From contig NZ_JMKT01000017.1 in assembly GCF_000686525.1 (NCBI RefSeq), positions 62,001 through 126,000 on the forward strand: a stretch of 64,000 nucleotides of DNA, in the 5' to 3' direction. Below, piece after piece: positions 1 through 64,000 of this stretch. Position 1 is the first letter of the stretch. Each line of letters begins with the position of its first letter. The notes under the pieces are model-generated. The model did no database searches. It was not told the origin of the DNA and was given only the letters and a program-made list of their open reading frames with translations. The translations under genes were made by a program, and so were the position numbers. Source of the stretch: Desulfonatronovibrio hydrogenovorans DSM 9292 (lineage in GTDB: Bacteria > Desulfobacterota > Desulfovibrionia > Desulfovibrionales > Desulfonatronovibrionaceae).

Positions 1-1343
1 TGAGCTATGCTCTGGAATGGGACGAAACAAGGGCCATCTACAGTGCCCTGGATTCAGTCTTTTCCATTGGTGAAATCTACAGTGCCTATCTTTATGATCA
101 GGATGGAAAGGAAGTGGCCCTGGCCGGAGCTCTGGAGGCTGAACCTGAAAGCGAAAAGCTCATCGGGCTCCTTGACGAAGGTGAAGAGCATGGAGAATAC
201 GGAGACGTGGCTGGAAGTGAAGTCTACTCTTACTTCATACCTTTGACGGATTCAGGGGGAAGGGTAAGTGGAATGCTCCAGCTGACCCGCAAAAAAAGCG
301 ATTTCATAGAATACATCCAAAGCATCAGGACCCAGGGACAGGTGGTCATGGGCCTAGGCCTGCTCATCATGACCGGCCTGGTGCTCTACGGCCAGCACCG
401 GGCCCTGGGCAGACATTTTGCCAAACTCATCAAGAGCATGTCCAGAGTGGCTGACGGAGATACCAGACACCGCTTTGAAGCCAAAGGTCCCAGAGAGATC
501 ATGGTCATCGGCCGTCAGTTCAACCAGATGTTGGACAGCATTGATGAAGCCCAGATTGAGCTGAAAAAGAGACGCCAAAAACAGGAACACCTCCAGGAGC
601 AGCTCAGAAGATCTGAGAAGCTGGCCGCCATTGGCCGGCTTTCAGCCGGCATAGCCCATGAACTGGGTACACCTTTGAGCACTGTCAGCGCCAAAGCCCA
701 GCGGGCCCTGCGGCACAAGGATATTCCCGGACATCTGGCTGAATCCTTCCAAAGCATCCGGGGTGAAGTCAGCCGCATGGAATATATTATCAGACAGCTT
801 CTGGATTTCAGCCGAAGTTCCTCACTTCAGAAAAGGCAGACCTCCTTGAGCATGCTGGCCCATTCATCCCTGGCTGCGGTTTCTGAAGAGGCTGTCAGGC
901 TGAACTGCCAGATCAGGGCAGATGGAGAACGCCTGAAAAAAAATATCCTGGTTGATCCCATCCGCATTGAACAGGCCCTGGTCAATCTTTTGCGCAATGC
1001 AATCCATGCAGCCGGTCAGGGCCAGGTAGTTCTTTCCTGGGGGATGGATCATAAAAATGCCTGGCTCCAGGTGGATGACAATGGACCAGGAATATCAGCC
1101 GAGATCAGACAAAGGATATTTGAGCCTTTTTTCACTACCAAAAACGTAGGCTCTGGAACAGGACTGGGGCTGTCAGTGGCCCATGGAATCATTGAAGAAC
1201 ACAAAGGTAGGATCATGGTGGTTCCAAGCAGTCTCGGCGGAGCCTGCTTCCGGATCACCCTTCCCCTTAACAGCCCGGAAAAAAACAACCAGACCGGCCT
1301 GGAAAGCAAATCTGACCGGTCTTCTTTAGAGGATGGATCATGA
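1..1343 (+). CDS. Sensor histidine kinase, 5' end outside the window
   Basis: The open frame enters from the left edge (first whole codon at base 3), so the N-terminus is missing; 446 residues are visible. A membrane segment lies at about visible residues 114-131, followed by a HAMP linker. The HisKA box has the phosphorylated His at about visible residue 219 (SAGIAHELGTPL). The ATPase domain has an N box (NLLRNAIHAA), a G1 box (DDNGPGI) and a G2 box (GTGLGLSVAHGI). The part before the membrane segment looks like an extracytoplasmic sensor. The stop overlaps the start of the next gene by four bases (ATGA), so the two form a two-component pair. The signal sensed cannot be read from the sequence. 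Confidence 0.93.
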   Translation, partial: SYALEWDETRAIYSALDSVFSIGEIYSAYLYDQDGKEVALAGALEAEPESEKLIGLLDEGEEHGEYGDVAGSEVYSYFIPLTDSGGRVSGMLQLTRKKSDFIEYIQSIRTQGQVVMGLGLLIMTGLVLYGQHRALGRHFAKLIKSMSRVADGDTRHRFEAKGPREIMVIGRQFNQMLDSIDEAQIELKKRRQKQEHLQEQLRRSEKLAAIGRLSAGIAHELGTPLSTVSAKAQRALRHKDIPGHLAESFQSIRGEVSRMEYIIRQLLDFSRSSSLQKRQTSLSMLAHSSLAAVSEEAVRLNCQIRADGERLKKNILVDPIRIEQALVNLLRNAIHAAGQGQVVLSWGMDHKNAWLQVDDNGPGISAEIRQRIFEPFFTTKNVGSGTGLGLSVAHGIIEEHKGRIMVVPSSLGGACFRITLPLNSPEKNNQTGLESKSDRSSLEDGS

Positions 1344-2752
1344 CAATCCACACCCTGCCGGATAATGCCCGGATACTCATTGTTGAAGACGACCAGGAAC
1401 TGGGAAATCTGCTCAAGGAGGAAGTTCTGGACCATGGACTTGAGGCCCGGTGGACCGGAAGTGCAGAAGAAGCAGCCCAGATCATGGAAAAATGGCTTCC
1501 AGACATGGTCATCACCGATCTGAGGCTGCCCGGGGCCAACGGACTGGATCTGCTCTTGAAGACCCACAGGGATTACCCTGAAACCCCGCCCGACTTTCTG
1601 GTCATCACCGCTTTTGGCACCATTTCCAAAGCTGTGGAGACCCTCAAGGCCGGAGCTGAGGATTTTCTGACCAAACCCCTGGACCTGGACCACTTTATGA
1701 TCACTGTCAGCCGGATCCTGCGCAACCGCAGGCTTCGCATGGAAATAAGCATGATCAAGAGCCTGCTCCACGACGACGGATTTCACGGTCTTTTCGGCAA
1801 AAGCAGGGCCATGAATCTTCTGTTTGATCAGATCAGAAGGGTGGCCAAGGCTGACGGTCCGGTTCTTATTGTCGGTGAATCAGGCACTGGCAAGGAGCTG
1901 GTGGCCAGGGCTATCCACCAGGAGAGCCGTCATCATGAAGGTCCTTTTCTGGCTGTAAACTGCGCAGGGGTGCCGGAACACCTTCTGGAAAGCGAATTTT
2001 TCGGCCACAAATCCGGAGCTTTTACCGGAGCCGGCAGATCCAGAGACGGACTCTTTGCTGAAGCCCATAACGGAACCCTTCTTTTAGATGAAATTTCAGA
2101 AATGCCTCTGCTGCTGCAGGCCAAACTTTTGCGAACCCTGCAGGACGGAAAAATCAGGCCGGTGGGGGCCAACCATGAACAGGAGACCAATGTCCGCGTC
2201 CTGGCCGCAACCAACCGGGACCTTGAGCAGGAAACCAAAAACGGCAACTTTCGAGATGATCTTTTTTTCAGGCTGGAGACCTTTACCTTAAATATCCCTC
2301 CCCTGCGAGACCGCCAGGAAGATCTGGAGCTGCTGGCTGGAAAATTTCTACAGACATTTAATGTCCAAACAGGCAAAAACATTCAGGGGTTTGACGAATC
2401 ATCCTTGCTCCTGCTTGAACAGTATCCCTTTCCAGGCAATGTCAGGGAACTGAAAAATGCCGTGGAAAGGGCCGTGACCTTTTGCGACGGCAAGCTGATC
2501 CTGCCGCGGCATCTGCCCTCAAGGATACGGAAATCAACTGCCCTGATCCCCGGGATAAAAGATCTGCCCACCCGGACAGCCTGGAACTCTGAACATCTGA
2601 AATCCCTGGCCATGGTCGAGCAGGACTACATCAGGCATGTCCTGGAAAGAGTCCAGGGCAACAAGAGAAAGGCGGCCTCAATCCTGGGCATCGGCCGAAG
2701 AACCCTTTACCGGAAGCTGGACCAGTCCGGCCGGGAAGAGCAGGATGGTTAA
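1340..2752 (+). CDS. NtrC-type sigma-54 response regulator
   Basis: The 470-residue protein has three parts. The N-terminal receiver has acidic residues D17/D18 and phosphoacceptor D60 (TDLRLPG). The central AAA+ domain has Walker A GESGTGKE near residue 178, a canonical GAFTGA loop for sigma-54 contact, and Walker B LLLDEISEMP. The C-terminal Fis-type helix-turn-helix (NKRKAASILGIGRRTLYRKL) binds DNA. It overlaps the upstream kinase by four bases and is surely its partner. It should activate RpoN-dependent promoters, but no clear -24/-12 site was seen next to it, so its targets are unknown. Confidence 0.95.
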   Translation: MTIHTLPDNARILIVEDDQELGNLLKEEVLDHGLEARWTGSAEEAAQIMEKWLPDMVITDLRLPGANGLDLLLKTHRDYPETPPDFLVITAFGTISKAVETLKAGAEDFLTKPLDLDHFMITVSRILRNRRLRMEISMIKSLLHDDGFHGLFGKSRAMNLLFDQIRRVAKADGPVLIVGESGTGKELVARAIHQESRHHEGPFLAVNCAGVPEHLLESEFFGHKSGAFTGAGRSRDGLFAEAHNGTLLLDEISEMPLLLQAKLLRTLQDGKIRPVGANHEQETNVRVLAATNRDLEQETKNGNFRDDLFFRLETFTLNIPPLRDRQEDLELLAGKFLQTFNVQTGKNIQGFDESSLLLLEQYPFPGNVRELKNAVERAVTFCDGKLILPRHLPSRIRKSTALIPGIKDLPTRTAWNSEHLKSLAMVEQDYIRHVLERVQGNKRKAASILGIGRRTLYRKLDQSGREEQDG

Positions 2753-2789
2753 CAGAACCTGGTCAGACTGGTAAGGGTCCAGGGAGGGC

Positions 2790-3704
2790 TCATGCATCAG
2801 GAATTATCCGGCCGGCAATGTCCCGGACCAGAGACAGAACTTCAAAAGGCTTTTTCCCGGCAATGCGACTGACGGTCCCTGGACAGGAATCAGTCATCCA
2901 GAAATGGGTGAAGTCATCTGCTGCAAACCTTTTCCAGGCACCATCCGGAAAAACTCCATGGGTGACAAAGGCACTCACCTTTGCTGCCCCGGCCTTCATC
3001 AAAACCTCCCGGCACTGGATCAGAGTACCTCCAGTCATAACCAGATCGTCAACAATCACCACATGCCTGCCTCTAGGCTCTCCATCCCTGATGACCACTC
3101 TGCGCCCATCCTTTTCCCGGACCTTGTGGGCCGTGACCAGGGGGTAGCCTTTGAACATCCGCCCAAACCGCTTGCAGGCCCCCTGGTCGGGAAAAGCTAC
3201 TGTAATATCATTCATTCCTCCAATCCGGTCCAACAAAAGGGGGATCGCTGTTTCCAGCCTTGGAATGATCTGGTCGGAAAAATAAAATCTCTCCTGCAGG
3301 GCATGGATATCATAAATAAGAATCTGGGCCGGCCCGGTCATGGTACCTGGAACCCGGGAAAGCATCCTGGCCAGGGTGGCTGCTGTGGCGATTTCCCCTT
3401 CTTCATCCACCCTTTCTTTGGTTCCAGTGGGGAAATAGGGCAGAACGACCTTCAGAGACTTTACTCCCAGTCTGGGAAGTTCGTAAATTATTGAAAGCTG
3501 TCTGAATATTTCTCCTGGATCTTCCAGAGATGCCAGGAACACCACCGGCTTGTTCCGGAGGGACGGGGCATCCAGGACCTTGAGATCTGGAAATCCGTCT
3601 CTGAAATTCCGCCAGGATATCTCGCCCAGCTCAAACTCATGGCTGATCCGGCCAAGCTCCTGAGCCAGGGTGGCCATCTGGGGGCAATAAAATATTTTGA
3701 TCAC
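2790..3704 (-). CDS. Ribose-phosphate pyrophosphokinase-like protein
   Basis: A 304-residue member of the PRPP synthetase/phosphoribosyltransferase superfamily. The PRPP-binding loop is clear (VVIVDDLVMTGGTL), as are the phosphate-loop region around YFPTGTKERVDEEGE and a DIHALQERFYF segment matching the usual DLHA-Q-GFF stretch. The sequence resembles the divergent class of PRPP synthetases more than the standard bacterial Prs, so a paralogous role is possible. I prefer the GTG start at 3704, preceded six bases away by AAGAGG, over an in-frame ATG eight codons upstream that has no ribosome-binding site. It runs opposite to its neighbours and stands alone. Confidence 0.75.
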   Translation of the reverse strand: MIKIFYCPQMATLAQELGRISHEFELGEISWRNFRDGFPDLKVLDAPSLRNKPVVFLASLEDPGEIFRQLSIIYELPRLGVKSLKVVLPYFPTGTKERVDEEGEIATAATLARMLSRVPGTMTGPAQILIYDIHALQERFYFSDQIIPRLETAIPLLLDRIGGMNDITVAFPDQGACKRFGRMFKGYPLVTAHKVREKDGRRVVIRDGEPRGRHVVIVDDLVMTGGTLIQCREVLMKAGAAKVSAFVTHGVFPDGAWKRFAADDFTHFWMTDSCPGTVSRIAGKKPFEVLSLVRDIAGRIIPDA

Positions 3705-3802
3705 AACGTCCTCTTTTTTAAAAAACAATATGTTTTTTAAACTTTATCCAACCTATCCAAATCCGGTGGAAAAATAAAGTGCTGGAACCAGATATCCTGT
3801 AT

Positions 3803-3830
3803 TTCACTTTTTAAACTGCAGTGCTATAAT
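3803..3830 (+). promoter_or_regulatory. Candidate sigma-70-type promoter for the Fur-family gene
   Basis: A perfect -10 hexamer TATAAT (3825-3830) lies 16 bases after TTCACT (3803-3808; 4 of 6 to TTGACA). It would give a leader of about 70 bases before the ATG at 3908. The surrounding 180 bases are clearly AT-rich. This is prediction from consensus only. Confidence 0.4.
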
Positions 3831-3907
3831 ATTCAAACAATAACATTGACAAAGGCACTTGACCCAAGATAAGGATATTAAAAATCAATTTTATACATAC
3901 AGGTACC

Positions 3908-4345
3908 ATGCAGGAAGCACGAGACCAATTCTTCAATTATCTGGCCAAAAAAAAGCTGAAGATCACATCTCAGCGAGGCATTATTTTTGATGTGTTCTGG
4001 AATGTAAAGGATCACATCTCTCCTGAAGAACTCTACGGACTGGTCAAGGAAAATGACCCCTCCATAGGGCAGGCCACTGTGTACCGCACCCTTAAGCTTC
4101 TTTCAGATTCAAAGATAGCCAGGGAAGTTGATTTCGGAGACGGAGTCACCAGATATGAGCCTTATTTCGGCCAGAGCCATCACGATCACCTCATCTGCAA
4201 GGAATGCGGCAAAAGTGTGGAGGTCGTGGATGAAAAAATCGAACGGCTCCAGGAGAAACTGGCCAAGAAACACGGCTTCACCCTGAGTGGCCACTGCATG
4301 TACCTTTACGGCCACTGCAGTGAATGTGCTAAAAAACTGACTTGA
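3908..4345 (+). CDS. Fur-family metalloregulator
   Basis: A 145-residue, full-length Fur superfamily repressor. The N-terminal winged helix includes the typical ITSQRGIIFDVF and GQATVYRTLKLL segments (recognition helix). The hinge/dimerisation part carries the HHDH metal-site motif at 91-94 and two structural-zinc cysteine pairs, C97/C100 and C137/C140. I cannot separate Fur from PerR or Zur by eye. It sits directly upstream of two nicotianamine-synthase-like genes and feoAB, which favours an iron (or related metal) role and makes these genes its likely regulon, although the palindromes found nearby do not look like a classical Fur box. Confidence 0.9.
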   Translation: MQEARDQFFNYLAKKKLKITSQRGIIFDVFWNVKDHISPEELYGLVKENDPSIGQATVYRTLKLLSDSKIAREVDFGDGVTRYEPYFGQSHHDHLICKECGKSVEVVDEKIERLQEKLAKKHGFTLSGHCMYLYGHCSECAKKLT

Positions 4346-4393
4346 CAAGTCCTGCCAGTCCAGGCTAGCAGAACTACCTGCGAAAGACAGTCT

Positions 4394-4421
4394 AAAAAAG
4401 TCAACTTTGCTTGACTTTTTT
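4394..4421. promoter_or_regulatory. Inverted repeat AAAAAAGTCAA-N6-TTGACTTTTTT before the first NAS-like gene
   Basis: Left arm 4394-4404 and right arm 4411-4421 form a perfect 11-base inverted repeat with a six-base spacer (CTTTGC). It lies about 50 bases downstream of the Fur-family stop and about 57 bases before the next start. It could be an operator, since the same AAAGTCAA/TTGACTTT arms recur before feoA, or a weak terminator of the regulator gene, since it ends in eight T residues. The recurrence favours an operator. Confidence 0.55.
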
Positions 4422-4477
4422 TTAATGCAAATTTAATGATTATGAAAATCAGTCCGCTAATCAAGAAGAGGTTTAAG

Positions 4478-5032
4478 ATGAGCTGGATACCTCCTGTAAT
4501 TAAAGCCTGGGAAAAATTAAGCAGTGCCTCCAGGGTATTGACCTGGGTCTATTCCAAGCCGTACAAGCAGGTCCTGGAGAATGAGATCCGCCTTGGCAGA
4601 CTGTGCTCCACTGATGTTGTTTTAAACATAGGCTGCGGAGCAGTACCTTTCACGGCTCTCTATCTGGCCACTTTGACTGGAGCCAGGGTCTATGCTGTGG
4701 ATATTGATCCCCGGGCTGTGGCTCTGGCCAGAAAATGTGTGCATAATGCCGGTCTTGGACACAGGATTTCAGTAATCCGGAAAAACGGTACAGAGCCTTT
4801 TGACAGGCCTTTTTCCGCCGCCATTGTTGCCCTGCAGGCCGAGCCCAAGAACCGGATCATGCAGGTCATGAAAAAAACCGCCTGCTCCGGGGCCAGACTC
4901 ATTTTCCGGCTTCCCAGCCCGGCCTACAGAGATCATTACGACAACCTTTTGACCGACCAGACGGCTGCCGGAGTGGCCAGCCAGCCCATGCGCACCTTTG
5001 ACCGTTCGGTCTTATACCTCAACGCAGCCTGA
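4478..5032 (+). CDS. Nicotianamine-synthase-like SAM-dependent protein, copy 1
   Basis: A 184-residue Rossmann-fold protein. A glycine-rich SAM motif (LNIGCGAVPFTALYLA) is followed by an acidic strand end (VYAVDIDPRAVALARK). Both the layout and the GCGxxPxTAxxLA wording resemble nicotianamine synthase/CntL-type aminobutyryl transferases more than ordinary methyltransferases, as does a late RL-x-SPAYRDHYD segment. The product is not proven. The start at 4478 was chosen because AAGAGG lies six bases upstream; an earlier ATG at 4436 lacks a ribosome-binding site. It begins a tight group with the flippase-like gene (7-base gap) and a paralogue, next to the Fur-family gene and feoAB. A simple small-molecule methyltransferase is the main alternative. 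Confidence 0.6.
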   Translation: MSWIPPVIKAWEKLSSASRVLTWVYSKPYKQVLENEIRLGRLCSTDVVLNIGCGAVPFTALYLATLTGARVYAVDIDPRAVALARKCVHNAGLGHRISVIRKNGTEPFDRPFSAAIVALQAEPKNRIMQVMKKTACSGARLIFRLPSPAYRDHYDNLLTDQTAAGVASQPMRTFDRSVLYLNAA

Positions 5033-5039
5033 AGGATTC

Positions 5040-6047
5040 ATGACCAGGATAATTCTATTTTTCTTGGGAGTGGCCGGACTCATAGTCCTTGCCCTGGCTT
5101 TTGGCGCCGGGCAGGTCAGAGAAGCTTTGACAGTCATTACCGCGCAGTCCGTGCTGATCCTCTTTTCCCTGCAGCTGGCGACTCTGCTGGCTGGCGCCTG
5201 GATATGGCACTTTCTTCTGAGCCGCAACTCCAGGATATCCTTTGGAACTGTTTTTTTGATCAACCAGGCCGCAGCGCTGGTGGAAAGTCTGACTCCGTCA
5301 GTTAAGCTTGGAGGGGAGGCAGCCAAGATATACCTGCTCAGAAAAAAGACCTGCCAGCCCCTCGAGGGGCTGGCAGGGGTGATGCTTGTCCACAAATTTC
5401 TGACCATGTCACCTTTTGCCCTGCTCTGCCTGCTCCTTCTGGCCCCTGGACTGTTTTATTTTGACCTGCCCTGGGTCTTTTATGTTTCTCTAGCCGGACT
5501 GGTCCTGATCTGCCTTGTCCTGGGCCTGATCTGTTACCGGCTTCCTTCTTCGTCCAGCCCCAAAACAATCAAACCAGCCAGGGCCGAACTTTCCAGACTG
5601 AAAAAGTTTTTTTCCAAAGCCGGCCTTTTTCTGGCTCAGGCCAGGATTTCAGCTTCTGGGCTGCTGGACTTCAGGCAAACCATGGGGGTCTTCACGGTTT
5701 CCCTGGCTATCTGGATACTTTACCCGGTCAAGGTATATCTGGCCTGCTCTTTTCTAGGCATGGATGTCCACCCGGTGGTCATCGGGCTGGCAACAGTTTT
5801 TGCATACATGATCAGCATGATCCCGATTTTCCCTGGAGGCCTGGGCAGTTATGAGGGCGGCATGACCTTGCTCTTTACCTTGGGCGGATTGAGTCCGGCT
5901 GAAGGGCTGGCCATAGCACTTGTTTCCAGACTGACAACCTTCTGGTTTCCTTTGCTTCTGTCAGCAGGGTCCTGCTTGGTCCTGCTCAGAGAAGACAGCC
6001 TGGCCCTGCACCGTTCTGAGCCTGACCAGTCCACGATCCAGGCCTGA
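5040..6047 (+). CDS. Flippase-like integral membrane protein (UPF0104/LPG_synthase_TM)
   Basis: A 335-residue, strongly hydrophobic protein with about eight predicted membrane helices. It matches the UPF0104/LPG-synthase-TM family (the flippase half of MprF, and AglD-like proteins), including the late signature PGGLGSYEGGMTLLF and an early SLTPSVKLGGEAAKIYLL. The start at 5040 has GAAGGA just upstream; the longer frame from 4998 would overlap the previous gene. It lies between two nicotianamine-synthase-like paralogues. Family members move or transfer onto lipids or other amphipathic molecules, so export or membrane handling of the product of its neighbours is a reasonable guess but not shown. 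Confidence 0.75.
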   Translation: MTRIILFFLGVAGLIVLALAFGAGQVREALTVITAQSVLILFSLQLATLLAGAWIWHFLLSRNSRISFGTVFLINQAAALVESLTPSVKLGGEAAKIYLLRKKTCQPLEGLAGVMLVHKFLTMSPFALLCLLLLAPGLFYFDLPWVFYVSLAGLVLICLVLGLICYRLPSSSSPKTIKPARAELSRLKKFFSKAGLFLAQARISASGLLDFRQTMGVFTVSLAIWILYPVKVYLACSFLGMDVHPVVIGLATVFAYMISMIPIFPGGLGSYEGGMTLLFTLGGLSPAEGLAIALVSRLTTFWFPLLLSAGSCLVLLREDSLALHRSEPDQSTIQA

Positions 6048-6085
6048 CCATCAATCTTCAACCAAAACACAACTTCAGGAAAAAA

Positions 6086-6721
6086 ATGAAAACCATTCCC
6101 GTAACCAAGGAAACAGCCTGGGCAGAAACCGGGCAAGGCAGCATTAAGCTAAGCTCCCTGTTTCTTTTTTTCATTAAAAAAATGGAGTCACTGGGTTCTG
6201 CCTGCCCCTGGCTGGGCAGGGCATACTTCAAGTTTTTTTATTCCAGCATGGTCCAACGAGAATTATCCCTGTCCAAAGCTCTTCCCGGCATGAAAGTACT
6301 GCACATTGGCTGCGGCCCCTATCCCATGACCGCCCTTTTTCTTGCCTCCAGAGGTTTGATGGTTACAGCTGTCGACACTGATGAAGGTGTTCTGGACCGG
6401 GCCAGAAAGACCGTAGCTCATCATAAGCTTGATCATCAGATCAGAATTACCCAGGGCTGTGGCACATCAATGAAATATTCCGGGTATGACTTTATATGGT
6501 TGTCCCTGCACGTCAGTCCCATGGGCCGGGTAGTTGAACGGGCCCTGAATTCCATGGATCAGGACGCAGGCATAATATTCAGAGGTCCCAGAGGCAGTTT
6601 AAAAACCATATATAAGGAAACCAACCCTGCTGGAACAGCAGACCGGGTCGTTTGTCAGGAAGTTAGCCAGCCTTTGGGTAAAAAAAGTGTTCTCCTGAAA
6701 AAAACTCCTCTGAAGGATTAA
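6086..6721 (+). CDS. Nicotianamine-synthase-like SAM-dependent protein, copy 2
   Basis: A 211-residue paralogue of the 4478-5032 product. It has the SAM motif VLHIGCGPYPMTALFLAS and the acidic strand end VTAVDTDEGVLDRARK. A late IIFRGPRGSLKTIY segment recalls the RS-x-x-G-x-x-x-x-Y stretch of nicotianamine synthases. It carries about 40 extra N-terminal residues. AGGA lies seven bases before the ATG, and only 38 bases separate it from the flippase-like gene, so the three genes are probably one transcript. Two divergent copies in one operon suggest two steps on one molecule or a heteromer; this is inference. Confidence 0.6.
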   Translation: MKTIPVTKETAWAETGQGSIKLSSLFLFFIKKMESLGSACPWLGRAYFKFFYSSMVQRELSLSKALPGMKVLHIGCGPYPMTALFLASRGLMVTAVDTDEGVLDRARKTVAHHKLDHQIRITQGCGTSMKYSGYDFIWLSLHVSPMGRVVERALNSMDQDAGIIFRGPRGSLKTIYKETNPAGTADRVVCQEVSQPLGKKSVLLKKTPLKD

Positions 6722-6730
6722 TTATGATAT

Positions 6731-6832
6731 TTGCTCTTGACTTTTTCTAAAAAATATAATTTGATAATTACATTCAAAGTCAAGCCAGTCCTTGACTTTT
6801 TTATAAAATTTCCTGGTGATATTGAAAGTCAA
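6731..6832 (+). promoter_or_regulatory. Promoter and clustered AAAGTCAA/TTGACTTT sites before feoA
   Basis: In 100 bases there are four half-sites in alternating orientation: TTGACTTT at 6737-6744, AAAGTCAA at 6776-6783, TTGACTTT at 6792-6799 and AAAGTCAA at 6825-6832. The middle two form a perfect 9-base inverted repeat (AAAGTCAAG-N6-CTTGACTTT, 6776-6799). A possible promoter is TTGCTC (6731-6736), 18 bases, TATAAT (6755-6760), so the first half-site would lie inside it. TTTGCT(C)TTGACTTTTT occurs both here and at 4406. This reads as an operator region for feoAB. Confidence 0.6.
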
Positions 6833-6894
6833 ATCGGCAATCACGGCAATCGCACTGCAAGTTGCTGATTTCGCAGAAATAAAGGAGCCTGAAT

Positions 6895-7209
6895 ATGTTT
6901 AAGCAATGGTTTGGACGAGGAAACTGTCCTGCTGACGCTCAATGTTCTGACATTGCTGCCTCCCCTGATACAATGACTCTTGACTGCCTTCAGTTGAATG
7001 AGACAGGCGAAATTGATGCTGTTCCTGAAGAATCCCTCCTGAGTGCCCTGGGTTTCAGGCCTGGAAAACAGGTTTGCCTGCGTTGCCGCACACGGTTCGG
7101 AGGACCGGTGGTAGCTGAAATTGAAGGCCGGCACACAGCTGTGGCCAGGTCCCTGGCCCGGAGGATCCGCCTGAGGAACCGACACGCATCCTGCCCTGCG
7201 CATGACTAA
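6895..7209 (+). CDS. feoA: FeoA-domain protein of ferrous iron uptake
   Basis: A 104-residue protein whose second half is a FeoA (SH3-like) domain: LLSALGFRPGKQVCLRCRT, FGGPVVAEIEG, and a final AVARSLARRIRL. The first 35 residues are an unusual extension with cysteines (GNCPADAQC). A strong AAAGGAG precedes the ATG, and the gene overlaps feoB by eight bases. FeoA is a small cytoplasmic partner needed for FeoB activity. Expression is probably controlled by the palindrome cluster just upstream. Confidence 0.85.
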   Translation: MFKQWFGRGNCPADAQCSDIAASPDTMTLDCLQLNETGEIDAVPEESLLSALGFRPGKQVCLRCRTRFGGPVVAEIEGRHTAVARSLARRIRLRNRHASCPAHD

Positions 7210-9004
7210 AAATCATATTCTGCTCATGGGCCCGCCTAATGTGGGCAAGAGCGTTATTTTCAATCACCTGACCGGCCTCAACGTAAGTTGCGCCAATTAT
7301 GCCGGAACCACGGTAGAGTTCGTGGCCGGAAAAACAAACTTTGGCAATGGAAAGCTTTTTCTGGTGGATGTCCCGGGTACTTACACCCTGAGTGCCACCA
7401 ATCAGGCCGAACAGGTAGCCGTGGACATGCTTCAGGGAAAACACAAGCCCGGAGCTAAATCCACCTGCGCCCACTGCCGGGAGGACACAGAGGTCTGCGC
7501 TGACGACCTCTCTGCCAAACCGGCCGCTGTTGTCTGCGTTGTTGACGCCAACAATCTGGAGAGCAGCCTCTACCTTCTGCTGCAGGTCCTGGAATTCAAT
7601 CTTCCCACCATTATTGCTCTGAACAGAATAGACCTGGCCAGGGACAAAAACCTGGACATCGACCTGGACGCCCTTGGCAAAGAACTCGGCGTGCCAGTCG
7701 TCCCCATGGTGGCCATTGAAAAAAAGGGGCTGCCCGAGCTGGAAAAAGCTGTTGAGTCGATGTTAAGGGCCCCGTCTGCGCCCAAAGTCAATTGGAAGCC
7801 AGGGGATGCAGATCTGTGGTCCATGGCTGAGCAGCTGACCAGAAAGGTCTGCCGCCCTGGGCAAACCCAACAAATTTCCAAAAGAAAGGTCTGGGGGGAA
7901 AGACTGGTCCATCCCTGGCCGGGCCTGCCTCTGGCCATCCTTATCCTGATCCTGTCCTTCGCCTTAGTGGTGGGCATCGGCATGCAGATGCGCCAGCTCA
8001 TCCTTCTGCCCCTCTTCCGCGGCCTGATTATTCCCCAGATCGTACAGATCGTGGAGGCACTCATTGCTCCAGGCATCATCCGCAATATCATGGTGGGAGA
8101 GTACGGCTTTCTGGTCAAAGGCATTGAATGGCCCTTCACCCTGGTCATGCCCTATGTGCTGTCATTTTACGGGGTCATGGCCGTGCTTGAAGACAGCGGC
8201 TACCTGCCAAGGCTCGGGGTGCTCCTGGACGGCCTTTTAAATAAGATAGGCCTGCAGGGATCAAGCATAATCCCTTTACTCCTGGGCTACGGCTGTGGAA
8301 TTCCCGGAATCCTGGCCAGCCGGGCCCTGTCTTCGGGCAAGGAAAGGATTATGATCGCCACCATGATCTGCATGGCCATTCCATGCATCTCTCAGACCGG
8401 GGCCTTCATCGCCATGCTTTCGGAACGTTCGGTCAGCGTTGTGGTGGCAGTATTTCTAGTCTCCTTTGCCGCCCTGATCCTGGTGGGGATCATCATGGAC
8501 AAGTTCTTTAAAGGCCCCAGGCCTTTGACTATCATGGAAATCCCTGAACTTCTCCCCCCAAGAGTGGACGTACTTTCCAAAAAGATCTGGGTCAGGCTCA
8601 AACGCTACGTTACTGACGGAGCCCTGCCCATGGTGGTGGCAGTGGGAATTGCAGCTGTGCTCTATGAAACAGGAATCATGGCTGCAGCGGGCAGCTTCCT
8701 GAGTCCCCTGGTGGTCCACTGGCTCAGGCTCCCGGAGGAAGCATCCATTCCTCTTATCCTGGGAATCATGCGCCGGGAACTGGCCGTGCTTCCCCTTATT
8801 GAAATGCAGCTCACCACCCTGCAGCTCTTTGTCGGGGCGGTGGTGGGTCTATTTTATGTGCCATGCATTGCCATTGTGGCTACCCTGGCCAGAGAGTTCA
8901 GCGTCAAGACCGCGTTTTTCATGCTTCTGGTGACCAGCACCACTGCATTCCTGGTGGGCGGAATTTTTGCCAGGATGAGCTTTCTCTCCCTGATTTTCTC
9001 CTGA
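7202..9004 (+). CDS. feoB: Ferrous iron transporter FeoB
   Basis: A 600-residue inner-membrane Fe(II) transporter with an N-terminal GTPase. G1 is GPPNVGKS at 10-17 and G3 is DVPG. G4 is at 141-144 and reads NRID instead of the usual N-x-x-D forms such as NMMD or NKxD. Between G3 and G4 there is an insertion with C89, C92 and C99, a possible metal or redox site. The membrane part shows the two gate repeats (LLLGYGCGIPGI with a Cys, and later GIMRREL), which are FeoB hallmarks. It is shorter than E. coli FeoB (773). It is coupled to feoA and should take up ferrous iron under anoxic conditions. Confidence 0.93.
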   Translation: MTKNHILLMGPPNVGKSVIFNHLTGLNVSCANYAGTTVEFVAGKTNFGNGKLFLVDVPGTYTLSATNQAEQVAVDMLQGKHKPGAKSTCAHCREDTEVCADDLSAKPAAVVCVVDANNLESSLYLLLQVLEFNLPTIIALNRIDLARDKNLDIDLDALGKELGVPVVPMVAIEKKGLPELEKAVESMLRAPSAPKVNWKPGDADLWSMAEQLTRKVCRPGQTQQISKRKVWGERLVHPWPGLPLAILILILSFALVVGIGMQMRQLILLPLFRGLIIPQIVQIVEALIAPGIIRNIMVGEYGFLVKGIEWPFTLVMPYVLSFYGVMAVLEDSGYLPRLGVLLDGLLNKIGLQGSSIIPLLLGYGCGIPGILASRALSSGKERIMIATMICMAIPCISQTGAFIAMLSERSVSVVVAVFLVSFAALILVGIIMDKFFKGPRPLTIMEIPELLPPRVDVLSKKIWVRLKRYVTDGALPMVVAVGIAAVLYETGIMAAAGSFLSPLVVHWLRLPEEASIPLILGIMRRELAVLPLIEMQLTTLQLFVGAVVGLFYVPCIAIVATLAREFSVKTAFFMLLVTSTTAFLVGGIFARMSFLSLIFS

Positions 9005-9087
9005 TCATCGCTAAAAACTCTTATCAGCCTCAGCCCGGTCCAGACCGATGAGCCGGCCCATCCTTTCTGGAAACCGGCTAAAATTCA

Positions 9088-9126
9088 TTGACCTGTGAAT
9101 TTTTTCCTTTTAGTACAAAAATTCAC
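9088..9126 (+). promoter_or_regulatory. Possible promoter/operator before the UPF0182 gene
   Basis: A perfect 10-base inverted repeat, GTGAATTTTT (9095-9104) and AAAAATTCAC (9117-9126), lies 42 bases before the ATG. TTGACC (9088-9093) with a poor -10 TAGTAC (9111-9116) falls across it, so the repeat would cover the promoter. It may instead be a weak terminator of feoB. Nothing distinguishes the two. Confidence 0.35.
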
Positions 9127-9167
9127 ATTAACATTAAACGCAGTACTGTTTTAAACGAGGTCATGTC

Positions 9168-11906
9168 ATGCAAAATGTTTTCGGCCCGGGTGGCCCCACC
9201 GGACCGGGTGGTCCACACCAGCAAACTCCCCAGTTTAACCTTGAAGACCTGGACATCTCCAAGATCTACCGTTTTACCAGGTATGGTCTATTTGCCCTGG
9301 CCCTCATCTTCCTCTGGATGGGAATCAGCTGGGCCCAATCATTCTACACAGACTGGCTCTGGTACCAGGGCCTTGGCTATGAGTCGGTCCTGCTGAAAGT
9401 TGTCACCACCAAGGTCGGACTCTTTCTGCTGGGAGTTGGCCTGGTCCTGGTCCTGATAGTGCCCAACCTCTATCTGGCCCATACCTATGCCGGAAAGTAC
9501 AAGCTCATCAATCCTCAGGTCCCTGCTCATCTTTACCAGTCAGCCAGAAGGCTCCTGGGCTGGGGCCTTGTTGGAGTCACCGTTCTTGGAGCCTATTTCC
9601 TGGGCCGGGCCCCTGCCTATGAATGGGAAATGGTCCTTCGCTTTCTGAACCACGTCTCCTTTGGAGAAACCGATCCAGTATTTGGCAGAGATTTTTCCTT
9701 TTACGTATTCGTGCTTCCAGCCCTTGACTTTTTCCGTTCCTGGCTGGTGGCCGTGTTAATAGCTGTCATGCTCTTTGTAGGAGGCTACTACTATATCAGC
9801 GTAACCATCCGGGGAGAAATGTTCTCCTTCACTGGAAGGGTCAAATCTCACCTGGCCCTCCTGGGTGCCGGGGTCATGGTCCTGGTGGCTCTAGGACACT
9901 GGCTCAGCCGTTACGAACTTCTTTATTCTCCCCTGGGCGCTGTCTATGGTGTCGGGTACACAGACCATAATATTGTGCTTCCAGCCCTGACCACCATGAC
10001 CCTTGTGGCCCTGGCCTGTGCCGGAATCCTGGTGGCTGCGGCATTTTACAAAGGCAAAAAGGCTATCCTGGTAGGCGTGGGCCTCTGGTTCGGCCTGAAC
10101 ATCCTGGCTGGAAGCGTAGCTCCGGGCCTGGTCCAGCGTCTGGTGGTCGAACCCAGCGAACTGGCCAGGGAAAGAAGCTATCTGGCTGAGAACATTAAGC
10201 ACACCCGCGATGCCTTTAACTTGAACCAGATGACCACCAGAAGCCATCCAGCCAGGGGTGCTCTGGACAGGCAGACCATTGAAGACAACCCCGGGACCAT
10301 TCAGAACGTCCGCCTCTGGGATGAAGGTCCTCTGCTCCAAAGCTACAACCAGATCCAGTTTTTCCGGCTGTATTACGACTTTCTGGCCGTGCATACTGAC
10401 CGGTACACTGTAAATGATGAACTGCGGCAGGTCATGCTGGCCACCCGGGAACTCTCGGCAGACAAGCTGCCCACCGAAGCCCAGCGCTGGGTTAACAGGC
10501 ATCTCCAGTTCACCCATGGATACGGGGTGGCCATGACCCCTGTTACTGAAGTTGAGGAAGGCGGCAGACCCGGCTTTTTTATCCAGGATCTCCCTCCAAG
10601 GGGCGAGATTGGACTTGATCGGCCTGAGATTTATTATGGACTCAAGAGCCTCAACTACCTCATTGTCCGGACCAGGATGCAGGAATTCAACTACCCGGGT
10701 GAAGAAGGACCGGTTTATACCCACTATGAAGGCGAAGGCGGTGTTGCCCTCAATTCCTTCTTCCGCAGGCTCATGTATGCCTGGGAATTCAGAGACATCA
10801 ACATCCTGATCTCCGGCGAAATAACCCCTGAAAGTCTTATTCAGTACCGCCGGACCGTGCCCCAGAGATTCAGGACCATTACTCCCTTTTTAAAGAAAGA
10901 CCGGGAAGCTTACAGTGTGGTTGCTGACGGACGGCTCTTCTGGATCCAGGACGCCTACACCACTACCACCCGCTATCCATACTCAACCCCGTGGCAGAAC
11001 TCCTTCAATTACATCCGCAACAGTGTCAAGGCTGTAGTAGATGCCTATCACGGCACCATTGATTATTATGTATCAGATCCTGATGATCCCATTATCCAGA
11101 CCTATCAGGCCATCTTCCCGGACCTTTTCAAACCCATGGAAGAAATGCCTGAATACCTCAGGGAACATGTCCGCTACCCTCAGGACATGTTCACGGTCCA
11201 GACCCAGATGCTTCTGCAGTATCACATGGAAGATCCTGTTGTATTCTATAACAAGGAAGATCAGTGGTCCGTTCCGGTCCAGCACTCCTTTGGCCGGACC
11301 GAGGTGCTAAGGCCCTACTATATCGTGGCCAGGCTCCCTGGCGAAGAAAAAGAAGAATTCCTCCTTATTCAGCCCTTCACTCCCATCAACAGGCACAACC
11401 TGGTGGGCTGGATGGCGGCCAGGAGCGATGGAGAGAACTACGGCGAACTGATGCTCTTCAGATTCCCCACTGGCCGGCACGTGGACGGACCCAACCAGGT
11501 CGAGGCCAGGATTGACAACGACGCTATCATCTCCGAGCAGTTCACCTTGTGGGGTCAGGCCGGTTCCGAGGTCTTCCGGGGTATCCTGCTGGTCATTCCA
11601 GTGGGAGATTCCCTGCTGTACGCTGAACCGGTATTTCTGACGCCAGACGCCCTGGAGTTCCCGGAACTCAGGCGAATCATCCTGGCCGATTCCAGGCAGG
11701 TGGTCATGCATCAGACCCTGGACGATTCCATTGATGCTTTAGTGGGAAGGCTTCCAGCTGTGGCCCCTGTGGTCGAAGTTGACGAGCCTGACCAGCCAGC
11801 AACCCGAATCCTTCCGGACCTCAGAGATAATCTGAAGGACGGACTCACGGAAGCCATTGACAAACTCCAGGAAGCCCTGGACCATCTCAAGGGGCTTGTC
11901 AGATAG
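9168..11906 (+). CDS. UPF0182 family large membrane protein
   Basis: A 912-residue protein of the UPF0182/COG1615 family, whose function is unknown. A Gly/Pro-rich start (GPGGPTGPGGP) precedes about seven membrane helices within residues 35-320. A large soluble part with family-typical wording follows (NIKHTRDAFNL, IFPDLFKPMEEMPEYLREHVRYP). The C-terminal 40 residues are acidic and probably coiled. The length is normal for the family. It is monocistronic, with its own possible control region upstream. The soluble part probably lies outside the cytoplasm, judging from helix number; this is inference. Confidence 0.9.
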   Translation: MQNVFGPGGPTGPGGPHQQTPQFNLEDLDISKIYRFTRYGLFALALIFLWMGISWAQSFYTDWLWYQGLGYESVLLKVVTTKVGLFLLGVGLVLVLIVPNLYLAHTYAGKYKLINPQVPAHLYQSARRLLGWGLVGVTVLGAYFLGRAPAYEWEMVLRFLNHVSFGETDPVFGRDFSFYVFVLPALDFFRSWLVAVLIAVMLFVGGYYYISVTIRGEMFSFTGRVKSHLALLGAGVMVLVALGHWLSRYELLYSPLGAVYGVGYTDHNIVLPALTTMTLVALACAGILVAAAFYKGKKAILVGVGLWFGLNILAGSVAPGLVQRLVVEPSELARERSYLAENIKHTRDAFNLNQMTTRSHPARGALDRQTIEDNPGTIQNVRLWDEGPLLQSYNQIQFFRLYYDFLAVHTDRYTVNDELRQVMLATRELSADKLPTEAQRWVNRHLQFTHGYGVAMTPVTEVEEGGRPGFFIQDLPPRGEIGLDRPEIYYGLKSLNYLIVRTRMQEFNYPGEEGPVYTHYEGEGGVALNSFFRRLMYAWEFRDINILISGEITPESLIQYRRTVPQRFRTITPFLKKDREAYSVVADGRLFWIQDAYTTTTRYPYSTPWQNSFNYIRNSVKAVVDAYHGTIDYYVSDPDDPIIQTYQAIFPDLFKPMEEMPEYLREHVRYPQDMFTVQTQMLLQYHMEDPVVFYNKEDQWSVPVQHSFGRTEVLRPYYIVARLPGEEKEEFLLIQPFTPINRHNLVGWMAARSDGENYGELMLFRFPTGRHVDGPNQVEARIDNDAIISEQFTLWGQAGSEVFRGILLVIPVGDSLLYAEPVFLTPDALEFPELRRIILADSRQVVMHQTLDDSIDALVGRLPAVAPVVEVDEPDQPATRILPDLRDNLKDGLTEAIDKLQEALDHLKGLVR

Positions 11907-11952
11907 AATAAAGCATCCTTGATTCCTGCGGGAAAATACATATAATCTGTAT

Positions 11953-12585
11953 ATGCCCAGCATCAAGACAACCCAGGCGCCACCTGTCCGGACACTTTTT
12001 ATAATCCTGTCCGGGCTGGTGGCCCTTGTTTTATCCTTTAAACCGGTCTTTTCTCATCCCCATGTTTTTGTGGAGTCAGAACTTGAGATTGAGCTGGACC
12101 AAAAAGGAATCAAGGGTTTCTGGCAGCACTGGTCCTTTGATGAATATTTCAGTGCCTGGGTCATTGATGAGTACGACACTGACAAGGACGGTCAATTCTC
12201 TCCTGAAGAGACCCAAAGGCTTTACCAGGAGGCATTTAAAAATTTAAAAAACCACGGCTATTTCACCAGAGTACTGAACAACGGTCAGGAAATCCCGGTC
12301 AGGGAAATCCAGAACTTTTCCGTCAGAATCGAAAACAACATGGCTGTGTATTCCTTCTTTGTTCCCCTGAACATCAGCATTGATTCCAGTACAAAAGATA
12401 TCTTCATTGCTGTTTATGATGAGTCGTTCTACTGCCAGATCTTTTTCCCGCCCCAGGAAGTCGAATTCAGGGGAAGCACCGCTGAGTGGAAAACCAGCGT
12501 CACTACCCAAAAAATGCCCGAACTGACCTACTATTTCGGATTCGTAACCCCTGTTGCTGTCAGGGTGTCCATTGTTCCTTCATGA
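11953..12585 (+). CDS. DUF1007 periplasmic protein with EF-hand-like loop
   Basis: A 210-residue exported protein: a hydrophobic signal segment at about 14-33, then the DUF1007 hallmark HPHV at 35-38 right after cleavage. Residues 75-86 fit the 12-residue EF-hand loop exactly (acidic at 1, 3 and 5, Gly at 6, Glu at 12). DUF1007 proteins are regularly encoded beside NicO/RcnA-type transporters. Here the stop overlaps the start of such a gene (ATGA), so it probably delivers or senses the metal for it. The exposed N-terminal His pair may bind nickel or cobalt. Confidence 0.82.
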   Translation: MPSIKTTQAPPVRTLFIILSGLVALVLSFKPVFSHPHVFVESELEIELDQKGIKGFWQHWSFDEYFSAWVIDEYDTDKDGQFSPEETQRLYQEAFKNLKNHGYFTRVLNNGQEIPVREIQNFSVRIENNMAVYSFFVPLNISIDSSTKDIFIAVYDESFYCQIFFPPQEVEFRGSTAEWKTSVTTQKMPELTYYFGFVTPVAVRVSIVPS

Positions 12586-13517
12586 TCAGACCCTTATCCA
12601 TCACTCTATTTTTTCTGCTCTTCCTGGGTCTTTCCGGCCAGGCATCAGCCCAGAGCCCTTTCCAGGCTCCAGCAGCAACTGATCAGGAAAAAACAGAACA
12701 AACTTTCTCCCCAGGGAATCTTCTGCCTGGATGGATCAAGGAGCAGGGTCAGAAGGCCATGGCCAGAATAATTCTCTGGCAGTCCCAGATCAGACAGACA
12801 GCAGGAACTTATGCCCGCCAGATCAAGGAAAACCCCTGGGGAACTGCTTTCTGGTCTTACCTGGGGCTGGCCTTTGCATACGGTGTGATTCACGCCCTGG
12901 GTCCGGGCCATGGCAAGGTCTTTGTCAGCACCTATTTTTTAAGCAGAAGGGCCAGAGTCAAACAGGGGGTGCTCATGGGCAGCCTCATGAGTTTTCTCCA
13001 CGTCCTCTCAGCCGTTATCCTGGTCTTTTTATTCTATTTCGTGCTCAAATCAGGAGGACTGGGATCAGTGGACGATGCCGGTGGGCATCTGCAGAAAATC
13101 AGTGCCGGTCTGATTGTCTTGGTGGGGTTATTTTTGGCCTGGAAATCGCTGCGCTCAATTTTTCAAGACTCTTCTGATCAATGCGCCTGCTGCAATTCTG
13201 ATCCTGACAACAAAGGCATTCTCTCCCTGTGTCTGGCTGTGGGACTTGTGCCTTGCCCAGGAGCAGCCCTGATCCTTTTCTTTTCCATCAGCCTGGATAT
13301 CCTTGCTGCCGGAATCCTGGCCATGTTTTTCCTGGCTGCCGGCCTTGCCCTGACCACGGTTTCCTTTGCCCTGGTCTCCCTCTGGGCCAGAAATATTCTG
13401 GCCAGGGCTTTTTCATCAACCTTTCTAAGCTCAAGGATTTACCATATCCCTGCCTTGATAGGAGCAGTGTTCATCACTTTTTTAGGAGCAATTCTTTTTT
13501 TTAACCCGGTCGTCTGA
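12582..13517 (+). CDS. NicO-family nickel/cobalt transporter
   Basis: A 311-residue inner-membrane protein with a signal-like start (residues 1-24, ending QASAQ), a periplasmic linker and about six membrane helices. The NicO/RcnA hallmark HALGPGHGK is present, with SFLHVLSAV and an ACC-N-D loop that may bind metal, then VGLVPCPGAALILFF. I use the ATG at 12582, which overlaps the DUF1007 stop, rather than the longer open frame inside the previous gene. It probably moves Ni or Co across the inner membrane; direction cannot be told. Nickel could serve hydrogenases or the LarB pathway seen at 44.4 kb. Confidence 0.85.
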   Translation: MIRPLSITLFFLLFLGLSGQASAQSPFQAPAATDQEKTEQTFSPGNLLPGWIKEQGQKAMARIILWQSQIRQTAGTYARQIKENPWGTAFWSYLGLAFAYGVIHALGPGHGKVFVSTYFLSRRARVKQGVLMGSLMSFLHVLSAVILVFLFYFVLKSGGLGSVDDAGGHLQKISAGLIVLVGLFLAWKSLRSIFQDSSDQCACCNSDPDNKGILSLCLAVGLVPCPGAALILFFSISLDILAAGILAMFFLAAGLALTTVSFALVSLWARNILARAFSSTFLSSRIYHIPALIGAVFITFLGAILFFNPVV

Positions 13518-13555
13518 TCCCCCCTTACCAGGGCAATCATCAAAAACCTGAACCA

Positions 13556-14476
13556 TCAGGAAAAAAGGCCAATGAGCAGGGGCATTGATCCTGCAGCAAC
13601 AACGGTTTGAACTGTGATGATGGCAGCCATCATGTCCAGACCTCCGCCCAGCTGTCTGGCCATGACAAAGGCTGCAGCTCCACAGGGCAGAGACGCAAAC
13701 ACAACCACCACCAGAATTGAGGGCTGGTCCAGGCCCACCCAGACAGACATCAGCCCCATCAGCAGAGGGAGCAGAACCAGTTTGAATACTGAAGACCATA
13801 GAATTGGTCTCCATTTGGAGGCAATGCCCCTGAACTCCAGTCCTGCCCCAACAGCCAGCAGGCCCAGGGACAAAGACGCCTGGCTCAGAATTCGCACCAC
13901 CTCTTCTGTACCCAGAACAAGTCTCAGTCCGCTCAAATTAACTCCGATCCCCAGAAAGCAGGCCAGAATCAGAGGATTGCTGACCAAAGAGATAAAAGCT
14001 TTTTTCCACCCCTTGCTCTGATTATTTCCAAACCTGGTCACCACTGCCACACTGATGAAATTGGCCAAAGGAATCATTACAGCTATGACCATGGCCGCCA
14101 GGGCCAGGCCCTCGGCCCCCAGGAATACAAAGGCCGCTGAAATACCTACATAGGTGTTGGGCCGGAGCCCACCCTGAAACAAGGAGGAAAAATCAGCTTC
14201 ACTGACCCTGAACACAGGCCGAAGCAGGAGCATGATCAGACTGGTAGCAAGCATGGGAACGCTTACAGCCAGGGCCATGGACCAGAACCGGGTCTGGCTG
14301 AAGTCGGCGCTGTACAGGCTGAAGAACAAAAGGGCCGGGAAAAAAACATAATATGTGATTCTTTCAGCCATGGGCCAGAATGATGATCCTGGGAATCCAA
14401 TGCGCTGAAATACCCATCCCATGAGGATGAGGATGAATATGGGTGACAGGGCCAGAAACACGCTGTTCAAATCCAT
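13556..14476 (-). CDS. AEC-family (auxin efflux carrier-like) permease
   Basis: A 306-residue integral membrane protein of the AEC/Mem_trans family with about ten helices. The N-terminal FILILMGWVFQRIGF and YYVFFPALLFFSLY segments, the central NTYVGISAAFVFLG, and the C-terminal PCGAAAFVMARQLGG are typical. Bacterial members carry small carboxylates such as malate or malonate, but the substrate cannot be read here. It is convergent with the NicO gene, with 38 bases between stops, and has no obvious partner. Confidence 0.87.
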   Translation of the reverse strand: MDLNSVFLALSPIFILILMGWVFQRIGFPGSSFWPMAERITYYVFFPALLFFSLYSADFSQTRFWSMALAVSVPMLATSLIMLLLRPVFRVSEADFSSLFQGGLRPNTYVGISAAFVFLGAEGLALAAMVIAVMIPLANFISVAVVTRFGNNQSKGWKKAFISLVSNPLILACFLGIGVNLSGLRLVLGTEEVVRILSQASLSLGLLAVGAGLEFRGIASKWRPILWSSVFKLVLLPLLMGLMSVWVGLDQPSILVVVVFASLPCGAAAFVMARQLGGGLDMMAAIITVQTVVAAGSMPLLIGLFS

Positions 14477-14800
14477 TCCTTTGCAAATATCCTTGACAGG
14501 AGTTTTTTCATGTTCTTAGCATGTAACTAGTTTTAACCGAAACCGGTCATTTGAACGTATCCTTAAGGAATGCCTTTCATTTCGAGCACTCAAGGTGGAG
14601 TGGGAATCTCGTAATAACCGGCCGAAATTGTCTTAGCCAGACCTGAATCTCACCAGAAGGATCTCAGCCTGATGACCGCCAAAAAACCGCCCCTCGATCT
14701 TAACATGTGAAAGCATAACCAGAGTCCAGGCTACCTGCAATATCCGGATTTTCAAAGTCCTTCAGGAGTCTGGTGCCTTGAATAAACAAAGGAGGTTCTC
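14477..14800. other. 324-base gap between divergent genes
   Basis: No open frame with coding character was found. A TTGACA box at 14493-14498 has only a poor -10 (TTAGCA) 17 bases on. AAAGGAGG at 14788-14795 is the ribosome-binding site of the molybdoenzyme gene. No sigma-54 site, riboswitch or strong repeat was recognised. Confidence 0.6.
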
Positions 14801-17098
14801 ATGTCCATCACCAGAAGAAAGTTCATGCACAGTTCAGCCCTGGCTGCAGGAGGACTGGTGTTCAGCTCCATGGGCATGCGTTTATACGCCTATGATCCGG
14901 ACCAGATCAGCCCTGACCGGGACGAAACCCGTAAAAGCTATTGCGGGCTGTGTCATCCCAGATGCGGAATCCTTTTGCATATGAAAAAAGGGAAGGTGAT
15001 TCAGGTCACTGGTGACCCGGACCACCCTTTGACCAGGGGGGTCATATGCCAGCGGGCCCTTTTGATGCCCGAGCATATCCACCACCCCGGACGGATCAAT
15101 TATCCCATGAAAAGAACAGGTCAACGCGGACAGGGACAGTGGGAAAGAATCTCCTGGGACCAGGCCCTGGACGAAGTGGCCGAAAAGCTCTCCCGGCTCA
15201 GGGATGAACATGGACCTGAAACCCTGGCCTTTACCCACGGAACCAGCCGGACCCACCATTGGGACTGCAGGCGTTTTTTCAACTTATTCGGATCACCCAA
15301 TATTGGTGGGGCCAACAATATCTGCATGTGTCCCAGCTATGCTACTGAATTTGCCACCTACGGAGGCATGGCCAGAGGTGACGTCAGAAACGCCAGGTGC
15401 GTGGTCATCTGGGGCAGGGCCGCCTCCAAGTCAGCCCCGGTGACTTCCTATCCAGCCCTGGAACATGCCAGGCAGCAGGGTGCCAGATTCATCGTCATTG
15501 ACCCCAGACAAATTGAGGAAACCAAGTTTGCGGATAAATGGCTTCAGATCCGACCCGGAACAGATCTGGCCCTGATGCTGGCCTGGATCAGGATTATCAT
15601 TGAGGAAGACCTTTACCACAGGGAATTCGTGGAAAAATGGACAAAGGGATTTGACCGGCTTAAGCTGGCAGTCCAGGACTACACCCCGGAAAAAGTGTCC
15701 AGAATCACCTGGATTCCTGAAAAGGATATCCTGGAGTCGGCCAGGATGTATGCCACCACGAGCCCGGCTGTAATTCCCTATGGATATGGCCTGGACAAGC
15801 AGGGTATCAACTCCAACCAGTGTGCCAGGGCCAGAGCCATATTAAGGGCCATAACCGGAAACCTGGAGATCCCCGGCGGCGAAATCATGAGTCAGGCCCC
15901 GGAAATGGCCAGGGTCAGGGGTGAGTTCGACCTGGTCCAGAGCGATGCCATAGGGCCGGAACAAAGGGCCAAGCAGATCGGCATTGACAAGTATCCCTTT
16001 TTCGGCTTCCCGGGTTGGGAAAAAAATGTCCAGAACAATAAACGGCTTCCCCAGGGATACATTGACCCGCCCTCCATGTACCGGACCTGTGTAGGTCATC
16101 TGCGGGAAATCTTCAAAGCTGCCATAACCGGAAAACCTTATCCAGTCCGGGCCATGATGTCTGTGGCCAACAACCCCATGCTGGCCTTTCCTGACGTCAA
16201 CCTGACCCATAACGCTCTTACTTCCCTGGATCTTTATGTGGTCATGGAGTACTATATGACCCCGTCAGCAGCCCTGGCCGACTATGTATTTCCATCGGCA
16301 ACCACTGTTGAGCAGCCTCAGCTCTGGACCAGCGGAGGCTTCTGCATGACCTGCCCCCAGGGACTTGAACCCCTGTATGAACGCAGGGATACCTATCAAT
16401 TCTACCGGGGTCTTGGGCTTCGTCTGGGGCAGGGACAGGACTGGCCCTGGAAAAACCTGGAACAGGTTTATGACTACTGTCTGGAGCCGGCAGGAGTGAC
16501 CTTCCGGGAACTGAGTGAAACCTACGGATTCTTTGGCAAACGGGAATACAGACAGTATGAAAAATACGGCTTTGGAACTCCTTCAGGCAAAGTGGAGCTG
16601 TATTCCACAGTGTTTGAGGATCTCGGCTGCGATCCCCTGCCCAGATATAAGGAACCCCTCTGGAGCCCCGAGGCTGATCCGGAACTGACCAAACAATACC
16701 CCCTGATCCTGATCACCGGCAGCCGATTCATGCCCATGTACCATTCTGAACATCGCCAGATTGAATCAGCCAGGGAGCAGGTGCCTGACCCGCTGGTCTG
16801 GATGCATCCAGACACAGCCGTCCAATATGGATTAGCGGAAAATGAATGGGTTCATGTTGTCAACCCCAAGGGCAGAATAAAAATGCGTCTCAGGACTTCG
16901 ACCATCATGCATCCTCAAATGGTGGATGTTCAGCATGGGTGGTGGTTTCCTGAAAGAAAGGAGGGAACGCCTGATCTGTTTGGAGCATTGGAGTCCAATG
17001 CCAACGTGCTCTGTCCCATGGACGAGGAACACTGCAGCCCTGAAATCGGCAGCTGGCCCCATTCAGCCCTGATATGCCGGGTGGAAAAAATCAGCTGA
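14801..17098 (+). CDS. Tat-exported molybdopterin oxidoreductase, catalytic subunit
   Basis: A 765-residue member of the DMSO-reductase superfamily (polysulfide/thiosulfate/tetrathionate reductase-like branch). The twin-arginine signal is R5-R6-K-F-M with a hydrophobic stretch to about residue 30. A 4Fe-4S site is formed by C48, C51, C55 and C83. The likely Mo/W ligand is a cysteine, C175 or C177, in NNICMCPSY. The C-terminal dinucleotide-binding domain begins near LILITGSRFMPMYHSEHRQ. The strong AAAGGAGG fixes the start. No iron-sulfur or membrane-anchor subunit gene follows, which is unusual for this branch; partners must be elsewhere, or it works with a soluble donor. The substrate is unknown. 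Confidence 0.88.
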   Translation: MSITRRKFMHSSALAAGGLVFSSMGMRLYAYDPDQISPDRDETRKSYCGLCHPRCGILLHMKKGKVIQVTGDPDHPLTRGVICQRALLMPEHIHHPGRINYPMKRTGQRGQGQWERISWDQALDEVAEKLSRLRDEHGPETLAFTHGTSRTHHWDCRRFFNLFGSPNIGGANNICMCPSYATEFATYGGMARGDVRNARCVVIWGRAASKSAPVTSYPALEHARQQGARFIVIDPRQIEETKFADKWLQIRPGTDLALMLAWIRIIIEEDLYHREFVEKWTKGFDRLKLAVQDYTPEKVSRITWIPEKDILESARMYATTSPAVIPYGYGLDKQGINSNQCARARAILRAITGNLEIPGGEIMSQAPEMARVRGEFDLVQSDAIGPEQRAKQIGIDKYPFFGFPGWEKNVQNNKRLPQGYIDPPSMYRTCVGHLREIFKAAITGKPYPVRAMMSVANNPMLAFPDVNLTHNALTSLDLYVVMEYYMTPSAALADYVFPSATTVEQPQLWTSGGFCMTCPQGLEPLYERRDTYQFYRGLGLRLGQGQDWPWKNLEQVYDYCLEPAGVTFRELSETYGFFGKREYRQYEKYGFGTPSGKVELYSTVFEDLGCDPLPRYKEPLWSPEADPELTKQYPLILITGSRFMPMYHSEHRQIESAREQVPDPLVWMHPDTAVQYGLAENEWVHVVNPKGRIKMRLRTSTIMHPQMVDVQHGWWFPERKEGTPDLFGALESNANVLCPMDEEHCSPEIGSWPHSALICRVEKIS

Positions 17099-17120
17099 AC
17101 AAACCATGATCAGCAGGCAG

Positions 17121-17159
17121 GCCGGGCCGCCAAGAAACATCCCAGCAGCCCGGCCCGGC
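17121..17159. terminator. GC-rich hairpin between convergent genes
   Basis: GCCGGGCCG (17121-17129) and CGGCCCGGC (17151-17159) form a perfect 9-pair stem with a 21-base loop. It lies between the ends of the molybdoenzyme and barrel genes and may act as a two-way terminator, but there is no T run on either side. Confidence 0.4.
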
Positions 17160-17180
17160 TCAAAAAGAGTCCATTTTCTC

Positions 17181-17810
17181 CTAGAACCTGTACCTCAGAC
17201 CCAGGACATAGAAGTCCGAGGCCCCCCGGACTCCTCCGAAAAGTCCGAACACCCCGGATCGGTGATGGATTCTGTAAACCAGACTGTACTTCGGATATCC
17301 GGGCAGGGTCAGGGCCAGTTCAAAGGCCAGATAATTCAAAAGCCGCTGGGACTTTCCCCTGATCTGAACTTCCCGCTCAGGAGTCTTGGAAGTAAGAGAC
17401 ATGCCATCGCCTATAGCCGCTGACGTATGCAGGACATGATTCCATGGAAAGTTGTCATACCTCAGCAAAAAGGCCAGCACGTACTCTTCGTAATCCTGAT
17501 GACCCTCTTTGTGCCTTCCATGATGCTTGGCAAAAATGCCTTCCAGCTCCAGGGCGAAATCATCCCAGAACCGGGTCAGCTCCCTGGAAAGACCCAGACC
17601 ATGCAGATACTTTCTCTCAAATTTGCCCGGGATATTGAAAGTGGTCTTGCCAAGGGTCCGGTTTGTGTAAACGCCGTTGTAAAGGGTCAAGGCCCATTGG
17701 TAATCTTTTACCCTGGCTGGGGGAGAATCATTCTCACCAGCTGCACCTGGTGCAGCCGTCAACAACATCACCATAAGGCAAAACCATGCCCCAAAAAATT
17801 TCAAGCCCAC
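17181..17810 (-). CDS. Predicted outer-membrane beta-barrel protein
   Basis: A 209-residue exported protein. The GTG start at 17810 has GGGAGG upstream and begins a normal signal peptide ending near APGAAGEN; the longer frame from 18089 lies inside the MsrA gene and is discarded. The mature part alternates aromatic and polar residues and ends in YRF, the usual outer-membrane barrel ending. HHRSGVFGLFGG near the C-terminus recalls PagL-like lipid A deacylases, but the family cannot be fixed by eye. It follows the MsrA gene by about 100 bases on the same strand and may be the last gene of that operon. Confidence 0.65.
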   Translation of the reverse strand: MGLKFFGAWFCLMVMLLTAAPGAAGENDSPPARVKDYQWALTLYNGVYTNRTLGKTTFNIPGKFERKYLHGLGLSRELTRFWDDFALELEGIFAKHHGRHKEGHQDYEEYVLAFLLRYDNFPWNHVLHTSAAIGDGMSLTSKTPEREVQIRGKSQRLLNYLAFELALTLPGYPKYSLVYRIHHRSGVFGLFGGVRGASDFYVLGLRYRF

Positions 17811-17913
17811 GTCATTCCTCCCTTGGGGAAAACCAGTTCCAGAAAGAAAAGCAGTTTTACCAGAATGCACCAAAAGCCGTTTGAAAAGGAAAAATTTCAA
17901 GCCAGGTTCAAAT

Positions 17914-18582
17914 TCATCTGGACATGCGCTTCTGCAGAAATTCCAGGGAGTTTTTAGAGAGACCCAGCTCTTCCAGGCTGCCATCCAGCATCTTTGAATC
18001 TGTGTATCCGCCAAGGATGCCGTTAACTCTGGCTGCAGCCGTAGAACGGACCAAATCCTTGAAGTCAGGATAGATGACCTGAAATTCATCCCTTAAACTG
18101 GAATATCTCTGCAGGTAAAATTTCTGATGATAGTCTTCAGCTGGAAAAAATTCCACATATCTGAGTACCTGGGTGACCACATTTCCGGAAAGCCTGTCCA
18201 TGCTTTTAAGGATCTTTTCCTTTTGCTCATCCGTGTGATAAAATACCGCATTCATATACTGCCTGGACCAGGGCTGACTGTTGTAGTCATGTTCGCCCCA
18301 GAATTTCCTGAGCAGATCTTCATAAGAAATCCTTGCTGGATCAAACCTGATCTGAAGGCTTTCCATGTGATCCCCGATATTGCGATATGTGGGATAAGGA
18401 CTTGTTCCCCCGGTGTAACCCACTACAGTTTCATAAACCCCGTCCATGATGCCGAATCCGGCATCAGGCCCCCAGAATCAGCCCAGGGCAAAGGTTGCTG
18501 TTTCCAATTCATGGGGCCTGGACCCGTCTACAGGTGGAATTGCTTTGGGGATAAAATCTGATTGACTTGATGCAGTGCCCAT
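17914..18582 (-). CDS. msrA: Methionine sulfoxide reductase A with selenocysteine (in-frame UGA)
   Basis: Read through the TGA at 18478-18480, this frame gives a complete 222-residue MsrA. Before the TGA comes HELETATFALG and after it FWGPDAGFGIMDGVYETVVG, so the TGA sits exactly where MsrA has catalytic Cys (GCFWG); Sec would be residue 35. Further MsrA marks follow: GYTGGTSPYPTY, GDHMESLQIRFDP and FWGEHDY. There is no other Cys, so a resolving Cys is absent. A hairpin fitting a bacterial SECIS follows the UGA. The start at 18582 has GGGAGG four bases upstream. The frame continues upstream (18583 to about 18717) as a hydrophobic, signal-like stretch, so a longer exported form is possible. 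It repairs methionine-S-sulfoxide. Confidence 0.88.
18447..18466 (-). promoter_or_regulatory. Candidate bacterial SECIS hairpin in msrA
   Basis: On the minus strand TGATGCCG, loop GATT, CGGCATCA makes a perfect 8-pair stem starting 11 bases after the UGA. The loop begins with G about 20 bases after the UGA. These values fit the known rule for bacterial SECIS elements (loop about 16-37 bases downstream, G in the first two loop positions). The element lies inside the coding sequence, as expected in bacteria. Confidence 0.8.
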
Positions 18583-18706
18583 GCTTCCTCCCATCCCGAA
18601 AATATTAATCAGCAAAACAATTGTAAAAGTCAGCCGGAAAAAGAAATATCTTAAAGACAAACCAGAGCCTGGCCAGCAAGCTCCGGCATTGTTCATTCCA
18701 GGCCTG

Positions 18707-20086
18707 TCAAGGGTCAAAACGGTTGTTTCCAGCCGGAATGCTTATGTTGTGTTTCTTGATCTTGTAGTGGATGGCCCTGCGGCTGATTCCCAGGATATCA
18801 GCCGCATGTTTTTGAACCCATCCGGTCTTTTCCAGGGCCCGGATAATGGCCTGCTTTTCACTTTCATCAAGGGACATGGGGTCCTGGTTCAGACTCTGAC
18901 CGGTTAAGGATTCCTCAAGCTGCAGGTCCTCAGCCCTGAGCATCCTGCCCGGACAAAGGAGTACCCCAGCCTCCAGGACGTTGGACAGTTCCCGCACATT
19001 GCCTGGCCAGTGATATCCCAGCATCCTGTCCATGGCCTGGTCAGAGATCACCGGCCGCTCCAGGCCGCTTTTCTTAGAGAGGCTGTCCAGAAAATAGTCT
19101 GCCAGAATCGGCAGGTCTTCCAGACGATCCCGCAGCGGGGGAACCTCCAGCTTGACCACCTTCAGCCTGAAATAGAGATCCTCCCTGAATTTTCCGGCCC
19201 GGACCAGATCCGGCAGATTGGCATTGGTGGCAGCCACAACCCTGCACTCAACCTCAATGGACCTGGTGTCTCCCACCCTGCGCATGGTCCGCTCCTGTAA
19301 AAAACGCAGCAGCCTGGTCTGCATTTCAGGAGAGATGTTGCCTATTTCATCCAGAAAAAGAGTGCCGCTGTGGGCGGTTTCAATGAGTCCTTTTTTGTCT
19401 TGAACCGCATGGGTGAAAGCACCTTTAACATGTCCGAACAGTTCGCTTTCCAGAAGGGTCGGCTGGGTTGAACCGCAGTCAATGACCACAAAGGGGCCAT
19501 CGCTGCGATGGCTCCACTTATGGAGCATATTGGCCACCAGCTCCTTGCCTGTACCTGACTCGCCCTGAATGAGGACCGAGACATCACTGGGGGCGATGCG
19601 GCGCATCATCCGGCTTAATGCGGCCATGCACGGACTTTTTCCCAGGACCATGCCCTGTCCGGCATCCAGAGCAGCTCCCTCTTCAGGATAGGCCCGGGCC
19701 AGCAGCCTATTGATCCTGGATACCAGCTCACCACCGTCAAAGGGCTTGGAAATGTAGTCAGCCGCCCCCTGGTGCATGGAGCTCACCGCATCGGACACAT
19801 TGCCGTAGGCTGTCAGCAGGACAACTGGAATCCCTGGCCAGGTCTCGGTTACGGTCTCTAAAAGCTCTCTGCCGTCCATTCCGGGCATCTTGACATCTGA
19901 AAGCACCAGATCCACAGCCTGACTGCTCATTATCTCCAGGGCCTGACTGCCATTTACAGCGGTCAGGACCTTGTATCCGGCTGAGCCAAGCCTGGCTTCC
20001 AGAACCTGGACAATGCTCGGATCGTCGTCAACCACGAGGATTGACAGTCTTCCTGGATCAGAAGGCAAAAAAGTTTGACTGGCCAT
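18707..20086 (-). CDS. QseF/GlrR-like sigma-54 response regulator with GAFTHA loop
   Basis: A 459-residue NtrC-type regulator. The receiver has D20-D22 and phosphoacceptor D64 (LSDVKMPG). The AAA+ domain has Walker A GESGTGKE at 175-182 and Walker B LFLDEIGNI. The sigma-54 contact loop at 222-227 reads GAFTHA, not GAFTGA; the codon is clearly CAT. The C-terminal Fis-type helix-turn-helix is present (HAADILGISRRAIHYKIKKH). It overlaps the lipoprotein gene by one base (TAATG). The order kinase, lipoprotein, regulator matches qseE-qseG-qseF. Changes at this Gly often affect sigma-54 interaction, so altered or lost activation is possible. Confidence 0.9.
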   Translation of the reverse strand: MASQTFLPSDPGRLSILVVDDDPSIVQVLEARLGSAGYKVLTAVNGSQALEIMSSQAVDLVLSDVKMPGMDGRELLETVTETWPGIPVVLLTAYGNVSDAVSSMHQGAADYISKPFDGGELVSRINRLLARAYPEEGAALDAGQGMVLGKSPCMAALSRMMRRIAPSDVSVLIQGESGTGKELVANMLHKWSHRSDGPFVVIDCGSTQPTLLESELFGHVKGAFTHAVQDKKGLIETAHSGTLFLDEIGNISPEMQTRLLRFLQERTMRRVGDTRSIEVECRVVAATNANLPDLVRAGKFREDLYFRLKVVKLEVPPLRDRLEDLPILADYFLDSLSKKSGLERPVISDQAMDRMLGYHWPGNVRELSNVLEAGVLLCPGRMLRAEDLQLEESLTGQSLNQDPMSLDESEKQAIIRALEKTGWVQKHAADILGISRRAIHYKIKKHNISIPAGNNRFDP

Positions 20087-20673
20087 TATTCCAGAAGCTG
20101 CCTTTTCTGTTGCTCTATCAGGCTGGAAAGCTCTTCCAGCTCCTGGATCTGCCGCTGCAGGGTCAGTTTTTCCTCTTCCAGCTCACTGATCCGGTTTCTT
20201 GAGGCCCTGTGCCGGGCATTCAGGGATCGGTTCTCCATTTCCAGGGTCCTGTTTTTCTCAATGACCTGGGCCAGTAAGGCCAGCAGTTCCGGGTACAGAC
20301 TGTGGTCACTGCTGATTTTTTCAATCCCTTGTTCCAGTTTTTTCTTCCAAGCCTGGAAATCCGAGTCGGTTTCCGAGGTCAGCATTTCAGCCAGAATCAC
20401 TCCCATCCTGGCTTCCAGCCTGGTCAAAGGCTCAGAAGCAATGTTCTGGGCTTCCTGGAACATCTGCCCGGCCTGGTGGTAATCTCCTGAACGCATCCTG
20501 ACCATGGCCTTGTCCAGGAGGTCATGGGTTAGTTTCTGCAGTTCATGGGCTTCCTGGGAAATGGGGCGGTCCTGAACCTGGACCTGAGTTTTGAATACAG
20601 TACATCCGCTCAAAGTCCAGGCCAGCCAGACAAAGATGATCAAATTCCATGAAATGCGAAGATATGACAACAA
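20086..20673 (-). CDS. QseG-like coiled-coil lipoprotein
   Basis: About 195 residues with a lipoprotein signal ending WTLSGC. A likely TTG start at 20673 has AGGAG seven bases upstream and lies 13 bases after the kinase stop; the longer frame to 20775 would overlap the kinase. The middle has TPR-like helices (DYHQAGQMFQEAQNIA). The last 60 residues form a Glu/Arg/Gln-rich coiled coil. Lying between the kinase and the regulator, it corresponds in place and type to QseG (YfhG), an outer-membrane lipoprotein that controls the QseE sensor in enterobacteria. Sequence identity to QseG is not claimed. Confidence 0.72.
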   Translation of the reverse strand: MLSYLRISWNLIIFVWLAWTLSGCTVFKTQVQVQDRPISQEAHELQKLTHDLLDKAMVRMRSGDYHQAGQMFQEAQNIASEPLTRLEARMGVILAEMLTSETDSDFQAWKKKLEQGIEKISSDHSLYPELLALLAQVIEKNRTLEMENRSLNARHRASRNRISELEEEKLTLQRQIQELEELSSLIEQQKRQLLE

Positions 20674-20686
20674 CCTGTGACTCCTC

Positions 20687-22126
20687 TTATCCGTCCTGAT
20701 CGGCTTCAGCCGGGAGGTTAAAGCAGAATACGCAGCCGGATGAAGAATTTTTTTCCAGCCACAATTCACCTCCATGCGCCCTGATGATATGCCTGGATAT
20801 ATTCAGGCCCAGCCCGGCCCCGTCGGTCATGTTGCTGATGTTTTTGCCCCGGTAGTATCTTTCAAACACCAGATCCTCTTCTTCTTCAGGTATTCCAGGG
20901 CCCTGGTCAACAACACAGACCACAAGGTCCCTGCTCCCGGAACCAATTGACGCGCCAAGGATAATTTGACTCCCGGCCGGGGAAAATTTCACTGCGTTTC
21001 CCAGCAGATTAAAGAGCACCTGCTGGATATGGCTGGGGTCAGCATGTAGAATTGTGCTTGTCTTTGGCGTGGTTACTTTTATGTCCACCCTTCCGGCTTC
21101 AGCTACCGGCCTGATCCTTTCTACAGCCTCCTCAAACAGTTCATAAGCCTTTACCCGGACCGGTTCAAGTCTGATCTTTCCGGACTCCAGACTTGAGGCC
21201 TGCATCAGGCGCTGGAGCAAATCAGACAGCCTGATGGTTTCCTTGTGGGCGATTTCCAGGAATCTGGCCTGATCCACGGAACTGCTCCCAGCCACTCCAT
21301 CCCTGACCAGGTTAATGGACTCCCTGATGCTGGTCAGGGGCGTCCTGATCTCATGGCTCAACATGGATATGAACCTGGACCGCATTTCTTCTTCCTGTTT
21401 GAGCCTGATCCCCATCCTGTTGTAAGCCTTGGCCAGCTCCCCCAACTCTCCATATGAACCTACCCTGACCGGCTTGAAATCCTCACTCAAACTCATGGCT
21501 GAGATACTTTTCCTGAATTCACGCATGGACCGGTTCAAAAAATAGGCAATGATCAGACTTCCAAGCAGTCCCACCAGGGTGACCAGCACGAATCCGGTGA
21601 ACCCAAGACGCTGGGCCTGCACCCCCCGGTCATACATCCTCTGCATCCTGTTATTTATCCGGTCCAGATATCCGGCCCGCAGGGTGGTGACACTCTGGAT
21701 CCAGGCTGACAAGGCTTCTTCGCTGGGAAGGCTGATTTCCACTGCCTCTGAACCATCCATCCGGCTCAGACCCATTATCTCCAGACCCTGTTCCAGCTCA
21801 GGCAGGCCGGTTCCACGGGGCAGACTGGTCAAAAGGCGCTCAAAGGACTTGAGATGTTCCAGGGACGCCAGATGATACTCCTGCCGGCCCAGGATCTCAT
21901 ATTTTCTTCTGTTTTCCACAAAAAGCAGGGTAGTGTCCACCAGTTGTTCAGTGATGGCCACCACCTCGAAATCCTTGTTCACGATACCATCGGTGGTGGA
22001 GACCAGATCCCGGATGCCATGGGAAAAATAGCCGATGATCAGGCCGAAAATCACCATCAGAGACAGAGACCAGGCCAGCAGCCTGGAAGTGATGCTCATT
22101 CTTGAGAAAACCTGTCTGATTTTCAT
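20687..22126 (-). CDS. QseE/GlrK-like sensor histidine kinase
   Basis: A 479-residue membrane kinase. Membrane segments lie at about 14-36 and 175-197 and enclose a periplasmic helical sensor. A HAMP domain follows. HisKA has SMLSHEIRTPLTSIRES (His near 262). The ATPase has NLLGNAVKFSP (N box), DQGPGIPEE (G1) and DGAGLGLNISRHI (G2). It is the first gene of a minus-strand operon with the lipoprotein and the sigma-54 regulator. In enterobacteria this system responds to envelope stress and amino sugars; the ligand here is unknown. Confidence 0.9.
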   Translation of the reverse strand: MKIRQVFSRMSITSRLLAWSLSLMVIFGLIIGYFSHGIRDLVSTTDGIVNKDFEVVAITEQLVDTTLLFVENRRKYEILGRQEYHLASLEHLKSFERLLTSLPRGTGLPELEQGLEIMGLSRMDGSEAVEISLPSEEALSAWIQSVTTLRAGYLDRINNRMQRMYDRGVQAQRLGFTGFVLVTLVGLLGSLIIAYFLNRSMREFRKSISAMSLSEDFKPVRVGSYGELGELAKAYNRMGIRLKQEEEMRSRFISMLSHEIRTPLTSIRESINLVRDGVAGSSSVDQARFLEIAHKETIRLSDLLQRLMQASSLESGKIRLEPVRVKAYELFEEAVERIRPVAEAGRVDIKVTTPKTSTILHADPSHIQQVLFNLLGNAVKFSPAGSQIILGASIGSGSRDLVVCVVDQGPGIPEEEEDLVFERYYRGKNISNMTDGAGLGLNISRHIIRAHGGELWLEKNSSSGCVFCFNLPAEADQDG

Positions 22127-22412
22127 TGGTTATTCTCCAAAATATCCGGTGCTGGCAACAGGATCAGCCAACCGTTTTTAGTGTCCATTGGAATATTTTT
22201 TGCATATTTTTCCAGAATTATTCCAGCACTGCAAGATTTTCCATCCTGCCTTGCTGGTTTGTGAGCCTGGTATCCCTGGAGACGCTTGAGCATAAGCAAA
22301 GCCTTTTGTTTGGGCCCCGATACTGCTGGCAACTGGCTTTGGGACCGACCTGAAGCCCTCTGGCAAAGGCGAGAGCTATCCAGTCAACCTTTGGACTTCC
22401 CTACGGACAAAT

Positions 22413-22877
22413 ATGTCGGACAAAGTTCTTCTGGTGGACGATGATCCCCAATTTCTGGAAATCTTTGAAGCAATCCTTAGCAGACACTTCAACATCCAGG
22501 CTGCATCAGGCCCTGAACAGGGTCTGGAAATCCTGAGCAGCGACAACTCATTCCAGGTGATAGTGGCCGATCTCTACATGCAGCCCATGGACGGCATTGA
22601 ATTTCTCTACCGGGCCCAAAAGCTTGTCCCTGCTGCATCGGGTATCCTTATCACCGGCCACCCCAGCCTGGACAAAATCATCCAGGCCGTAAACAAAACC
22701 AGAATTTTCGGCATTTTTGCAAAAAGCGATCCCGTATCCCAGCTTGTAAGCAGGATTCGCCAGGGAATCCAGGCTTCAGGACCAGCCAGGCCAGGAAAGC
22801 ATTCAGCTAAGGTCTCCCTTTCCCGGGACGAATTGATTTTCTTACAGACCTTTCCTTTTTCACACTCCAAAGAGTAA
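22413..22877 (+). CDS. Single-domain response regulator
   Basis: A 154-residue CheY-like receiver with no attached output domain. Acidic pocket D9-D11, phosphoacceptor D53 (VIVADLYMQPMDG, with one extra residue before the usual Pro), a Thr switch in ILITGHP and Lys in IFAKSDP are present. The C-terminal 35 residues are not a known domain. It is divergent from the kinase operon, about 290 bases away. That gap has no recognised element. It may receive phosphate from any kinase, possibly the neighbouring one. Confidence 0.82.
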   Translation: MSDKVLLVDDDPQFLEIFEAILSRHFNIQAASGPEQGLEILSSDNSFQVIVADLYMQPMDGIEFLYRAQKLVPAASGILITGHPSLDKIIQAVNKTRIFGIFAKSDPVSQLVSRIRQGIQASGPARPGKHSAKVSLSRDELIFLQTFPFSHSKE

Positions 22878-23059
22878 TGCGCCCCCAAGGGCCTAGCCTG
22901 CCGGGTGGGCAAAAAACGTAACCGGATCCACAATTTTTTCCCATTTCTTCCCTTAAGCCGGATGCAAATGCCGGAGCTCATCGTCCATTTCCCAGTGGCA
23001 CCATGCTTGCAAAATTACAGCGTATACTTTTAACCATTTATCAAACCTTTTTTCTCACT

Positions 23060-23590
23060 ATGAACAACATTCGCTTTTTCAATCTGCTGCTGCCCATGAT
23101 CCTCATTTTCCTGCTCCGGCCAGATCCGGCCTGGACAGAGCAGGAAAGCCATTTGCTCATTATGGGGTGGGTGGAAAAAACCAGGCTCCTGCCTGACGGC
23201 CCTTTTCTGAAGGCCAAGCTGGACACCGGAGCCCGGACATCTTCCATGCATGCCCGGGACATTGAACCTTTTGAAAAAGATGGCCAAAAAATGGTCCGGT
23301 TCACTGTAGATGCCCAGTGCGCAAGGACTGGAGAAAAACAGGTTCTTCAATTTGAGAAACCCCTCAAAAGAAATGTGCTCATCCGCCAGCACCAGCGCGA
23401 CCCCATGCCCAGGCCTGTGGTTGTCATGGATTTCTGTCTGGGCGGCACAGTCCATTCTGCCCAGTTTTCCCTTACTGACCGCTCAGGGTTCAACTATCCG
23501 GTTTTGCTGGGCAGGATATTTCTGGAAGATGTAGCTCTGGTGGACTCAGGCTCCACCGGTCTGATGTCCCAGGTCTGTCCCGGACCGTGA
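23060..23590 (+). CDS. Exported RimK-associated retropepsin-like protease
   Basis: About 176 residues. The ATG at 23060 starts a clear signal peptide (FFNLLLPMILIFLL); a longer frame from 23003 is possible, and neither has a good ribosome-binding site. The domain is the COG4067-type retropepsin-like/zinc-protease family, with catalytic DTGA at 55-58 (AKLDTGARTSSMHA) and a second half FNYPVLLGRIFLEDVALVDSG. Such genes go with RimK-like ligases. Here it is followed by the 7TM-transglutaminase-like and glutamate-ligase-like genes, which supports one pathway acting across the inner membrane. Confidence 0.75.
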   Translation: MNNIRFFNLLLPMILIFLLRPDPAWTEQESHLLIMGWVEKTRLLPDGPFLKAKLDTGARTSSMHARDIEPFEKDGQKMVRFTVDAQCARTGEKQVLQFEKPLKRNVLIRQHQRDPMPRPVVVMDFCLGGTVHSAQFSLTDRSGFNYPVLLGRIFLEDVALVDSGSTGLMSQVCPGP

Positions 23591-23624
23591 CTGGTCACCA
23601 ATAAACCCATACACCCAGGAAAAC

Positions 23625-25145
23625 ATGCTCCACAATAACCGCACAACCATCATCATAGCCCTTCTGATCTGCCTGGTGGCTGGATCAATTTTTTTCTACA
23701 AATCCAACCGGCTTGGTCTTCCAGTTACCAGCGACCAGACCGTGGATCTGTGGAACATTGAGGTCAGAATCAGCTTTGAAGCACCCCCAGGACCCACTCA
23801 GGTCAAAACGGTCATTCCCATGTCACTGCCGGGATACCGACTCATAGGAGAAGACTTCATTTCCGGCAGCTACGGGCTGAGCGTTGAATCCAACGATCTG
23901 AACCGCTACGCCCACTGGACCGTGCGCAGAGCCCAGGGTCATCAGTCCCTGTATTACCGCATCCAGCTGATAAAGTCCCCTGACATTGAGCTTCAGGATA
24001 CCGAGCTTCCCCTGCCTCCTCAGGTCCCTGACTACGGAGACATGGAAAAGGCTGCTGCCATGGCCATACTGGAGGAAGCCAGGAGATCCTCTGCTGATGT
24101 CGCCACCTTTGTCCGGGAATTTCTGAAAAGATTCAATGATCCCAATCCATCGGAAAACTACCGTTTTTTTCTCAGACAAGCATCCAGTCCCATGGAGCGG
24201 GTACTCCTGCAAAAGCACATCCTGGCCGGAGCCAGAATTCCCACCAGAATTATTCAGGGCTTTGTCCCGGTGGATGGCAGCAGGTCCCTGGAACTCACCC
24301 CCTGGCTTCAGGTCCACAACGGGACCAGGTGGCTGACTTTCAACCCAGAAACAAGTGAGCAGGGACTGCCTCCAGGCTTCCTGACCTGGCAGGTAGGTGG
24401 TGATCCTGTGGTAGCAGCCCAGGGAGCCAACAGTATCAGAACCACCTTTTCCGCCTCCAGAATACCTGAAAATCTGCTGGCCCTGGCCAATGACCAGGCT
24501 GGCCAGAACAGATCTTTCTTGGTCAAATACTCGTTCTTGAATCTGCCCCTGCATATCCAGAACCTGTACAAGACAGTGCTTCTGATTCCCCTGGGGGCCC
24601 TGCTGGTGGTTTTCATGCGCAATGTCGTGGGGGTGCCCACCTTTGGGACCTTCATGCCTGTTCTGATTGCCCTGGCTTTTAAGGAGACCAACCTCATAAT
24701 GGGCCTGACTCTGTTTTTGATCATCATGGCCCTGGGGATGACCCTGCGCTCTGGCCTGGATAAGCTGCGGCTGCTTCTTGTGCCGCGCCTTGCCTCGGTC
24801 CTGATCCTGGTCATCATGTCCATGGCCGCCATAAGCCTGATTTCCCATCATGCCGGAATACCCAGTGGACTCTCTGCAGCCATGTTTCCCATGGTTATTC
24901 TGGCCATGACCATTGAACGGATGTCCATTGTGTGGGAGGAAAGCGGACCATTTGATGCCCTGGGCCAGGCCCTGGGAAGCATGGCCGTTGCAGTAATGGG
25001 TTTCTGGATATTTCAAAACAGTTTTCTGGAACACCTGTTTTTTGTTTTTCCTGAACTGATCCTGGTTGTCCTGGCCGGATGCATCCTCCTGGGCAGATAC
25101 ACAGGATACAGGGCTGCTGAGCTCTTTCGGTTCAGGACAGCCTGA
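23625..25145 (+). CDS. 7TM protein with inactive transglutaminase-like domain
   Basis: A 506-residue protein. An N-terminal membrane anchor (about 9-25) is followed by a periplasmic part with a transglutaminase-like fold in residues 140-260 (AGARIPTRIIQGF, HNGTRWLTFNPET), lacking an evident catalytic Cys at the usual place. A C-terminal seven-helix block follows from about 305 (MRNVVGVPTFGTFMPVLIALAF). This matches the Transglut_i_TM/7TM_transglut pair. It is 34 bases after the retropepsin gene and before the glutamate-ligase-like gene. The biochemical role is unknown. Confidence 0.83.
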   Translation: MLHNNRTTIIIALLICLVAGSIFFYKSNRLGLPVTSDQTVDLWNIEVRISFEAPPGPTQVKTVIPMSLPGYRLIGEDFISGSYGLSVESNDLNRYAHWTVRRAQGHQSLYYRIQLIKSPDIELQDTELPLPPQVPDYGDMEKAAAMAILEEARRSSADVATFVREFLKRFNDPNPSENYRFFLRQASSPMERVLLQKHILAGARIPTRIIQGFVPVDGSRSLELTPWLQVHNGTRWLTFNPETSEQGLPPGFLTWQVGGDPVVAAQGANSIRTTFSASRIPENLLALANDQAGQNRSFLVKYSFLNLPLHIQNLYKTVLLIPLGALLVVFMRNVVGVPTFGTFMPVLIALAFKETNLIMGLTLFLIIMALGMTLRSGLDKLRLLLVPRLASVLILVIMSMAAISLISHHAGIPSGLSAAMFPMVILAMTIERMSIVWEESGPFDALGQALGSMAVAVMGFWIFQNSFLEHLFFVFPELILVVLAGCILLGRYTGYRAAELFRFRTA

Positions 25146-25233
25146 TAAACCCGGGATAAAGGATGCTAGTAACCAGAGTATTTATTTTTGCGCAACCAGC
25201 AATGCTAATCACTTATAGTCCCTGGACTGGGCC

Positions 25234-26187
25234 ATGATCGCAACACCCGGCAGACTGAAAAAACTTGGGATTCTTGGAATGAACAGGCGTAACGCCGATT
25301 TCATCCTGCCCTTTAACCCCCGCCGGAATTATCCCCTGGTGGACGACAAGGTCCTGACCAAGGATCTGGCTGGCCAGGCCGGTCTGGCAGTTCCCAGGCT
25401 TTTCGGGGTGGTGGACTCCAACTATCAGCTCAGGAAACTTGCAGAACTGCTGGCTGACCTGGACAGTTTTGTGATTAAGCCTTCCAGGGGCAGTGGCGGC
25501 AACGGTATCCTGGTGGCCCAGTCCCGCCAGGGCAGCCATTTTTTCAAACCTGACGGAAGCGTTCTTGACCTGAACAGGATCAAGTACCACGCAGCCAATA
25601 TCATCAGCGGGATGTACAGTCTGGGAGGGATTATGGATAAGGCCATGATCGAATACAGGGTCAGGTTTGATCCGATATTCAGGGAAATCAGCTTTCAGGG
25701 TGTGCCTGACATCCGGGTAATCGTGTTCAAGGGGGTCCCGGTCATGAGCATGCTCAGACTGCCCACCAGACTTTCTTCAGGCAGGGCCAACCTGCACCAG
25801 GGCGCCATAGGTGTCGGGGTGGACATTTCTTCGGGAACCACCCTCAAGGCGGTCTGGAAAAACAGACCCATAACCCGTCATCCAGACACGGCAGCCCCTC
25901 TGAAATCCATCACCATCCCCTGCTGGGATGAAATCCTGCTCAATGCGGCCCAGTCTCGGGAAATCGCAGGTCTGGACTATCTCGGAGTGGATATTGTGCT
26001 TGATGCGGAACTGGGACCGCTGATCCTTGAATTCAATGTCAGGCCTGGTCTGGCCATTCAGCTGGCCAATGGTCAGGGTCTGGCTCCAAGGCTGGAAAAA
26101 ATTCAATCCCTGCCAGCCATTCCGGAAGACCCGGAAGAGAGGGTCGTGCTGACCAGGACGCTGTTTTGTCCTGATCCTGAGTCGTGA
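25234..26187 (+). CDS. Alpha-L-glutamate ligase-like ATP-grasp enzyme
   Basis: A 317-residue ATP-grasp protein of the RimK-related family. Motifs include LTKDLAGQAGLAVPRLFGV, the ATP-binding FVIKPSRGSGGNGILV, DIRVIVFKGVPVMSMLRLP, and the metal-binding end LIEFNVRPG-type LILEFNVRPGLAIQLAN. It should form amide or peptide bonds between a carboxylate and an amine, perhaps adding glutamate to a peptide. It lies 88 bases after the 7TM gene and completes a conserved three-gene neighbourhood. Its substrate is unknown. Confidence 0.85.
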   Translation: MIATPGRLKKLGILGMNRRNADFILPFNPRRNYPLVDDKVLTKDLAGQAGLAVPRLFGVVDSNYQLRKLAELLADLDSFVIKPSRGSGGNGILVAQSRQGSHFFKPDGSVLDLNRIKYHAANIISGMYSLGGIMDKAMIEYRVRFDPIFREISFQGVPDIRVIVFKGVPVMSMLRLPTRLSSGRANLHQGAIGVGVDISSGTTLKAVWKNRPITRHPDTAAPLKSITIPCWDEILLNAAQSREIAGLDYLGVDIVLDAELGPLILEFNVRPGLAIQLANGQGLAPRLEKIQSLPAIPEDPEERVVLTRTLFCPDPES

Positions 26188-26251
26188 CCCCTGGCTGGTT
26201 CAATACTTTCCACGGTTGCATCGGGTTGCATGAGCAGTATAAATAAATTAA

Positions 26252-26280
26252 GCTTGGACTCATCCAAGCCTAGATTGTTT
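26252..26280 (+). terminator. Likely terminator of the ligase-like trio
   Basis: GCTTGGA (26252-26258), loop CTCA and TCCAAGC (26263-26269) form a 7-pair hairpin, and a T-rich stretch (TTGTTTTTT) begins five bases later. It lies 65 bases after the ligase stop and before the cytochrome gene. Confidence 0.5.
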
Positions 26281-26305
26281 TTTAACATCATCCAGGAGGT
26301 CCATT

Positions 26306-26566
26306 ATGGCTAAAACATCAGCTCTCATCTTTACCCTGGCTCTTTGTCTGGTGTTTGTTTTTGGAGTCAACCTGAATGCCGGCATCCAGGAGGAAGGCGA
26401 CCGGATCCTTTCCCAGCGCTGCTCTGTCTGTCATGATCTGGCCAGGGTCAAGAATGCTGACAAGACCAGAGCTGAATGGGAAAATACTGTAGACCGGATG
26501 ATCAGCATCGGCGCCAGAGTCACTCCTGAAGAAAAGCCGGTCCTGATCGACCATCTTGCCCAATAG
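26306..26566 (+). CDS. Small monoheme cytochrome c-like protein
   Basis: An 86-residue exported protein with a signal peptide to about residue 25. One heme-binding motif CSVCH sits at 39-43 (RCSVCHDLARV), and M64 or a nearby Met is a possible second ligand (WENTVDRMISIGARV). AGGAGG precedes the start. It belongs to the small cytochromes related to the heme domain of amine dehydrogenases and probably carries electrons in the periplasm. No partner gene is adjacent. Confidence 0.85.
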   Translation: MAKTSALIFTLALCLVFVFGVNLNAGIQEEGDRILSQRCSVCHDLARVKNADKTRAEWENTVDRMISIGARVTPEEKPVLIDHLAQ

Positions 26567-26586
26567 TCAGGCTGGACTAAAAGCAT

Positions 26587-26904
26587 ATGCAGTACTCATT
26601 TGTCTATATAACCGCATCAGACCTTGCAGAGGCAGAAAATATCGGTCAGGTCCTGGTCAGGGAAAAGCTGGCTGCCTGCGTCAATATTTTCCAGGGCATG
26701 AAGTCCATTTACATGTGGCAGGGAAAACTGGAAGAATCCAGAGAAGCCGTGCTCCTGGCCAAGACCAGGGAAGATCTCAGGGAAAAACTCCTGGCCAGAG
26801 TCAAGGACGTGCACAGCTATGAATGTCCTTGCGTGGTCTTTATTCCTGTAGCTGGAGGAAATCCTGAGTTTCTGGAATGGATTGGTCTCCAGACCACTTC
26901 CTGA
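26587..26904 (+). CDS. cutA: CutA divalent-cation tolerance protein
   Basis: A 105-residue protein with full CutA features: FVYITASDLAEAENIGQVLVREKLAACVNIF, split here as an N-terminal ferredoxin-like half, then SIYMWQGKLEES, and a C-terminal HSYECPCVVFIPV and NPEFLEWI. CutA forms trimers similar in fold to PII and is linked to metal tolerance, although its true role is unclear. It follows the cytochrome gene by 20 bases. Confidence 0.93.
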   Translation: MQYSFVYITASDLAEAENIGQVLVREKLAACVNIFQGMKSIYMWQGKLEESREAVLLAKTREDLREKLLARVKDVHSYECPCVVFIPVAGGNPEFLEWIGLQTTS

Positions 26905-27025
26905 TCCCCTGCTTTCTGGGAATGATATGTTTTAATCTGAAGCTGCAGCTGCCCGGGACAGGGCCGCCAAGTCAACCTCAACCCTGCTGCCTGGTAAGCT
27001 GCAGCAGGAGCCACGGAAAAACTAT

Positions 27026-28108
27026 ATGCTGGAAATGAAGCTGGAAAACCTGGAAAATTACTTAAGATCCATCCTGGACGGCAAGATCGAACTGACTGGT
27101 ATCGGAGAAATTGGATCCCTGGACGAACAGGGGATGAAGGACTTTGGATACGGCAAGCCCATGCTGATCAATTTCAGACAGGACGGGAAACCCGTCCAGG
27201 CCGTGCTTTCAGCCATGAAGGGTGACCGGTACGGGCATCAGTTCTACTGGGACCGGGCCGCAATCCTCATGTTCCAGTATGAAACCGGTGGCCTGATGAA
27301 GCATCATGTCCGGCCCATGGGTCTGGGCTATGTGGATGGATCAGGCCGGCTGGTCCCGGTCAAGGACGTCAATGAATTCTTCATCCTCAACGAAAAGGTC
27401 GAGGGTAAGGACTACTTCCTGGATCTGGAACGGATTAAATCCGGACAACTTCTGGAAAGGGATATAGGTCTGACTGCTGAATTCGCCCTGTGGCTGGCTG
27501 ACCTTCACTCAGCCAAAAGCCCGGAAAAAGACCTCTACCACCGCAGGATCCGGCAGCTTATCGGTGATTCCGAATGCATATTCGGCCTCATCGATGCCTA
27601 TCCCCATCCCTTTGAGCACTTTCCTGAAAAAAGATTCATTGATCTGGAAAAAAAACTCATTGAATGGCGCTGGAAGCTTCGCAGGTATGACCACCGTCTG
27701 AGTGAAGTCCACGGAGATTTTCACCCCTGGAATGTGCTCATCCGGGAGGATGGCGGTTTTTCCGTGCTGGACCGCAGCCGGGGACAATGGGGAGAACCGG
27801 CTGACGATGTATCCACCATGACCTGCAATTATCTGCTCTACTCCCTTTATTCCGGTCCCAGGCTTTCAGGAGACTTTGAACAGCTGTACCGGACCCTCTG
27901 GGACACCTATCTGGACAAGACCAATGACCGGGAGATCCTGGAAGTTGTAGCCCCTTTTTATGTCTTCAGGGGGCTGGTCATAGCTTCGCCTGAATGGTAT
28001 CCAGGGCACCCCCTGGAAGTCAGGCAGGCCCTTTTCCGATTCCTGGAAAATATCCTGGAGGAAGATGTCTTTGATTACCAGAACATCAACAAATATCTCC
28101 AGGGATGA
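27026..28108 (+). CDS. APH-family phosphotransferase-like protein
   Basis: A 360-residue protein of the aminoglycoside-phosphotransferase/choline-kinase superfamily. The catalytic loop is HGDFHPWNVL at about 228-237 and the metal motif is VLDRSRG (replacing the usual D-x-D/E). The N-terminal lobe is unusual. The gene is 26 bases before an APS-kinase-like gene, so both probably phosphorylate the same or related small molecules. Antibiotic resistance is not implied; many family members act on sugars or metabolites. Confidence 0.78.
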   Translation: MLEMKLENLENYLRSILDGKIELTGIGEIGSLDEQGMKDFGYGKPMLINFRQDGKPVQAVLSAMKGDRYGHQFYWDRAAILMFQYETGGLMKHHVRPMGLGYVDGSGRLVPVKDVNEFFILNEKVEGKDYFLDLERIKSGQLLERDIGLTAEFALWLADLHSAKSPEKDLYHRRIRQLIGDSECIFGLIDAYPHPFEHFPEKRFIDLEKKLIEWRWKLRRYDHRLSEVHGDFHPWNVLIREDGGFSVLDRSRGQWGEPADDVSTMTCNYLLYSLYSGPRLSGDFEQLYRTLWDTYLDKTNDREILEVVAPFYVFRGLVIASPEWYPGHPLEVRQALFRFLENILEEDVFDYQNINKYLQG

Positions 28109-28134
28109 CCTAGACAAAAAGGATCAAGACTCAA

Positions 28135-28731
28135 GTGACAAACATCAGTTCACCCCCTGCTGAAGGCTTTGCTGTCTGGTTCACCGGTCTGCCCGGATCC
28201 GGAAAGAGCAGCATCAGCAGAAAAGTGTCCCAAGAGCTGAAAAAAGCGGGAATAGATGCAGTCCACCTGCAGATGGACCAGCGCCGCAAGGTTTACTTTC
28301 CTCATCCCCGGTACACTTCTGAAGAAAGAAGCAGGGCTTACCAGCTCTTTGCTGAAGAAGGTGCTGATCTGGCCGGGCAGGGCAGGTTCGTGGTAATGGA
28401 TGCCACAGCTCCCAGAAAATCCATGCGGGATCTGGCCAGAAAACTTATTTCCCGCTTTGCTGAAATCCATGTGTCTTGTTCCCTGGAAACAGCCATGAAG
28501 CGGGAAGGCAGCCGGCCCGAAGGTCTGGTCATGGCCGACCTTTACGCCAAGGCCCTGGAAAGGAAGAATACCGGCCGGGACTTCCCCGGACTTGGCCAGG
28601 TCATAGGGGTTGATCTTGCTTTTGAAAAAGATCCCCAGGCCGAACTGGTCATTGAAAACGACCAGCTAAGCCTTGACCAGGCTGTTCAGCAGGCCATGGA
28701 TTTCATCCTGAACCATTTCATCCAGCATTGA
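28135..28731 (+). CDS. Adenylylsulfate-kinase-like P-loop kinase
   Basis: A 198-residue P-loop protein. Walker A is GLPGSGKSS at about 18-26, followed by HLQMDQRRKVYFP where CysC has LDGDNVR, and VVMDATAPRKSMRD where CysC has V-SFISP. The CysC fold is clear but the APS-binding wording differs, so another substrate is likely, possibly linked to the APH-like partner. It starts with GTG at 28135. A dissimilatory sulfate reducer does not need APS kinase for respiration. Confidence 0.72.
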   Translation: MTNISSPPAEGFAVWFTGLPGSGKSSISRKVSQELKKAGIDAVHLQMDQRRKVYFPHPRYTSEERSRAYQLFAEEGADLAGQGRFVVMDATAPRKSMRDLARKLISRFAEIHVSCSLETAMKREGSRPEGLVMADLYAKALERKNTGRDFPGLGQVIGVDLAFEKDPQAELVIENDQLSLDQAVQQAMDFILNHFIQH

Positions 28732-28763
28732 CACCTGGATCTGACGGGTTAAGTTTCCTGTAA

Positions 28764-30095
28764 ATGAAGTATCATATTCTTACTTTCGGCTGCCAGATGA
28801 ATGTGGCTGACTCCGGCTGGCTGGACCGCTCCCTGACCAGCATGGGATATGAAAAAACACCGGACGAAGACCAGGCTGATTTTTTCATTGTCAATACCTG
28901 CAGTGTAAGGGAAAAGCCAGAGCAGAAAGTCTACAGTCTGCTGGGCAGGCTCAAGGAATTTCAGGAAAAAAAACCTTGGGTTTTTGCCTGTGTGGGCGGA
29001 TGCGTGGCCCAGCAGGTGGGAAACTTTTTTTTCCAACGCTTTCCCTTTGTCCGGCTGGTCTTTGGAACGGACGGTCTGGCTATGGTGCCAGCAGCCCTGC
29101 AGCGTCTGGAAAAAGATGAACACCTGAAGATCAGCCTTCTGGACTTTCAAGATCTGTACCCGGAGCGGACCAACCACTGGCCGGACAAACTTGGCCCTCA
29201 GGCCTTTGTCAACATCATGCAGGGCTGTGATAATTTCTGCGCTTACTGCATTGTGCCCTATACCAGGGGCAGGCAGAAATCCCGCTCTTCAGCGGAAATC
29301 TTAAGGGAGTGCCGGGAACTTGTGGATCGGGGGGTCAAGGAAATCACCCTGCTGGGCCAAAACGTCAACAGCTACGGCCAGGACAAAGACGGGCAGGAAA
29401 TCTCCTTTGCCCGCCTGCTGCGGGAGGTGGACCGAATTAACGACTTAAAAAGGCTTCGCTTTACCACCTCCCATCCCAAAGACATGAGCCCGGAGGTGAT
29501 AAAGGTCTTTGGAGAGCTGGAGACCCTGTGCCCGCAACTTCACCTGCCATTGCAGTCCGGATCCGATGACATCTTGAAATCCATGGGCAGGAAGTATACC
29601 TCCAGTAAATACCTGGATCTGGTTGAAGCCCTGCGTTCTGTATGCCCGGACCTGGCCCTGACCACGGATCTGATTGTGGGCTTTCCTGGTGAAACTGACA
29701 CGGATTTTCAGCAGACCCTGAACGTAATGAACAAAGTGGGCTTTGATTCCTGTTTTTCATTCAAATACTCGGACCGGCCAGGGGTGCGTTCCAGCCTGAT
29801 GCAGCCCAAGGTGTCTGAACAGGAAAAAACCCTGAGGCTGGACATTCTGCAGCAATTACAGGAAGAATGGACCAGGAAAAGGCTGGAGAGCAGGGTCGGC
29901 CGGAAAGACCTGGTGCTCATCGAAGCCCCGAGTAAAATGCAGAAAGCCGGAACCAGGTCCTGGAAGGGACGGGACTTGGGAGGCCGGGTGGTTAACGTGG
30001 GTCTGGACAGCAGTGACGACTTGACCGGTAAAATCCTGGAAGTAGCTGTTATCAGGGCCAAGAAACATTCCCTGGAGGGAGAGGTGATTAGATGA
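28764..30095 (+). CDS. miaB: tRNA methylthiotransferase MiaB
   Basis: A 443-residue radical-SAM enzyme that adds the 2-methylthio group to N6-isopentenyladenosine-37 of tRNA. The N-terminal domain holds the second 4Fe-4S cluster with C10, C46 and C80. The radical-SAM motif is C155-x3-C159-x2-C162 (GCDNFCAYC), followed by IVPYTRGRQKSR. A TRAM domain closes the protein. The length is normal. The stop overlaps the next gene (ATGATG). Confidence 0.96.
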   Translation: MKYHILTFGCQMNVADSGWLDRSLTSMGYEKTPDEDQADFFIVNTCSVREKPEQKVYSLLGRLKEFQEKKPWVFACVGGCVAQQVGNFFFQRFPFVRLVFGTDGLAMVPAALQRLEKDEHLKISLLDFQDLYPERTNHWPDKLGPQAFVNIMQGCDNFCAYCIVPYTRGRQKSRSSAEILRECRELVDRGVKEITLLGQNVNSYGQDKDGQEISFARLLREVDRINDLKRLRFTTSHPKDMSPEVIKVFGELETLCPQLHLPLQSGSDDILKSMGRKYTSSKYLDLVEALRSVCPDLALTTDLIVGFPGETDTDFQQTLNVMNKVGFDSCFSFKYSDRPGVRSSLMQPKVSEQEKTLRLDILQQLQEEWTRKRLESRVGRKDLVLIEAPSKMQKAGTRSWKGRDLGGRVVNVGLDSSDDLTGKILEVAVIRAKKHSLEGEVIR

Positions 30096-30589
30096 TGATC
30101 AAAATGGAAATATTCGGACTGGCAATGGATGAAAAGACCAACATGCCCCTGGTCATCCTCAAGGACAGCGAAGACAAGTACATTCTGCCCATCTGGATCG
30201 GAGCCCTGGAGGCCATGGCCATCTCTCTGCCCCTCAAAGGCATGTCCATGCCCAGGCCCATGACCCACGATCTCTTTCTGGATACCTTGAATCAGCTGGA
30301 TGCCAAGCTGCTGCACGTTGAAATCAGTGAAATCAAGGATTCCACATATTATGCCATCCTGGTCATGGCCAAAGGAGATGAGGAGCTGAGGATCGACAGC
30401 CGGCCCTCGGACGCCATAGCCATGGCGGTCCGGGCCAAAATTCCCATCCTGGTCAACAAGACCATCCTGGAACAGATCATGAAGGAGCAGGACGGAGACT
30501 ATCAGGTGGTCTTAAACGACGAGGAAGGCAAAAAATGGACCGAAATCCTGGAAAAGTACAATCTGGATGACATAAAGTACAAGATGTAA
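30092..30589 (+). CDS. Bifunctional nuclease (DUF151) family protein
   Basis: A 165-residue DUF151 protein. Family wording is clear: ILPIWIGALEAMAI, MTHDLFLDTL, and RIDSRPSDAIAMAVRAKIPILV. Members have shown DNase/RNase activity in plants and bacteria, but the role in this group is uncertain. It overlaps the end of miaB by four bases, a common pairing in Desulfobacterota, suggesting co-expression. Confidence 0.9.
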   Translation: MMIKMEIFGLAMDEKTNMPLVILKDSEDKYILPIWIGALEAMAISLPLKGMSMPRPMTHDLFLDTLNQLDAKLLHVEISEIKDSTYYAILVMAKGDEELRIDSRPSDAIAMAVRAKIPILVNKTILEQIMKEQDGDYQVVLNDEEGKKWTEILEKYNLDDIKYKM

Positions 30590-30609
30590 AAAAGCTGGCC
30601 ATGGCTTTT
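30590..30609 (+). terminator. Weak hairpin after the DUF151 gene
   Basis: AAAAGC (30590-30595) and GCTTTT (30604-30609) with an 8-base loop follow the stop directly. The stem is short and the next gene starts 26 bases later, so termination is doubtful. Confidence 0.3.
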
Positions 30610-30634
30610 AAACCTGATTTTTCGGAGCAGAACA

Positions 30635-31294
30635 TTGATAGATTTGCATATGCATACCGTCTACAGCGACGGTGAGCTGATCCCGGCCGAGCTGGCCAGG
30701 AGGGCCAAAGTGGCTGGATACCGGGCAGTAGCCTTTACAGACCATGCTGACCACTCCAATGTTGAGCACATCCTGGCCGGGATGCTCAAGATGGTCCATG
30801 ACTACTCCCTGTACGCTGAAATCGATATCCTGGCAGGGGTTGAACTGACCCATGTCCCTCCGGCCCTTATCCCGGATATGACTGCCAGGGCCCGCCAGCT
30901 TGGGGCCCAGATCGTCATAGTCCACGGCGAAACCATTGTTGAGCCGGTTGCCCCCGGGACCAACCACGCTGCCATCATGGCCGGGGTGGACATCCTGGCC
31001 CATCCAGGGCTCATCACGCCCCAGGACGTGGAACTGGCGGCTGAAAAAAACGTCTGTCTGGAAATAACCACCAGAAAAGGCCACAGTTTGACCAACGGCC
31101 ATGTCACCAGCCTGGCCAGAAAGCATCAGGCCAGACTGGTCATCAACAATGACGCCCATTCCCCCGGGGACCTGGTGGACAGGGACATGCGCCGCAACAT
31201 CGCTCTGGGAGCCGGAATGAGCGAAGATGAGTATCTTCGGGCTGAACAGAATTCTGTGGATATCCTGGCCCGGATAAGGAGCAGAGCCAAGTGA
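30635..31294 (+). CDS. PHP-domain phosphoesterase
   Basis: A 219-residue PHP-family metal-dependent hydrolase. Motif I is DLHMHTVYSDG, motif II FTDHADH, then GVELTHVPP, IVHGET, ILAHPG, and the closing NNDAHSPGD, giving all the usual metal ligands. It starts with TTG at 30635, preceded by CGGAG. The family includes histidinol phosphatase and nucleotide phosphoesterases; the substrate is not clear. The stop overlaps the sirtuin start. Confidence 0.88.
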   Translation: MIDLHMHTVYSDGELIPAELARRAKVAGYRAVAFTDHADHSNVEHILAGMLKMVHDYSLYAEIDILAGVELTHVPPALIPDMTARARQLGAQIVIVHGETIVEPVAPGTNHAAIMAGVDILAHPGLITPQDVELAAEKNVCLEITTRKGHSLTNGHVTSLARKHQARLVINNDAHSPGDLVDRDMRRNIALGAGMSEDEYLRAEQNSVDILARIRSRAK

Positions 31295-32052
31295 GCAGCT
31301 TTCAAAAAGAACTCTGGGCCAAAGCGGCTGATATTTTAAAAGAATCCAGGCTGGCCATTGCCATGACTGGAGCTGGGATCTCCGTACCCAGCGGGATTCC
31401 GGACTTCAGAAGCCCTGGTGGACTGTGGTCCAAATTTGATCCGCAACAGGTCTGCTCAGACTGGGCTCTGATCAACAACCCCCACGGGGTGTGGGAATTT
31501 TTGCTGGAGGCTGTCAAAATGTTTGCCGCTGCCCGGCCCAATCCAGGCCATCTGACCCTGGCCAGGATGGAACAGACCGGCATCATTAATTCCATCATTA
31601 CTCAGAATATTGACAACCTTCACCAGCTGGCCGGTTCAGCCAATGTAATTGAATTTCACGGAGGATGCGGTTCATTTTATTGCAACCAGTGCAGAAAAGA
31701 CTTTGACCCGGCCCTGGCCCTTAACCTGAATGAAAAGGATATTCCATGGCTTTGCAATGATTGTCAGGGTATCATCAGGCCTTCAGTGGTCTTTTTCGGG
31801 GAGCAGATCCCGGCCCAGGCCATGCTCCAGAGCCAGGATCTGGCTGAAAGGGCTGATGTGGTGCTTATTGTAGGCACTTCTGGCGAAGTCGCCCCTGCCA
31901 ATGTCTTTCCCCAGTGGATCAAAAGACGGGGCGGAAAAATAATCGAGATCAACCTTGGCTCAACAGCCTATGACGGCCTGTCCGACCTGAAGCTGGATAT
32001 GCCGGCAGAGATCGCCCTGCCAGGAATCATGGATATGCTTGACAGACAATAA
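31291..32052 (+). CDS. cobB: NAD-dependent protein deacylase (sirtuin)
   Basis: A 253-residue sirtuin that removes acyl groups from lysines using NAD. NAD-binding motifs are GAGISVPSGIPDFR and TQNIDNLH; the catalytic His lies in EFHGG. A structural zinc is held by CNQC and CNDC. It ends with GTSGEVAPAN and NLGSTAYD segments. The GTG start overlaps the PHP gene stop. The standard Tyr/Arg pair of desuccinylases is not evident, so deacetylation is more likely. Confidence 0.93.
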   Translation: MSSFQKELWAKAADILKESRLAIAMTGAGISVPSGIPDFRSPGGLWSKFDPQQVCSDWALINNPHGVWEFLLEAVKMFAAARPNPGHLTLARMEQTGIINSIITQNIDNLHQLAGSANVIEFHGGCGSFYCNQCRKDFDPALALNLNEKDIPWLCNDCQGIIRPSVVFFGEQIPAQAMLQSQDLAERADVVLIVGTSGEVAPANVFPQWIKRRGGKIIEINLGSTAYDGLSDLKLDMPAEIALPGIMDMLDRQ

Positions 32053-32085
32053 TCCCCAAACAGCAGTGTAAAAGGTTACAACCAT

Positions 32086-32784
32086 ATGAACATGTTCATG
32101 CCTGAACAGGGTCTTTGGGCCATGCTGGTCCAGTCCTCCCTGCTCATCCAGATCATCATGCTGGTCCTTCTGGTCATGTCGGTTTCCAGCTGGACCATCA
32201 TCATTTTCAAATTCGTCACTTTCAGGCGGTTCAAATCCCTGATCCAGGACCAGATCCAGAATTTTGAACGGGCTTCAGATCTGGCTGAAGCCATGAAGGC
32301 CTCCAGACAGAGCGCCCAGTCCCCCCTGTATATGATAGGTCTGTCCGCTCTCAAGGAGATCCAGAAGCTGGAGCAGAGCCAGCTTTCAGCCAGTGTCAAA
32401 TTCCGCATTGCCGAGGACAACGTCAGAAGAGTACTTCGTCAGGGTGTCAGTGCCCAGCTCAAAGAGCTGTCATCATCCCTGCCCTTTCTGGCCATCTGCG
32501 CCAACTCCTCCCTGCTCATCGGACTGCTGGGTACGGTCTGGGGGATCATGAATTCCTTCCATGCCATTGGCATTCAAAGGGGGGCCACCCTGGCAACCGT
32601 GGCTCCAGGCATATCCGAAGCTCTGATAACCACTGCCTTCGGACTGGTGGTGGCCATCCCAGCCACCATTTTTTACAATATGCTCTGGGAAAGATTGAAC
32701 AACATCCAGTTCGATCTGATTAACTTTGCAGGATCATTTCTGAACAGGGCCCAGCGTGAGCTGCCCTGGATGGAAAAAAAGTAG
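32086..32784 (+). CDS. tolQ: TolQ
   Basis: A 232-residue inner-membrane proton-channel subunit of the ExbB/TolQ/MotA family. Three membrane helices lie near residues 18-40, 132-155 and 170-193. The typical segment NSSLLIGLLGTVWGIMNSF and PGISEALITTAFGLVVAIPA are present. It starts the tolQRAB-pal group, only 9 bases before tolR. It powers Tol-Pal, which keeps the outer membrane attached during division. Confidence 0.93.
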   Translation: MNMFMPEQGLWAMLVQSSLLIQIIMLVLLVMSVSSWTIIIFKFVTFRRFKSLIQDQIQNFERASDLAEAMKASRQSAQSPLYMIGLSALKEIQKLEQSQLSASVKFRIAEDNVRRVLRQGVSAQLKELSSSLPFLAICANSSLLIGLLGTVWGIMNSFHAIGIQRGATLATVAPGISEALITTAFGLVVAIPATIFYNMLWERLNNIQFDLINFAGSFLNRAQRELPWMEKK

Positions 32785-32793
32785 GGGACAGCC

Positions 32794-33201
32794 GTGGATT
32801 TTGACCCATTGGGCAAAGGATTCATCACCCAGACCAATGTCACTCCCATAGTGGACGTGATGCTGGTTCTGCTGATCATCTTTATGATCACCGCACCCAT
32901 GCTCACCCAGGGCATTGAGGTGGATCTGCCCCAGACCTCCACAGTGGATGTCCTGCCCGAGGACCATGACAACCTGGTCATCAATGTGGACCGGGAAAGC
33001 AGGATCTATATTGATGAGTACGAGGTCGGACTGGAAGAGCTGGCCGGCCACCTGGAAAGAATGATCCAGGGCCGGGACAGGCTGGTCTACCTGCGGGCTG
33101 ATGAAGTGGTGCCTTACGGACTGGTGGTCAAGGTCATGTCCAGGGTAAAAGAAGCTGGAATAGACAGACTGGGTGTGGTGGCTGAACCAGAGGGGGACTG
33201 A
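32794..33201 (+). CDS. tolR: TolR
   Basis: A 135-residue ExbD/TolR protein with one membrane helix at about 17-37 carrying the proton-path Asp (D21, in NVTPIVDVMLVLLIIFMI) and a periplasmic domain (ILT-type VVAEPEG ending). It starts with GTG at 32794. It works with TolQ to couple the proton gradient to TolA. Confidence 0.92.
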   Translation: MDFDPLGKGFITQTNVTPIVDVMLVLLIIFMITAPMLTQGIEVDLPQTSTVDVLPEDHDNLVINVDRESRIYIDEYEVGLEELAGHLERMIQGRDRLVYLRADEVVPYGLVVKVMSRVKEAGIDRLGVVAEPEGD

Positions 33202-33205
33202 CTGT

Positions 33206-33934
33206 ATGCGGTTTGCCGCCCTGATGGCCTCTTTTTTCATACATCTGGTTCTTATCCTGGGTTCTCTGACTTATATTGGAACTACCAGGCCCCTGTCCAT
33301 AGACCTGGACAGGGAGATCCACATGGTGGAACTGGTCTATCTGGCCCAGCCAGAGCCGGAACCGGCTCCGGCCCCTCCAGAAATTCCTGCTCCAAAGCCG
33401 CCGGAGCCTCCCAGACCTGAGCCTGTTCCCAGTCCGCCTGAGCCCAAAGTGGAGGTTCCAGCACCTCCCACACCAGAGCCTGAACCAAGACCTGAGCCCA
33501 AGCCCGAACCCAAGCCTGCTCCCCGGCCTGAGCCTGAGCCAGAGCCGGCCCGGGAAAGGGCTCCCACCCCAGAGGAAATAATGGCTCAAGAGCTGGCTGC
33601 CTTGCGCAGGGATGTGGAACGTTCAGCCCAAAGTCAGGCTCCCAGAGAGCAGGCCGGGCTTCTGGAGATTTATGCGGCCATGGCAGAGGCCCGGATCAAG
33701 GCCAACTGGCGCTTCCCCCGGGTTGGAAGCACCCAGGATCTGGTGGTCCAGGTCCGGGTGGGCATCGATTCAACCGGACGCATCCACAGTGCCAGGATAA
33801 TGAGAAGTTCCGGAAGAGAAGACTTTGACAATTCAGCCCTCAGAGCTGTAGAGGATACAGGACAATTGCCAGAGCCCCCTCCAAGGGGGATAAGAGAGCT
33901 GGATATTGCCTTCAACCTGCAGGATCTGCGCTGA
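33206..33934 (+). CDS. tolA: TolA-like protein with Pro-rich spacer
   Basis: About 242 residues. An N-terminal anchor (AALMASFFIHLVLILGSL) is followed by a Pro/Glu/Ala/Lys-rich region at about residues 45-125 built of PEP/PKP repeats, then a TonB/TolA C-terminal domain (ANWRFPRVGSTQDLVVQVRVG, SSGREDFDNSALRAVEDTG). E. coli TolA has a long Ala/Lys helix instead; this spacer is TonB-like. The ATG at 33206 with a GAGGGGG upstream is preferred to the frame from 33173, which would overlap tolR. Its place between tolR and tolB decides the TolA assignment. Confidence 0.85.
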   Translation: MRFAALMASFFIHLVLILGSLTYIGTTRPLSIDLDREIHMVELVYLAQPEPEPAPAPPEIPAPKPPEPPRPEPVPSPPEPKVEVPAPPTPEPEPRPEPKPEPKPAPRPEPEPEPARERAPTPEEIMAQELAALRRDVERSAQSQAPREQAGLLEIYAAMAEARIKANWRFPRVGSTQDLVVQVRVGIDSTGRIHSARIMRSSGREDFDNSALRAVEDTGQLPEPPPRGIRELDIAFNLQDLR

Positions 33935-33987
33935 CAGCCAGATTTCCAGGCCACGGAAAAACTCAATTCGGAGAACATGATCTTTTG

Positions 33988-35349
33988 ATGAAACAAAAAC
34001 CAATTAAAAAACTGATCCTGGGCCAAGGCCCGGGCAGATGCCTCTTCCTGATCATTCTGGGTCTTTTTTTGCTGACCCCTGGCCCGGCCATGGCTGAAAG
34101 CCTGAAAATAGACATCTTCGGCCCTGGTCAGGACAGGATGAACATCTTTGTGGCTCCAGCCAGATCCCTGGATCAGGCCGACTTTACTGATAAAGAAGTC
34201 CCGGAACAGATCCGTTCCCTGCTCGTGGACAACCTGGCTCTTTTGCCCTTTCTTCGCAATACCAGGGACGGGGAAATTCTGGGTGGTCCAGGAGTGGACG
34301 GGATCCGGGGAGCAGACATTGACTTTCGCAAGTTCAGCCTGTCCAGAGTGGATCTGCTTTTGACCATAGGAGTGGACCAGAGGGCCGGCCTGCCCGGTTC
34401 AGTGGAAATAAGGGCCTTTGAAGTGTTTGGACAGCGCATGGTCCTGGGCAAGGCCTATACCCTGTTTGCTAAGGATCAGGTTCCCCTCATGGTTCGGCGG
34501 TTCTGCGCTGAACTCATGGAGTACCTGACCGGTCACGGTGATTTTTTTCGCTCCATCCTGGCCTTTGAACGCAAACAGGGTGACGTCAAGGAGATCTGGT
34601 CCGTCAACCCCCTGGGTCAAGACCTGGAGCAGCTGACCAGTCTGGGGTCCATTGCCCTTAGTCCGGACTGGTCTCAGGACGGGGAAAAAATTGCCTTTAC
34701 CCTGCTTCAAGACAACCAGCACTCCCTGGGGGTCTGGTCCAGGGCCAGCAGGCAAGTCCAAATCTACAGCCTCCCAGGAAACACTGTCATTTCCCCGGCC
34801 TTTTCACCCAATGGACGCCTGGCCGTCAGCATTGACCCTATGGGCAGACCCGACATATACTGGCTTGATGGGAACTTTCGCATGGACCGGTCCATAATGG
34901 AGCATTGGGCCATTGATGTCTCTCCCAGCTTTGACCAGGCAGGAAGGAAAATGGCCTTTGCCTCAGGCCGGCTGGGCAATCCCCATATTTTCGTCCTTGA
35001 TCTGGAATCCAACCGGGTCCAGAGGATCACTTACGAAGGCAGGTACAACACCAACCCCAGCATCAGTCCTGACGGCAGGCATATTGCCTTCACCCGCCAG
35101 ACCCCTGATGGGCACAGGATTTTCCTGGCCAACCTGGAAACAGGCCGGGAAAGGCAGATCAGTTTTGGTCCTGGAAATGATGAAGACCCCGGCTTTGCCC
35201 CGGACGGGTACTTCATCGCCTTTTCCTCCAACAGAGATGGAAAATACAGACTGTACCTGACCACCAGGAATGCGGACAGTCCGGTTCTGATCCCCACTGG
35301 AGACGGCCATGCCACTTCTCCGGCCTGGGGTCCGGAGCCCGGATTTTAA
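33988..35349 (+). CDS. tolB: TolB
   Basis: About 453 residues. An N-terminal signal peptide (LFLIILGLFLLTPGPAMA), a TolB N domain, and a six-blade propeller made of WD/DPP-like repeats (SPDWSQDGEKIAFT, SPAFSPNGRLAVS, NPSISPDGRHIAFT, DPGFAPDGYFIAFSSN) are visible. It is a periplasmic partner of Pal. It may start at ATG 33988 or at TTG 33985, just before it. Confidence 0.93.
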   Translation: MKQKPIKKLILGQGPGRCLFLIILGLFLLTPGPAMAESLKIDIFGPGQDRMNIFVAPARSLDQADFTDKEVPEQIRSLLVDNLALLPFLRNTRDGEILGGPGVDGIRGADIDFRKFSLSRVDLLLTIGVDQRAGLPGSVEIRAFEVFGQRMVLGKAYTLFAKDQVPLMVRRFCAELMEYLTGHGDFFRSILAFERKQGDVKEIWSVNPLGQDLEQLTSLGSIALSPDWSQDGEKIAFTLLQDNQHSLGVWSRASRQVQIYSLPGNTVISPAFSPNGRLAVSIDPMGRPDIYWLDGNFRMDRSIMEHWAIDVSPSFDQAGRKMAFASGRLGNPHIFVLDLESNRVQRITYEGRYNTNPSISPDGRHIAFTRQTPDGHRIFLANLETGRERQISFGPGNDEDPGFAPDGYFIAFSSNRDGKYRLYLTTRNADSPVLIPTGDGHATSPAWGPEPGF

Positions 35350-35406
35350 ATAATGGCGGCGTAACAATTGGCTTATACATTTTTTGGTTCCCAACAGGAG
35401 GAAATC

Positions 35407-36003
35407 ATGAACAAAAAAACTTTTCTGATTACGGCTGTTCTGCTTCTGGCCTTTATTCTAAGCATGGGTTGCGCTAAGAAGGAAGTAGCTCCCACTGATC
35501 CGGCCCGGGCTGAAATCTCGGCCGAGGAACGGGCCAGGCTGGCTGAAGAACAAAGAAGAAAGGACATGGAAAGGCAGGCCCTTGAGGAAAGGCGCCTGCA
35601 GGAAGAGAGACTGGCCAGGGAAAGGGAGATGGATCAGGCCGAAAAAAGGGTCCAGGACGCAGTGGATGAAATCCTGGCCAGCAGGATCCACTTTGATTTT
35701 GATTCATACGAATTAAAGCCTGAAGCCAGGTCATCCTTGCAGAAAATATCCGAACACATGAAAAGGTTCAGAGATCTGCGCCTGGTCATTGAGGGGCATT
35801 GCGACGAACGGGGCACTGCTGAATATAACCTGGCTCTGGGAGAAAGAAGAGCCAGGGCTGCATACGAGTTCCTGATCCTGCTGGGGATTGAATCCAACAG
35901 ACTGCAGATCATCAGCTATGGTGAGGAAAGACCCCTGGATCCAAGGTCCAATGAAACAGCCTGGGCCCAGAACAGAAGGGCTGAGTTCAAGATTCTGCAG
36001 TAA
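35407..36003 (+). CDS. pal: Peptidoglycan-associated lipoprotein Pal
   Basis: A 198-residue lipoprotein. The lipobox ends at C22 (ILSMGC), then an unusually long charged, probably coiled-coil segment at 40-95, then an OmpA-type peptidoglycan-binding domain (IHFDFDSYELKPEA, EGHCDERGTAEYN, RRAEFKIL). AGGAGG precedes the ATG at 35407. It is the last tol gene and is followed by a strong terminator. Confidence 0.93.
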   Translation: MNKKTFLITAVLLLAFILSMGCAKKEVAPTDPARAEISAEERARLAEEQRRKDMERQALEERRLQEERLAREREMDQAEKRVQDAVDEILASRIHFDFDSYELKPEARSSLQKISEHMKRFRDLRLVIEGHCDERGTAEYNLALGERRARAAYEFLILLGIESNRLQIISYGEERPLDPRSNETAWAQNRRAEFKILQ

Positions 36004-36033
36004 CACCAGACTTGGCATTCTGAGGATTTTTTT

Positions 36034-36090
36034 AAGCTGTGCCCCGGTGGTGGGACCCATGGTCATCACCCATTGGGGCGCAGCTTTTTT
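36034..36090 (+). terminator. Rho-independent terminator of tol-pal
   Basis: AAGCTGTGCCCC (36034-36045) pairs with GGGGCGCAGCTT (36075-36086), 12 pairs with one G-U, and a T run follows. The 29-base loop can itself fold (GGTG/CACC). It lies about 30 bases after the pal stop. Confidence 0.8.
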
Positions 36091-36101
36091 CCGGTATCCT
36101 T

Positions 36102-36686
36102 CTACTGCTGTTCAGCTTTAAACAGACCCTCCAGCTTGGGCAGGTTGATTTTGGGGCACGAGCTCAGCAAGTAACAGGTGTCGCATCCGTCCTTGAAAGG
36201 ATAATAGGTCAGGGTGGAATACTTGTAGTTGAGGGAGCCCTCATCAAAGAGTTCCAGCCCCACCTTGGCCAGGGATTTCTTAAGCACCTTGCCCGGCCTG
36301 GGAACAGGAGCACACTGGCTGGTCCCGATCTGAGGAATAAGCTCCCGCAGGGCTCCGATGATCATGGTCTGGACCAGAGCCTGCAGTTTGAACCCTTTTG
36401 AAGGCGATTCTTCCCACAATCTGTCAATTTCATCTTCAACCTGACGATCCATAAAGGCAGCCAGATAACCTCTTTTTCTGCCAAAGGTGTACACCTTGAG
36501 GTGCGGCCTCCACCTGGACCAGAACTCCACGAGTTCAACCGTTTCTCTGCCTTCAATCCCTTTGACCTGGGCAAGGCCCATGAAGGTTTCCATGTCAAAG
36601 GGAATATGTACGTCCATTTCCCTGGCTTCCAGTATCTTCAATGCTCTCTCCTTGTTTGGCTTATTTTCAGACGTCCTGGACTTCAT
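36102..36686 (-). CDS. Hypothetical protein with C-terminal cysteine motif
   Basis: About 194 residues, not recognised. It is soluble, with charged helices at the N-terminus (KPNKERALKILEARE). A C-terminal Cys-rich patch, C-x2-C-x5-C in GCDTCYLLSSCP, could hold an iron-sulfur cluster or zinc. The start is unclear: ATG 36686, TTG 36704, or TTG 36641, which has AAGGAG seven bases upstream. It is convergent with tol-pal. Both flanking gaps are over 90 bases. Confidence 0.6.
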   Translation of the reverse strand: MKSRTSENKPNKERALKILEAREMDVHIPFDMETFMGLAQVKGIEGRETVELVEFWSRWRPHLKVYTFGRKRGYLAAFMDRQVEDEIDRLWEESPSKGFKLQALVQTMIIGALRELIPQIGTSQCAPVPRPGKVLKKSLAKVGLELFDEGSLNYKYSTLTYYPFKDGCDTCYLLSSCPKINLPKLEGLFKAEQQ

Positions 36687-36925
36687 TCTGGCTGACAGCC
36701 TCAATCAGACCTGTATCTGCATACCGGTCATTTTTGCCGACCCCCTTATAATTCATTCCAGTCAAAGATGACAGCCATAAAAATCTAAGCATTATGTCTA
36801 ATTATTACAGGATATTACATTCAGCTTGCTCAATCAGGCCAAATAAGATTAATATTAAAACTTTTGAACTTGCATAGTGAGTTTGCTGCTGAATCCAAGT
36901 TGAGCCTTCCCCAAAATTCCAAAGG

Positions 36926-38527
36926 ATGTTTGCCATGAAAAAGTACGACCTGAGCCTGACTGATGAGCTCAAAAGCATTGACAGAAAAATTGCCTCCCTC
37001 ATCAGCAAGAGATCCAGGCTTATGGGCAGGGTGGCAAAGCTCAGGCAACAGAACAGCAAAAGCCTGGCTGATGCAGCACTGGAAAAAGAACTCTGGATCC
37101 TCTGGAAGGAGGAACTCAAGAAATCAAATCAGAGCCTGGTCCGCCAGCTCTATACTCTGGTCAACAGCCTTGGCTACTCCATGGCGGAAAAGGCCTCCTC
37201 GGATAAACCCTTTTGTCTCTATCCCCCCAATGCCCCGGTCAGCCTGGACATTCCCGGACCTTCCTCCATCAGCAGGTCCCTGTACACAGCCTTTCTCTGT
37301 CTCCAGACCAAAAAGCAGGTGGAGCTTGCCGGTTTCATCATCAATGACAACATCATTGAACTCATTAAAATGGCCAACCAGTGCGGGGCAGGCCTCACCT
37401 GGCAGGACAGCACCCTTGCCAGCCAGGGAGGACATGACCTGGACATGGACAACCAGAGTTTATTTATCAATCACAGCCTGCAGAACTTCTATCTCTTCCT
37501 GTGCCTGGCCCTCGGCCAGGCCAACAGGCTGAAATTCAACAGCTCCTCCATGCTCAAGACCGTGGACCTCAAAAGGATTCAGCACCTTCTTCCTCAACTG
37601 GGCGCCCGGCTGAGTTCCATCGAGCCCCAGAGTTACTCCCTCCCGGCCAGGCTGGAAACCAGCGGCCAGCTGCCCCGGGAGATCCATATCCCGGCTGAAG
37701 TGGATCCTCTGTTTGTGGCCTGTCTGACCCTGGCAGCACCTTCCTATGAGCACGGTCTGGCCATCAGCTATCCCGGCCTTGGGCATCCAGTCTTTTCCCA
37801 TGTCTTGAGTATCCTGGAACAGACCGGAATAAATTTATCCAAAAAGGATCAACAGGTGGTTGTTCATCCAGGTCAGCCTGATCCGGACAAGGCCACCATC
37901 TTTCTGGATCCTTTTCTGTCCGGATTTGTCCTGGCCATGGCCCATCTCAGCCGGGGTAAAGTCAGCCTCAGTGGTGTCTGGCCGGCCAAGGACCCGGTGG
38001 CCCGTCTGGTCCAGGGCTTCCTGAAGCAATGCGGCGCTGACCTGAAGGTTGAGGCTGAAAAAATCACTGCAGTGCATGGAACCAGAAAAGCTGACTGCAT
38101 GTTTGACCTGACAGACACTCCTGAAGCAGCCCCCCTGGCCCTTCCATTGGCCCTTTGCTGTTCCAGTGGAGAAGACATGGAATTTTTAATGGTCCCGGAC
38201 ACGGATCATTACCATGCAGCCCTGGATTTCCTGACCCATGCCGGCTATGATTTTTCCACCCACTCCAGGGGAATCAGGGTCGGCTCCCACCGGAAAATTT
38301 CCGAAAAAAATGACCCCTGGATCAGTCCGGACCCTTATTGGATCCTGGGCTACTGCCTGCTTTCATTTAAGCACAAAGGAATATGTCTGGCCAATCCAGG
38401 ACTGATCACCGCTCTCTGGCCTGGATTCTGGAAGATATTCACCAACCTGTCTGGTAAGCTTGGTGAAAAAAAACCCTCTCAAGGAGACCTGAATGACAAG
38501 CCCTCTCGTAGAAGAATCCGTATCTGA
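36926..38527 (+). CDS. Chorismate-mutase-like / EPSP-synthase-like fusion, probable pseudoenzyme
   Basis: A 533-residue protein. Residues 5-80 look like an AroQ chorismate mutase helix (TDELKSIDRKIASLISKRSR, then GRVAKLRQQNSKSL). The rest has the inside-out barrel repeats of EPSP synthase (AroA). Yet catalytic positions are lost: the Lys of GSKS is replaced (GPSSISRS), there is no NAGTAMRP stretch, and no D-x-R near the C-terminus. EPSP synthase activity is therefore unlikely; it may bind or regulate. It overlaps the next small gene by 35 bases. Assignment to the fold is by pattern and should be tested. Confidence 0.55.
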   Translation: MFAMKKYDLSLTDELKSIDRKIASLISKRSRLMGRVAKLRQQNSKSLADAALEKELWILWKEELKKSNQSLVRQLYTLVNSLGYSMAEKASSDKPFCLYPPNAPVSLDIPGPSSISRSLYTAFLCLQTKKQVELAGFIINDNIIELIKMANQCGAGLTWQDSTLASQGGHDLDMDNQSLFINHSLQNFYLFLCLALGQANRLKFNSSSMLKTVDLKRIQHLLPQLGARLSSIEPQSYSLPARLETSGQLPREIHIPAEVDPLFVACLTLAAPSYEHGLAISYPGLGHPVFSHVLSILEQTGINLSKKDQQVVVHPGQPDPDKATIFLDPFLSGFVLAMAHLSRGKVSLSGVWPAKDPVARLVQGFLKQCGADLKVEAEKITAVHGTRKADCMFDLTDTPEAAPLALPLALCCSSGEDMEFLMVPDTDHYHAALDFLTHAGYDFSTHSRGIRVGSHRKISEKNDPWISPDPYWILGYCLLSFKHKGICLANPGLITALWPGFWKIFTNLSGKLGEKKPSQGDLNDKPSRRRIRI

Positions 38528-38744
38528 AGAAATAGCCCGACTGACCAGTCAGATGGAGGATTTTATTAACCAGCGCAGCCAGTGTCGAAAAAAGATCAGG
38601 GAACTAATGGCTGCTGAAGACCCCAAAAACAGGATCTTTCACCATCAGGAGATCTTTACCCTGCAGCAGGACAGTCTGCGTCTGGAGGTGGAAGCAGAAC
38701 TGTGCCGGAAAAAGATCAACCGGCTGAATCTGGGATACCAGTAG
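38493..38744 (+). CDS. Small coiled-coil protein
   Basis: 83 residues, not recognised. It is highly charged and helical, with two predicted coiled-coil segments (IARLTSQMEDFINQRSQCRK and LQQDSLRLEVEAELCRKKIN). AAGGAGACC lies just before the ATG at 38493. It overlaps the 3' end of the AroA-like gene by 35 bases in another frame and is 73 bases before aconitase. The overlap and heptad-like composition favour a real gene. Confidence 0.55.
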   Translation: MTSPLVEESVSEEIARLTSQMEDFINQRSQCRKKIRELMAAEDPKNRIFHHQEIFTLQQDSLRLEVEAELCRKKINRLNLGYQ

Positions 38745-38817
38745 GCTGTAGGCCTTGATTCTTCTGCATAATCCACCCGGACCATCCAAGATTTTTTTCA
38801 AATGACCAGGAGGCAAA

Positions 38818-40737
38818 GTGAGTCTTAATCTTACCCAGAAAATCATAAAAAAACACCTCATCCATGGAACCATGGAGCCGGGCCGGGAAATCGGACTTGG
38901 AATAGACCAGACCCTGACCCAGGATGCCACCGGGACCATGGCTTATCTTCAATGGGAAGCCATTGGGCTTCCCAGGGTTAAAACTGAACTCTCAGTGAGC
39001 TACGTGGATCACAACACCCTGCAGATGGGTTTTAAGAATCCGGATGACCACAAGTATCTGCGCAGCGTAGCTGCAAAATACGGTATTGTTTTTTCCCCGG
39101 CCGGCACCGGCATCTGCCATCAGCTGCACCTGGAAAACTTTGCTGTGCCGGGCAAGACCCTCATTGGCTCGGACAGCCACACCCCCACTGCCGGTGGTCT
39201 GGGATCGCTGGCCATGGGGGCCGGCGGCCTTTCCGTTGCCCTGGCCATGGCTGGAGAGCCTTATGTCCTGAACATGCCCAGGGTTGTGGGTGTCCGCCTG
39301 GAAGGTGCCTTGACCGGCCATGCCGGGGCCAAGGACGTTATCCTGTACATCCTGAAAAAACTCAGTGTCAAAGGCGGCACAGGCCGGGTCATGGAATATT
39401 ACGGACCCGGAATCAGGGATCTGTCCGTCCCGGAACGGGCCACCATCACCAATATGGGAGCTGAACTGGGAGCAACCACCTCCATTTTTCCGGCCGATGA
39501 AATCACGGAAAAATTCCTGCGGATCATGGGCCGGGAACAGGATTTTGCTGAACTGGGTCCGGACCCCGGGGCTCATTACGATGAACAGCTGGTCATTGAC
39601 CTGTCTAGCATTGAACCCATGGCAGCCAGACCCCACATGCCCGACCTGGGGGTCAGGGTGGCTGAACTGGACGGTCTCAAAGTGGACCAGGTGGCCATCG
39701 GGTCCTGCACCAATTCATCCTACTCAGACCTGAAAATATCAGCCCAGATCCTCAAAGGCAGAAAAATCAGTCCGGACACGGACCTTCTCATTTCACCCGG
39801 CTCAAAACAGGTCCTGAAAATGCTGACCACTGAAAGCCTTCTGGGTGATATCCTGGACAGCGGAGGTAGGCTTCTGGAATGCGCGTGCGGTCCGTGTATC
39901 GGCATGGGGGGCTCCCCTGTCTCCAAAGGAGTAAGCGCCCGGACCTTTAACCGGAACTTTGAAGGCAGAAGTGGAACCCAGGACGCCGGGGTCTACCTGG
40001 TCAGTCCGGTAACAGCAGCCCATTGCGCCATTAACGGCAGGTTCACAGATCCGGCCGGATGGGGCGACCCCCTGCCCAGGCCCGGGTTTCCGGATAAGGT
40101 TCCGTCCATCAGGGATCTCTTTGTATTCCCGGATGACACCAGAAGGGTGGATATCTACCGCGGCCCCAATATCGTGCCCCTGCCCCAGTTTGACCCTTTG
40201 CCTGAAAAACTCGACCTGCCCATTGTCATGAAATGCGGAGACAACATCTCCACTGACCATATCCTGCCCGGAGGGGCAGAAATCACTGCCCTCAGATCCA
40301 ACATCCCGGCCATCAGCGAATACATATTCTCCCGCATTGACCAGGAATTTCTGGCCAGGATCAAAAAGACCAGCCAGGGAATCGTCCTGGGCGGCGAAAA
40401 TTACGGTCAGGGTTCCAGCCGGGAACACGCCGCCCTGGCGCCCAGGTATCTCGGGATACGCATCGTCCTGGTCAAATCTTTTGCCAGGATTCACCGGGCC
40501 AACCTGGTCAACTTCGGAATCCTGCCCCTGACCCTGGCCAGGGCTTCAGATTACGACATCCTGGAACAGGACCAGTTCCTCAGTCTGGACACCACCTCCT
40601 TAAAACCGGGGCAGAACTCCTTCATCCACACCAGATCCGGCCAGGCCATTGAGGTTGGAAACGATTTGACTGAGGCTGAATTGGCCATTATTAATGCTGG
40701 AGGACTGCTGAATCATGTCAAAAACAAGGCCCGGTAA
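38818..40737 (+). CDS. Aconitate hydratase
   Basis: A 639-residue aconitase of the short type, close to the isopropylmalate isomerase/homoaconitase branch in size and found in Desulfobacterota. The 4Fe-4S ligands are C297 (IGSCTNSSYSDL), C357 and C360 (CACGPCIGMGG). The active-site SR pair appears in YGQGSSREHAAL. AGGAGG precedes the GTG start. It interconverts citrate and isocitrate. Confidence 0.93.
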   Translation: MSLNLTQKIIKKHLIHGTMEPGREIGLGIDQTLTQDATGTMAYLQWEAIGLPRVKTELSVSYVDHNTLQMGFKNPDDHKYLRSVAAKYGIVFSPAGTGICHQLHLENFAVPGKTLIGSDSHTPTAGGLGSLAMGAGGLSVALAMAGEPYVLNMPRVVGVRLEGALTGHAGAKDVILYILKKLSVKGGTGRVMEYYGPGIRDLSVPERATITNMGAELGATTSIFPADEITEKFLRIMGREQDFAELGPDPGAHYDEQLVIDLSSIEPMAARPHMPDLGVRVAELDGLKVDQVAIGSCTNSSYSDLKISAQILKGRKISPDTDLLISPGSKQVLKMLTTESLLGDILDSGGRLLECACGPCIGMGGSPVSKGVSARTFNRNFEGRSGTQDAGVYLVSPVTAAHCAINGRFTDPAGWGDPLPRPGFPDKVPSIRDLFVFPDDTRRVDIYRGPNIVPLPQFDPLPEKLDLPIVMKCGDNISTDHILPGGAEITALRSNIPAISEYIFSRIDQEFLARIKKTSQGIVLGGENYGQGSSREHAALAPRYLGIRIVLVKSFARIHRANLVNFGILPLTLARASDYDILEQDQFLSLDTTSLKPGQNSFIHTRSGQAIEVGNDLTEAELAIINAGGLLNHVKNKAR

Positions 40738-40769
40738 TCCACAGGAACCGGGGTCAGGGAGAAAAAAGA

Positions 40770-42659
40770 ATGCTTGATGTTTTAAGAGATAATGCCCAGT
40801 CATGGATCGTGAAACTGCTCTTTGCAGCCATTGTCATTGTATTCGTGTTCTGGGGAGTGGGCAGCTTCACCAGCGACCGGGAAGGGATCCTGGCCATGGT
40901 CAATGACCAGCCCATTCTCATCAATGACTTCATCCGGGCTTATGAGACCACTGCTCAGTCCGTGCGGGAACAGAACCCGGATCTCACCAGCGCAGACCTG
41001 AGGGAAATGCGTTTTAAACAGCAGATCTTTAACCAGCTTCTCAATTCCCAGCTTCTGCTGCAAAAGGCTTCGGATCTGGGTCTGAGTGTCAGCACTGCTG
41101 AACTGCAGAAACAGATCACCAGCCTGCCTGTCTTTCTGAGCGAAGACAACCGGTTCGACCCCCAGATCTATGAAGGGGTGCTCAGATCCCACCGCATGAC
41201 CCCGGCCCAGTTTGAAAAAGATTTTCAACACAACCTGCTCATGGAAAAAATTGAAAATTATGTATCCCTTCCAGCCAGGCCTAATCAGGAAGAAGTCCTG
41301 GAATTCTTCAACTATATCCGGTCCACTGCCAGGGTTGACTACCTCAAGGTTGCAGGGGCTGATTTCAAGGATCAAATTGAGATAAATGACGACCAGATAG
41401 AAGCTTACTACAATGAAAATCTGTCCAGGTTCATGGAACCGGAAAAAATCCGGGCAGCCTACCTCAAGCTGACTCCCAGGGCCCTGGCTCCCATGCAGAA
41501 TGTGACCATGGAGGAGATTGAGAGATACTACCAGACCCATCTGAGTGAGTTCACCCGGGAGGAAAGGGTCTCAGCCAGGCACATCCTGATCATGGTGGAT
41601 GAAGATGCAGCCCAAGAGGACCAGACCCAGGCTCTGGAAAAGATCAACCGGATCAGAGCTGAGCTGGACCAGGGAACCGGATTCGCCGACCTGGCAGAAA
41701 AATACTCTGATTGTCCCAGCGCAGCCCAGGGAGGAGATCTGGGCAGCTTCAGGCGGGGCCAGATGGTCCCGGAATTTGAACAGGCCGCTTTTGCCCTGGA
41801 ACCAGGCCAGATCAGTGAACCGGTTCGGACCATGTTCGGATGGCACCTGATTATGGTGGAGGAGCATATTCCTGCCGGCACCAGGGACCTGGACGAGGTC
41901 AGAGCCCAGATCAGGATGCGGGTGGGAGAAGAAAAGGCCATGGATCAGCTGGCTGACATCATGGACGATATCCTGGAAATAATCTTTACTGGAGGAGACC
42001 TGGCTGATGCAGCCCAGAGACTCAACCTTGAAACCAGGACCACCGGCTTTTTCTCCAGGCAGGACGGCCCCCGGGAGATAGACCTTCCAGAGACTGCTGT
42101 TCACAGGTTGTTCAACATGGCTGTTACCGAGATTACTGAAACGCCCATCATGGTTGAGGACGGATATATTTTTGCCCAGAAGCTTGAGGCTGTGGATGCC
42201 CGAGTCAGAGACCTGGAAGAAGTCAAGCCCAGGATCAGGGAAACTCTGGCCCGACAGAAAAGCATGGACATGGCCAGGGAAAACGCTCATGACTACCTGA
42301 AAAAATTCATGGCTGGGGAAGAATCAGACCAGGCAACGGCCCGGCTTCAGACCAGCAGCCCCTTTGACAGACAGGGATTCATCCCGGATCTGGGGATGGT
42401 TCCCGGCCTGGCCAGGGCTGCCTTTGCTGTCTCACCAGGCCAGTGGCTGGATAACACCTTTCAGGTGACTGAAGGATATGTTGTGGCCAGGGTAGCTGAG
42501 CATATATCCCCGGCTCCGGAAGAATTTGAAGAGGAAAAGGATTTCTGGCTGGAACAGTATGGCCGCATGCAAAAAGAAGAAATGTTTCAGTCCTTCATTA
42601 CCATGCTCCGCAACCAGGCCAAGATCAGGATTCTGCGACCTGAGATCCTGGAAAACTGA
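40770..42659 (+). CDS. ppiD: PpiD/SurA-type periplasmic peptidyl-prolyl isomerase
   Basis: A 629-residue inner-membrane anchored chaperone. The N-terminus is cytoplasmic with one helix (about 15-32, LLFAAIVIVFVFWGVG), then a SurA_N helical domain, a parvulin PPIC domain at about 265-365 (VSARHILIMVDED, EKYSDCPSAAQGGDLGSF, FGWHLIMV), and a second SurA-like region. It helps outer-membrane and exported proteins fold. GGGAGA precedes the start. It follows aconitase by 33 bases. Confidence 0.92.
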   Translation: MLDVLRDNAQSWIVKLLFAAIVIVFVFWGVGSFTSDREGILAMVNDQPILINDFIRAYETTAQSVREQNPDLTSADLREMRFKQQIFNQLLNSQLLLQKASDLGLSVSTAELQKQITSLPVFLSEDNRFDPQIYEGVLRSHRMTPAQFEKDFQHNLLMEKIENYVSLPARPNQEEVLEFFNYIRSTARVDYLKVAGADFKDQIEINDDQIEAYYNENLSRFMEPEKIRAAYLKLTPRALAPMQNVTMEEIERYYQTHLSEFTREERVSARHILIMVDEDAAQEDQTQALEKINRIRAELDQGTGFADLAEKYSDCPSAAQGGDLGSFRRGQMVPEFEQAAFALEPGQISEPVRTMFGWHLIMVEEHIPAGTRDLDEVRAQIRMRVGEEKAMDQLADIMDDILEIIFTGGDLADAAQRLNLETRTTGFFSRQDGPREIDLPETAVHRLFNMAVTEITETPIMVEDGYIFAQKLEAVDARVRDLEEVKPRIRETLARQKSMDMARENAHDYLKKFMAGEESDQATARLQTSSPFDRQGFIPDLGMVPGLARAAFAVSPGQWLDNTFQVTEGYVVARVAEHISPAPEEFEEEKDFWLEQYGRMQKEEMFQSFITMLRNQAKIRILRPEILEN

Positions 42660-42810
42660 TTCTGGGCTGAATTCACAACAAAGGCCACAGAGGAAGGAAG
42701 ACTTTAATATTGCTGATCAGCTGGTCAGCCCTGGCAGGGATTCTATCCATTGTGGCCTGAGATTCAAGGGACCAGCAGCCCCTGGACCTGGCAGTCAAAG
42801 CCTGTCTCCT

Positions 42811-44220
42811 TTATAGAGCCAGGCCGTCCTTTCGATACTCATTGAGCTTATTGCGCAGGGTCCGCACGGATATGCCCAGAAGCTCTGATGCCTGGGTCCG
42901 GTTGCCTCCGGTCTTTTCCAGCCCTTTGATGATCAGCCTTTTTTCCATCTCAGATATGGGGATTACTTCATCAAAATCCAGGCCCTGAGGACTGCCCGGC
43001 CTTTCCACCTCTTTAGCCGGATGGGGCTCGTCAGATTCTGCTTCATCCAGCCAGTCTTCATCACCCAGCAGGAAATGGGCTTTTTTAATGACCCCTCTGG
43101 AACCGGCCAGGAGCACGGCCCGTTCCATAAGGTTCTGGAGTTCGCGGACATTTCCCGGCCAGTCATAGTCAGTTAGCCACTTTTCAGCTTCAGGATCAAA
43201 GACCAGCGCTCCCAGTCCGTACTGGGAACAGAAATCAGCCACAAAATGTCTGGCCAGCAAAAGGACGTCATCTCCACGCTCCCGCAGGGCCGGGAGTTTC
43301 AAAGGGATCACATTGAGCCGGTAAAACAAATCCTGCCGGAATTGACCCCTGCTTACGCACTCTTCCATGTCCCGGTTGGTGGTGGCCAGCACCCTGACAT
43401 CTACTTTGACGGTCTCAGTACCCCCCACCCGGTCCACCTCGCTTTCCTGCAGGACCCTGAGCAGTTTGGCCTGCAGAGCCATGTCCATTTCAGATATCTC
43501 GTCCAGCAGGATGGTTCCTGTATCAGCCAGCTCAAACTTGCCCATTTTCCGGCTGATGGCCCCGGTGAACGAACCCTTTTCATGGCCAAAGAGCTCACTC
43601 TCCAAAAGATGCTCAGGCAGAGCTGCGCAGTTGATGGCCACAAATGGCCCTCCTGCCCTGGGGCTGTTGGAATGCAGGTATCTGGCAAACATCTCCTTGC
43701 CTGTGCCTGATTCTCCGCTTATAAGAATGGTGGCCTTGGACGGGCCAACCTGTCTGGCCAGGGTCAGAACCCGCTTGATGGACTGATGGTTGCCAATTAT
43801 GGCCTGGCTGGACGGCCTGGGTTTTGGAGGCCGGGGATGGGGTGCAGCAGGTTCCTGGGGCAGGACAGCCTGGATCTTTTCCCAGACCAGGGGGGCCAGC
43901 CAGTAGTCTTTGGCTCCAAGCTCCAGAATCTTTCTGGCCTCCTCTGAAGTACCGTGTTCAGCAACAACAATTACCCGGCCTGAAACAGCCTGATCCTCCA
44001 TCCCGGAAAGGAACTGGTCCGCACGGAATCCTGGCAGGACGGCCTGGGAAAAGATAAGTTCTGGAGTCCGGTCCTTCAGAATCTTCATGGCTCCGCTAAG
44101 ACTTTCGCTCATGAGGATCTCAAAACCCTGATCCCTTAGCTTGGACATGACCGGCCCCGCAAGATCAGGCCTGGCAATAAACAGTATGGATTTAGCGGAC
44201 ATGATTATTTTTTCATACAA
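42811..44220 (-). CDS. Sigma-54 activator with degenerate receiver (FlrC/FlbD-like)
   Basis: A 469-residue sigma-54 activator. The N-terminal receiver has lost the acidic pocket (ARPDL instead of DD) and the phosphoacceptor, where Q59 is found (FSQAVLPG), so phosphorylation is unlikely. The AAA+ domain is intact: GESGTGKE, GSFTGA and LLLDEISEM. The C-terminal Fis helix-turn-helix is NRTQASELLGISVRTLRNKL. Flagellar regulators such as FlrC and FlbD have similar features. No flagellar gene is nearby. The start may be 44220 or 44202. Confidence 0.88.
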   Translation of the reverse strand: MYEKIIMSAKSILFIARPDLAGPVMSKLRDQGFEILMSESLSGAMKILKDRTPELIFSQAVLPGFRADQFLSGMEDQAVSGRVIVVAEHGTSEEARKILELGAKDYWLAPLVWEKIQAVLPQEPAAPHPRPPKPRPSSQAIIGNHQSIKRVLTLARQVGPSKATILISGESGTGKEMFARYLHSNSPRAGGPFVAINCAALPEHLLESELFGHEKGSFTGAISRKMGKFELADTGTILLDEISEMDMALQAKLLRVLQESEVDRVGGTETVKVDVRVLATTNRDMEECVSRGQFRQDLFYRLNVIPLKLPALRERGDDVLLLARHFVADFCSQYGLGALVFDPEAEKWLTDYDWPGNVRELQNLMERAVLLAGSRGVIKKAHFLLGDEDWLDEAESDEPHPAKEVERPGSPQGLDFDEVIPISEMEKRLIIKGLEKTGGNRTQASELLGISVRTLRNKLNEYRKDGLAL

Positions 44221-44396
44221 GTAACAGGATTAATTTTCAATGCGTTTGTTGCCCTGGTCCTGGATCTGATTTGCTTTTTTAAACAGTCTGATTTTTTCCG
44301 CCCCTGATCCGCAGTCTTGGGCGTAGTGGGATCAGAAACAGCCAAAAGCTGCCTTGCAAAACCCCTGGGGTTAATCCCTGCAATTGGTATCTAAGC

Positions 44397-45164
44397 ATGA
44401 TGAAAAAAGAACTCTTGTCAATCCTCGAAAAAATATCATCCGGACAATTGACTCCGGATGAAGCCTTGAACCAGATTGTCCACCATCCGTATCAGGAAGC
44501 GGCCAACGGTCTTAATCTTGACCTGCACCGGGGCATGAGAACCGGAATATCCGAGGTGGTCTTCGGCCAGGGCAAAAGCATTGACCAGCTCCACTCGGCC
44601 GTGGAGACCCTGGCCCGGGACAAAAATCCGGTCCTGGTGACCAAGGTTGGCCAGGATAACGGACTGGATCTTGAAAAACGCTTTCCAGGCGGCAGATACT
44701 GGGATGTGCCAGGAGTTTTTATTCTGAATAAGCAGCTGGACCTGTCCCATCCCTGGCCTGGTACCGGCCGCATTCTGATCATTTCAGCCGGAGGAGCTGA
44801 TCTGCCCGTGGCTTTGGAGGCCCTGACCACCTGCCTTTTTTTTGATCAGCAGGCCGGACTTATATCTGATGTTGGTGTGGCCGGGCTGCACAGACTCTTT
44901 CCCCACCTGGACACCCTTTCCAGGGCTGAAATCCTCATAGTGGTGGCCGGCATGGAAGGGGCACTGCCCTCTGTAGTGGCCGGACTGTGTGACAAACCCG
45001 TGGTTGCAGTCCCCACCTCTGTAGGCTATGGAACAAACTTCAGCGGTGTGACCCCCCTGCTGGCCATGCTCACTTCCTGCGCTCCCGGCATATCCGTGGT
45101 CAACATAGACAACGGCTTTGGCGCGGCCTGCTTTGCAGTCAAGGTCTGCTGCACCCATGAGTAA
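44397..45164 (+). CDS. larB: LarB, nickel-pincer cofactor biosynthesis
   Basis: A 255-residue PurE-related enzyme. LarB carboxylates and hydrolyses nicotinic acid adenine dinucleotide in the first step to the nickel-pincer nucleotide cofactor of lactate racemase and related enzymes. Family wording is clear: FGQGKSIDQLHSAVETLA, ISAGGADLPVALEAL, DVGVAGLHRL, GMEGALPSVVAGL, PVVAVPTSVGYGTNF. No larC, larE or larA is in the window. It overlaps the next gene by 8 bases. Confidence 0.92.
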   Translation: MMKKELLSILEKISSGQLTPDEALNQIVHHPYQEAANGLNLDLHRGMRTGISEVVFGQGKSIDQLHSAVETLARDKNPVLVTKVGQDNGLDLEKRFPGGRYWDVPGVFILNKQLDLSHPWPGTGRILIISAGGADLPVALEALTTCLFFDQQAGLISDVGVAGLHRLFPHLDTLSRAEILIVVAGMEGALPSVVAGLCDKPVVAVPTSVGYGTNFSGVTPLLAMLTSCAPGISVVNIDNGFGAACFAVKVCCTHE

Positions 45165-46083
45165 AACAAGCAAGAAAAAATTCAAAAAAATTAAACGGCT
45201 GTTCTATCCCCTGGGTGGAGGATTTTTCCTGTTGCTGGGTTTTGGCCTCAGAATGATGAGCAGGAACCAGGCCCTGAAACTCAGCCGGATCCTGGGCACC
45301 CTGGCTTTTGACCTCTTGAGAATCAGGCGGGGTCTGGTTCTGAAAAACTTAAGTCTGACCTTCCCGGAAAAAAACAGCCTTGAAATTCAGGGACTGGCCC
45401 GCCAAGTTTACCAGAATCAGGTCCTGAACATAGTGGAACTCCTGCGCATTCCCCTGATCCAAAACAGAGAGGATGCCCTGCAGCTGGTTTCAATGGATGC
45501 AGATGAAGAATTCCAGCAGGTTATTCAGCAAAACAGCGGAGCAGTGGTTGTCTCCGGACACTTGAGCAGCTGGGAGATTATAGGCGTCTGCACTGGACTG
45601 ATCCTCAAGCCCATGCACTTTATTGTCAAGCCCATGAGAAACCAGTATCTCAATGATCACCTCAACCATTTGAGGACCCTCAGAGGCAATAAGATCATCA
45701 CCTCGGACAAGGCCCTGCGGGAAGGCATCCGGGCATTGAAAGAGGGAGAGGTGGTGGTTGTCCTGGCTGATCAATCTCAGCGCAAGGTGGACCGGCACAT
45801 CAGCTTCCTGGGCCGCAGGACTTCGGTGTTTCTGGGTCCGGCCTTTCTGGCCCTTAAGGCCGGAGTACCCCTCTTTGTTGAGGTTTCAAGGCGGACCAGG
45901 GACAACACATATCAGCTGGAAATAGTCCAGGTCAAAACAAGCGATCTTGCCTGCTGCAAGGACGATATTGCAGAACTGGTCAGACGCTATCACCAGGTTC
46001 TGGAGGAATTCATCAGAGACCATCCCCAGGAATGGCTCTGGCTGCACAACCGCTGGAAAAGATCATCCAGGATCTCCTCCTGA
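45157..46083 (+). CDS. LpxL/HtrB-type lipid A acyltransferase
   Basis: A 308-residue inner-membrane lysophospholipid acyltransferase. The catalytic H-x4-E is H135/E140 (SGHLSSWE). FLGRRTSVFLGPAFLAL and the closing EWLWLHNRW are typical of late acyltransferases (LpxL/LpxM). The ATG at 45157 overlaps larB by 8 bases; the longer frame is discarded. It begins the large envelope region and probably adds a secondary acyl chain to lipid A. Confidence 0.88.
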   Translation: MSKTSKKKFKKIKRLFYPLGGGFFLLLGFGLRMMSRNQALKLSRILGTLAFDLLRIRRGLVLKNLSLTFPEKNSLEIQGLARQVYQNQVLNIVELLRIPLIQNREDALQLVSMDADEEFQQVIQQNSGAVVVSGHLSSWEIIGVCTGLILKPMHFIVKPMRNQYLNDHLNHLRTLRGNKIITSDKALREGIRALKEGEVVVVLADQSQRKVDRHISFLGRRTSVFLGPAFLALKAGVPLFVEVSRRTRDNTYQLEIVQVKTSDLACCKDDIAELVRRYHQVLEEFIRDHPQEWLWLHNRWKRSSRISS

Positions 46084-46098
46084 ACCAAAACCGGAAAC

Positions 46099-46971
46099 AT
46101 GTCAGACAGTCGTTTATCCCAGCACATAGGAAAATCTCTCAAGAATTCACCTGGCAGGACCAGTCCGGCTATAACTGAAAAAGCCTTTTTGGAACTCTGT
46201 CACCCAAGGCTTTACCCGGCCATGTTCAGGGCTAATGTTCAGAAATTTATCCGGGAGTGTCTTCAGAAAGTCATTACCCGCCCGGCTGAAGAACTGATGT
46301 TCAGTCTCTGGCAGAAAAAAACCAGCCTGGGAAAATGGGTGGAAAAGGCCGGTCTGCCCAGACGGAGCATTGAAGCTCATTTTCAGGCGGCCTTGACCCT
46401 GGAGGTTGATCCTCATTCTTTGAACACTCTGATTGCTTTTGAAAACAAGTATCAGCGCCGCAGCCTGGGCAACCGGTTCATCTGGGACGGAGACTGGGAC
46501 AAGAACACCAGGCATTTTCATGATACAGAGCGCTACAGGTTTCTGGCTGATATCTGGGAGCACCGGTCTGATCTGACCAGAAGTTCCAGGTTTCAGGAGC
46601 TGACAGCCATGTACAGAAATAAAAAGCCCTACAGCTCGTATCACAAAGGGGTTTATCTGGACACCGACTCCAAGGTTCACCGCTTCCTGGAAATATATCT
46701 GACCTTCATGAAACAGCTTGAACAGGACGGCTACAATCCTTCTCTGGCAGAGGATCACATTGGCATAGCCCTTGACAGAAAAGGGCACATGGTAAAGATT
46801 AACAAAGGCCTCCACCGCCTGGCCATGGCCCAGATCGTGGGCTTAAAAAAATTACCTGTATGTATCAGGGCAGTCCACAGGTACTGGTGGAACACCAATA
46901 ACGCTGAGCCGGGAAAAAAACCATGGGCAATCCCCGACCATCTCACTTCACAGCTGTTCTCCGAACATTGA
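46099..46971 (+). CDS. ParB-like family protein of the LPS region, copy A
   Basis: A 290-residue protein, function unknown. It has a WDGDWD motif near residue 132 and a ParB-like C-terminal pattern, GIALDRKGHMVKINKGLHRL, then AMAQIVGLKKLPV and AVHRYWW. Two further homologues are in the window, at 50426-51046 and 63234-64000. It follows the LpxL-type gene by 15 bases. The context points to surface polysaccharide or LPS work, but no reaction can be given. Confidence 0.75.
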   Translation: MSDSRLSQHIGKSLKNSPGRTSPAITEKAFLELCHPRLYPAMFRANVQKFIRECLQKVITRPAEELMFSLWQKKTSLGKWVEKAGLPRRSIEAHFQAALTLEVDPHSLNTLIAFENKYQRRSLGNRFIWDGDWDKNTRHFHDTERYRFLADIWEHRSDLTRSSRFQELTAMYRNKKPYSSYHKGVYLDTDSKVHRFLEIYLTFMKQLEQDGYNPSLAEDHIGIALDRKGHMVKINKGLHRLAMAQIVGLKKLPVCIRAVHRYWWNTNNAEPGKKPWAIPDHLTSQLFSEH

Positions 46972-47053
46972 GGGCTATGAACACTCTACCCACAATCCTT
47001 TGATTTTATTGACACCTTAACAATAGGTTATATCCAAACCAATTATTGAGAAC

Positions 47054-48370
47054 ATGATGCAGATTAAAAAAATCTTTTCTTCCCATCCACCTGACTACTG
47101 GTTGCTTGGATTGCTAATTTTACTTTATCCCACTGCAGTCTGGCTAGTACCCAGCGGTGGGAGCAGTATATTCAATATCCTGGGATTAGGTGGTTTGTTA
47201 TGCTGGCTGACCATCAGGAAATGGCCCTGCGACCAACAAACAAATATTGTCATAATCACGCTTCTGCTTTACATGACCGTAACCGCAATTTCCTGGCTGG
47301 TAAACGGCATGGAGGATGCTGCTTATAAGTTACTTCGCAGGCACATGCTTTTTATCCTTGCAGCATTCGGAGCGGTTTGGCTGGCTTGGCGAAAGCCAGG
47401 AGAAGAATATTATTGGTGGGGCGTTACCATTGGTGCCAATTTTATTGGATTAACAGGCTGTTATATTTTTTTCCTCGGTGATAGTTTCCGTGCAAACATT
47501 AACAATCTCACTCAAGTAAATCCTATCGTCTTTGGGCAGCTCTGTGTTCTTTTGTTTACATTAACATCAGCATCGTTCACCTATTTTTATAGATTTAAGC
47601 CTTGGGGATTTCTGCTTCCAACTTCAGGCTTAATACTAAGCTTAGTTGCAGCAATCGGTTCTGAAACTAGAGGAGCATGGCTAGCCCTTCCAGTAGTATT
47701 AATAATTACAATTTTTCACTACCGAAAAGCTTTAGTTAATAACTTCGGGAAATCATTAATTTCCATTATTGTTTTCTTTACTCTCTTCTTTTCATTTTCT
47801 GGCTGGCAAATTGTAGAAAAAAGGCTTAAAGATGCTACTGAGGAAATCAACACATACTTTGAAGAAAAAAATATAAATGATAGCATTTCTGTAAGAACTC
47901 GTATTGATATGTGGAAAGCAGCATTCGAATCTGGCAAAAGATCAATCATAATTGGTCCAGGCAAAGATGAGTTTCAAAGAGTAGCCAAGGATGGCGTAGA
48001 AAAAGGGTTATACATAGAAAGCGCTGCATCACATCATTTTCCACACAGCGAACTCGCTACTGCGTTTGGCTACCACGGCATTATAGGAATAACCGTCTTG
48101 CTATTTGTATTTCTTACACCAAGCATCATTTTTATAACTAAAATAAGGAATAGCTCTATACCAGAAAAACAAAGCCTTCCTTTGGCTGGTCTAATGACTG
48201 TTGTGTGCTTTGCCATATTCAGCCTAACAGACTCTCCATTTGAACAAAGGCCAACTATAATGATTTTCTCCCTCTTGATACTACTACCACTGAATCTCAA
48301 AACAATGTCACATATAAAAAATGAAAGCAAACAAAAGCGATTAACACAATCTCATTCTATCAAACAATAA
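47054..48370 (+). CDS. O-antigen ligase/polymerase (WaaL-like)
   Basis: A 438-residue polytopic protein with about ten helices (LLGLLILLYPTAVWLV, HMLFILAAFGAVWLA, LPVVLIITIF). The Wzy_C/O-antigen-ligase loop region includes ETRGAWLALPV and, later, HHFPHSELATAFGYHG. It should join O-antigen or sugar chains in the periplasm. Codons here are clearly AT-rich compared with the genes on either side, which suggests horizontal gain. It starts 83 bases after the ParB-like gene. Confidence 0.83.
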   Translation: MMQIKKIFSSHPPDYWLLGLLILLYPTAVWLVPSGGSSIFNILGLGGLLCWLTIRKWPCDQQTNIVIITLLLYMTVTAISWLVNGMEDAAYKLLRRHMLFILAAFGAVWLAWRKPGEEYYWWGVTIGANFIGLTGCYIFFLGDSFRANINNLTQVNPIVFGQLCVLLFTLTSASFTYFYRFKPWGFLLPTSGLILSLVAAIGSETRGAWLALPVVLIITIFHYRKALVNNFGKSLISIIVFFTLFFSFSGWQIVEKRLKDATEEINTYFEEKNINDSISVRTRIDMWKAAFESGKRSIIIGPGKDEFQRVAKDGVEKGLYIESAASHHFPHSELATAFGYHGIIGITVLLFVFLTPSIIFITKIRNSSIPEKQSLPLAGLMTVVCFAIFSLTDSPFEQRPTIMIFSLLILLPLNLKTMSHIKNESKQKRLTQSHSIKQ

Positions 48371-48394
48371 TCTCATAACACTTAAAAGTTAATT

Positions 48395-49465
48395 ATGAAT
48401 TATAAAATAGGACTTGAAGCAACTGCTTTACTTTCAAGTCGCCTTTCAGGGATACAAAGATACATCCTTGAACTATCTAATGCATTGATGAAATTAAGTT
48501 ATCCAGCATCAGACACAAGATTCGAACTTTGTCTTAAAGGAACAAGAATTAAAAAAGCATACTTACGACCCACGACAAGCATGGACCATCGCTGGTACCT
48601 GCCTTTCCCCGGCTTTTCATGCAAGCGTTACTCACTTGTCCATGCATTGGATACGATACTTCCATCGCCACTGCCACCCAGGATAGCCTGTACTATACAT
48701 GATCTTTTTTCTATCGTTATAAAAGACTATAGTAAACCTCGTTTCAGAAGACACAAGATCCGCTCATATCAGAGAATTATCAAACACTGCAACGCCATTA
48801 TCGTCCCAAGCAACACTACTAAACGTGACCTGCTTAACAACTTCAAGTATCCTGAAGAACGAATCTTTGTTATTCCGCATGGAGTAAGCCCAAGATTTTT
48901 TCGACAACCTAGTTCCGAACCCTCTAATAAAATTGAACAGCTGACAAGGCCTTATATCCTCGCCTTTGGAGGAAGAGAAAGAAAAAATTTTCCTAGAGTA
49001 GTCCAGGCTTTTGTGCTCTCCAAACTTAACAAAGACTATGACCTTGTAGTCATCGGAGGCATAGATAGGGGTATCCAAGATGTTGTTCAGGATGATGAGC
49101 TTGGCCAATCCATCCGAATAATGAATAATGTTTCAGACGAACATTTACCGACGTTATATCATAAAGCTTCGCTTCTTTGCTTTCCGAGCCTATATGAGGG
49201 ATTTGGCTTGCCAGTCTTGGAAGCGATGGCGTCCTCAACGCCTGTATTAACCAGCAATGTCGGAGGCGTGGCTGATATAGGACTGGGACACGCTACCTTG
49301 GTTGACCCTCTTTCAGTAGCAGGAATAGCCACAGGGATGCACGAAGCATTGGCAGTTAGTAAAGAAGGACTTGAACAGGCAAGGTTATATGCTAAAAAAT
49401 TTACCTGGGAAAAAGCCGCACTTGCCACCAAGAACGTCTATAAATATATTTTACATTCTGAATAA
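48395..49465 (+). CDS. Family 4-type glycosyltransferase
   Basis: A 356-residue GT-B glycosyltransferase. The C-terminal donor-binding EX7E-type motif lies in FPSLYEGFGLPVLEAMASS, with NVGGVADIG after it; the N-terminal half has GIQRYILELSNAL and CTIHDLFSIV. It probably adds one sugar to a lipid-linked chain. It is AT-rich like the ligase gene, 24 bases before it in the same direction, and is convergent with the kinase (4 bases between stops). Confidence 0.87.
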   Translation: MNYKIGLEATALLSSRLSGIQRYILELSNALMKLSYPASDTRFELCLKGTRIKKAYLRPTTSMDHRWYLPFPGFSCKRYSLVHALDTILPSPLPPRIACTIHDLFSIVIKDYSKPRFRRHKIRSYQRIIKHCNAIIVPSNTTKRDLLNNFKYPEERIFVIPHGVSPRFFRQPSSEPSNKIEQLTRPYILAFGGRERKNFPRVVQAFVLSKLNKDYDLVVIGGIDRGIQDVVQDDELGQSIRIMNNVSDEHLPTLYHKASLLCFPSLYEGFGLPVLEAMASSTPVLTSNVGGVADIGLGHATLVDPLSVAGIATGMHEALAVSKEGLEQARLYAKKFTWEKAALATKNVYKYILHSE

Positions 49466-49469
49466 AAAT

Positions 49470-50429
49470 TTAATATGGATACCACCAGGAGACACCTTTA
49501 GGTTCATTGCGACCTGCACCGACCAAAAGTCTACGGAATCTTTTGAACCAACGTCTGAAGCTGAAGCCGCCCAAATACCAGAATCTAAATAATATCCAGT
49601 CTTGCCAGGATAGCTCACGACCTAGGTATTGAGCCAAAAAAAATCTCTGTCCCTCAGTCGAGAGGTCTAAACGTCTCAAGCATCGTAAATCATAGAATCT
49701 TTGCATCCATTCAGGCAAAAGAAAATTTCCTGGCCTTACATGATCGGTGTCTATCAAGGCTAATTCACAGCCTTTGTCACAGACAAGAAAATTATGAGTA
49801 ACAATATCTCCATGTCTTATACGAAATTGATGCATTTTACTGCTTAAGTCAGCCATACAGGAAAGAAGGGCGATGGCCTCGCCTGTGGCTGACTCACCTT
49901 TTTCTCTCCATAGCCTTTGCAAAGCTTGACTAAGAGTTTCCCTGGCACACACTTTCTCATAAATGTAATAACTATCTTTTGCTAATCCTGATCCAGACTG
50001 CCACCAAGCCAAGGGGCTTGGCGTTGGAATACCCGCAAGTTCTAAAGCAAGTGAACCATTGAAAGCGGTACGAGCATAATTCCTATGAATACCCTTAATC
50101 AAAATTTCAATTTTTCTAGAAAATGAAACCCCACATCCTCTTCCAGATGTCCTTTTAAGAACTACCGGCCTTCCATCACCTGGCAACTGGAACACTTGCA
50201 AAGTGTTTTTTGCTCTCCCGGTTTTATAATTTGAATAGTTAATATCACCATTATACTCCAAACTCTTAATAAACTCCATAATGACGCTTGAACAACCGGC
50301 CCCGGTATTTATCGCGCCCTTAACATATCCAGTATTGAAACTCCCCTTTTCTTCTGAAGAGTACACTTGGCACCAGACATTCTTATGTACTTGGCGATAT
50401 TTTTTTTCCTTCTTGAGCTTTGTCTTCAT
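49470..50429 (-). CDS. LPS-type protein-kinase-fold sugar kinase, copy 1
   Basis: A 319-residue protein of the WaaP/InaA/KdkA kinase-like family. The catalytic loop is HGDIVTHNFLV and the metal motif LIDTDHVR. LRCLRRLDLSTEGQRFFL near the C-terminus is typical. It should phosphorylate a core sugar such as Kdo or heptose. The ATG overlaps the stop of the ParB-like gene by four bases (ATGA), so the two are co-transcribed. Base use is AT-rich. Confidence 0.78.
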   Translation of the reverse strand: MKTKLKKEKKYRQVHKNVWCQVYSSEEKGSFNTGYVKGAINTGAGCSSVIMEFIKSLEYNGDINYSNYKTGRAKNTLQVFQLPGDGRPVVLKRTSGRGCGVSFSRKIEILIKGIHRNYARTAFNGSLALELAGIPTPSPLAWWQSGSGLAKDSYYIYEKVCARETLSQALQRLWREKGESATGEAIALLSCMADLSSKMHQFRIRHGDIVTHNFLVCDKGCELALIDTDHVRPGNFLLPEWMQRFYDLRCLRRLDLSTEGQRFFLAQYLGRELSWQDWILFRFWYLGGFSFRRWFKRFRRLLVGAGRNEPKGVSWWYPY

Positions 50430-51046
50430 CTTCTTAACACATTATGCCATTCAGAAAGATAGTCAGCATGAACCAAACCTAATTTGGCGGGTATAATCTG
50501 AATGCCCAACGAGATAGCCATGGCAATCCTGTGACATCCGGATCCTCCGAAGATCGGATTTCCCTGTCTATCCAAATGAATAAGTATGCCTGAGTTCTCC
50601 AGATTTTTTTTTCTGGCTCGGCCTAGTTCACTGGCATTACGCAATTTACCTTCATTTTTAACTTGCTTATATACTTGATCAAGCCTATAGTATCTAGCCT
50701 TAATATCGTCCAGGGTACGCAGGCCATCAACCCTGCCTCTTTGTCGAATAATTTCCAGAAGGTACTCAAAGCACCCAGTTTCTGCCCAAGGAATCCCCTG
50801 CTGCCAGTGCATAAGGCTGAACTTCACCTTTGGGCAGGTATAGATGGATGCAGTCTTATTGTCCCAATCTCCGCCAACAATCAAGCCGGACAACCTGTGA
50901 GGTCGAACAGCGTAGGGCTGGGCTTCAGGCGGGAGGAAGGGTATCTGCTCTGACACCTTGGCATATATGCGCTGACTGTGTCTTGGCGCATTTATTCCAT
51001 ATATCAGCTTGTTGCGAAGATTTCTTAAAATAACATATAAACGCAT
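50426..51046 (-). CDS. ParB-like family protein of the LPS region, copy B
   Basis: A 206-residue, shorter homologue of copy A. It has LIVGGDWDNKT (the same GDWD) and the ParB-like end ILIHLDRQGNPIFGGSGCHR, then AMAISLGIQIIP. It overlaps the LPS-type kinase start, suggesting a functional link between the two. No reaction is known for the family as far as I can tell. Confidence 0.72.
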   Translation of the reverse strand: MRLYVILRNLRNKLIYGINAPRHSQRIYAKVSEQIPFLPPEAQPYAVRPHRLSGLIVGGDWDNKTASIYTCPKVKFSLMHWQQGIPWAETGCFEYLLEIIRQRGRVDGLRTLDDIKARYYRLDQVYKQVKNEGKLRNASELGRARKKNLENSGILIHLDRQGNPIFGGSGCHRIAMAISLGIQIIPAKLGLVHADYLSEWHNVLRR

Positions 51047-51099
51047 GCCATTGCCTGTGGTTTATTCAGGTGATGCCTGAAGCGAAGAGGTCTCTTTAG

Positions 51100-52128
51100 T
51101 TATTGGCTTTTTTTCAGCCTGGCATTTTTTTTATATAGAAACAGCCTGTAACCTGGTGCAGCCAAGTACCTGGCTGTTCGCATCCATCCTGGTTGTTTTT
51201 TCCACTGCTCAAACGTGCGCCAGATTCGATTCCAGATGAAATCAGCCCATAACATGGTAATGGCCTTGTGGGTAAACTGCTCAGCCTTGATATTACCTCT
51301 GGTCACCAGGGCATTAAAAAGATCAGGAGAGTTTTTCAGCATTTCAATCTGGTACAGAGCTTCCTGCATGGTATCTGCTCCAAGGTAATCCTTGCCCGGC
51401 TCACCGACTTGACAATATGCTGATTCAGTTCCTCCAATAAATGGTATGCCCGCAAGCCATGCATTGATAAGCTTGGTTGGAGGCTTGTTGGGAAAGCTTG
51501 TTGCTTTGTTGCTGGTGCGGATGCCTACCAGGCAGTCAATATCCTGAAGCTGTGCCCAGCTCTTTGGTCCCAACACTCTGAACTTGATCCCAATTTTTGC
51601 AAGTGCCTGTTCCCATGCCCGGACGTCACCCTGCAGGTGCTTTTCCCGGCCAGCAAATGCGCATACTCGGAGATCGCTTCCCCGTTCTTTGTTCCGGACT
51701 TTTAAACCGGGTTGAGGCCAATGCGGCATCCAAAAAAAATGCCTGTCATCAGCTTGCAGTTTGTTTTGAACCACATGCTTGACTGCCAGTCCTGAAGGCC
51801 TGCGGTCAGCCATGATGGCTACCAGAAAATGATCCGGCCTGAAATGGACCGGGTTAATCCTGGCCACATGAGCGATATTCGGGCAACCCTTCATGGGACG
51901 ATTGCTGGCCAGAACCGGAAAACCCATCTTTTTCAGTTGCAGGTACAACTGCACTGCCCAGGCAATGGGACCGCTGCGAAAAGACCTCCAGTCCTTTTCC
52001 AGATCTAAACTCGTCAGTTCTGCAACTTCCTGTGGTGATTTATTGGAAAGCAATACACAAACATGCTTGTCCTTGGGGATGTCTTGCACAAATCCGTTGA
52101 TCAAAACATCCCCCCTGCAATAAACCAT
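51100..52128 (-). CDS. Glycosyltransferase-like protein of the LPS region
   Basis: A 342-residue protein with a GT-B-like C-terminal half: CLVGIRTSNKATSFPNKPPT, then LINAWLAGIPFIGGTESAY (the usual donor-site E region is changed). The N-terminal half is unusual and the usual EX7E motif is not seen. It may be an atypical transferase. It is 53 bases after copy B's gene start region and 21 bases downstream of the GT2 gene on the same strand. Confidence 0.6.
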   Translation of the reverse strand: MVYCRGDVLINGFVQDIPKDKHVCVLLSNKSPQEVAELTSLDLEKDWRSFRSGPIAWAVQLYLQLKKMGFPVLASNRPMKGCPNIAHVARINPVHFRPDHFLVAIMADRRPSGLAVKHVVQNKLQADDRHFFWMPHWPQPGLKVRNKERGSDLRVCAFAGREKHLQGDVRAWEQALAKIGIKFRVLGPKSWAQLQDIDCLVGIRTSNKATSFPNKPPTKLINAWLAGIPFIGGTESAYCQVGEPGKDYLGADTMQEALYQIEMLKNSPDLFNALVTRGNIKAEQFTHKAITMLWADFIWNRIWRTFEQWKKQPGWMRTARYLAAPGYRLFLYKKNARLKKSQ

Positions 52129-52149
52129 ATAGGCTGACAGCTCATATCC

Positions 52150-52932
52150 TTACAGGTCAGCAACGCTTCTTCCACCACGATTATCTTGACGTTTCAGCTG
52201 CATCATTTTGGCAGACATGATCATTTCAGCAAATGCGGACATGGCTGCAATCAAAATACCGCGCCAACCATCCAGCAAACCCAGCCTGAGTACACTGTCT
52301 TTAAAAAACCTGATTGGAGGGCGCAAAAAAAAATGTATCAGTGCTGCAGGATTGCCCTTTTCAACCTTGTCCATGGCCTTCCAGGTGGTGTAGCGGTTAA
52401 TCTTGACCACCCAGGCTTCCATGGATGGAATAGGATAATGAAGGATTGCTTCTTTCAACCTCCCGGCTTTTGGCACCTTAAACTCAGCATGAACTCTTTT
52501 ATTCTCTTTTCTCCCTAAGTCTCTGCGAAAAAGCCTCAGCACCCTGTCCCGTCCCCAACCGGAAAAGCGGATTTTTTTCCCGAATAGGTGATTACTCCGT
52601 CTGATCCAGTAACCATCGATCTTGTTATTTGCCAAATCCAGATCCCTGATCTCTTTTGCCAAGGTGTCTGGAACACGTTCATCAGAATCCACCACCAGCA
52701 CCCACTCATGACTTGCCTGAGGAATTGTCCAGTTTAGCTGGTCTGCATGGCTTTGATACTCCCTTTGAAAAACCCGGTTTGTATACCTGCCTGCAATTTC
52801 CAAGGTGCGATCTGTACTGAAAGAATCCACTACCAGAATTTCATCAGCCCATGCAACGCTTTCCAGGCATGCGCCGATATTGTCTTCTTCATTAAAACAG
52901 GGGATAACCACACTGATTGGCACATGAGCCAT
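52150..52932 (-). CDS. GT2-family glycosyltransferase (WaaE-like)
   Basis: A 260-residue GT-A enzyme: VVIPCFNEEDNIGACLESV, the DSD-type metal motif VLVVDSDERVP, and GYWIRRSNHLFGKKIRFSGWG. A C-terminal amphipathic part (LLDGWRGILIAAMSAF) is typical of WaaE/KdtX-like core glucosyltransferases. It likely adds a hexose to the LPS core. Confidence 0.88.
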   Translation of the reverse strand: MAHVPISVVIPCFNEEDNIGACLESVAWADEILVVDSFSTDRTLEIAGRYTNRVFQREYQSHADQLNWTIPQASHEWVLVVDSDERVPDTLAKEIRDLDLANNKIDGYWIRRSNHLFGKKIRFSGWGRDRVLRLFRRDLGRKENKRVHAEFKVPKAGRLKEAILHYPIPSMEAWVVKINRYTTWKAMDKVEKGNPAALIHFFLRPPIRFFKDSVLRLGLLDGWRGILIAAMSAFAEMIMSAKMMQLKRQDNRGGRSVADL

Positions 52933-52961
52933 AAACTAAGCCTTCAGGAAGTCTTACATTG

Positions 52962-53606
52962 TTAAATGTTTAGACAATTATTGTCCCGGTATAAAATGGT
53001 GGTTCTACAGCTCCTGTAGTTGGTAGCTTTCAGTCCATCCAGATTAAGAGGTCTAAAACCTTTTTTCACGGCATATGCCTGGACAATCTGGTACTTCTCT
53101 CTTGAGGAGTCATCAAGTATAATAACTCCCTTTTCCGAAAGGACAGTAATGGCCTGTTTCATACAGTTCATTCTGTCTTTGCCATCAATGACAACCACAT
53201 CAAACGACTTCTTGAATTCTTTGACAGTTCGGCAGTAATTCCCGTCAACATCCTCTTCCTTATAAAACAAGGAAGCATTGTCCGGCACTTTGTTCTTTAT
53301 AAAATCGAACCATTTTTTGTCATGTTCAACCGACACAACATCTTTCACCAGTCTGGAATAAAAGAATGTTGAATAACCACTGCCAAATTCAAACAGACAT
53401 AAATCTTTATTCAGCCTTTCTTGAAGAATGTTAACAACAGCATAGTTCATCCAGGGTATTTCTGAACCATCTTTTGTGCATGGATAGCCCCGCTTAACAG
53501 ACTCAATCCACCCGGTTGAATGAAGATAAGATTTTTTCCGAATTAACAGTCGGTTAATTACTGTCAGAAACCATAGGTATTTCTTAAGCATGCTCGTCTT
53601 TTTCAC
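52962..53606 (-). CDS. SAM-dependent methyltransferase of the LPS region
   Basis: A 214-residue class I methyltransferase-like protein. The SAM motif is LFEFGSGYSTFFYS, followed by VVSVEHDKKWFDF and VVVIDGKDRMNC. It starts at GTG 53606 or ATG 53591. It is AT-rich. It probably modifies a sugar or lipid of the surface polymer. Confidence 0.78.
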   Translation of the reverse strand: MKKTSMLKKYLWFLTVINRLLIRKKSYLHSTGWIESVKRGYPCTKDGSEIPWMNYAVVNILQERLNKDLCLFEFGSGYSTFFYSRLVKDVVSVEHDKKWFDFIKNKVPDNASLFYKEEDVDGNYCRTVKEFKKSFDVVVIDGKDRMNCMKQAITVLSEKGVIILDDSSREKYQIVQAYAVKKGFRPLNLDGLKATNYRSCRTTILYRDNNCLNI

Positions 53607-53670
53607 TATTGTCCCTTTACATTTTATACCTGAACTGAGTTTTTGGTTAATCAGTCCGCATTGCTGCCAT

Positions 53671-53694
53671 TACAAGCATCCGTACAAGCATCCG
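53671..53694. repeat. 12-base tandem duplication TACAAGCATCCG
   Basis: The 12-mer occurs twice back to back (53671-53682 and 53683-53694), directly before the large inverted repeat. Confidence 0.8.
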
Positions 53695-53696
53695 TA

Positions 53697-53744
53697 GGGC
53701 GAACGCAGCAGTGCCAGCCAGGCCTGGCACTGCTGCGTTCGCCC
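53697..53744. repeat. REP-like 21-base perfect inverted repeat
   Basis: GGGCGAACGCAGCAGTGCC-AG (53697-53717) and its complement (53724-53744) flank a 6-base spacer, CCAGGC. Such GGGCGAAC/GTTCGCCC palindromes are typical of dispersed REP-type elements. The sequence is GC-rich in an AT-rich gap between two minus-strand genes. Confidence 0.75.
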
Positions 53745-53784
53745 ATAATAAAAACTTCGTCCGGTTTAGAGCATTAATTGACTC

Positions 53785-53809
53785 AAAATGCTGAAAAACA
53801 GCATTTTTT
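53785..53809. terminator. Bidirectional hairpin terminator after a GT4 gene
   Basis: AAAATGCTG (53785-53793), loop AAAAA, CAGCATTTT (53799-53807). T runs lie on both sides, so it can end transcription of the minus-strand glycosyltransferase (stop at 53821). Confidence 0.65.
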
Positions 53810-53820
53810 ATCTCCTGCAA

Positions 53821-54924
53821 TTATTGCCAATAAATCTTTTTCTCTTTACAGACGCTTAAATAAACATCCAGGGTCTGGTCCACGGTCTGAACAATGTTGA
53901 ACACCTCATGCATCCGCTGCTTAGCCTTGAGACCGAACTTGCGACGCAGTGCTGTATCTTCAGCCAACTTTCCTATGGCCAAAGCCATGGCCCTGGCATC
54001 ATCAACAGGCACCACATAACCGCTTACACCATGTTCCACCATCTCCGGCAGTCCGCCGGCCTGAGTAACCACGGCAGGAACACCCTGGGCCATGGGCTCG
54101 ATGATGGATTTAGTCAGGCCTTCCCTGCCCCTGGACGGAGCCACAGCCACATGGCAACAGCCAAGGATGGCCGGGGCATCCTTTCTGAAACCGGCAAAGT
54201 GGACCCGGTCTTTGATCTCAGGTTTGCTGCCCAGTTTTTTGACCAATGGATCACGCACCTCGCCCATGAGCAGGACATGGACATGCTCTGGCAGTTCAAA
54301 CATGGCCTCAAGCAGAACGTCCGCTCCCTTGACCCGGCGCATGTTGGCTGCGCATCCCACAACAAAGGATTCTTCCGGAATTCCGAATTCCTGTTTCAGA
54401 TCGATCTTAGGCAGATCCTGATACCAGGAAAAATCATGGCCCTTGTAAACGGTCACTATCTTATCCGGACGCACTCCTGATTTCTCCAGGTCTCTGCGCA
54501 CTGCATGGGAAACACAGACAATTCGGTCCACCCTGGGATTAAGCCATTTCAGCCAGCAGTCCGGATCCCACCGCCGGACATGGCCGATTGCCCCTCTATA
54601 GACAACCAGGGCATGGGGCAGGCCATAGCTGGACCAAACCAGATTGCTGATGGGCCGGTTGGAGAACCCATGCACCACGTGAAATCCTTCATCCCTGATT
54701 TTTCTACGCAAGCGCCTTATTCCGCTTATATCCAGGCGAGATCTAAGGTTGAGACTTTCATGGGGGATGCCTGCATCCTGGAGGTGCTTAATATGGGGGC
54801 AGGCAGACTCGGTCATGACCTCCACATGCAATCCAATCTTCTTCATCCGGCACATCATGTCGATCTCAGTCATGTGACTGGTCCTGGTAACCATTAATAC
54901 TTTAAGTTTGTTTTCAGGATGCAC
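53821..54924 (-). CDS. Family 4-type glycosyltransferase
   Basis: A 367-residue GT-B glycosyltransferase. The donor motif is APSRGREGLTKSIIEPMAQG, with AGGLPEMVEHGVSGYVVP after it; an early SYGLPHALVVYRG and HAVRRDLEKSGVRPDKI segment is typical of family 4. It probably adds a sugar in LPS core or O-chain synthesis. It uses normal (GC-rich) codons, unlike the neighbours to the left. Confidence 0.88.
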   Translation of the reverse strand: MHPENKLKVLMVTRTSHMTEIDMMCRMKKIGLHVEVMTESACPHIKHLQDAGIPHESLNLRSRLDISGIRRLRRKIRDEGFHVVHGFSNRPISNLVWSSYGLPHALVVYRGAIGHVRRWDPDCWLKWLNPRVDRIVCVSHAVRRDLEKSGVRPDKIVTVYKGHDFSWYQDLPKIDLKQEFGIPEESFVVGCAANMRRVKGADVLLEAMFELPEHVHVLLMGEVRDPLVKKLGSKPEIKDRVHFAGFRKDAPAILGCCHVAVAPSRGREGLTKSIIEPMAQGVPAVVTQAGGLPEMVEHGVSGYVVPVDDARAMALAIGKLAEDTALRRKFGLKAKQRMHEVFNIVQTVDQTLDVYLSVCKEKKIYWQ

Positions 54925-55165
54925 TGGCGAAAAAAGGGTTGTTAGTGGAGTGTTGTGTTTAAATTTTCATTTAACGACCTGGACAGACTGGTGTCAACCA
55001 AAAGCTTTGCCCTGCTGTCATTAATTCAGGTTTTCCACCTATTGTTTTTTAGGCCTAAACTTAATAGGCTATTTTTCTTGGGCAGATAAAGGCAAGCTTT
55101 TCGACATCTGGAGCGGTGGATATTTCCTGTCCTATAACCAAATAACCCATAACTATATAAAAGAA

Positions 55166-56983
55166 ATGCGCTTAAAATCAGACTGGTCCAACATCAACAG
55201 CTGGGAGCTGGCCAAAAGAACCCTGGCCTATTTCAAGCAGTACAAACTCCTCATTCTGGTTTCTCTGCTCTCGCTGGGAGTTGTTGCTGCGACTTCCGGT
55301 GCTGCAGCTTTTTTGGTCAAACCAGCCCTGGACGATATTTTTATCAACAAGGACCAACGGGCTTTGCTCCTGATACCTATTCTGCTGGTCCTGATCTTTG
55401 CTCTGAAAGGGTTTTTCATGTTTGTCCAGAATTATCTCATGACCTATTGCGGGATCCAGGTTTTGGGACAGCTCAGAAGGGAGCTTTATTATAAGATGAC
55501 CGACCTGCCTTTGAGGTTTTTTGAAGATAACCGCACCGGCATGCTCATGGCCAGAATAACCAGTGATGTCAATTTATTATCTTCAAGTCTGCCCAAGCTG
55601 GTGGAGCTCACCAGACATTTGTTGACCATGCTTGCCCTGCTCGGGGTAATTTTCTACAGGGATCCACTGCTGGCAGTTCTTTCCTTGGTCATTTACCCTC
55701 TGGCCATTTATCCCTTCATCTATTTTGCCAAGAAACTACGCAAAATGGGGCGTAAGACCCAGTCCAAGATCTCGGACATCACTACTTTTCTGCAGGAAAC
55801 CTTCAGCGGGATCAGAGTTATCAAAGCCTTTGCCAATGAAAAAGGAGAACAGCAGAACTTTGCCCGGGAAAATGAAAAGCTGATCAAGATTGCGGTCAAG
55901 GAAAACAAATATGATCATGCCTCATCACCCATAATGGAGTTCATCGGCTCCATCGGTATCGGGCTCATTGTCTGGTACGGTGGTACTCAAGTCATTGCAG
56001 GGCACTCAACCCCCGGCACCTTTTTTTCCTTTATGACCGCCCTGATCATGCTCTACCAGCCCATTAAAGGCTTAAGCAAAACCAATATCGCCATTCAAAA
56101 GGCTTTGTCCGGGGCTGAAAGGGTCTTTGAAGTCCTGGATTCACCTGAACTCCAGGTGGAACAAGGGGGCAACACTGAGCTCAAAGGTCCTTTTCAAAAA
56201 CTGGCTTTGAAAAATGTCACTTTTGCTTACCCCGACACGGGTCATCCAGCTGTGGACAATGTCAACCTTGAAATCCACAAAGGCGAAAAAGTGGCCATTG
56301 TCGGCCCCAGCGGATCAGGTAAGACCACCCTCATCAATCTGCTGCCCAGATTCTACGAGCACCAGCAGGGCCGGATCATTTTAAACGGCCTGCCCACCAG
56401 GGAATATACCCTGAAGAGCCTGCGCATGTTCATGGGCATTGTGGCCCAGGACAACTTTCTGTTCAACGCCTCCATCAGGGATAATATCGCCTATGCCATG
56501 GAAAACGTGGCTGAAGAGGAGATAATCAAGGCAGCCGGGTCCGCCTTTGCCCATGACTTTATTATGGAGCTGCCCCAGGGTTATGACACGGTCATTGGTG
56601 AGCGGGGCGTCAAACTCTCCGGTGGTCAGAAACAGCGCATTACCATAGCCAGGGCCCTTCTGAAAAATCCCTCCCTGCTCATCCTGGACGAGGCCACCAG
56701 CGCCCTGGACACGGAATCAGAACGCATCGTGCAGATGGCTCTGGATAATCTCATGCTGGAGCGGACCAGCATAGTCATTGCCCACCGCCTGTCCACTGTC
56801 CTGTCATCTGATCGGATTGTGGTCATGTCCAGGGGCCGGATCATTTCCCAGGGCAAGCATGACCAGCTCCTTTCCAGCTGCAGCCTGTATAAAAAACTGT
56901 ACAACATGCAGTTTCAGGAAAATGGAGATTTACACCCTGCATCAGGGGACAGGGCAGGAAAAATATCCAAAGAGAGTATTTGA
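55166..56983 (+). CDS. msbA: MsbA lipid A flippase (ABC exporter)
   Basis: A 605-residue half-ABC transporter. Six membrane helices lie in residues 25-310, then the nucleotide-binding domain: Walker A GPSGSGKTT, Q-loop VAQDNFLFNASIRDNI, signature LSGGQKQRITIARAL, Walker B LLILDEATSALD, and H-loop AHRLST. It flips lipid A-core across the inner membrane. It is 20 bases before plsC-like, in the same direction. Nothing is recognised in the 240 bases upstream. Confidence 0.93.
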   Translation: MRLKSDWSNINSWELAKRTLAYFKQYKLLILVSLLSLGVVAATSGAAAFLVKPALDDIFINKDQRALLLIPILLVLIFALKGFFMFVQNYLMTYCGIQVLGQLRRELYYKMTDLPLRFFEDNRTGMLMARITSDVNLLSSSLPKLVELTRHLLTMLALLGVIFYRDPLLAVLSLVIYPLAIYPFIYFAKKLRKMGRKTQSKISDITTFLQETFSGIRVIKAFANEKGEQQNFARENEKLIKIAVKENKYDHASSPIMEFIGSIGIGLIVWYGGTQVIAGHSTPGTFFSFMTALIMLYQPIKGLSKTNIAIQKALSGAERVFEVLDSPELQVEQGGNTELKGPFQKLALKNVTFAYPDTGHPAVDNVNLEIHKGEKVAIVGPSGSGKTTLINLLPRFYEHQQGRIILNGLPTREYTLKSLRMFMGIVAQDNFLFNASIRDNIAYAMENVAEEEIIKAAGSAFAHDFIMELPQGYDTVIGERGVKLSGGQKQRITIARALLKNPSLLILDEATSALDTESERIVQMALDNLMLERTSIVIAHRLSTVLSSDRIVVMSRGRIISQGKHDQLLSSCSLYKKLYNMQFQENGDLHPASGDRAGKISKESI

Positions 56984-57003
56984 TATTTACATAGGAGCCA
57001 GCC

Positions 57004-57786
57004 ATGACTCAAGCCATAACCAATGACCAGGATTCATACGTAACCAACCCGGCCCGCTCTTCCATGATCTTTCACGCAGTGCCTGGGCTCTATTTTTATC
57101 TGCGCATGCTGGGCACGGTTTTCAAGGCAGCCCGCAAGGCCAGAAAAGGATACACCGACCAGGACTGGATAGAGAGCAGCCTGGAAATAATCAAGCACTT
57201 AGAAACAGTGGACTGCCGGTTTTTCATTGACGGCAAGAAAAACTTCATAAATCTGGAAGGCCCGTGCGTTTTTGTGGCCAACCACATGAGCACCCTGGAG
57301 ACCTTTGCCCTGGCCTCCATCATCCGGCCCCACCGGCCGCTGACCTTTGTGGTCAAGGAAAGTCTGGTCCGCTATCCAGTGTTCAAACACGTCATGCAGT
57401 CCAGAAACCCCATGGTGGTTTCCAGAAAAAATCCCAGGCAGGACTTCCGGGTGGTCATGGAAGAGGGTCAGGACAGACTGTCCAGAGGAATATCAGTGGT
57501 TATCTTTCCCCAGGCCCGGCGGACCAGCCGCTTTGACCCGGAAAAATTCAACTCCATGGGCATCAAGCTGGCCAGAAAGGCTGGGGTCCCGGTCATCCCC
57601 CTGGCCCTGAAAACCGATGCCTGGTCAGCAGGCCGGCTGCTCAAGGATTTTGGCAAGATCCGGCCTGAACGCTTTATCCATTTTTCTTTTGGCCCGCCCC
57701 TTGTGGTTCAGGGCAATGGCCGGGAAGAACACCAGAAAGTGATCAGCTTTATTAGAACAAATCTGGAAAAATGGAACAGGATGTGA
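57004..57786 (+). CDS. PlsC-type acyltransferase
   Basis: A 260-residue 1-acylglycerol-3-phosphate acyltransferase-like protein. The catalytic H94-x4-E99 is in NHMSTLE. A later FPQARRTSRFDPEKFNSMG segment matches the usual FPEGTRS box with changes. AGGAG precedes the ATG. It follows msbA by 20 bases, so the substrate may be a lipid A precursor or phospholipid. Confidence 0.85.
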   Translation: MTQAITNDQDSYVTNPARSSMIFHAVPGLYFYLRMLGTVFKAARKARKGYTDQDWIESSLEIIKHLETVDCRFFIDGKKNFINLEGPCVFVANHMSTLETFALASIIRPHRPLTFVVKESLVRYPVFKHVMQSRNPMVVSRKNPRQDFRVVMEEGQDRLSRGISVVIFPQARRTSRFDPEKFNSMGIKLARKAGVPVIPLALKTDAWSAGRLLKDFGKIRPERFIHFSFGPPLVVQGNGREEHQKVISFIRTNLEKWNRM

Positions 57787-57817
57787 TCATCCCCCTGAAA
57801 AAAGTCTTTAACACTGC

Positions 57818-58699
57818 CTATTCCTTGCTGCCGGCCCGGCGCAGCAGATACTGTCCATACTGATTCATGGCCAGGGGCCTGGCCAGGGCCACCAGTTCCT
57901 CCCTTCCTATGTATCCCATTTCATAGGCTATCTCTTCAACACAGGCCACCTTGAGTCCCTGGCGTTTTTCAATGACCTCGATAAAATTGCTGGCCTCCAG
58001 CAGGCTTTCATGGGTCCCGGTATCCAGCCAGGCATAGCCCCGGCCCATGAGTTCAACCTTGAGCCTGTCCTGCTTCAGGTATGCCTGGTTAACAGAAGTG
58101 ATTTCCAGTTCTCCCCTGGCTGAAGGCCTGATGGACCTGGCAATATCCACCACGTCATTGGGGTAGAAATAAAGGCCCACTACTGCGTAATTGGATTTGG
58201 GATCCCGGGGCTTTTCTTCAATGGACACAGCATTCATGGACTGATCAAACTCCATTACTCCGTAGCGCTGGGGATCACTGACCCAGTAGCCGAAGATCAC
58301 GGATTTCTGCTCTTCAGCCACGGTCTTTACGGAATTTCTAAGCAGCCGGGTCAGATCATGTCCGAAAAAGAGGTTGTCACCCAGAACCAGGCACACATCA
58401 TCCTGACCAATGAACTCTGCTCCAATGATAAAGGCCTGGGCCAGCCCGTCAGGACTGGGCTGGACAGCATATGAAAAGCTCATGCCCAGCTCTGATCCAT
58501 CCCCCAGAAGGTCCTGGAAAAGATTGATATCCCTGGGAGTGGAAATGATCAGCACCTCTCTGATGCCTGCCAGCATCAAGACGGACAGGGGGTAGTAGAT
58601 CATGGGCTTGTCATAGATGGGGATGAGCTGTTTACTCACTCCCCGGGTCAGGGGATAAAGCCTGGTTCCGCTTCCTCCGGCCAGAATGATTGCTTTCAT
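57818..58699 (-). CDS. rfbA: Glucose-1-phosphate thymidylyltransferase RfbA
   Basis: A 293-residue nucleotidyltransferase making dTDP-glucose from glucose-1-phosphate and dTTP, the first step to dTDP-rhamnose. [20 protein letters not shown] is the activating loop; [16 protein letters not shown] and [14 protein letters not shown] are also typical. RfbB-D are not in the window. It is convergent with the PlsC-type gene. Confidence 0.95.
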
Positions 58700-58758
58700 G
58701 AGGTGTTCCTTTTAGGTCCTGGAAGGGTTTCCAACTGGTTGCACTCTATTTCCTGCAC

Positions 58759-60879
58759 TCAAGGTTTGCTGTCTGCGGCCTGGTCCAGTACAAAATCCAC
58801 TTCCAGCCGGTCCAGATTCACATCCTGGAGCACCACCTCCACTTTCTGGCCCAGATAAAACCTCTTGCCGGTGCGCTTGCCCAGCAGGTCCTGTTTTTCC
58901 GGCCGGAAGACATAATAATCATCGCTCATATTGGACAGCCTGACCATGCCCTCGGCCAGGACATCCTCCAGTTCCACCCAGAATCCGAAATCAGCCAGGG
59001 AAGATATGACCCCGGTAAATCCCTGGCCGATCCTGGGTCGAATGGACAGGATAGTGGCCCTTTTCAGGATCTCCCGTTCAGCATTCATGGCCACCCGTTC
59101 CAGGGAACTTAAGGATTCAGCCACCTTTTTCATGCTCTTGAGTCTGGGCTTGACCAGGGTCTCCTGGTCCAGGGCGTTTTTCAGGGCCCTGTGCACCACC
59201 AGATCAGCATAGCGCCTGATGGGCGAAGTAAAATGGCAGTAAGATCTTGAAGCCAAGCCGAAATGGCCCTCATTTTCCGGGGAATACCTGGCCTGCATCA
59301 TGGACCGGAGTACCAGCCGGCTGACCAGAAATTCCAGGTCAAAATCCCTGGAAACATCAATCAGCCTCTGCAGGCTCCTGGGGTCGCGCTCCTTGGGCAG
59401 CTTGGGTCCCAGGTCAGTGTTGGTCAGAAGCTTGAACAGGGAGTCCAGCTTGTCCTTGTCTGCAGGAGGGTGGACCCGGTACAGGAAAAGAGATTTTTTT
59501 TCCTCCAGAAATTCAGCCACAGCCTCGTTGGCAGCCAGCATGAATTCCTCAATGAGCTGGTGGGCGAAGTTCCTGGTCCTGGCCTTGATCTCCAGACCCC
59601 CGTCCAGGATGTTCAGCAGGACCTCTGGTTCCGGCAGGTCAAAGTCTATGCTTCCCCGTTTCTGCCGAAGCTTGAGCAGTTTCCTGGCCAGGATATCCGC
59701 CTTTTTGAGCATGGCCAGGACTGGTTCAAGCTCTTTTATGGTTTCTGGTTCTTCCAGGTACAGGGCTGCATTGACCTGGGCATAGGTCAGCCTTTTCTTG
59801 CTTCTGATCACTGCCGGATAAAAGGAAGCCTTGTGCCTGACCCCATTGGCATTAAAATGCATCTGGGCCACCATGACCAGCCTGGGCACATCCGGATTCA
59901 GACTGCACAGGCCGTTGGACAGACTTTCCGGAAACATGGGTTCCACAGACAGGGGAAAGTAGTATGAATTCCCCCTGGCCAGGGCCTCCTGGTCCAGCCT
60001 GGAGCCTGGATGGACGTAATGGGATACGTCGGCTATGGCCACATACAGGATGAACCCCTGGTTATCAGGCTCCACCAGGATTGCATCGTCAAAGTCTTTG
60101 GCCTGGGCTCCGTCAATGGTCACAAATTCTTTGGAACTCAGATCCCTGCGGCCCTTGAAGTCTTTCTTACCTGGTTCGCCGGGCAGGTTTTGGGCCTCTT
60201 TGAGTACACTGGCTGGAAATTCCCCCGGGACCTTGTGGTTGAGCTTGACGATCTCCTCCTGGACCTCAAGGGTATGTTCGTGGCCCATGATCCTGGAGAC
60301 CCTGGCCGACCACAGCCCTGCTTCCAGCTGCTCCATTGGTTCGGCCACCACCATGGTGTCTTTGTCCAGGTCCTGTCCTCCTGTTTCCAGGACCAGGGAA
60401 AAATCAAGCCTGGGATTGGCTGGCCGGGCCAGGACCAGTCCCGGCCCCATGGGTTTGATCACCTTGGCTGGCAGCTGGCTGGTGGCCCGTTCAACCACCC
60501 GGACGATCCGGCCTTCCGGATTCTTTCCCTTTTTCCCGGGCAGGGTGGCCACCAGGATGGTGTCTCCGTGCCAGGCATCCTGAAAATTTTTAGGATGGAT
60601 GAATATATCCCTGCGTCTCTTGTCAAAGGGTATGGCAAAGCCCACCCCGGACCTCTGGACCTCCAGCACGGCCTTTTGCACCGGCAGTTCATCCACCAGA
60701 CACCAGGTCTTCCTGGTCTTGAAGACCCGGCCCTTGGCGGTCAGGGATTTTAAAATATCCCGGGCCCGGCCGGCCTCTTTTTTGCCGAGGTCCAGGCCGT
60801 CCCTGATCTCCCTCAGGCTCAGGGGTTTGTTCATTTTCTTGAAAAACTTAAGTACTGTTTTTTGATCTATTTTCTGCAT
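58759..60879 (-). CDS. rnr: Ribonuclease R
   Basis: A 706-residue exoribonuclease. Domains in order are a helix-turn-helix-like start, a cold-shock domain, RNB (TIDGAQAKDFDDAI at about 250-265, with the Asp catalytic set; FTSPIRRYADLVVHR near the end), and S1. It is shorter than E. coli RNase R (813) and lacks the long Lys-rich tail. It degrades structured RNA and is unrelated to the surrounding LPS genes. Confidence 0.94.
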   Translation of the reverse strand: MQKIDQKTVLKFFKKMNKPLSLREIRDGLDLGKKEAGRARDILKSLTAKGRVFKTRKTWCLVDELPVQKAVLEVQRSGVGFAIPFDKRRRDIFIHPKNFQDAWHGDTILVATLPGKKGKNPEGRIVRVVERATSQLPAKVIKPMGPGLVLARPANPRLDFSLVLETGGQDLDKDTMVVAEPMEQLEAGLWSARVSRIMGHEHTLEVQEEIVKLNHKVPGEFPASVLKEAQNLPGEPGKKDFKGRRDLSSKEFVTIDGAQAKDFDDAILVEPDNQGFILYVAIADVSHYVHPGSRLDQEALARGNSYYFPLSVEPMFPESLSNGLCSLNPDVPRLVMVAQMHFNANGVRHKASFYPAVIRSKKRLTYAQVNAALYLEEPETIKELEPVLAMLKKADILARKLLKLRQKRGSIDFDLPEPEVLLNILDGGLEIKARTRNFAHQLIEEFMLAANEAVAEFLEEKKSLFLYRVHPPADKDKLDSLFKLLTNTDLGPKLPKERDPRSLQRLIDVSRDFDLEFLVSRLVLRSMMQARYSPENEGHFGLASRSYCHFTSPIRRYADLVVHRALKNALDQETLVKPRLKSMKKVAESLSSLERVAMNAEREILKRATILSIRPRIGQGFTGVISSLADFGFWVELEDVLAEGMVRLSNMSDDYYVFRPEKQDLLGKRTGKRFYLGQKVEVVLQDVNLDRLEVDFVLDQAADSKP

Positions 60880-61153
60880 TTTTTTTCTCAGTTAAATTGT
60901 TTGGGCCGGAAAAATATACTTTATCCCTGGCCTTTTTCCCCTCCAGAGCAGGGAGCACCTTAAGCAGTATCTCATTAAACTTGTTTAGAACTGCTGCTTA
61001 ACTGTCCAGCGCATGGGGACCACTCACTTCTTACCTGCGGCGACCCTGGTTATAAGCAATTGATATTCTTTGCTTTTTGACCTTACTGGTTTTCGCTGAT
61101 TAAAAGTCATTCTGATAGCAACCTAAAATAAAAGTCCAGGTTGTCTATGGACT

Positions 61154-62215
61154 TCAATTGCCGGGTTGATAATCTGTGAGGTACGCTAATGCCAGGAGCA
61201 TCCTTTTTTCCAGTTCTTCTGCCCCTTCAACCATTCGCACCCCGGCCCTGGCCTCCCAGATATTCAACCCGGCAACAGGCCCCAGTTTTACCGCATCCTT
61301 GGAAGTACAGATTACATCTCTGACCCCGGCCTGCCCGGCCATGGCTGTTATGGCCTTGATGGACTGGGCGCCAAAGGGGTGGTGGTCGGCAAAGGGCAGA
61401 TGTCCTCGCGGTCCATAGCCCAGAAAAGAACTTATGGATAAGACCACTTTTCCGGGATTGGCCACCCCGGTAACCAGCAGGTAAGGCCTGTTGTCCAGTC
61501 CATGAACCGGTTGATCCTGATCAAGCCTTTTTAATTCCTTGATGCTCAGATCAAAATAACAGACTGGCTTGCCTTGGAGCAAGGGTCTTTTATCCACCAG
61601 ATCTTTGACCCTGGATAGCTCACAGCCCCACAAGTTGACCATGAACAGATCCGCCCTGGCCAGGGCCAGTTCATCCTCCCGCCACCTTCCGGCCGGGACA
61701 ACCCTGTTCCAGCCCTCAGCCAGGTCATGGGGGGTCAGAAGCACCAGATCAGCATCCCTTTGGACCCTGACGTGCTGAAAACCGTCATCCAGGATAAAGA
61801 CATCCGGATCAAGGCGGGACAAAGCCCAGCTGGCCGCCCTGACCCGGTCCGGGTCCACTACCACCCTGGCCCTGGCTGCCAGAGACCTGGCCAGCATAAG
61901 GGGTTCATCCCCGCACACCCCGGGATCATCACCTGGCTCCACCAAGTGGGGAAAAACATTTGTTCCAGCCTTGTAGCCCCTGGTCAGGATGACCGGTTTC
62001 CGGCCAGTGTCTGCCAGCCATGTGCCCAGAAACTGGCACAGCGGGGTCTTGCCGGTCCCGCCCATGGAAATATTGCCCACCGAGATGACCGGCCTGGACA
62101 GCCTGAGCGCTTTTCTGGTCATGGCCTGCTGGCGCATCCGGACTCCCAGGGCGTAAATCCGGCCCAGGGGGTAAAGGATCTTTGCAGTTCTGGAGGAAAA
62201 AAAATCAGCTTTCAT
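61154..62215 (-). CDS. lpxK: Tetraacyldisaccharide 4'-kinase LpxK
   Basis: A 353-residue inner-membrane kinase. It has a P-loop (VGNISMGGTGKTPLCQFLG), LTRGYKAGTN, the catalytic DDGFQHVRVQRD and the closing GVANPGKV. It phosphorylates the lipid A precursor at the 4' position. ATG 62215 is preferred; a TTG directly before it could also serve. The 150 bases upstream hold nothing recognised. Confidence 0.95.
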   Translation of the reverse strand: MKADFFSSRTAKILYPLGRIYALGVRMRQQAMTRKALRLSRPVISVGNISMGGTGKTPLCQFLGTWLADTGRKPVILTRGYKAGTNVFPHLVEPGDDPGVCGDEPLMLARSLAARARVVVDPDRVRAASWALSRLDPDVFILDDGFQHVRVQRDADLVLLTPHDLAEGWNRVVPAGRWREDELALARADLFMVNLWGCELSRVKDLVDKRPLLQGKPVCYFDLSIKELKRLDQDQPVHGLDNRPYLLVTGVANPGKVVLSISSFLGYGPRGHLPFADHHPFGAQSIKAITAMAGQAGVRDVICTSKDAVKLGPVAGLNIWEARAGVRMVEGAEELEKRMLLALAYLTDYQPGN

Positions 62216-62370
62216 CAATTGTCTCAGCTATTGTCCGGATAATCATCCTGGTCTTTTCCCTGGATCCTGAACATATATCCATTTCCAAACAGATACCCGG
62301 CCAGAACTGTTCTGCCTGGTTTAAACCAGGGCCATGCGCCCTTTTCTCCGGTCCAAAGGTCAGAGCCGGC

Positions 62371-63243
62371 TCATCCCCCGCGCATGGGTTTGGTCCAGGC
62401 CACCATCCTGCGCCAGATCCTCCGCCTTTTCCTGGCCAGGTTGGCCACCAGGAGCATCCGGTCCACATCAAAACGCTCTCCGCAGTAAGCTCTGAAAAAA
62501 AAATCCTGCCACTCATCCAGGTCCAGCCGGGCCAGATCCAGGGCCCTGGGTACCAGGGAAAGCTCAGGCCTGATCCTGGCCCGGTTCAGATCAATAACGT
62601 ACAGGCTGTACTTGCCAGGACCGCCTGTAAGCAGAAAATTGCTCAAATTCATGTCCCGGTGCCAGAATCCTGAGTCATGCATTTTAAGGACAAATCCAGC
62701 CAGTTTCTGAAGCACTTCCTCCATCACCCCTGGTCTGGACCAGTTTTCCTTTAAAAAGGCCCGCAGCACCACATGGTGGGGAATTGATTCGCAAATAAAC
62801 GCATTCTTCCAGGTCAGTCCCAATTTTCTGTGCTCAAAAGCAGCCAAAGGTATGGGAGTCAACAAATCATGCTTGACCAGATGGCTGGCAGCCAGATATG
62901 ACTTCAGCGCCTTGGATGTTTTCAACGGATCCAGCACAAAGCTCTGAAAACCCCTTGGCTTAAAAATTTTTATCAACTGGCAGGGCCATGGAAAATCTTT
63001 TTCTGCAAAGAAAGAGCCCTCTGCAACCAGATTTGGTTTTTTTTTGTAGATGGTTGATGAATTTTCCCATCGCCAGGGCCTGTCAAGGATAGTCCGGGCC
63101 ACAGCCAAAAGATCGCTGTGTCCACAGAAAAAAAAGCCTCTGCTTCTGGTTAGCACTGACTCATAAGGCAGCCCGTTTTCAGAACCGGCCCTGACACTTT
63201 GGCCTTGCTGAGAGTCGCAGTTTGATTTGCCAAATGTTTTCAA
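62371..63243 (-). CDS. LPS-type protein-kinase-fold sugar kinase, copy 2
   Basis: A 290-residue Kdo/heptose kinase-like protein. The catalytic loop is WHRDMNLSNFLL and the metal motif VIDLNRAR. LDLARLDLDEWQDFFFRAY is typical. The start is uncertain: the ATG at 63243 overlaps the divergent gene by 10 bases, so a later start is possible. It probably phosphorylates a core sugar. It pairs with the ParB-like gene at its left-hand side (by position, divergent). Confidence 0.75.
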   Translation of the reverse strand: MKTFGKSNCDSQQGQSVRAGSENGLPYESVLTRSRGFFFCGHSDLLAVARTILDRPWRWENSSTIYKKKPNLVAEGSFFAEKDFPWPCQLIKIFKPRGFQSFVLDPLKTSKALKSYLAASHLVKHDLLTPIPLAAFEHRKLGLTWKNAFICESIPHHVVLRAFLKENWSRPGVMEEVLQKLAGFVLKMHDSGFWHRDMNLSNFLLTGGPGKYSLYVIDLNRARIRPELSLVPRALDLARLDLDEWQDFFFRAYCGERFDVDRMLLVANLARKRRRIWRRMVAWTKPMRGG

Positions 63244-64000
63244 CGGACGGCCTCTTATCTTGGAAGCACCATGGCTGTGGTCCTCATGTATTTTCAGTTC
63301 CTGAAAACTGGGACCAGCTTGATACCAACATACACCTTATCTCTACAATAGTGGTTACAAAAAAATACGTCTATTCCAGGCTGGGAACTAAAACAGTGCT
63401 GTGGATCAACCCCAGGACAGTTACCCATCATATCGGCACAAACCGCCCTGTTATCAGGCCTGTTGACAACATAATCAAGAATCTGCTGTTGCCTGCCCCG
63501 TCCCTGGCCAAAACTGTCCGAAAAAAAATACATAATTATGACCCATTTGTCATTCCACGCTTCTTCTTTAAAAAACCAAGAAAAATCAGCTCATTAAAAA
63601 AATTCAAGCTGATTGAAGACCTGGCTGAAAACCGGAACGATCTTGAACAGTCCAAATGGTTCCATGCATTACTCCAGGAAATCAAGACCAGAGGCTTTGC
63701 CAAGCATAAAACCATAATCATGCGGAACCACGAAGACGTATTGTCTTTTTTTTCCAGCTACATTCTGAAGCTGATAGCCAGCATGGAAGCCCAGGGATAC
63801 CTCCCCCAAAAAACTAAAGATGCGGGCACGGCAATTATCGGTCCTGACGGAGAAATTTATAAGAGCTCAGCAGGAAACCATCGGTTTTTTACAGCAGCAA
63901 TCATTGGCACAAGCAAAATACCCCTCCAGGTGGCCGGGGTCCACCAGCAGTGGTATCGCTTGCAGCTTATGAAACATAAAGACCAAACTAAAGCCATACA
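63234..64000 (+). CDS. ParB-like family protein of the LPS region, copy C (3' end outside)
   Basis: The frame is open from the ATG at 63234 to the window end (255 complete codons). It aligns with copy A: NDLEQSKWFHALLQEI against SDLTRSSRFQEL, then AIIGPDGEIYKSSAGNHRF against GIALDRKGHMVKINKGLHRL, and VHQQWYRL against VHRYWW. The N-terminal part is different from copy A. Its start overlaps that of the divergent LPS-type kinase. Confidence 0.7.
   Translation, partial: MFSTDGLLSWKHHGCGPHVFSVPENWDQLDTNIHLISTIVVTKKYVYSRLGTKTVLWINPRTVTHHIGTNRPVIRPVDNIIKNLLLPAPSLAKTVRKKIHNYDPFVIPRFFFKKPRKISSLKKFKLIEDLAENRNDLEQSKWFHALLQEIKTRGFAKHKTIIMRNHEDVLSFFSSYILKLIASMEAQGYLPQKTKDAGTAIIGPDGEIYKSSAGNHRFFTAAIIGTSKIPLQVAGVHQQWYRLQLMKHKDQTKAI

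Follow-up and report, generated by a model that had tools for sequence, protein, structure and literature searches.

How do anaerobes keep Fe(II) available at a pH near 10 and in the presence of sulphide? A locus of Desulfonatronovibrio hydrogenovorans DSM 9292 bears on this question. It carries two genes for proteins that resemble nicotianamine synthase (NAS), placed around a gene for a flippase-like membrane protein and followed by feoAB. The usual view is that the substrate of FeoB is free Fe(II). The first-pass annotation had proposed that such a locus produces a metal-binding metabolite for iron uptake, and we examined which parts of this proposal can be kept.

Organization of the locus

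The window, that is the whole 64,000-nucleotide stretch to which all positions refer, contains the genes in the order fur, nas1, flippase-like gene, nas2, feoA and feoB, all six on the same (+) strand. All of them were found where the first-pass annotation had put them, with two NAS-like paralogues around the flippase-like gene between Fur and feoAB; only two gene starts had to be revised. The fur gene (3908..4345) encodes a Fur-family regulator of 145 aa (PF01475, E 3e-35), and its orthologues adjoining nas1 or nas2 in relatives share 76–87% identity. The ORF of nas1 opens at its first ATG at 4436, which falls within a Fur-box-like operator. An alignment of nine sequences set the conserved start at 4478, and counted from there nas1 (4478..5032) encodes a compact NAS-like protein of 184 aa. 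For the flippase-like gene (5040..6047, 335 aa), a start at 5040 is more likely than one at 4998.

By sequence, the flippase-like protein belongs to the LPG_synthase_TM family, which also includes the flippase domain of MprF, and is predicted to act in transport. PF03706 (E 1.1e-38, 133.9 bits, cut-off 33.4) and TIGR00374 (101.3 bits, cut-off 43.2) both match over most of its length. Unlike MprF, it has no lysyl-PG synthase domain, and its partner is a NAS-like enzyme. The compact NAS-like paralogue nas2 (6086..6721, 211 aa) is followed by feoA (6895..7209; PF04023, E 5.5e-11) and by a feoB of a distinctive type of about 600 aa (7202..9004; FeoB_N PF02421, E 2.3e-45), which was aligned to ordinary FeoB. 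Both the FeoA and the FeoB domains of the Feo system are present. By their look, we take the neighbouring genes to encode a regulator (1340–2752), a PRS-like protein (2790–3728) and a UPF0182 protein (9168–11906).

Kinship of Nas1 and Nas2

The top solved relative of both proteins is the thermonicotianamine synthase of Methanothermobacter (M. thermautotrophicus NAS, MtNAS; PDB 3fpe, 3fpf, 3fpj and 3o31). This holds for the sequence (E 2.5e-12 for Nas1, 6.2e-8 for Nas2 and 1.8e-15 with the nas2 profile) as well as for the predicted fold, where it was the top Foldseek match of both models (E 3.7e-12 for Nas1, 9.9e-13 for Nas2; TMq 0.72). The next NAS-type match is CntL of the staphylopine pathway (PDB 7c9m; 2.4e-7 for nas1, 1.8e-7 for the nas2 profile). 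Against the Pfam NAS model PF03059, nas1 reached 28.5 bits, above the cut-off of 27.1, and nas2 reached 25.4 bits, under it.

The compact proteins share with MtNAS the core order of motifs, the NAS-type motif I and a tyrosine aligned to Y107, the catalytic tyrosine of MtNAS according to PMC10491745. This tyrosine, Y43 of Nas1 and Y52 of Nas2 in ORF numbering, is found in 18/18 compact proteins. Motif I has the form GxG(P/A)xP, with the NAS proline and no acidic residue, likewise in 18/18. A scan by motif expression missed or misplaced motif I in a few rows (L018 and one frame of L209). The D or E is kept in all 22 methyltransferases of our tree, and PMC1282579 ties the loss of this acidic residue to aminoalkyl transfer. 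The tree parted 24 NAS-type rows from 22 generic methyltransferases with a branch support of 100/98; it held 13 of the 18 compact proteins, 11 full-length NAS and methyltransferase decoys hand-picked from profile hits. Another tree omitted x_L068 and x_L162, which are not NAS by alignment (x_L162 has Asn in the motif I position and no NAS proline), and had B_L156 trimmed.

Two parts of NAS are missing. The helical domain of some 100 residues at the N terminus is absent, the ORFs of 182–246 aa having mostly some 45–60 residues before the core, and there is no Glu at the place aligned to the catalytic Glu of that domain (E81 in MtNAS, E84 in CntL). An invariant Glu stands a few residues further on (E26 / E34), in an N-terminal part whose model confidence is low. 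Judged by these features, Nas1 and Nas2 are compact NAS relatives and not standard NAS; an ordinary NAS identity is not supported.

A different reading is that both proteins are ordinary small-molecule or lipid methyltransferases which sit in an iron regulon by happenstance. Methyltransf_25 matched 7/9 nas1 and 9/9 nas2 proteins, NAS matched 7/9 of each, and the Pfam methyltransferase models and the NAS model score equally well on the compact proteins. Generic methyltransferases score with the nas profiles, and against that of nas2 they even outscore full-length NAS (49.2 bits for L085, 37.4 for the best NAS). The top NCBIfam match of nas2 is CpaM (44.2 bits, under the cut-off of 180), and the VIA-align Z scores of MtNAS (18.3; 20.8) are tied with those of unrelated methyltransferases (17.9; 20.1). 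Because whole-profile scores overlap in this way, a methyltransferase role keeps some weight. We nevertheless consider it unlikely, given the proline that replaces the acidic residue of motif I, the split in the tree and the PDB searches, in which the family profiles put MtNAS (47.7 bits for nas1, 60.0 for nas2) 14 to 33 bits above the best non-NAS entries (33.6 and 27.3). That the two proteins belong to a methyltransferase family unrelated to NAS, the outcome that the first-pass annotation had named as speaking against it, is rejected on motif I and the tree, and the MtNAS matches and folds point the same way; whole-profile scores alone are indecisive.

Conservation and distribution

The gene order recurs in related genomes and is therefore not a matter of chance. 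We found two conserved modules, nas1-flippase (9/9 testable loci; L056 ends ahead of the gene after nas1 and was left out of this count) and fur/nas2/feoA-feoB (9/9 loci), which are joined in Desulfonatronovibrio and separate in Desulfonatronospira. Conservation of the order had been set beforehand as a test of the first-pass annotation, which came through it with both modules. The spacing between nas1 and the flippase-like gene is −17 to +9 bp in seven of the eight cases measured and 74 bp in L062.

Orthologues of nas1 (at least 56% identity) and of nas2 (at least 39% identity) each occur in 9 of 61 relatives, all within the window's own family (18 genomes) and none in the 43 other genomes of the order. 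The distinctive FeoB of about 600 aa is present in 10/11 nas-bearing and 0/7 nas-free genomes of the family; G006 carries nas1 with no match to nas2 or FeoB. A census of the phylum found the NAS family PF03059 in 10 of 395 genomes. FeoB relatives also occur in 13 genomes of other families, and tblastn of short flanks at 11 such loci (L215–L225) found no adjoining NAS or flippase and only fur, in two of them. The carriers are sulphate-reducing bacteria of soda lakes. In the open-licence PMC literature, we found no paper that pairs Desulfonatrono- organisms with nicotianamine.

Fur-box-like sites

Fur-box-like sites are present at the promoters of both modules. The promoter/operator of nas1 (4411..4452, +) consists of TTGACT at 4411–4416, a second hexamer ending at 4440 and the Fur-box-like sequence TGATTATGAAAATCA at 4437–4451. 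A site with one mismatch, TGATATTGAAAGTCA, lies 5' of feoA (6817..6831, +) and a weak one, with two mismatches to TGATAWTGAAAATCA, 5' of fur (3873..3887, +). A box matrix trained on feoA sites recovered nas1 sites in 8/9 and separate nas2 sites in 6/6 cases, with five shuffles per locus; its training sites had been chosen by a consensus noticed first in these same regions, and the scan took in L134–L137 and L139, fetched because box matches were in them. From the conserved boxes, we infer that Fur regulates the nas1-flippase, nas2 and feoAB promoters. The link to iron is thus firmer than the first-pass annotation knew, as it now includes shared Fur-box-like promoters and co-occurrence with one FeoB type.

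Fur-box-like sites before feoAB in an iron context are also described for the delta-proteobacterial Fur regulon with its multiple feoAB (PMC545781). In contrast to that regulon, the present one includes NAS-like genes and a flippase, and its box is nearer to GATAATGATNATC than to the delta-proteobacterial WTGAAAATNATTTTCAW given there.

Possible function of the locus

Together, the NAS relatives, the flippase and the iron importer suggest an undescribed iron-handling molecule for very alkaline water. The reading that we favour, with a probability of about one half, is that iron-repressed aminocarboxypropyl transferases of these soda-lake sulphate reducers produce an Fe(II) ligand similar to nicotianamine, which acts together with the short FeoB. 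When iron is sufficient, Fur would repress the three promoters. Nas1 and Nas2 would be compact SAM-dependent 3-amino-3-carboxypropyl (ACP) transferases, as predicted from the proteins they are related to, from motif I and from the retained tyrosine. One or both may use SAM as the donor of ACP groups for an amino or amino-acid acceptor, releasing methylthioadenosine. The resulting carboxylate/amine ligand would resemble nicotianamine and keep Fe(II) in solution despite high pH and sulphide. It may act within the cell, or in the periplasm after movement by the flippase-like protein, from where the co-inherited short FeoB would import the iron. If this is true, a NAS-type pathway linked to Fur boxes and FeoB gives Feo a small-molecule partner and extends nicotianamine-type chemistry to sulphate reducers, and the compact enzymes reveal what in NAS is indispensable.

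The acceptor could also be a lipid. Nas1 and Nas2 would then put ACP (or methyl) on a head group, and the flippase-like partner would bring it to the outer leaflet as a surface ligand that holds Fe(II) for FeoB. The lock of nas1 to an LPG_synthase_TM protein is consistent with this, and without the enclosing N-terminal domain of NAS there could be room for a large acceptor; two near-complete carriers also have no TonB receptors. However, the N termini contain no membrane helix that is strongly hydrophobic or clearly amphipathic, and nas2 is tied to feoAB rather than to the flippase, so we regard a lipid ligand as rather improbable. A hydrophobic-moment scan for an amphipathic N-terminal membrane anchor gave no clear case. 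More speculative still is a receptor-free, surface-held ferrous metallophore. The two enzymes, which have no domain to close the reaction chamber as in NAS, might assemble an aminocarboxypropyl ligand while its acceptor sits in the membrane, or they might work as a heteromer, each contributing the half-site that the other lacks. The flippase partner might then display the ligand at the periplasmic face, and there the ligand would retain Fe(II) in competition with sulphide and carbonate and pass it on to the dedicated short FeoB.

In opine metallophore clusters, cntM comes directly downstream of cntL, and genes for import and export lie no more than six ORFs away (PMC7438024). At the present locus, nas1 is followed by the LPG_synthase_TM gene and nas2 by feoA; compared with CntL, no CntM, Opp/FecCD importer or EamA/MFS exporter adjoins, and there are Fur-box-like sites and the FeoB link instead. 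The opine dehydrogenase profile PF10100 matched in 0/17 genomes, and in none of the control genomes either. A secreted, staphylopine-like metallophore that returns across the outer membrane through a TonB receptor is very improbable. Two to three TonB-receptor genes are present elsewhere in the organism's genome, but nas1 and nas2 have no gene for a receptor, an ABC importer or an opine dehydrogenase beside them. Both modules also occur in G012 (97% complete) and G015 (92%), which show neither PF00593 nor PF07715, and this counts against a classical secreted metallophore. What stands of the proposed metal-binding metabolite for iron uptake is the NAS-type core, the iron link and the conserved order; an ordinary NAS, and a secreted product taken up as staphylopine is, are not supported.

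In the order-mate G023, a TonB receptor gene does lie upstream of a tandem pair of full-length NAS-like genes (L067), which speaks for the secreted reading. Such pairs (293–294 and 271–273 aa) are also found in other Desulfobacterota (L155, L157–L159). They differ from the compact pair in their full length, the Glu at the E81 place and overlapping genes, and no flippase or feoAB adjoins them, gene names being judged by eye. They resemble it in having two NAS-type paralogues together, with the same core motifs.

Conservation of the nas/flippase/feo locus

The nas/flippase/feo locus is real, conserved and iron-linked. The gene order in the first-pass annotation (Fur, NAS-like, flippase-like, NAS-like, FeoAB) held up: fur, nas1, the flippase-like gene, nas2, feoA and feoB are six genes in the same direction. 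The window comes from contig 15, and the genome is 2.9 Mb in size and 98.9% complete. The conserved start of the Nas1 protein is at 4478, not 4436, and the upstream ATG sits within the operator. We did not meet such a locus in the portions of the open-licence literature that were searched.

In fetched relatives, the flippase gene directly follows nas1 in 9/9 loci with DNA at that place (window/L069, L054, L055, L057, L058, L060, L062, L064 and L071; L056, which ends before the next gene, was left out). Likewise, nas2 precedes feoA-feoB, with fur upstream, in all nine loci counted (window, L054, L055, L059, L061, L063, L065, L012 and L066). The window's genus has the nas1-flippase module between fur and nas2; in the second genus it is located elsewhere, with about 410 kb between the two modules in genome G009. 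Its remaining neighbours there mostly vary by genome, the only recurrent one being a gene like that at 2790-3728 (in L062 and L064). Since the surroundings mostly vary, the nas1-flippase and fur/nas2/feoA-feoB pairings themselves are conserved.

Genome G006 (99% complete) carries nas1-flippase, and neither a nas2 orthologue nor any FeoB match was found in it, which reflects either a gap or a real loss. An additional stretch between flippase and nas2 in L054 (14083-15007) holds two more box-like sites and a short ORF, perhaps a decayed gene, whose signal-peptide start resembles that of a DUF4198 protein in locus L135 of the own genome. At 11953-13517, 3 kb past feoB, come genes for DUF1007 and for NicO, a nickel/cobalt transport family; L055 has the same order.

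Among named contigs, the closest nas1 carriers are MAGs labelled Desulfonatronovibrio, Desulfonatronospira and, once, Desulfobacteraceae. The first two genera are soda-lake haloalkaliphiles. In the Desulfobacteraceae contig (L071), fur, nas1 and flippase show 80%, 61% and 51% identity, respectively; this is either a misassigned MAG or a transfer.

Identity of Nas1 and Nas2

By sequence, the best solved relative of both Nas1 and Nas2 is the Methanothermobacter NAS (MtNAS). It is also the top Foldseek match of their AlphaFold models (mean pLDDT 79.8 and 78.7), with E-values of 3.7e-12 and 9.9e-13, respectively, and TMq 0.72. VIA-align ranks MtNAS first, yet level with unrelated methyltransferases. 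Pfam assignment of the compact proteins is divided between NAS and Methyltransf_25, and in whole-profile scores generic methyltransferases equal or exceed full-length NAS.

Two tests part the compact proteins from methyltransferases. Motif I reads LN(I/V)GCGA(V/I)P in 9/9 Nas1 and H(I/V)GCGPxP in 9/9 Nas2 proteins; a D or E is kept at the motif I position in all 22 methyltransferases of the tree set. PMC1282579 describes the same change in NAS and ties it to aminoalkyl group release. In the tree, a single branch (support 100/98) separates 24 NAS-type rows from 22 methyltransferases, the latter hand-picked.

Catalysis by MtNAS is attributed to Glu81 and Tyr107 in PMC10491745. The aligned Tyr is kept in 18/18 compact proteins; a Glu aligned to Glu81 is absent from these 18. 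An invariant Glu a few residues further on, at an end where the models are of low confidence, could serve in its place. Because the aligned Glu and about 100 N-terminal residues of NAS are missing, we do not file Nas1 and Nas2 as nicotianamine synthases. They are instead compact members of a wider NAS-type group, like which they probably work.

NAS-like pairs elsewhere in the phylum

PF03059 (NAS) is rare in the phylum (10/395 genomes). Full-length NAS-like genes form a tandem pair in five of these ten and in the order-mate G023. Pairs at L155:8672-10368, L157:481-2180, L158:7360-9056 and L159:8758-10460 are overlapping two-gene units (293-294 plus 271-273 aa) with no transport genes evident, the first member beginning with a conserved Cys-rich segment. 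Paired working of NAS-type enzymes may be the rule in the phylum, and the compact pair may be a reduced form of the full-length one; the two trees disagree on the descent of nas1 and nas2 from the two full-length types.

In G023 the pair lies downstream of a TonB receptor gene. This stretch (L067:492-5673), with a 672-aa receptor ORF (PF00593 match), 260-aa and 155-aa ORFs and then the two tandem genes, is a separate candidate metallophore locus.

TonB receptors and the short FeoB

PF00593 (barrel) and PF07715 (plug) are present in G000 (own genome), G001, G002, G006, G009 and G014. Neither was found in G012 (97% complete) or G015 (92% complete), which carry both nas modules. Retention of the nas genes thus does not require a secreted chelator that depends on a receptor, with the proviso that draft genomes may have gaps.

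The nas-linked FeoB is about 600 aa long versus the usual 735 or so; it lacks stretches of the usual form and has a Cys-rich insertion within the G domain. At 7466-7498 (about residues 89-99), this insertion reads CxHC, then Cys, in all six aligned nas-linked proteins. Within the family, 10 of the 11 genomes with nas have this short FeoB (G006 is the exception), versus none of the seven nas-free ones, which have the usual type only; as the genomes are related, this co-occurrence does not count as fully independent evidence. Thirteen further genomes among the 395 of the phylum have relatives at 31-38% identity. The own genome has a second short feoB on contig 16 (L134:3003-4993), preceded within about 200 bp by Fur-box-like sites; its protein (L134:3003-4805) is without the insertion cysteines.

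Fur-box-like sites and promoters

The imperfect palindrome TGATAtTGAAAATCA precedes nas1, separate nas2 and feoA, and in many loci adjoins a TTGACT hexamer. It is more like the E. coli Fur consensus than the delta-proteobacterial one, both as quoted in PMC545781. Genome-wide, it occurs with at most one mismatch at only three places: before nas1, before feoA and, on contig 16, before a small operon of two genes. At two mismatches the total is 42, versus 9 for the reversed pattern.

A matrix built from nine feoA sites scored 13.2 to 28.0 at nas1 in 8/9 loci (L058 was a miss) and 17.2 to 27.0 at separate nas2 in 6/6; across the whole 283-kb set, shuffles gave 5.2 hits scoring over 12 and 1.8 scoring over 14. 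Some loci in this set were picked for their boxes, and it was in these same regions that the motif was first spotted, so the matrix test lends support but is not independent. In one promoter scan over the window region, 8 promoter-like sites were found versus 4.5 expected by chance, so the -35/-10 reading rests on conservation and not on the scan.

In L135:5900-11481, also on contig 16, there is a P-type ATPase with HMA_2 and PHA_gran_rgn genes, together with a two-gene operon whose box has one mismatch; a DUF4198 gene runs divergently. The region is reminiscent of ferrosome fez operons.

Follow-up and report, generated by a model that had tools for sequence, protein, structure and literature searches.

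On the minus strand of the 64,000-nt stretch of Desulfonatronovibrio hydrogenovorans DSM 9292 DNA analysed here (the window), a gene for methionine sulfoxide reductase A (msrA) contains a TGA codon where the catalytic cysteine is expected, raising the question of whether this codon ends translation or is read as selenocysteine (Sec). Our analysis indicates that the msrA product very probably carries selenocysteine in its active site. A selenoprotein call previously made from the raw sequence in a first-pass annotation is thereby confirmed; standard annotation would end the protein at residue 34 or restart it at the ATG at 18447.

An in-frame TGA at the catalytic position of MsrA

The translation of the msrA frame reads MGTASS...ETATFALG-UGA-FWGPDAGFGIMDGVYETVVGYTGG..., with the UGA occupying the catalytic Cys position of GCFWG and the catalytic G-C/U-FW motif of MsrA covering residues 34-37 (Table 1). 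The reading frame stays open and conserved before and after the TGA, and the Pfam domain PMSR (PF01625) spans it (residues 28-159, 2.8e-35, 122.3 bits versus a cut-off of 23.7), bearing out the proposal that the catalytic Cys codon is a TGA with MsrA sequence on either side. There are no Cys codons in the 222-aa frame, so a resolving Cys is absent. The first-pass annotation had already reported this lack of other Cys and considered it notable in a Sec enzyme; the absence stands but is less remarkable than that, since the MsrA of Clostridium (Alkaliphilus) oremlandii, CoMsrA, was already known as a protein of 209 aa with one Sec and no Cys (PMC4333827). A search of the host genome with the window protein found no second MsrA; one MsrB gene is present.

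Table 1. Features of the msrA locus, in positions of the window.
Feature	Position	Strand	Basis or remark
Sec-MsrA coding sequence	17914..18582	minus	222 aa + TGA stop; ATG start 18582, TGA stop 17916-17914; PMSR 122 bits
TGA = selenocysteine 35, catalytic residue	18478..18480	minus	UGA read 18480-18478; aligned with Sec16 of CoMsrA
SECIS hairpin	18447..18466	minus	directly 3' of UGA; stem TGATGCCG 18466-18459, loop GATT 18458-18455, stem CGGCATCA 18454-18447
C-terminal helical domain, about residues 176-222	17917..18057	minus	Pfam + structure model
Shine-Dalgarno-like GGGAGGAAGC	18583..18596	minus	sequence; immediately 5' of ATG
Promoter-like site TTTACA-17-TATTTT	18599..18627	minus	consensus match only
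Terminator-like hairpin, between response-regulator gene and msrA	18661..18687	minus	consensus match only

Selenocysteine machinery of the host

The host genome (2.94 Mb, 98.9% complete) encodes SelA (617.6 bits) and SelB (403.5 bits), both above curated cut-offs, and a tRNA-Sec scoring 82 bits against a gathering score of 47. Its selD (376.9 bits, above the curated cut-off) has an in-frame TGA of its own, in the context ...TETVKGAG-U-ASKLSPGDLD. The first-pass annotation had named a lack of selA-D genes as refuting its call; selA, selB, selD and tRNA-Sec are all present.

A SECIS hairpin directly downstream of the UGA

Published limits for bSECIS elements are a loop of 3-9 nt, a stem of 4-16 bp, a G in the first two loop bases and a spacing of 16-37 nt (PMC13188914). 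The msrA hairpin lies within every limit tested (loop, stem, G position, spacing), showing a perfect stem of 8 pairs and a 4-nt loop, GAUU, with the G first. Its UGA-to-loop distance of 19 nt falls inside the 16-37 nt range, confirming the G-first, 8-pair hairpin at the right distance that had been noticed before. The predicted energy of the 45-nt fold is -18.4 kcal/mol (z -2.45), a value that 3 of 200 dinucleotide shuffles also reached. An Rfam scan of the window gave no match at the gathering threshold.

When the 15 codons after the catalytic codon were recoded synonymously, 1000 times per sequence, the window hairpin was equalled by 1.1% of recodings (p 0.011). Among the Sec copies, p was <0.05 in 35 of 83 and <0.01 in 10, versus <0.05 in 0 of 23 Cys copies, a comparison that is not like for like because the Cys copies are mainly from another MsrA subfamily; the three Cys copies from the same subfamily gave p values of 0.24-0.35. 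Codon choice follows a strict pattern as well. On the 3' side of the stem, Gly is always encoded by GGG in the 78 sequences from outside the host's bacterial family and always by GGC in the five from within it; neither GGA nor GGT occurs. Within this family, the stem is one base out of register relative to the others, yet it is kept, forming 6.4 of 7 pairs versus 5.5 elsewhere; the msrA SECIS can evidently change register with the hairpin retained. Taken together, the constancy of the Gly codon, the recoding result and the survival of the register-shifted stem provide good evidence that the hairpin is under selection at the RNA level. A permutation of synonymous codons among the sequences outside the family (5.46 versus 5.38 pairs of 7; 1 of 2000 permutations) shows that RNA-level coupling beyond residue composition is small, with residues and codon preferences explaining most of the pairing.

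Minor new details are this other pairing register in the host's family and, in the window copy, the hairpin loop. A GAUU loop occurs just once among the 83 copies, nearly all others having G-U there, and is without the G-G/U dinucleotide of most bSECIS loops; for both reasons, UGA decoding could be less efficient. We consider it unlikely that the register shift (GGC for GGG) and the loss of the loop dinucleotide mean that SelB of this lineage recognizes the SECIS in a co-adapted or relaxed way.

Distribution of Sec and Cys in the MsrA subfamily

In a sample of 150 genomes from the host's order, some MsrA was found in 121 and the short type in seven, including the host. All seven short-type MsrAs (those of the host and six relatives) have one TGA at the catalytic site, and selB scores above its cut-off in each of the seven genomes; since selB is also common among order members lacking Sec-MsrA, this co-occurrence indicates consistency rather than a sharp association. 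Widening the sample by a GTDB contig scan added 80 further loci. Within the CoMsrA-like clade, 83 of 86 members have TGA, those with Sec coming from many phyla, and three have Cys (L078, L126 and L129), the latter nested at separate places in a rough tree whose bootstrap is not fully settled. Because the Cys forms are nested separately among TGA rows, Sec is, as judged from these sequences, the prevailing state in the helical-domain MsrA subfamily, and it looks as if Cys replaced Sec separately in each of the three Cys forms. Thus, Sec and not Cys is usual here across many anaerobic phyla, with a few separate changes to Cys, a result that is useful for selenoprotein annotation and conceptually no surprise. 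One of the three Cys forms is from a MAG nominally of a Thermoplasmata archaeon.

Between the catalytic residue and the C-terminus, 57 of the 83 Sec proteins contain no other Cys, making the Cys-less state common in the subfamily and not special. In many Nitrospirota and Chloroflexota Sec-MsrAs, the C-terminus is a Cys-Pro tail (..CPL, ..CPV) whose Cys, absent from the window protein, might be a resolving one; in several Planctomycetota and Chloroflexota copies, a Cys follows the Sec at a distance of about 66 residues instead (loci noted: L074, L081, L082, L088, L090, L102, L116, L119, L127, L130 and L138). At another locus (L147:2907-4983, G038:C168), the Sec-MsrA gene directly adjoins a Cys-type MsrA gene, whose 369-aa open frame looks like an MsrA/MsrB fusion.

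Alternative readings of the TGA

Could the TGA be a true stop, or else a recent nonsense mutation or a sequencing error? The msrA gene would then be a pseudogene or give a 177-aa protein that restarts at the ATG at 18447 without the catalytic residue, and a table-11 gene caller indeed yields exactly this ORF. Yet a sequencing error is ruled out by the retention of TGA across many phyla, in 83 of the 86 members of the subfamily, and the open, conserved frame on both sides of the codon, the conservation of the hairpin at the codon level and the Sec machinery in the host genome all speak against a stop. Conservation in these sequences already refutes, in the main, this reading, to which we give next to no credence. 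Readthrough of the UGA by another route, that is, near-cognate suppression or reading as Trp to give a non-Sec protein, is just as improbable: we found no support for it, most reading frames of the window terminate normally, TGA is the stop codon of msrA itself and of other genes, and selA-D and a SECIS are present. The window protein is almost certainly a selenoprotein MsrA of the 1-Cys type (here 1-Sec), of the same kind as CoMsrA.

Predicted fold and proposed mechanism

By phmmer (about 1e-45, residues 25-203), CoMsrA of C. oremlandii accounts for all the best solved relatives of the window protein. An AlphaFold model based on 30 sequences, the protein's own and related ones, has a mean pLDDT of 92.4 and aligns with the CoMsrA structures 4LWL and 4LWJ over 201 columns in Foldseek (TM 0.80-0.81 by query, 0.86-0.87 by target), versus a TM of about 0.55-0.59 by query for ordinary MsrAs. 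While the match to PF20939, the "Selenoprotein methionine sulfoxide reductase A, helical domain" (residues 176-216), stays below its cut-off (19.5 versus 23.7 bits), the model places helices between residues 155 and 221, in agreement with such a domain. With an offset of 19, Sec16, Tyr47, Glu55, Gln89 and Tyr90 of CoMsrA correspond to Sec35, Tyr66, Glu74, Gln108 and Tyr109 of the window MsrA, all of which are invariant in a 30-member alignment.

The two enzymes (CoMsrA structures 4LWJ, 4LWL and 4U66) thus share Sec as the sole catalytic residue, zero Cys, the GUFWG motif, a short MsrA core, the C-terminal helical domain and the conserved Tyr/Glu/Gln/Tyr active-site residues. They are about 40% identical and come from different bacterial phyla, and the window MsrA differs by an N-terminal extension of about 19 residues and by its GAUU SECIS loop. 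In contrast, the 2-/3-Cys MsrAs of E. coli (1FF3) and M. tuberculosis (1NWA), which have the same MsrA catalytic fold, rely on Cys, a resolving Cys and thioredoxin, are without a helical domain of this type and align over about 150-180 columns. Sec-MsrA features in lists of known selenoprotein families (PMC13188914, PMC9312934) and was listed in 2006 for Syntrophobacter fumaroxidans, likewise a selenoprotein-rich anaerobic deltaproteobacterium, which we liken by that listing (PMC1794560). Given the CoMsrA match and the 2006 listing, the Sec-MsrA of the window is a further case of an enzyme type that other anaerobic bacteria were already known to have; we found no literature on Sec-MsrA in close relatives of the host.

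For CoMsrA, the Sec form is 20-fold more active than a Cys form, the reductant is glutaredoxin and not thioredoxin, and the helical domain is required (PMC4333827); a dimer via the catalytic residue is possible during catalysis and is resolved by glutaredoxin (PMC4479559). From the codon, machinery, hairpin, homology and predicted fold described above, we infer by analogy how the window MsrA would be decoded in the cell, act with the same chemistry and be reduced. SelB and tRNA-Sec would insert Sec at UGA codon 35, directed by the adjacent downstream hairpin. The Sec selenolate would attack the sulfur of methionine-S-sulfoxide, with Glu74 (CoMsrA Glu55) donating a proton; Met would be released, and a selenenic acid would remain on an MsrA whose active site the C-terminal helical domain would hold together. 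Since there is no resolving Cys, the enzyme would have to be regenerated by a thiol from outside, a glutaredoxin or a small thiol being the likeliest. As in CoMsrA, this might involve a transient homodimer joined Sec to Sec.

A candidate reductant, by its annotation, is a glutaredoxin-like protein with a CIHC motif (L055:1489-2072, contig C9 of the host's own genome), whose gene lies directly before and overlaps that of a ferredoxin-thioredoxin reductase beta chain; no thioredoxin gene separates the two. Unlike in the CoMsrA system, the partner glutaredoxin of the host would, on what was found, be a non-selenoprotein, and the host genome yielded no UXX-star or Sec-glutaredoxin partner. Four of the six Sec-MsrA relatives (L149, L150, L151 and L152; G032, G012, G042 and G138) encode a glutaredoxin-like protein of UXX-star family 1, which was not found in the congener G060 either. 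These proteins have two in-frame TGAs, which in the two that we read lie in UPYT near the N-terminus and UGV at the C-terminus. The UXX-star family is the known NF041114, and it could be a reductase partner of Sec-MsrA.

Genomic neighborhood of msrA

Upstream of msrA, on the same strand, lie genes for a histidine kinase (22126-20687), a lipoprotein-like protein (20775-20086) and a sigma-54 response regulator (20086-18707), a trio that resembles GlrK-QseG-GlrR and reached no NCBIfam equivalog cut-off. The first-pass annotation had placed msrA in a QseE/G/F-like operon; as part of such a regulatory operon, the enzyme would act in that signaling pathway, and msrA does follow the response-regulator gene on the same strand at a distance of 124 bp. 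This gap contains both the terminator-like and the promoter-like site, and the two-component genes are not beside msrA in the two congeners with Sec-MsrA (G060, G012), where a downstream gene of ~208 aa is kept. The operon setting is therefore unsupported and quite unlikely, and the position of msrA beside the two-component genes is best seen as incidental adjacency.

An all-against-all comparison of flanking ORFs across 87 loci revealed no conserved operon partners besides this genus-level neighbor; the other large clusters are either antisense ORFs or genes of generic kinds, for ABC transporters and response regulators. In the window, the neighbor is a 209-aa unannotated protein (17184-17810, minus strand) without a Pfam or NCBIfam match, and its gene also adjoins msrA in L143 and L145. 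Its N-terminus is signal-like, and the C-terminus, ..LRYRF, resembles that of an outer-membrane barrel.
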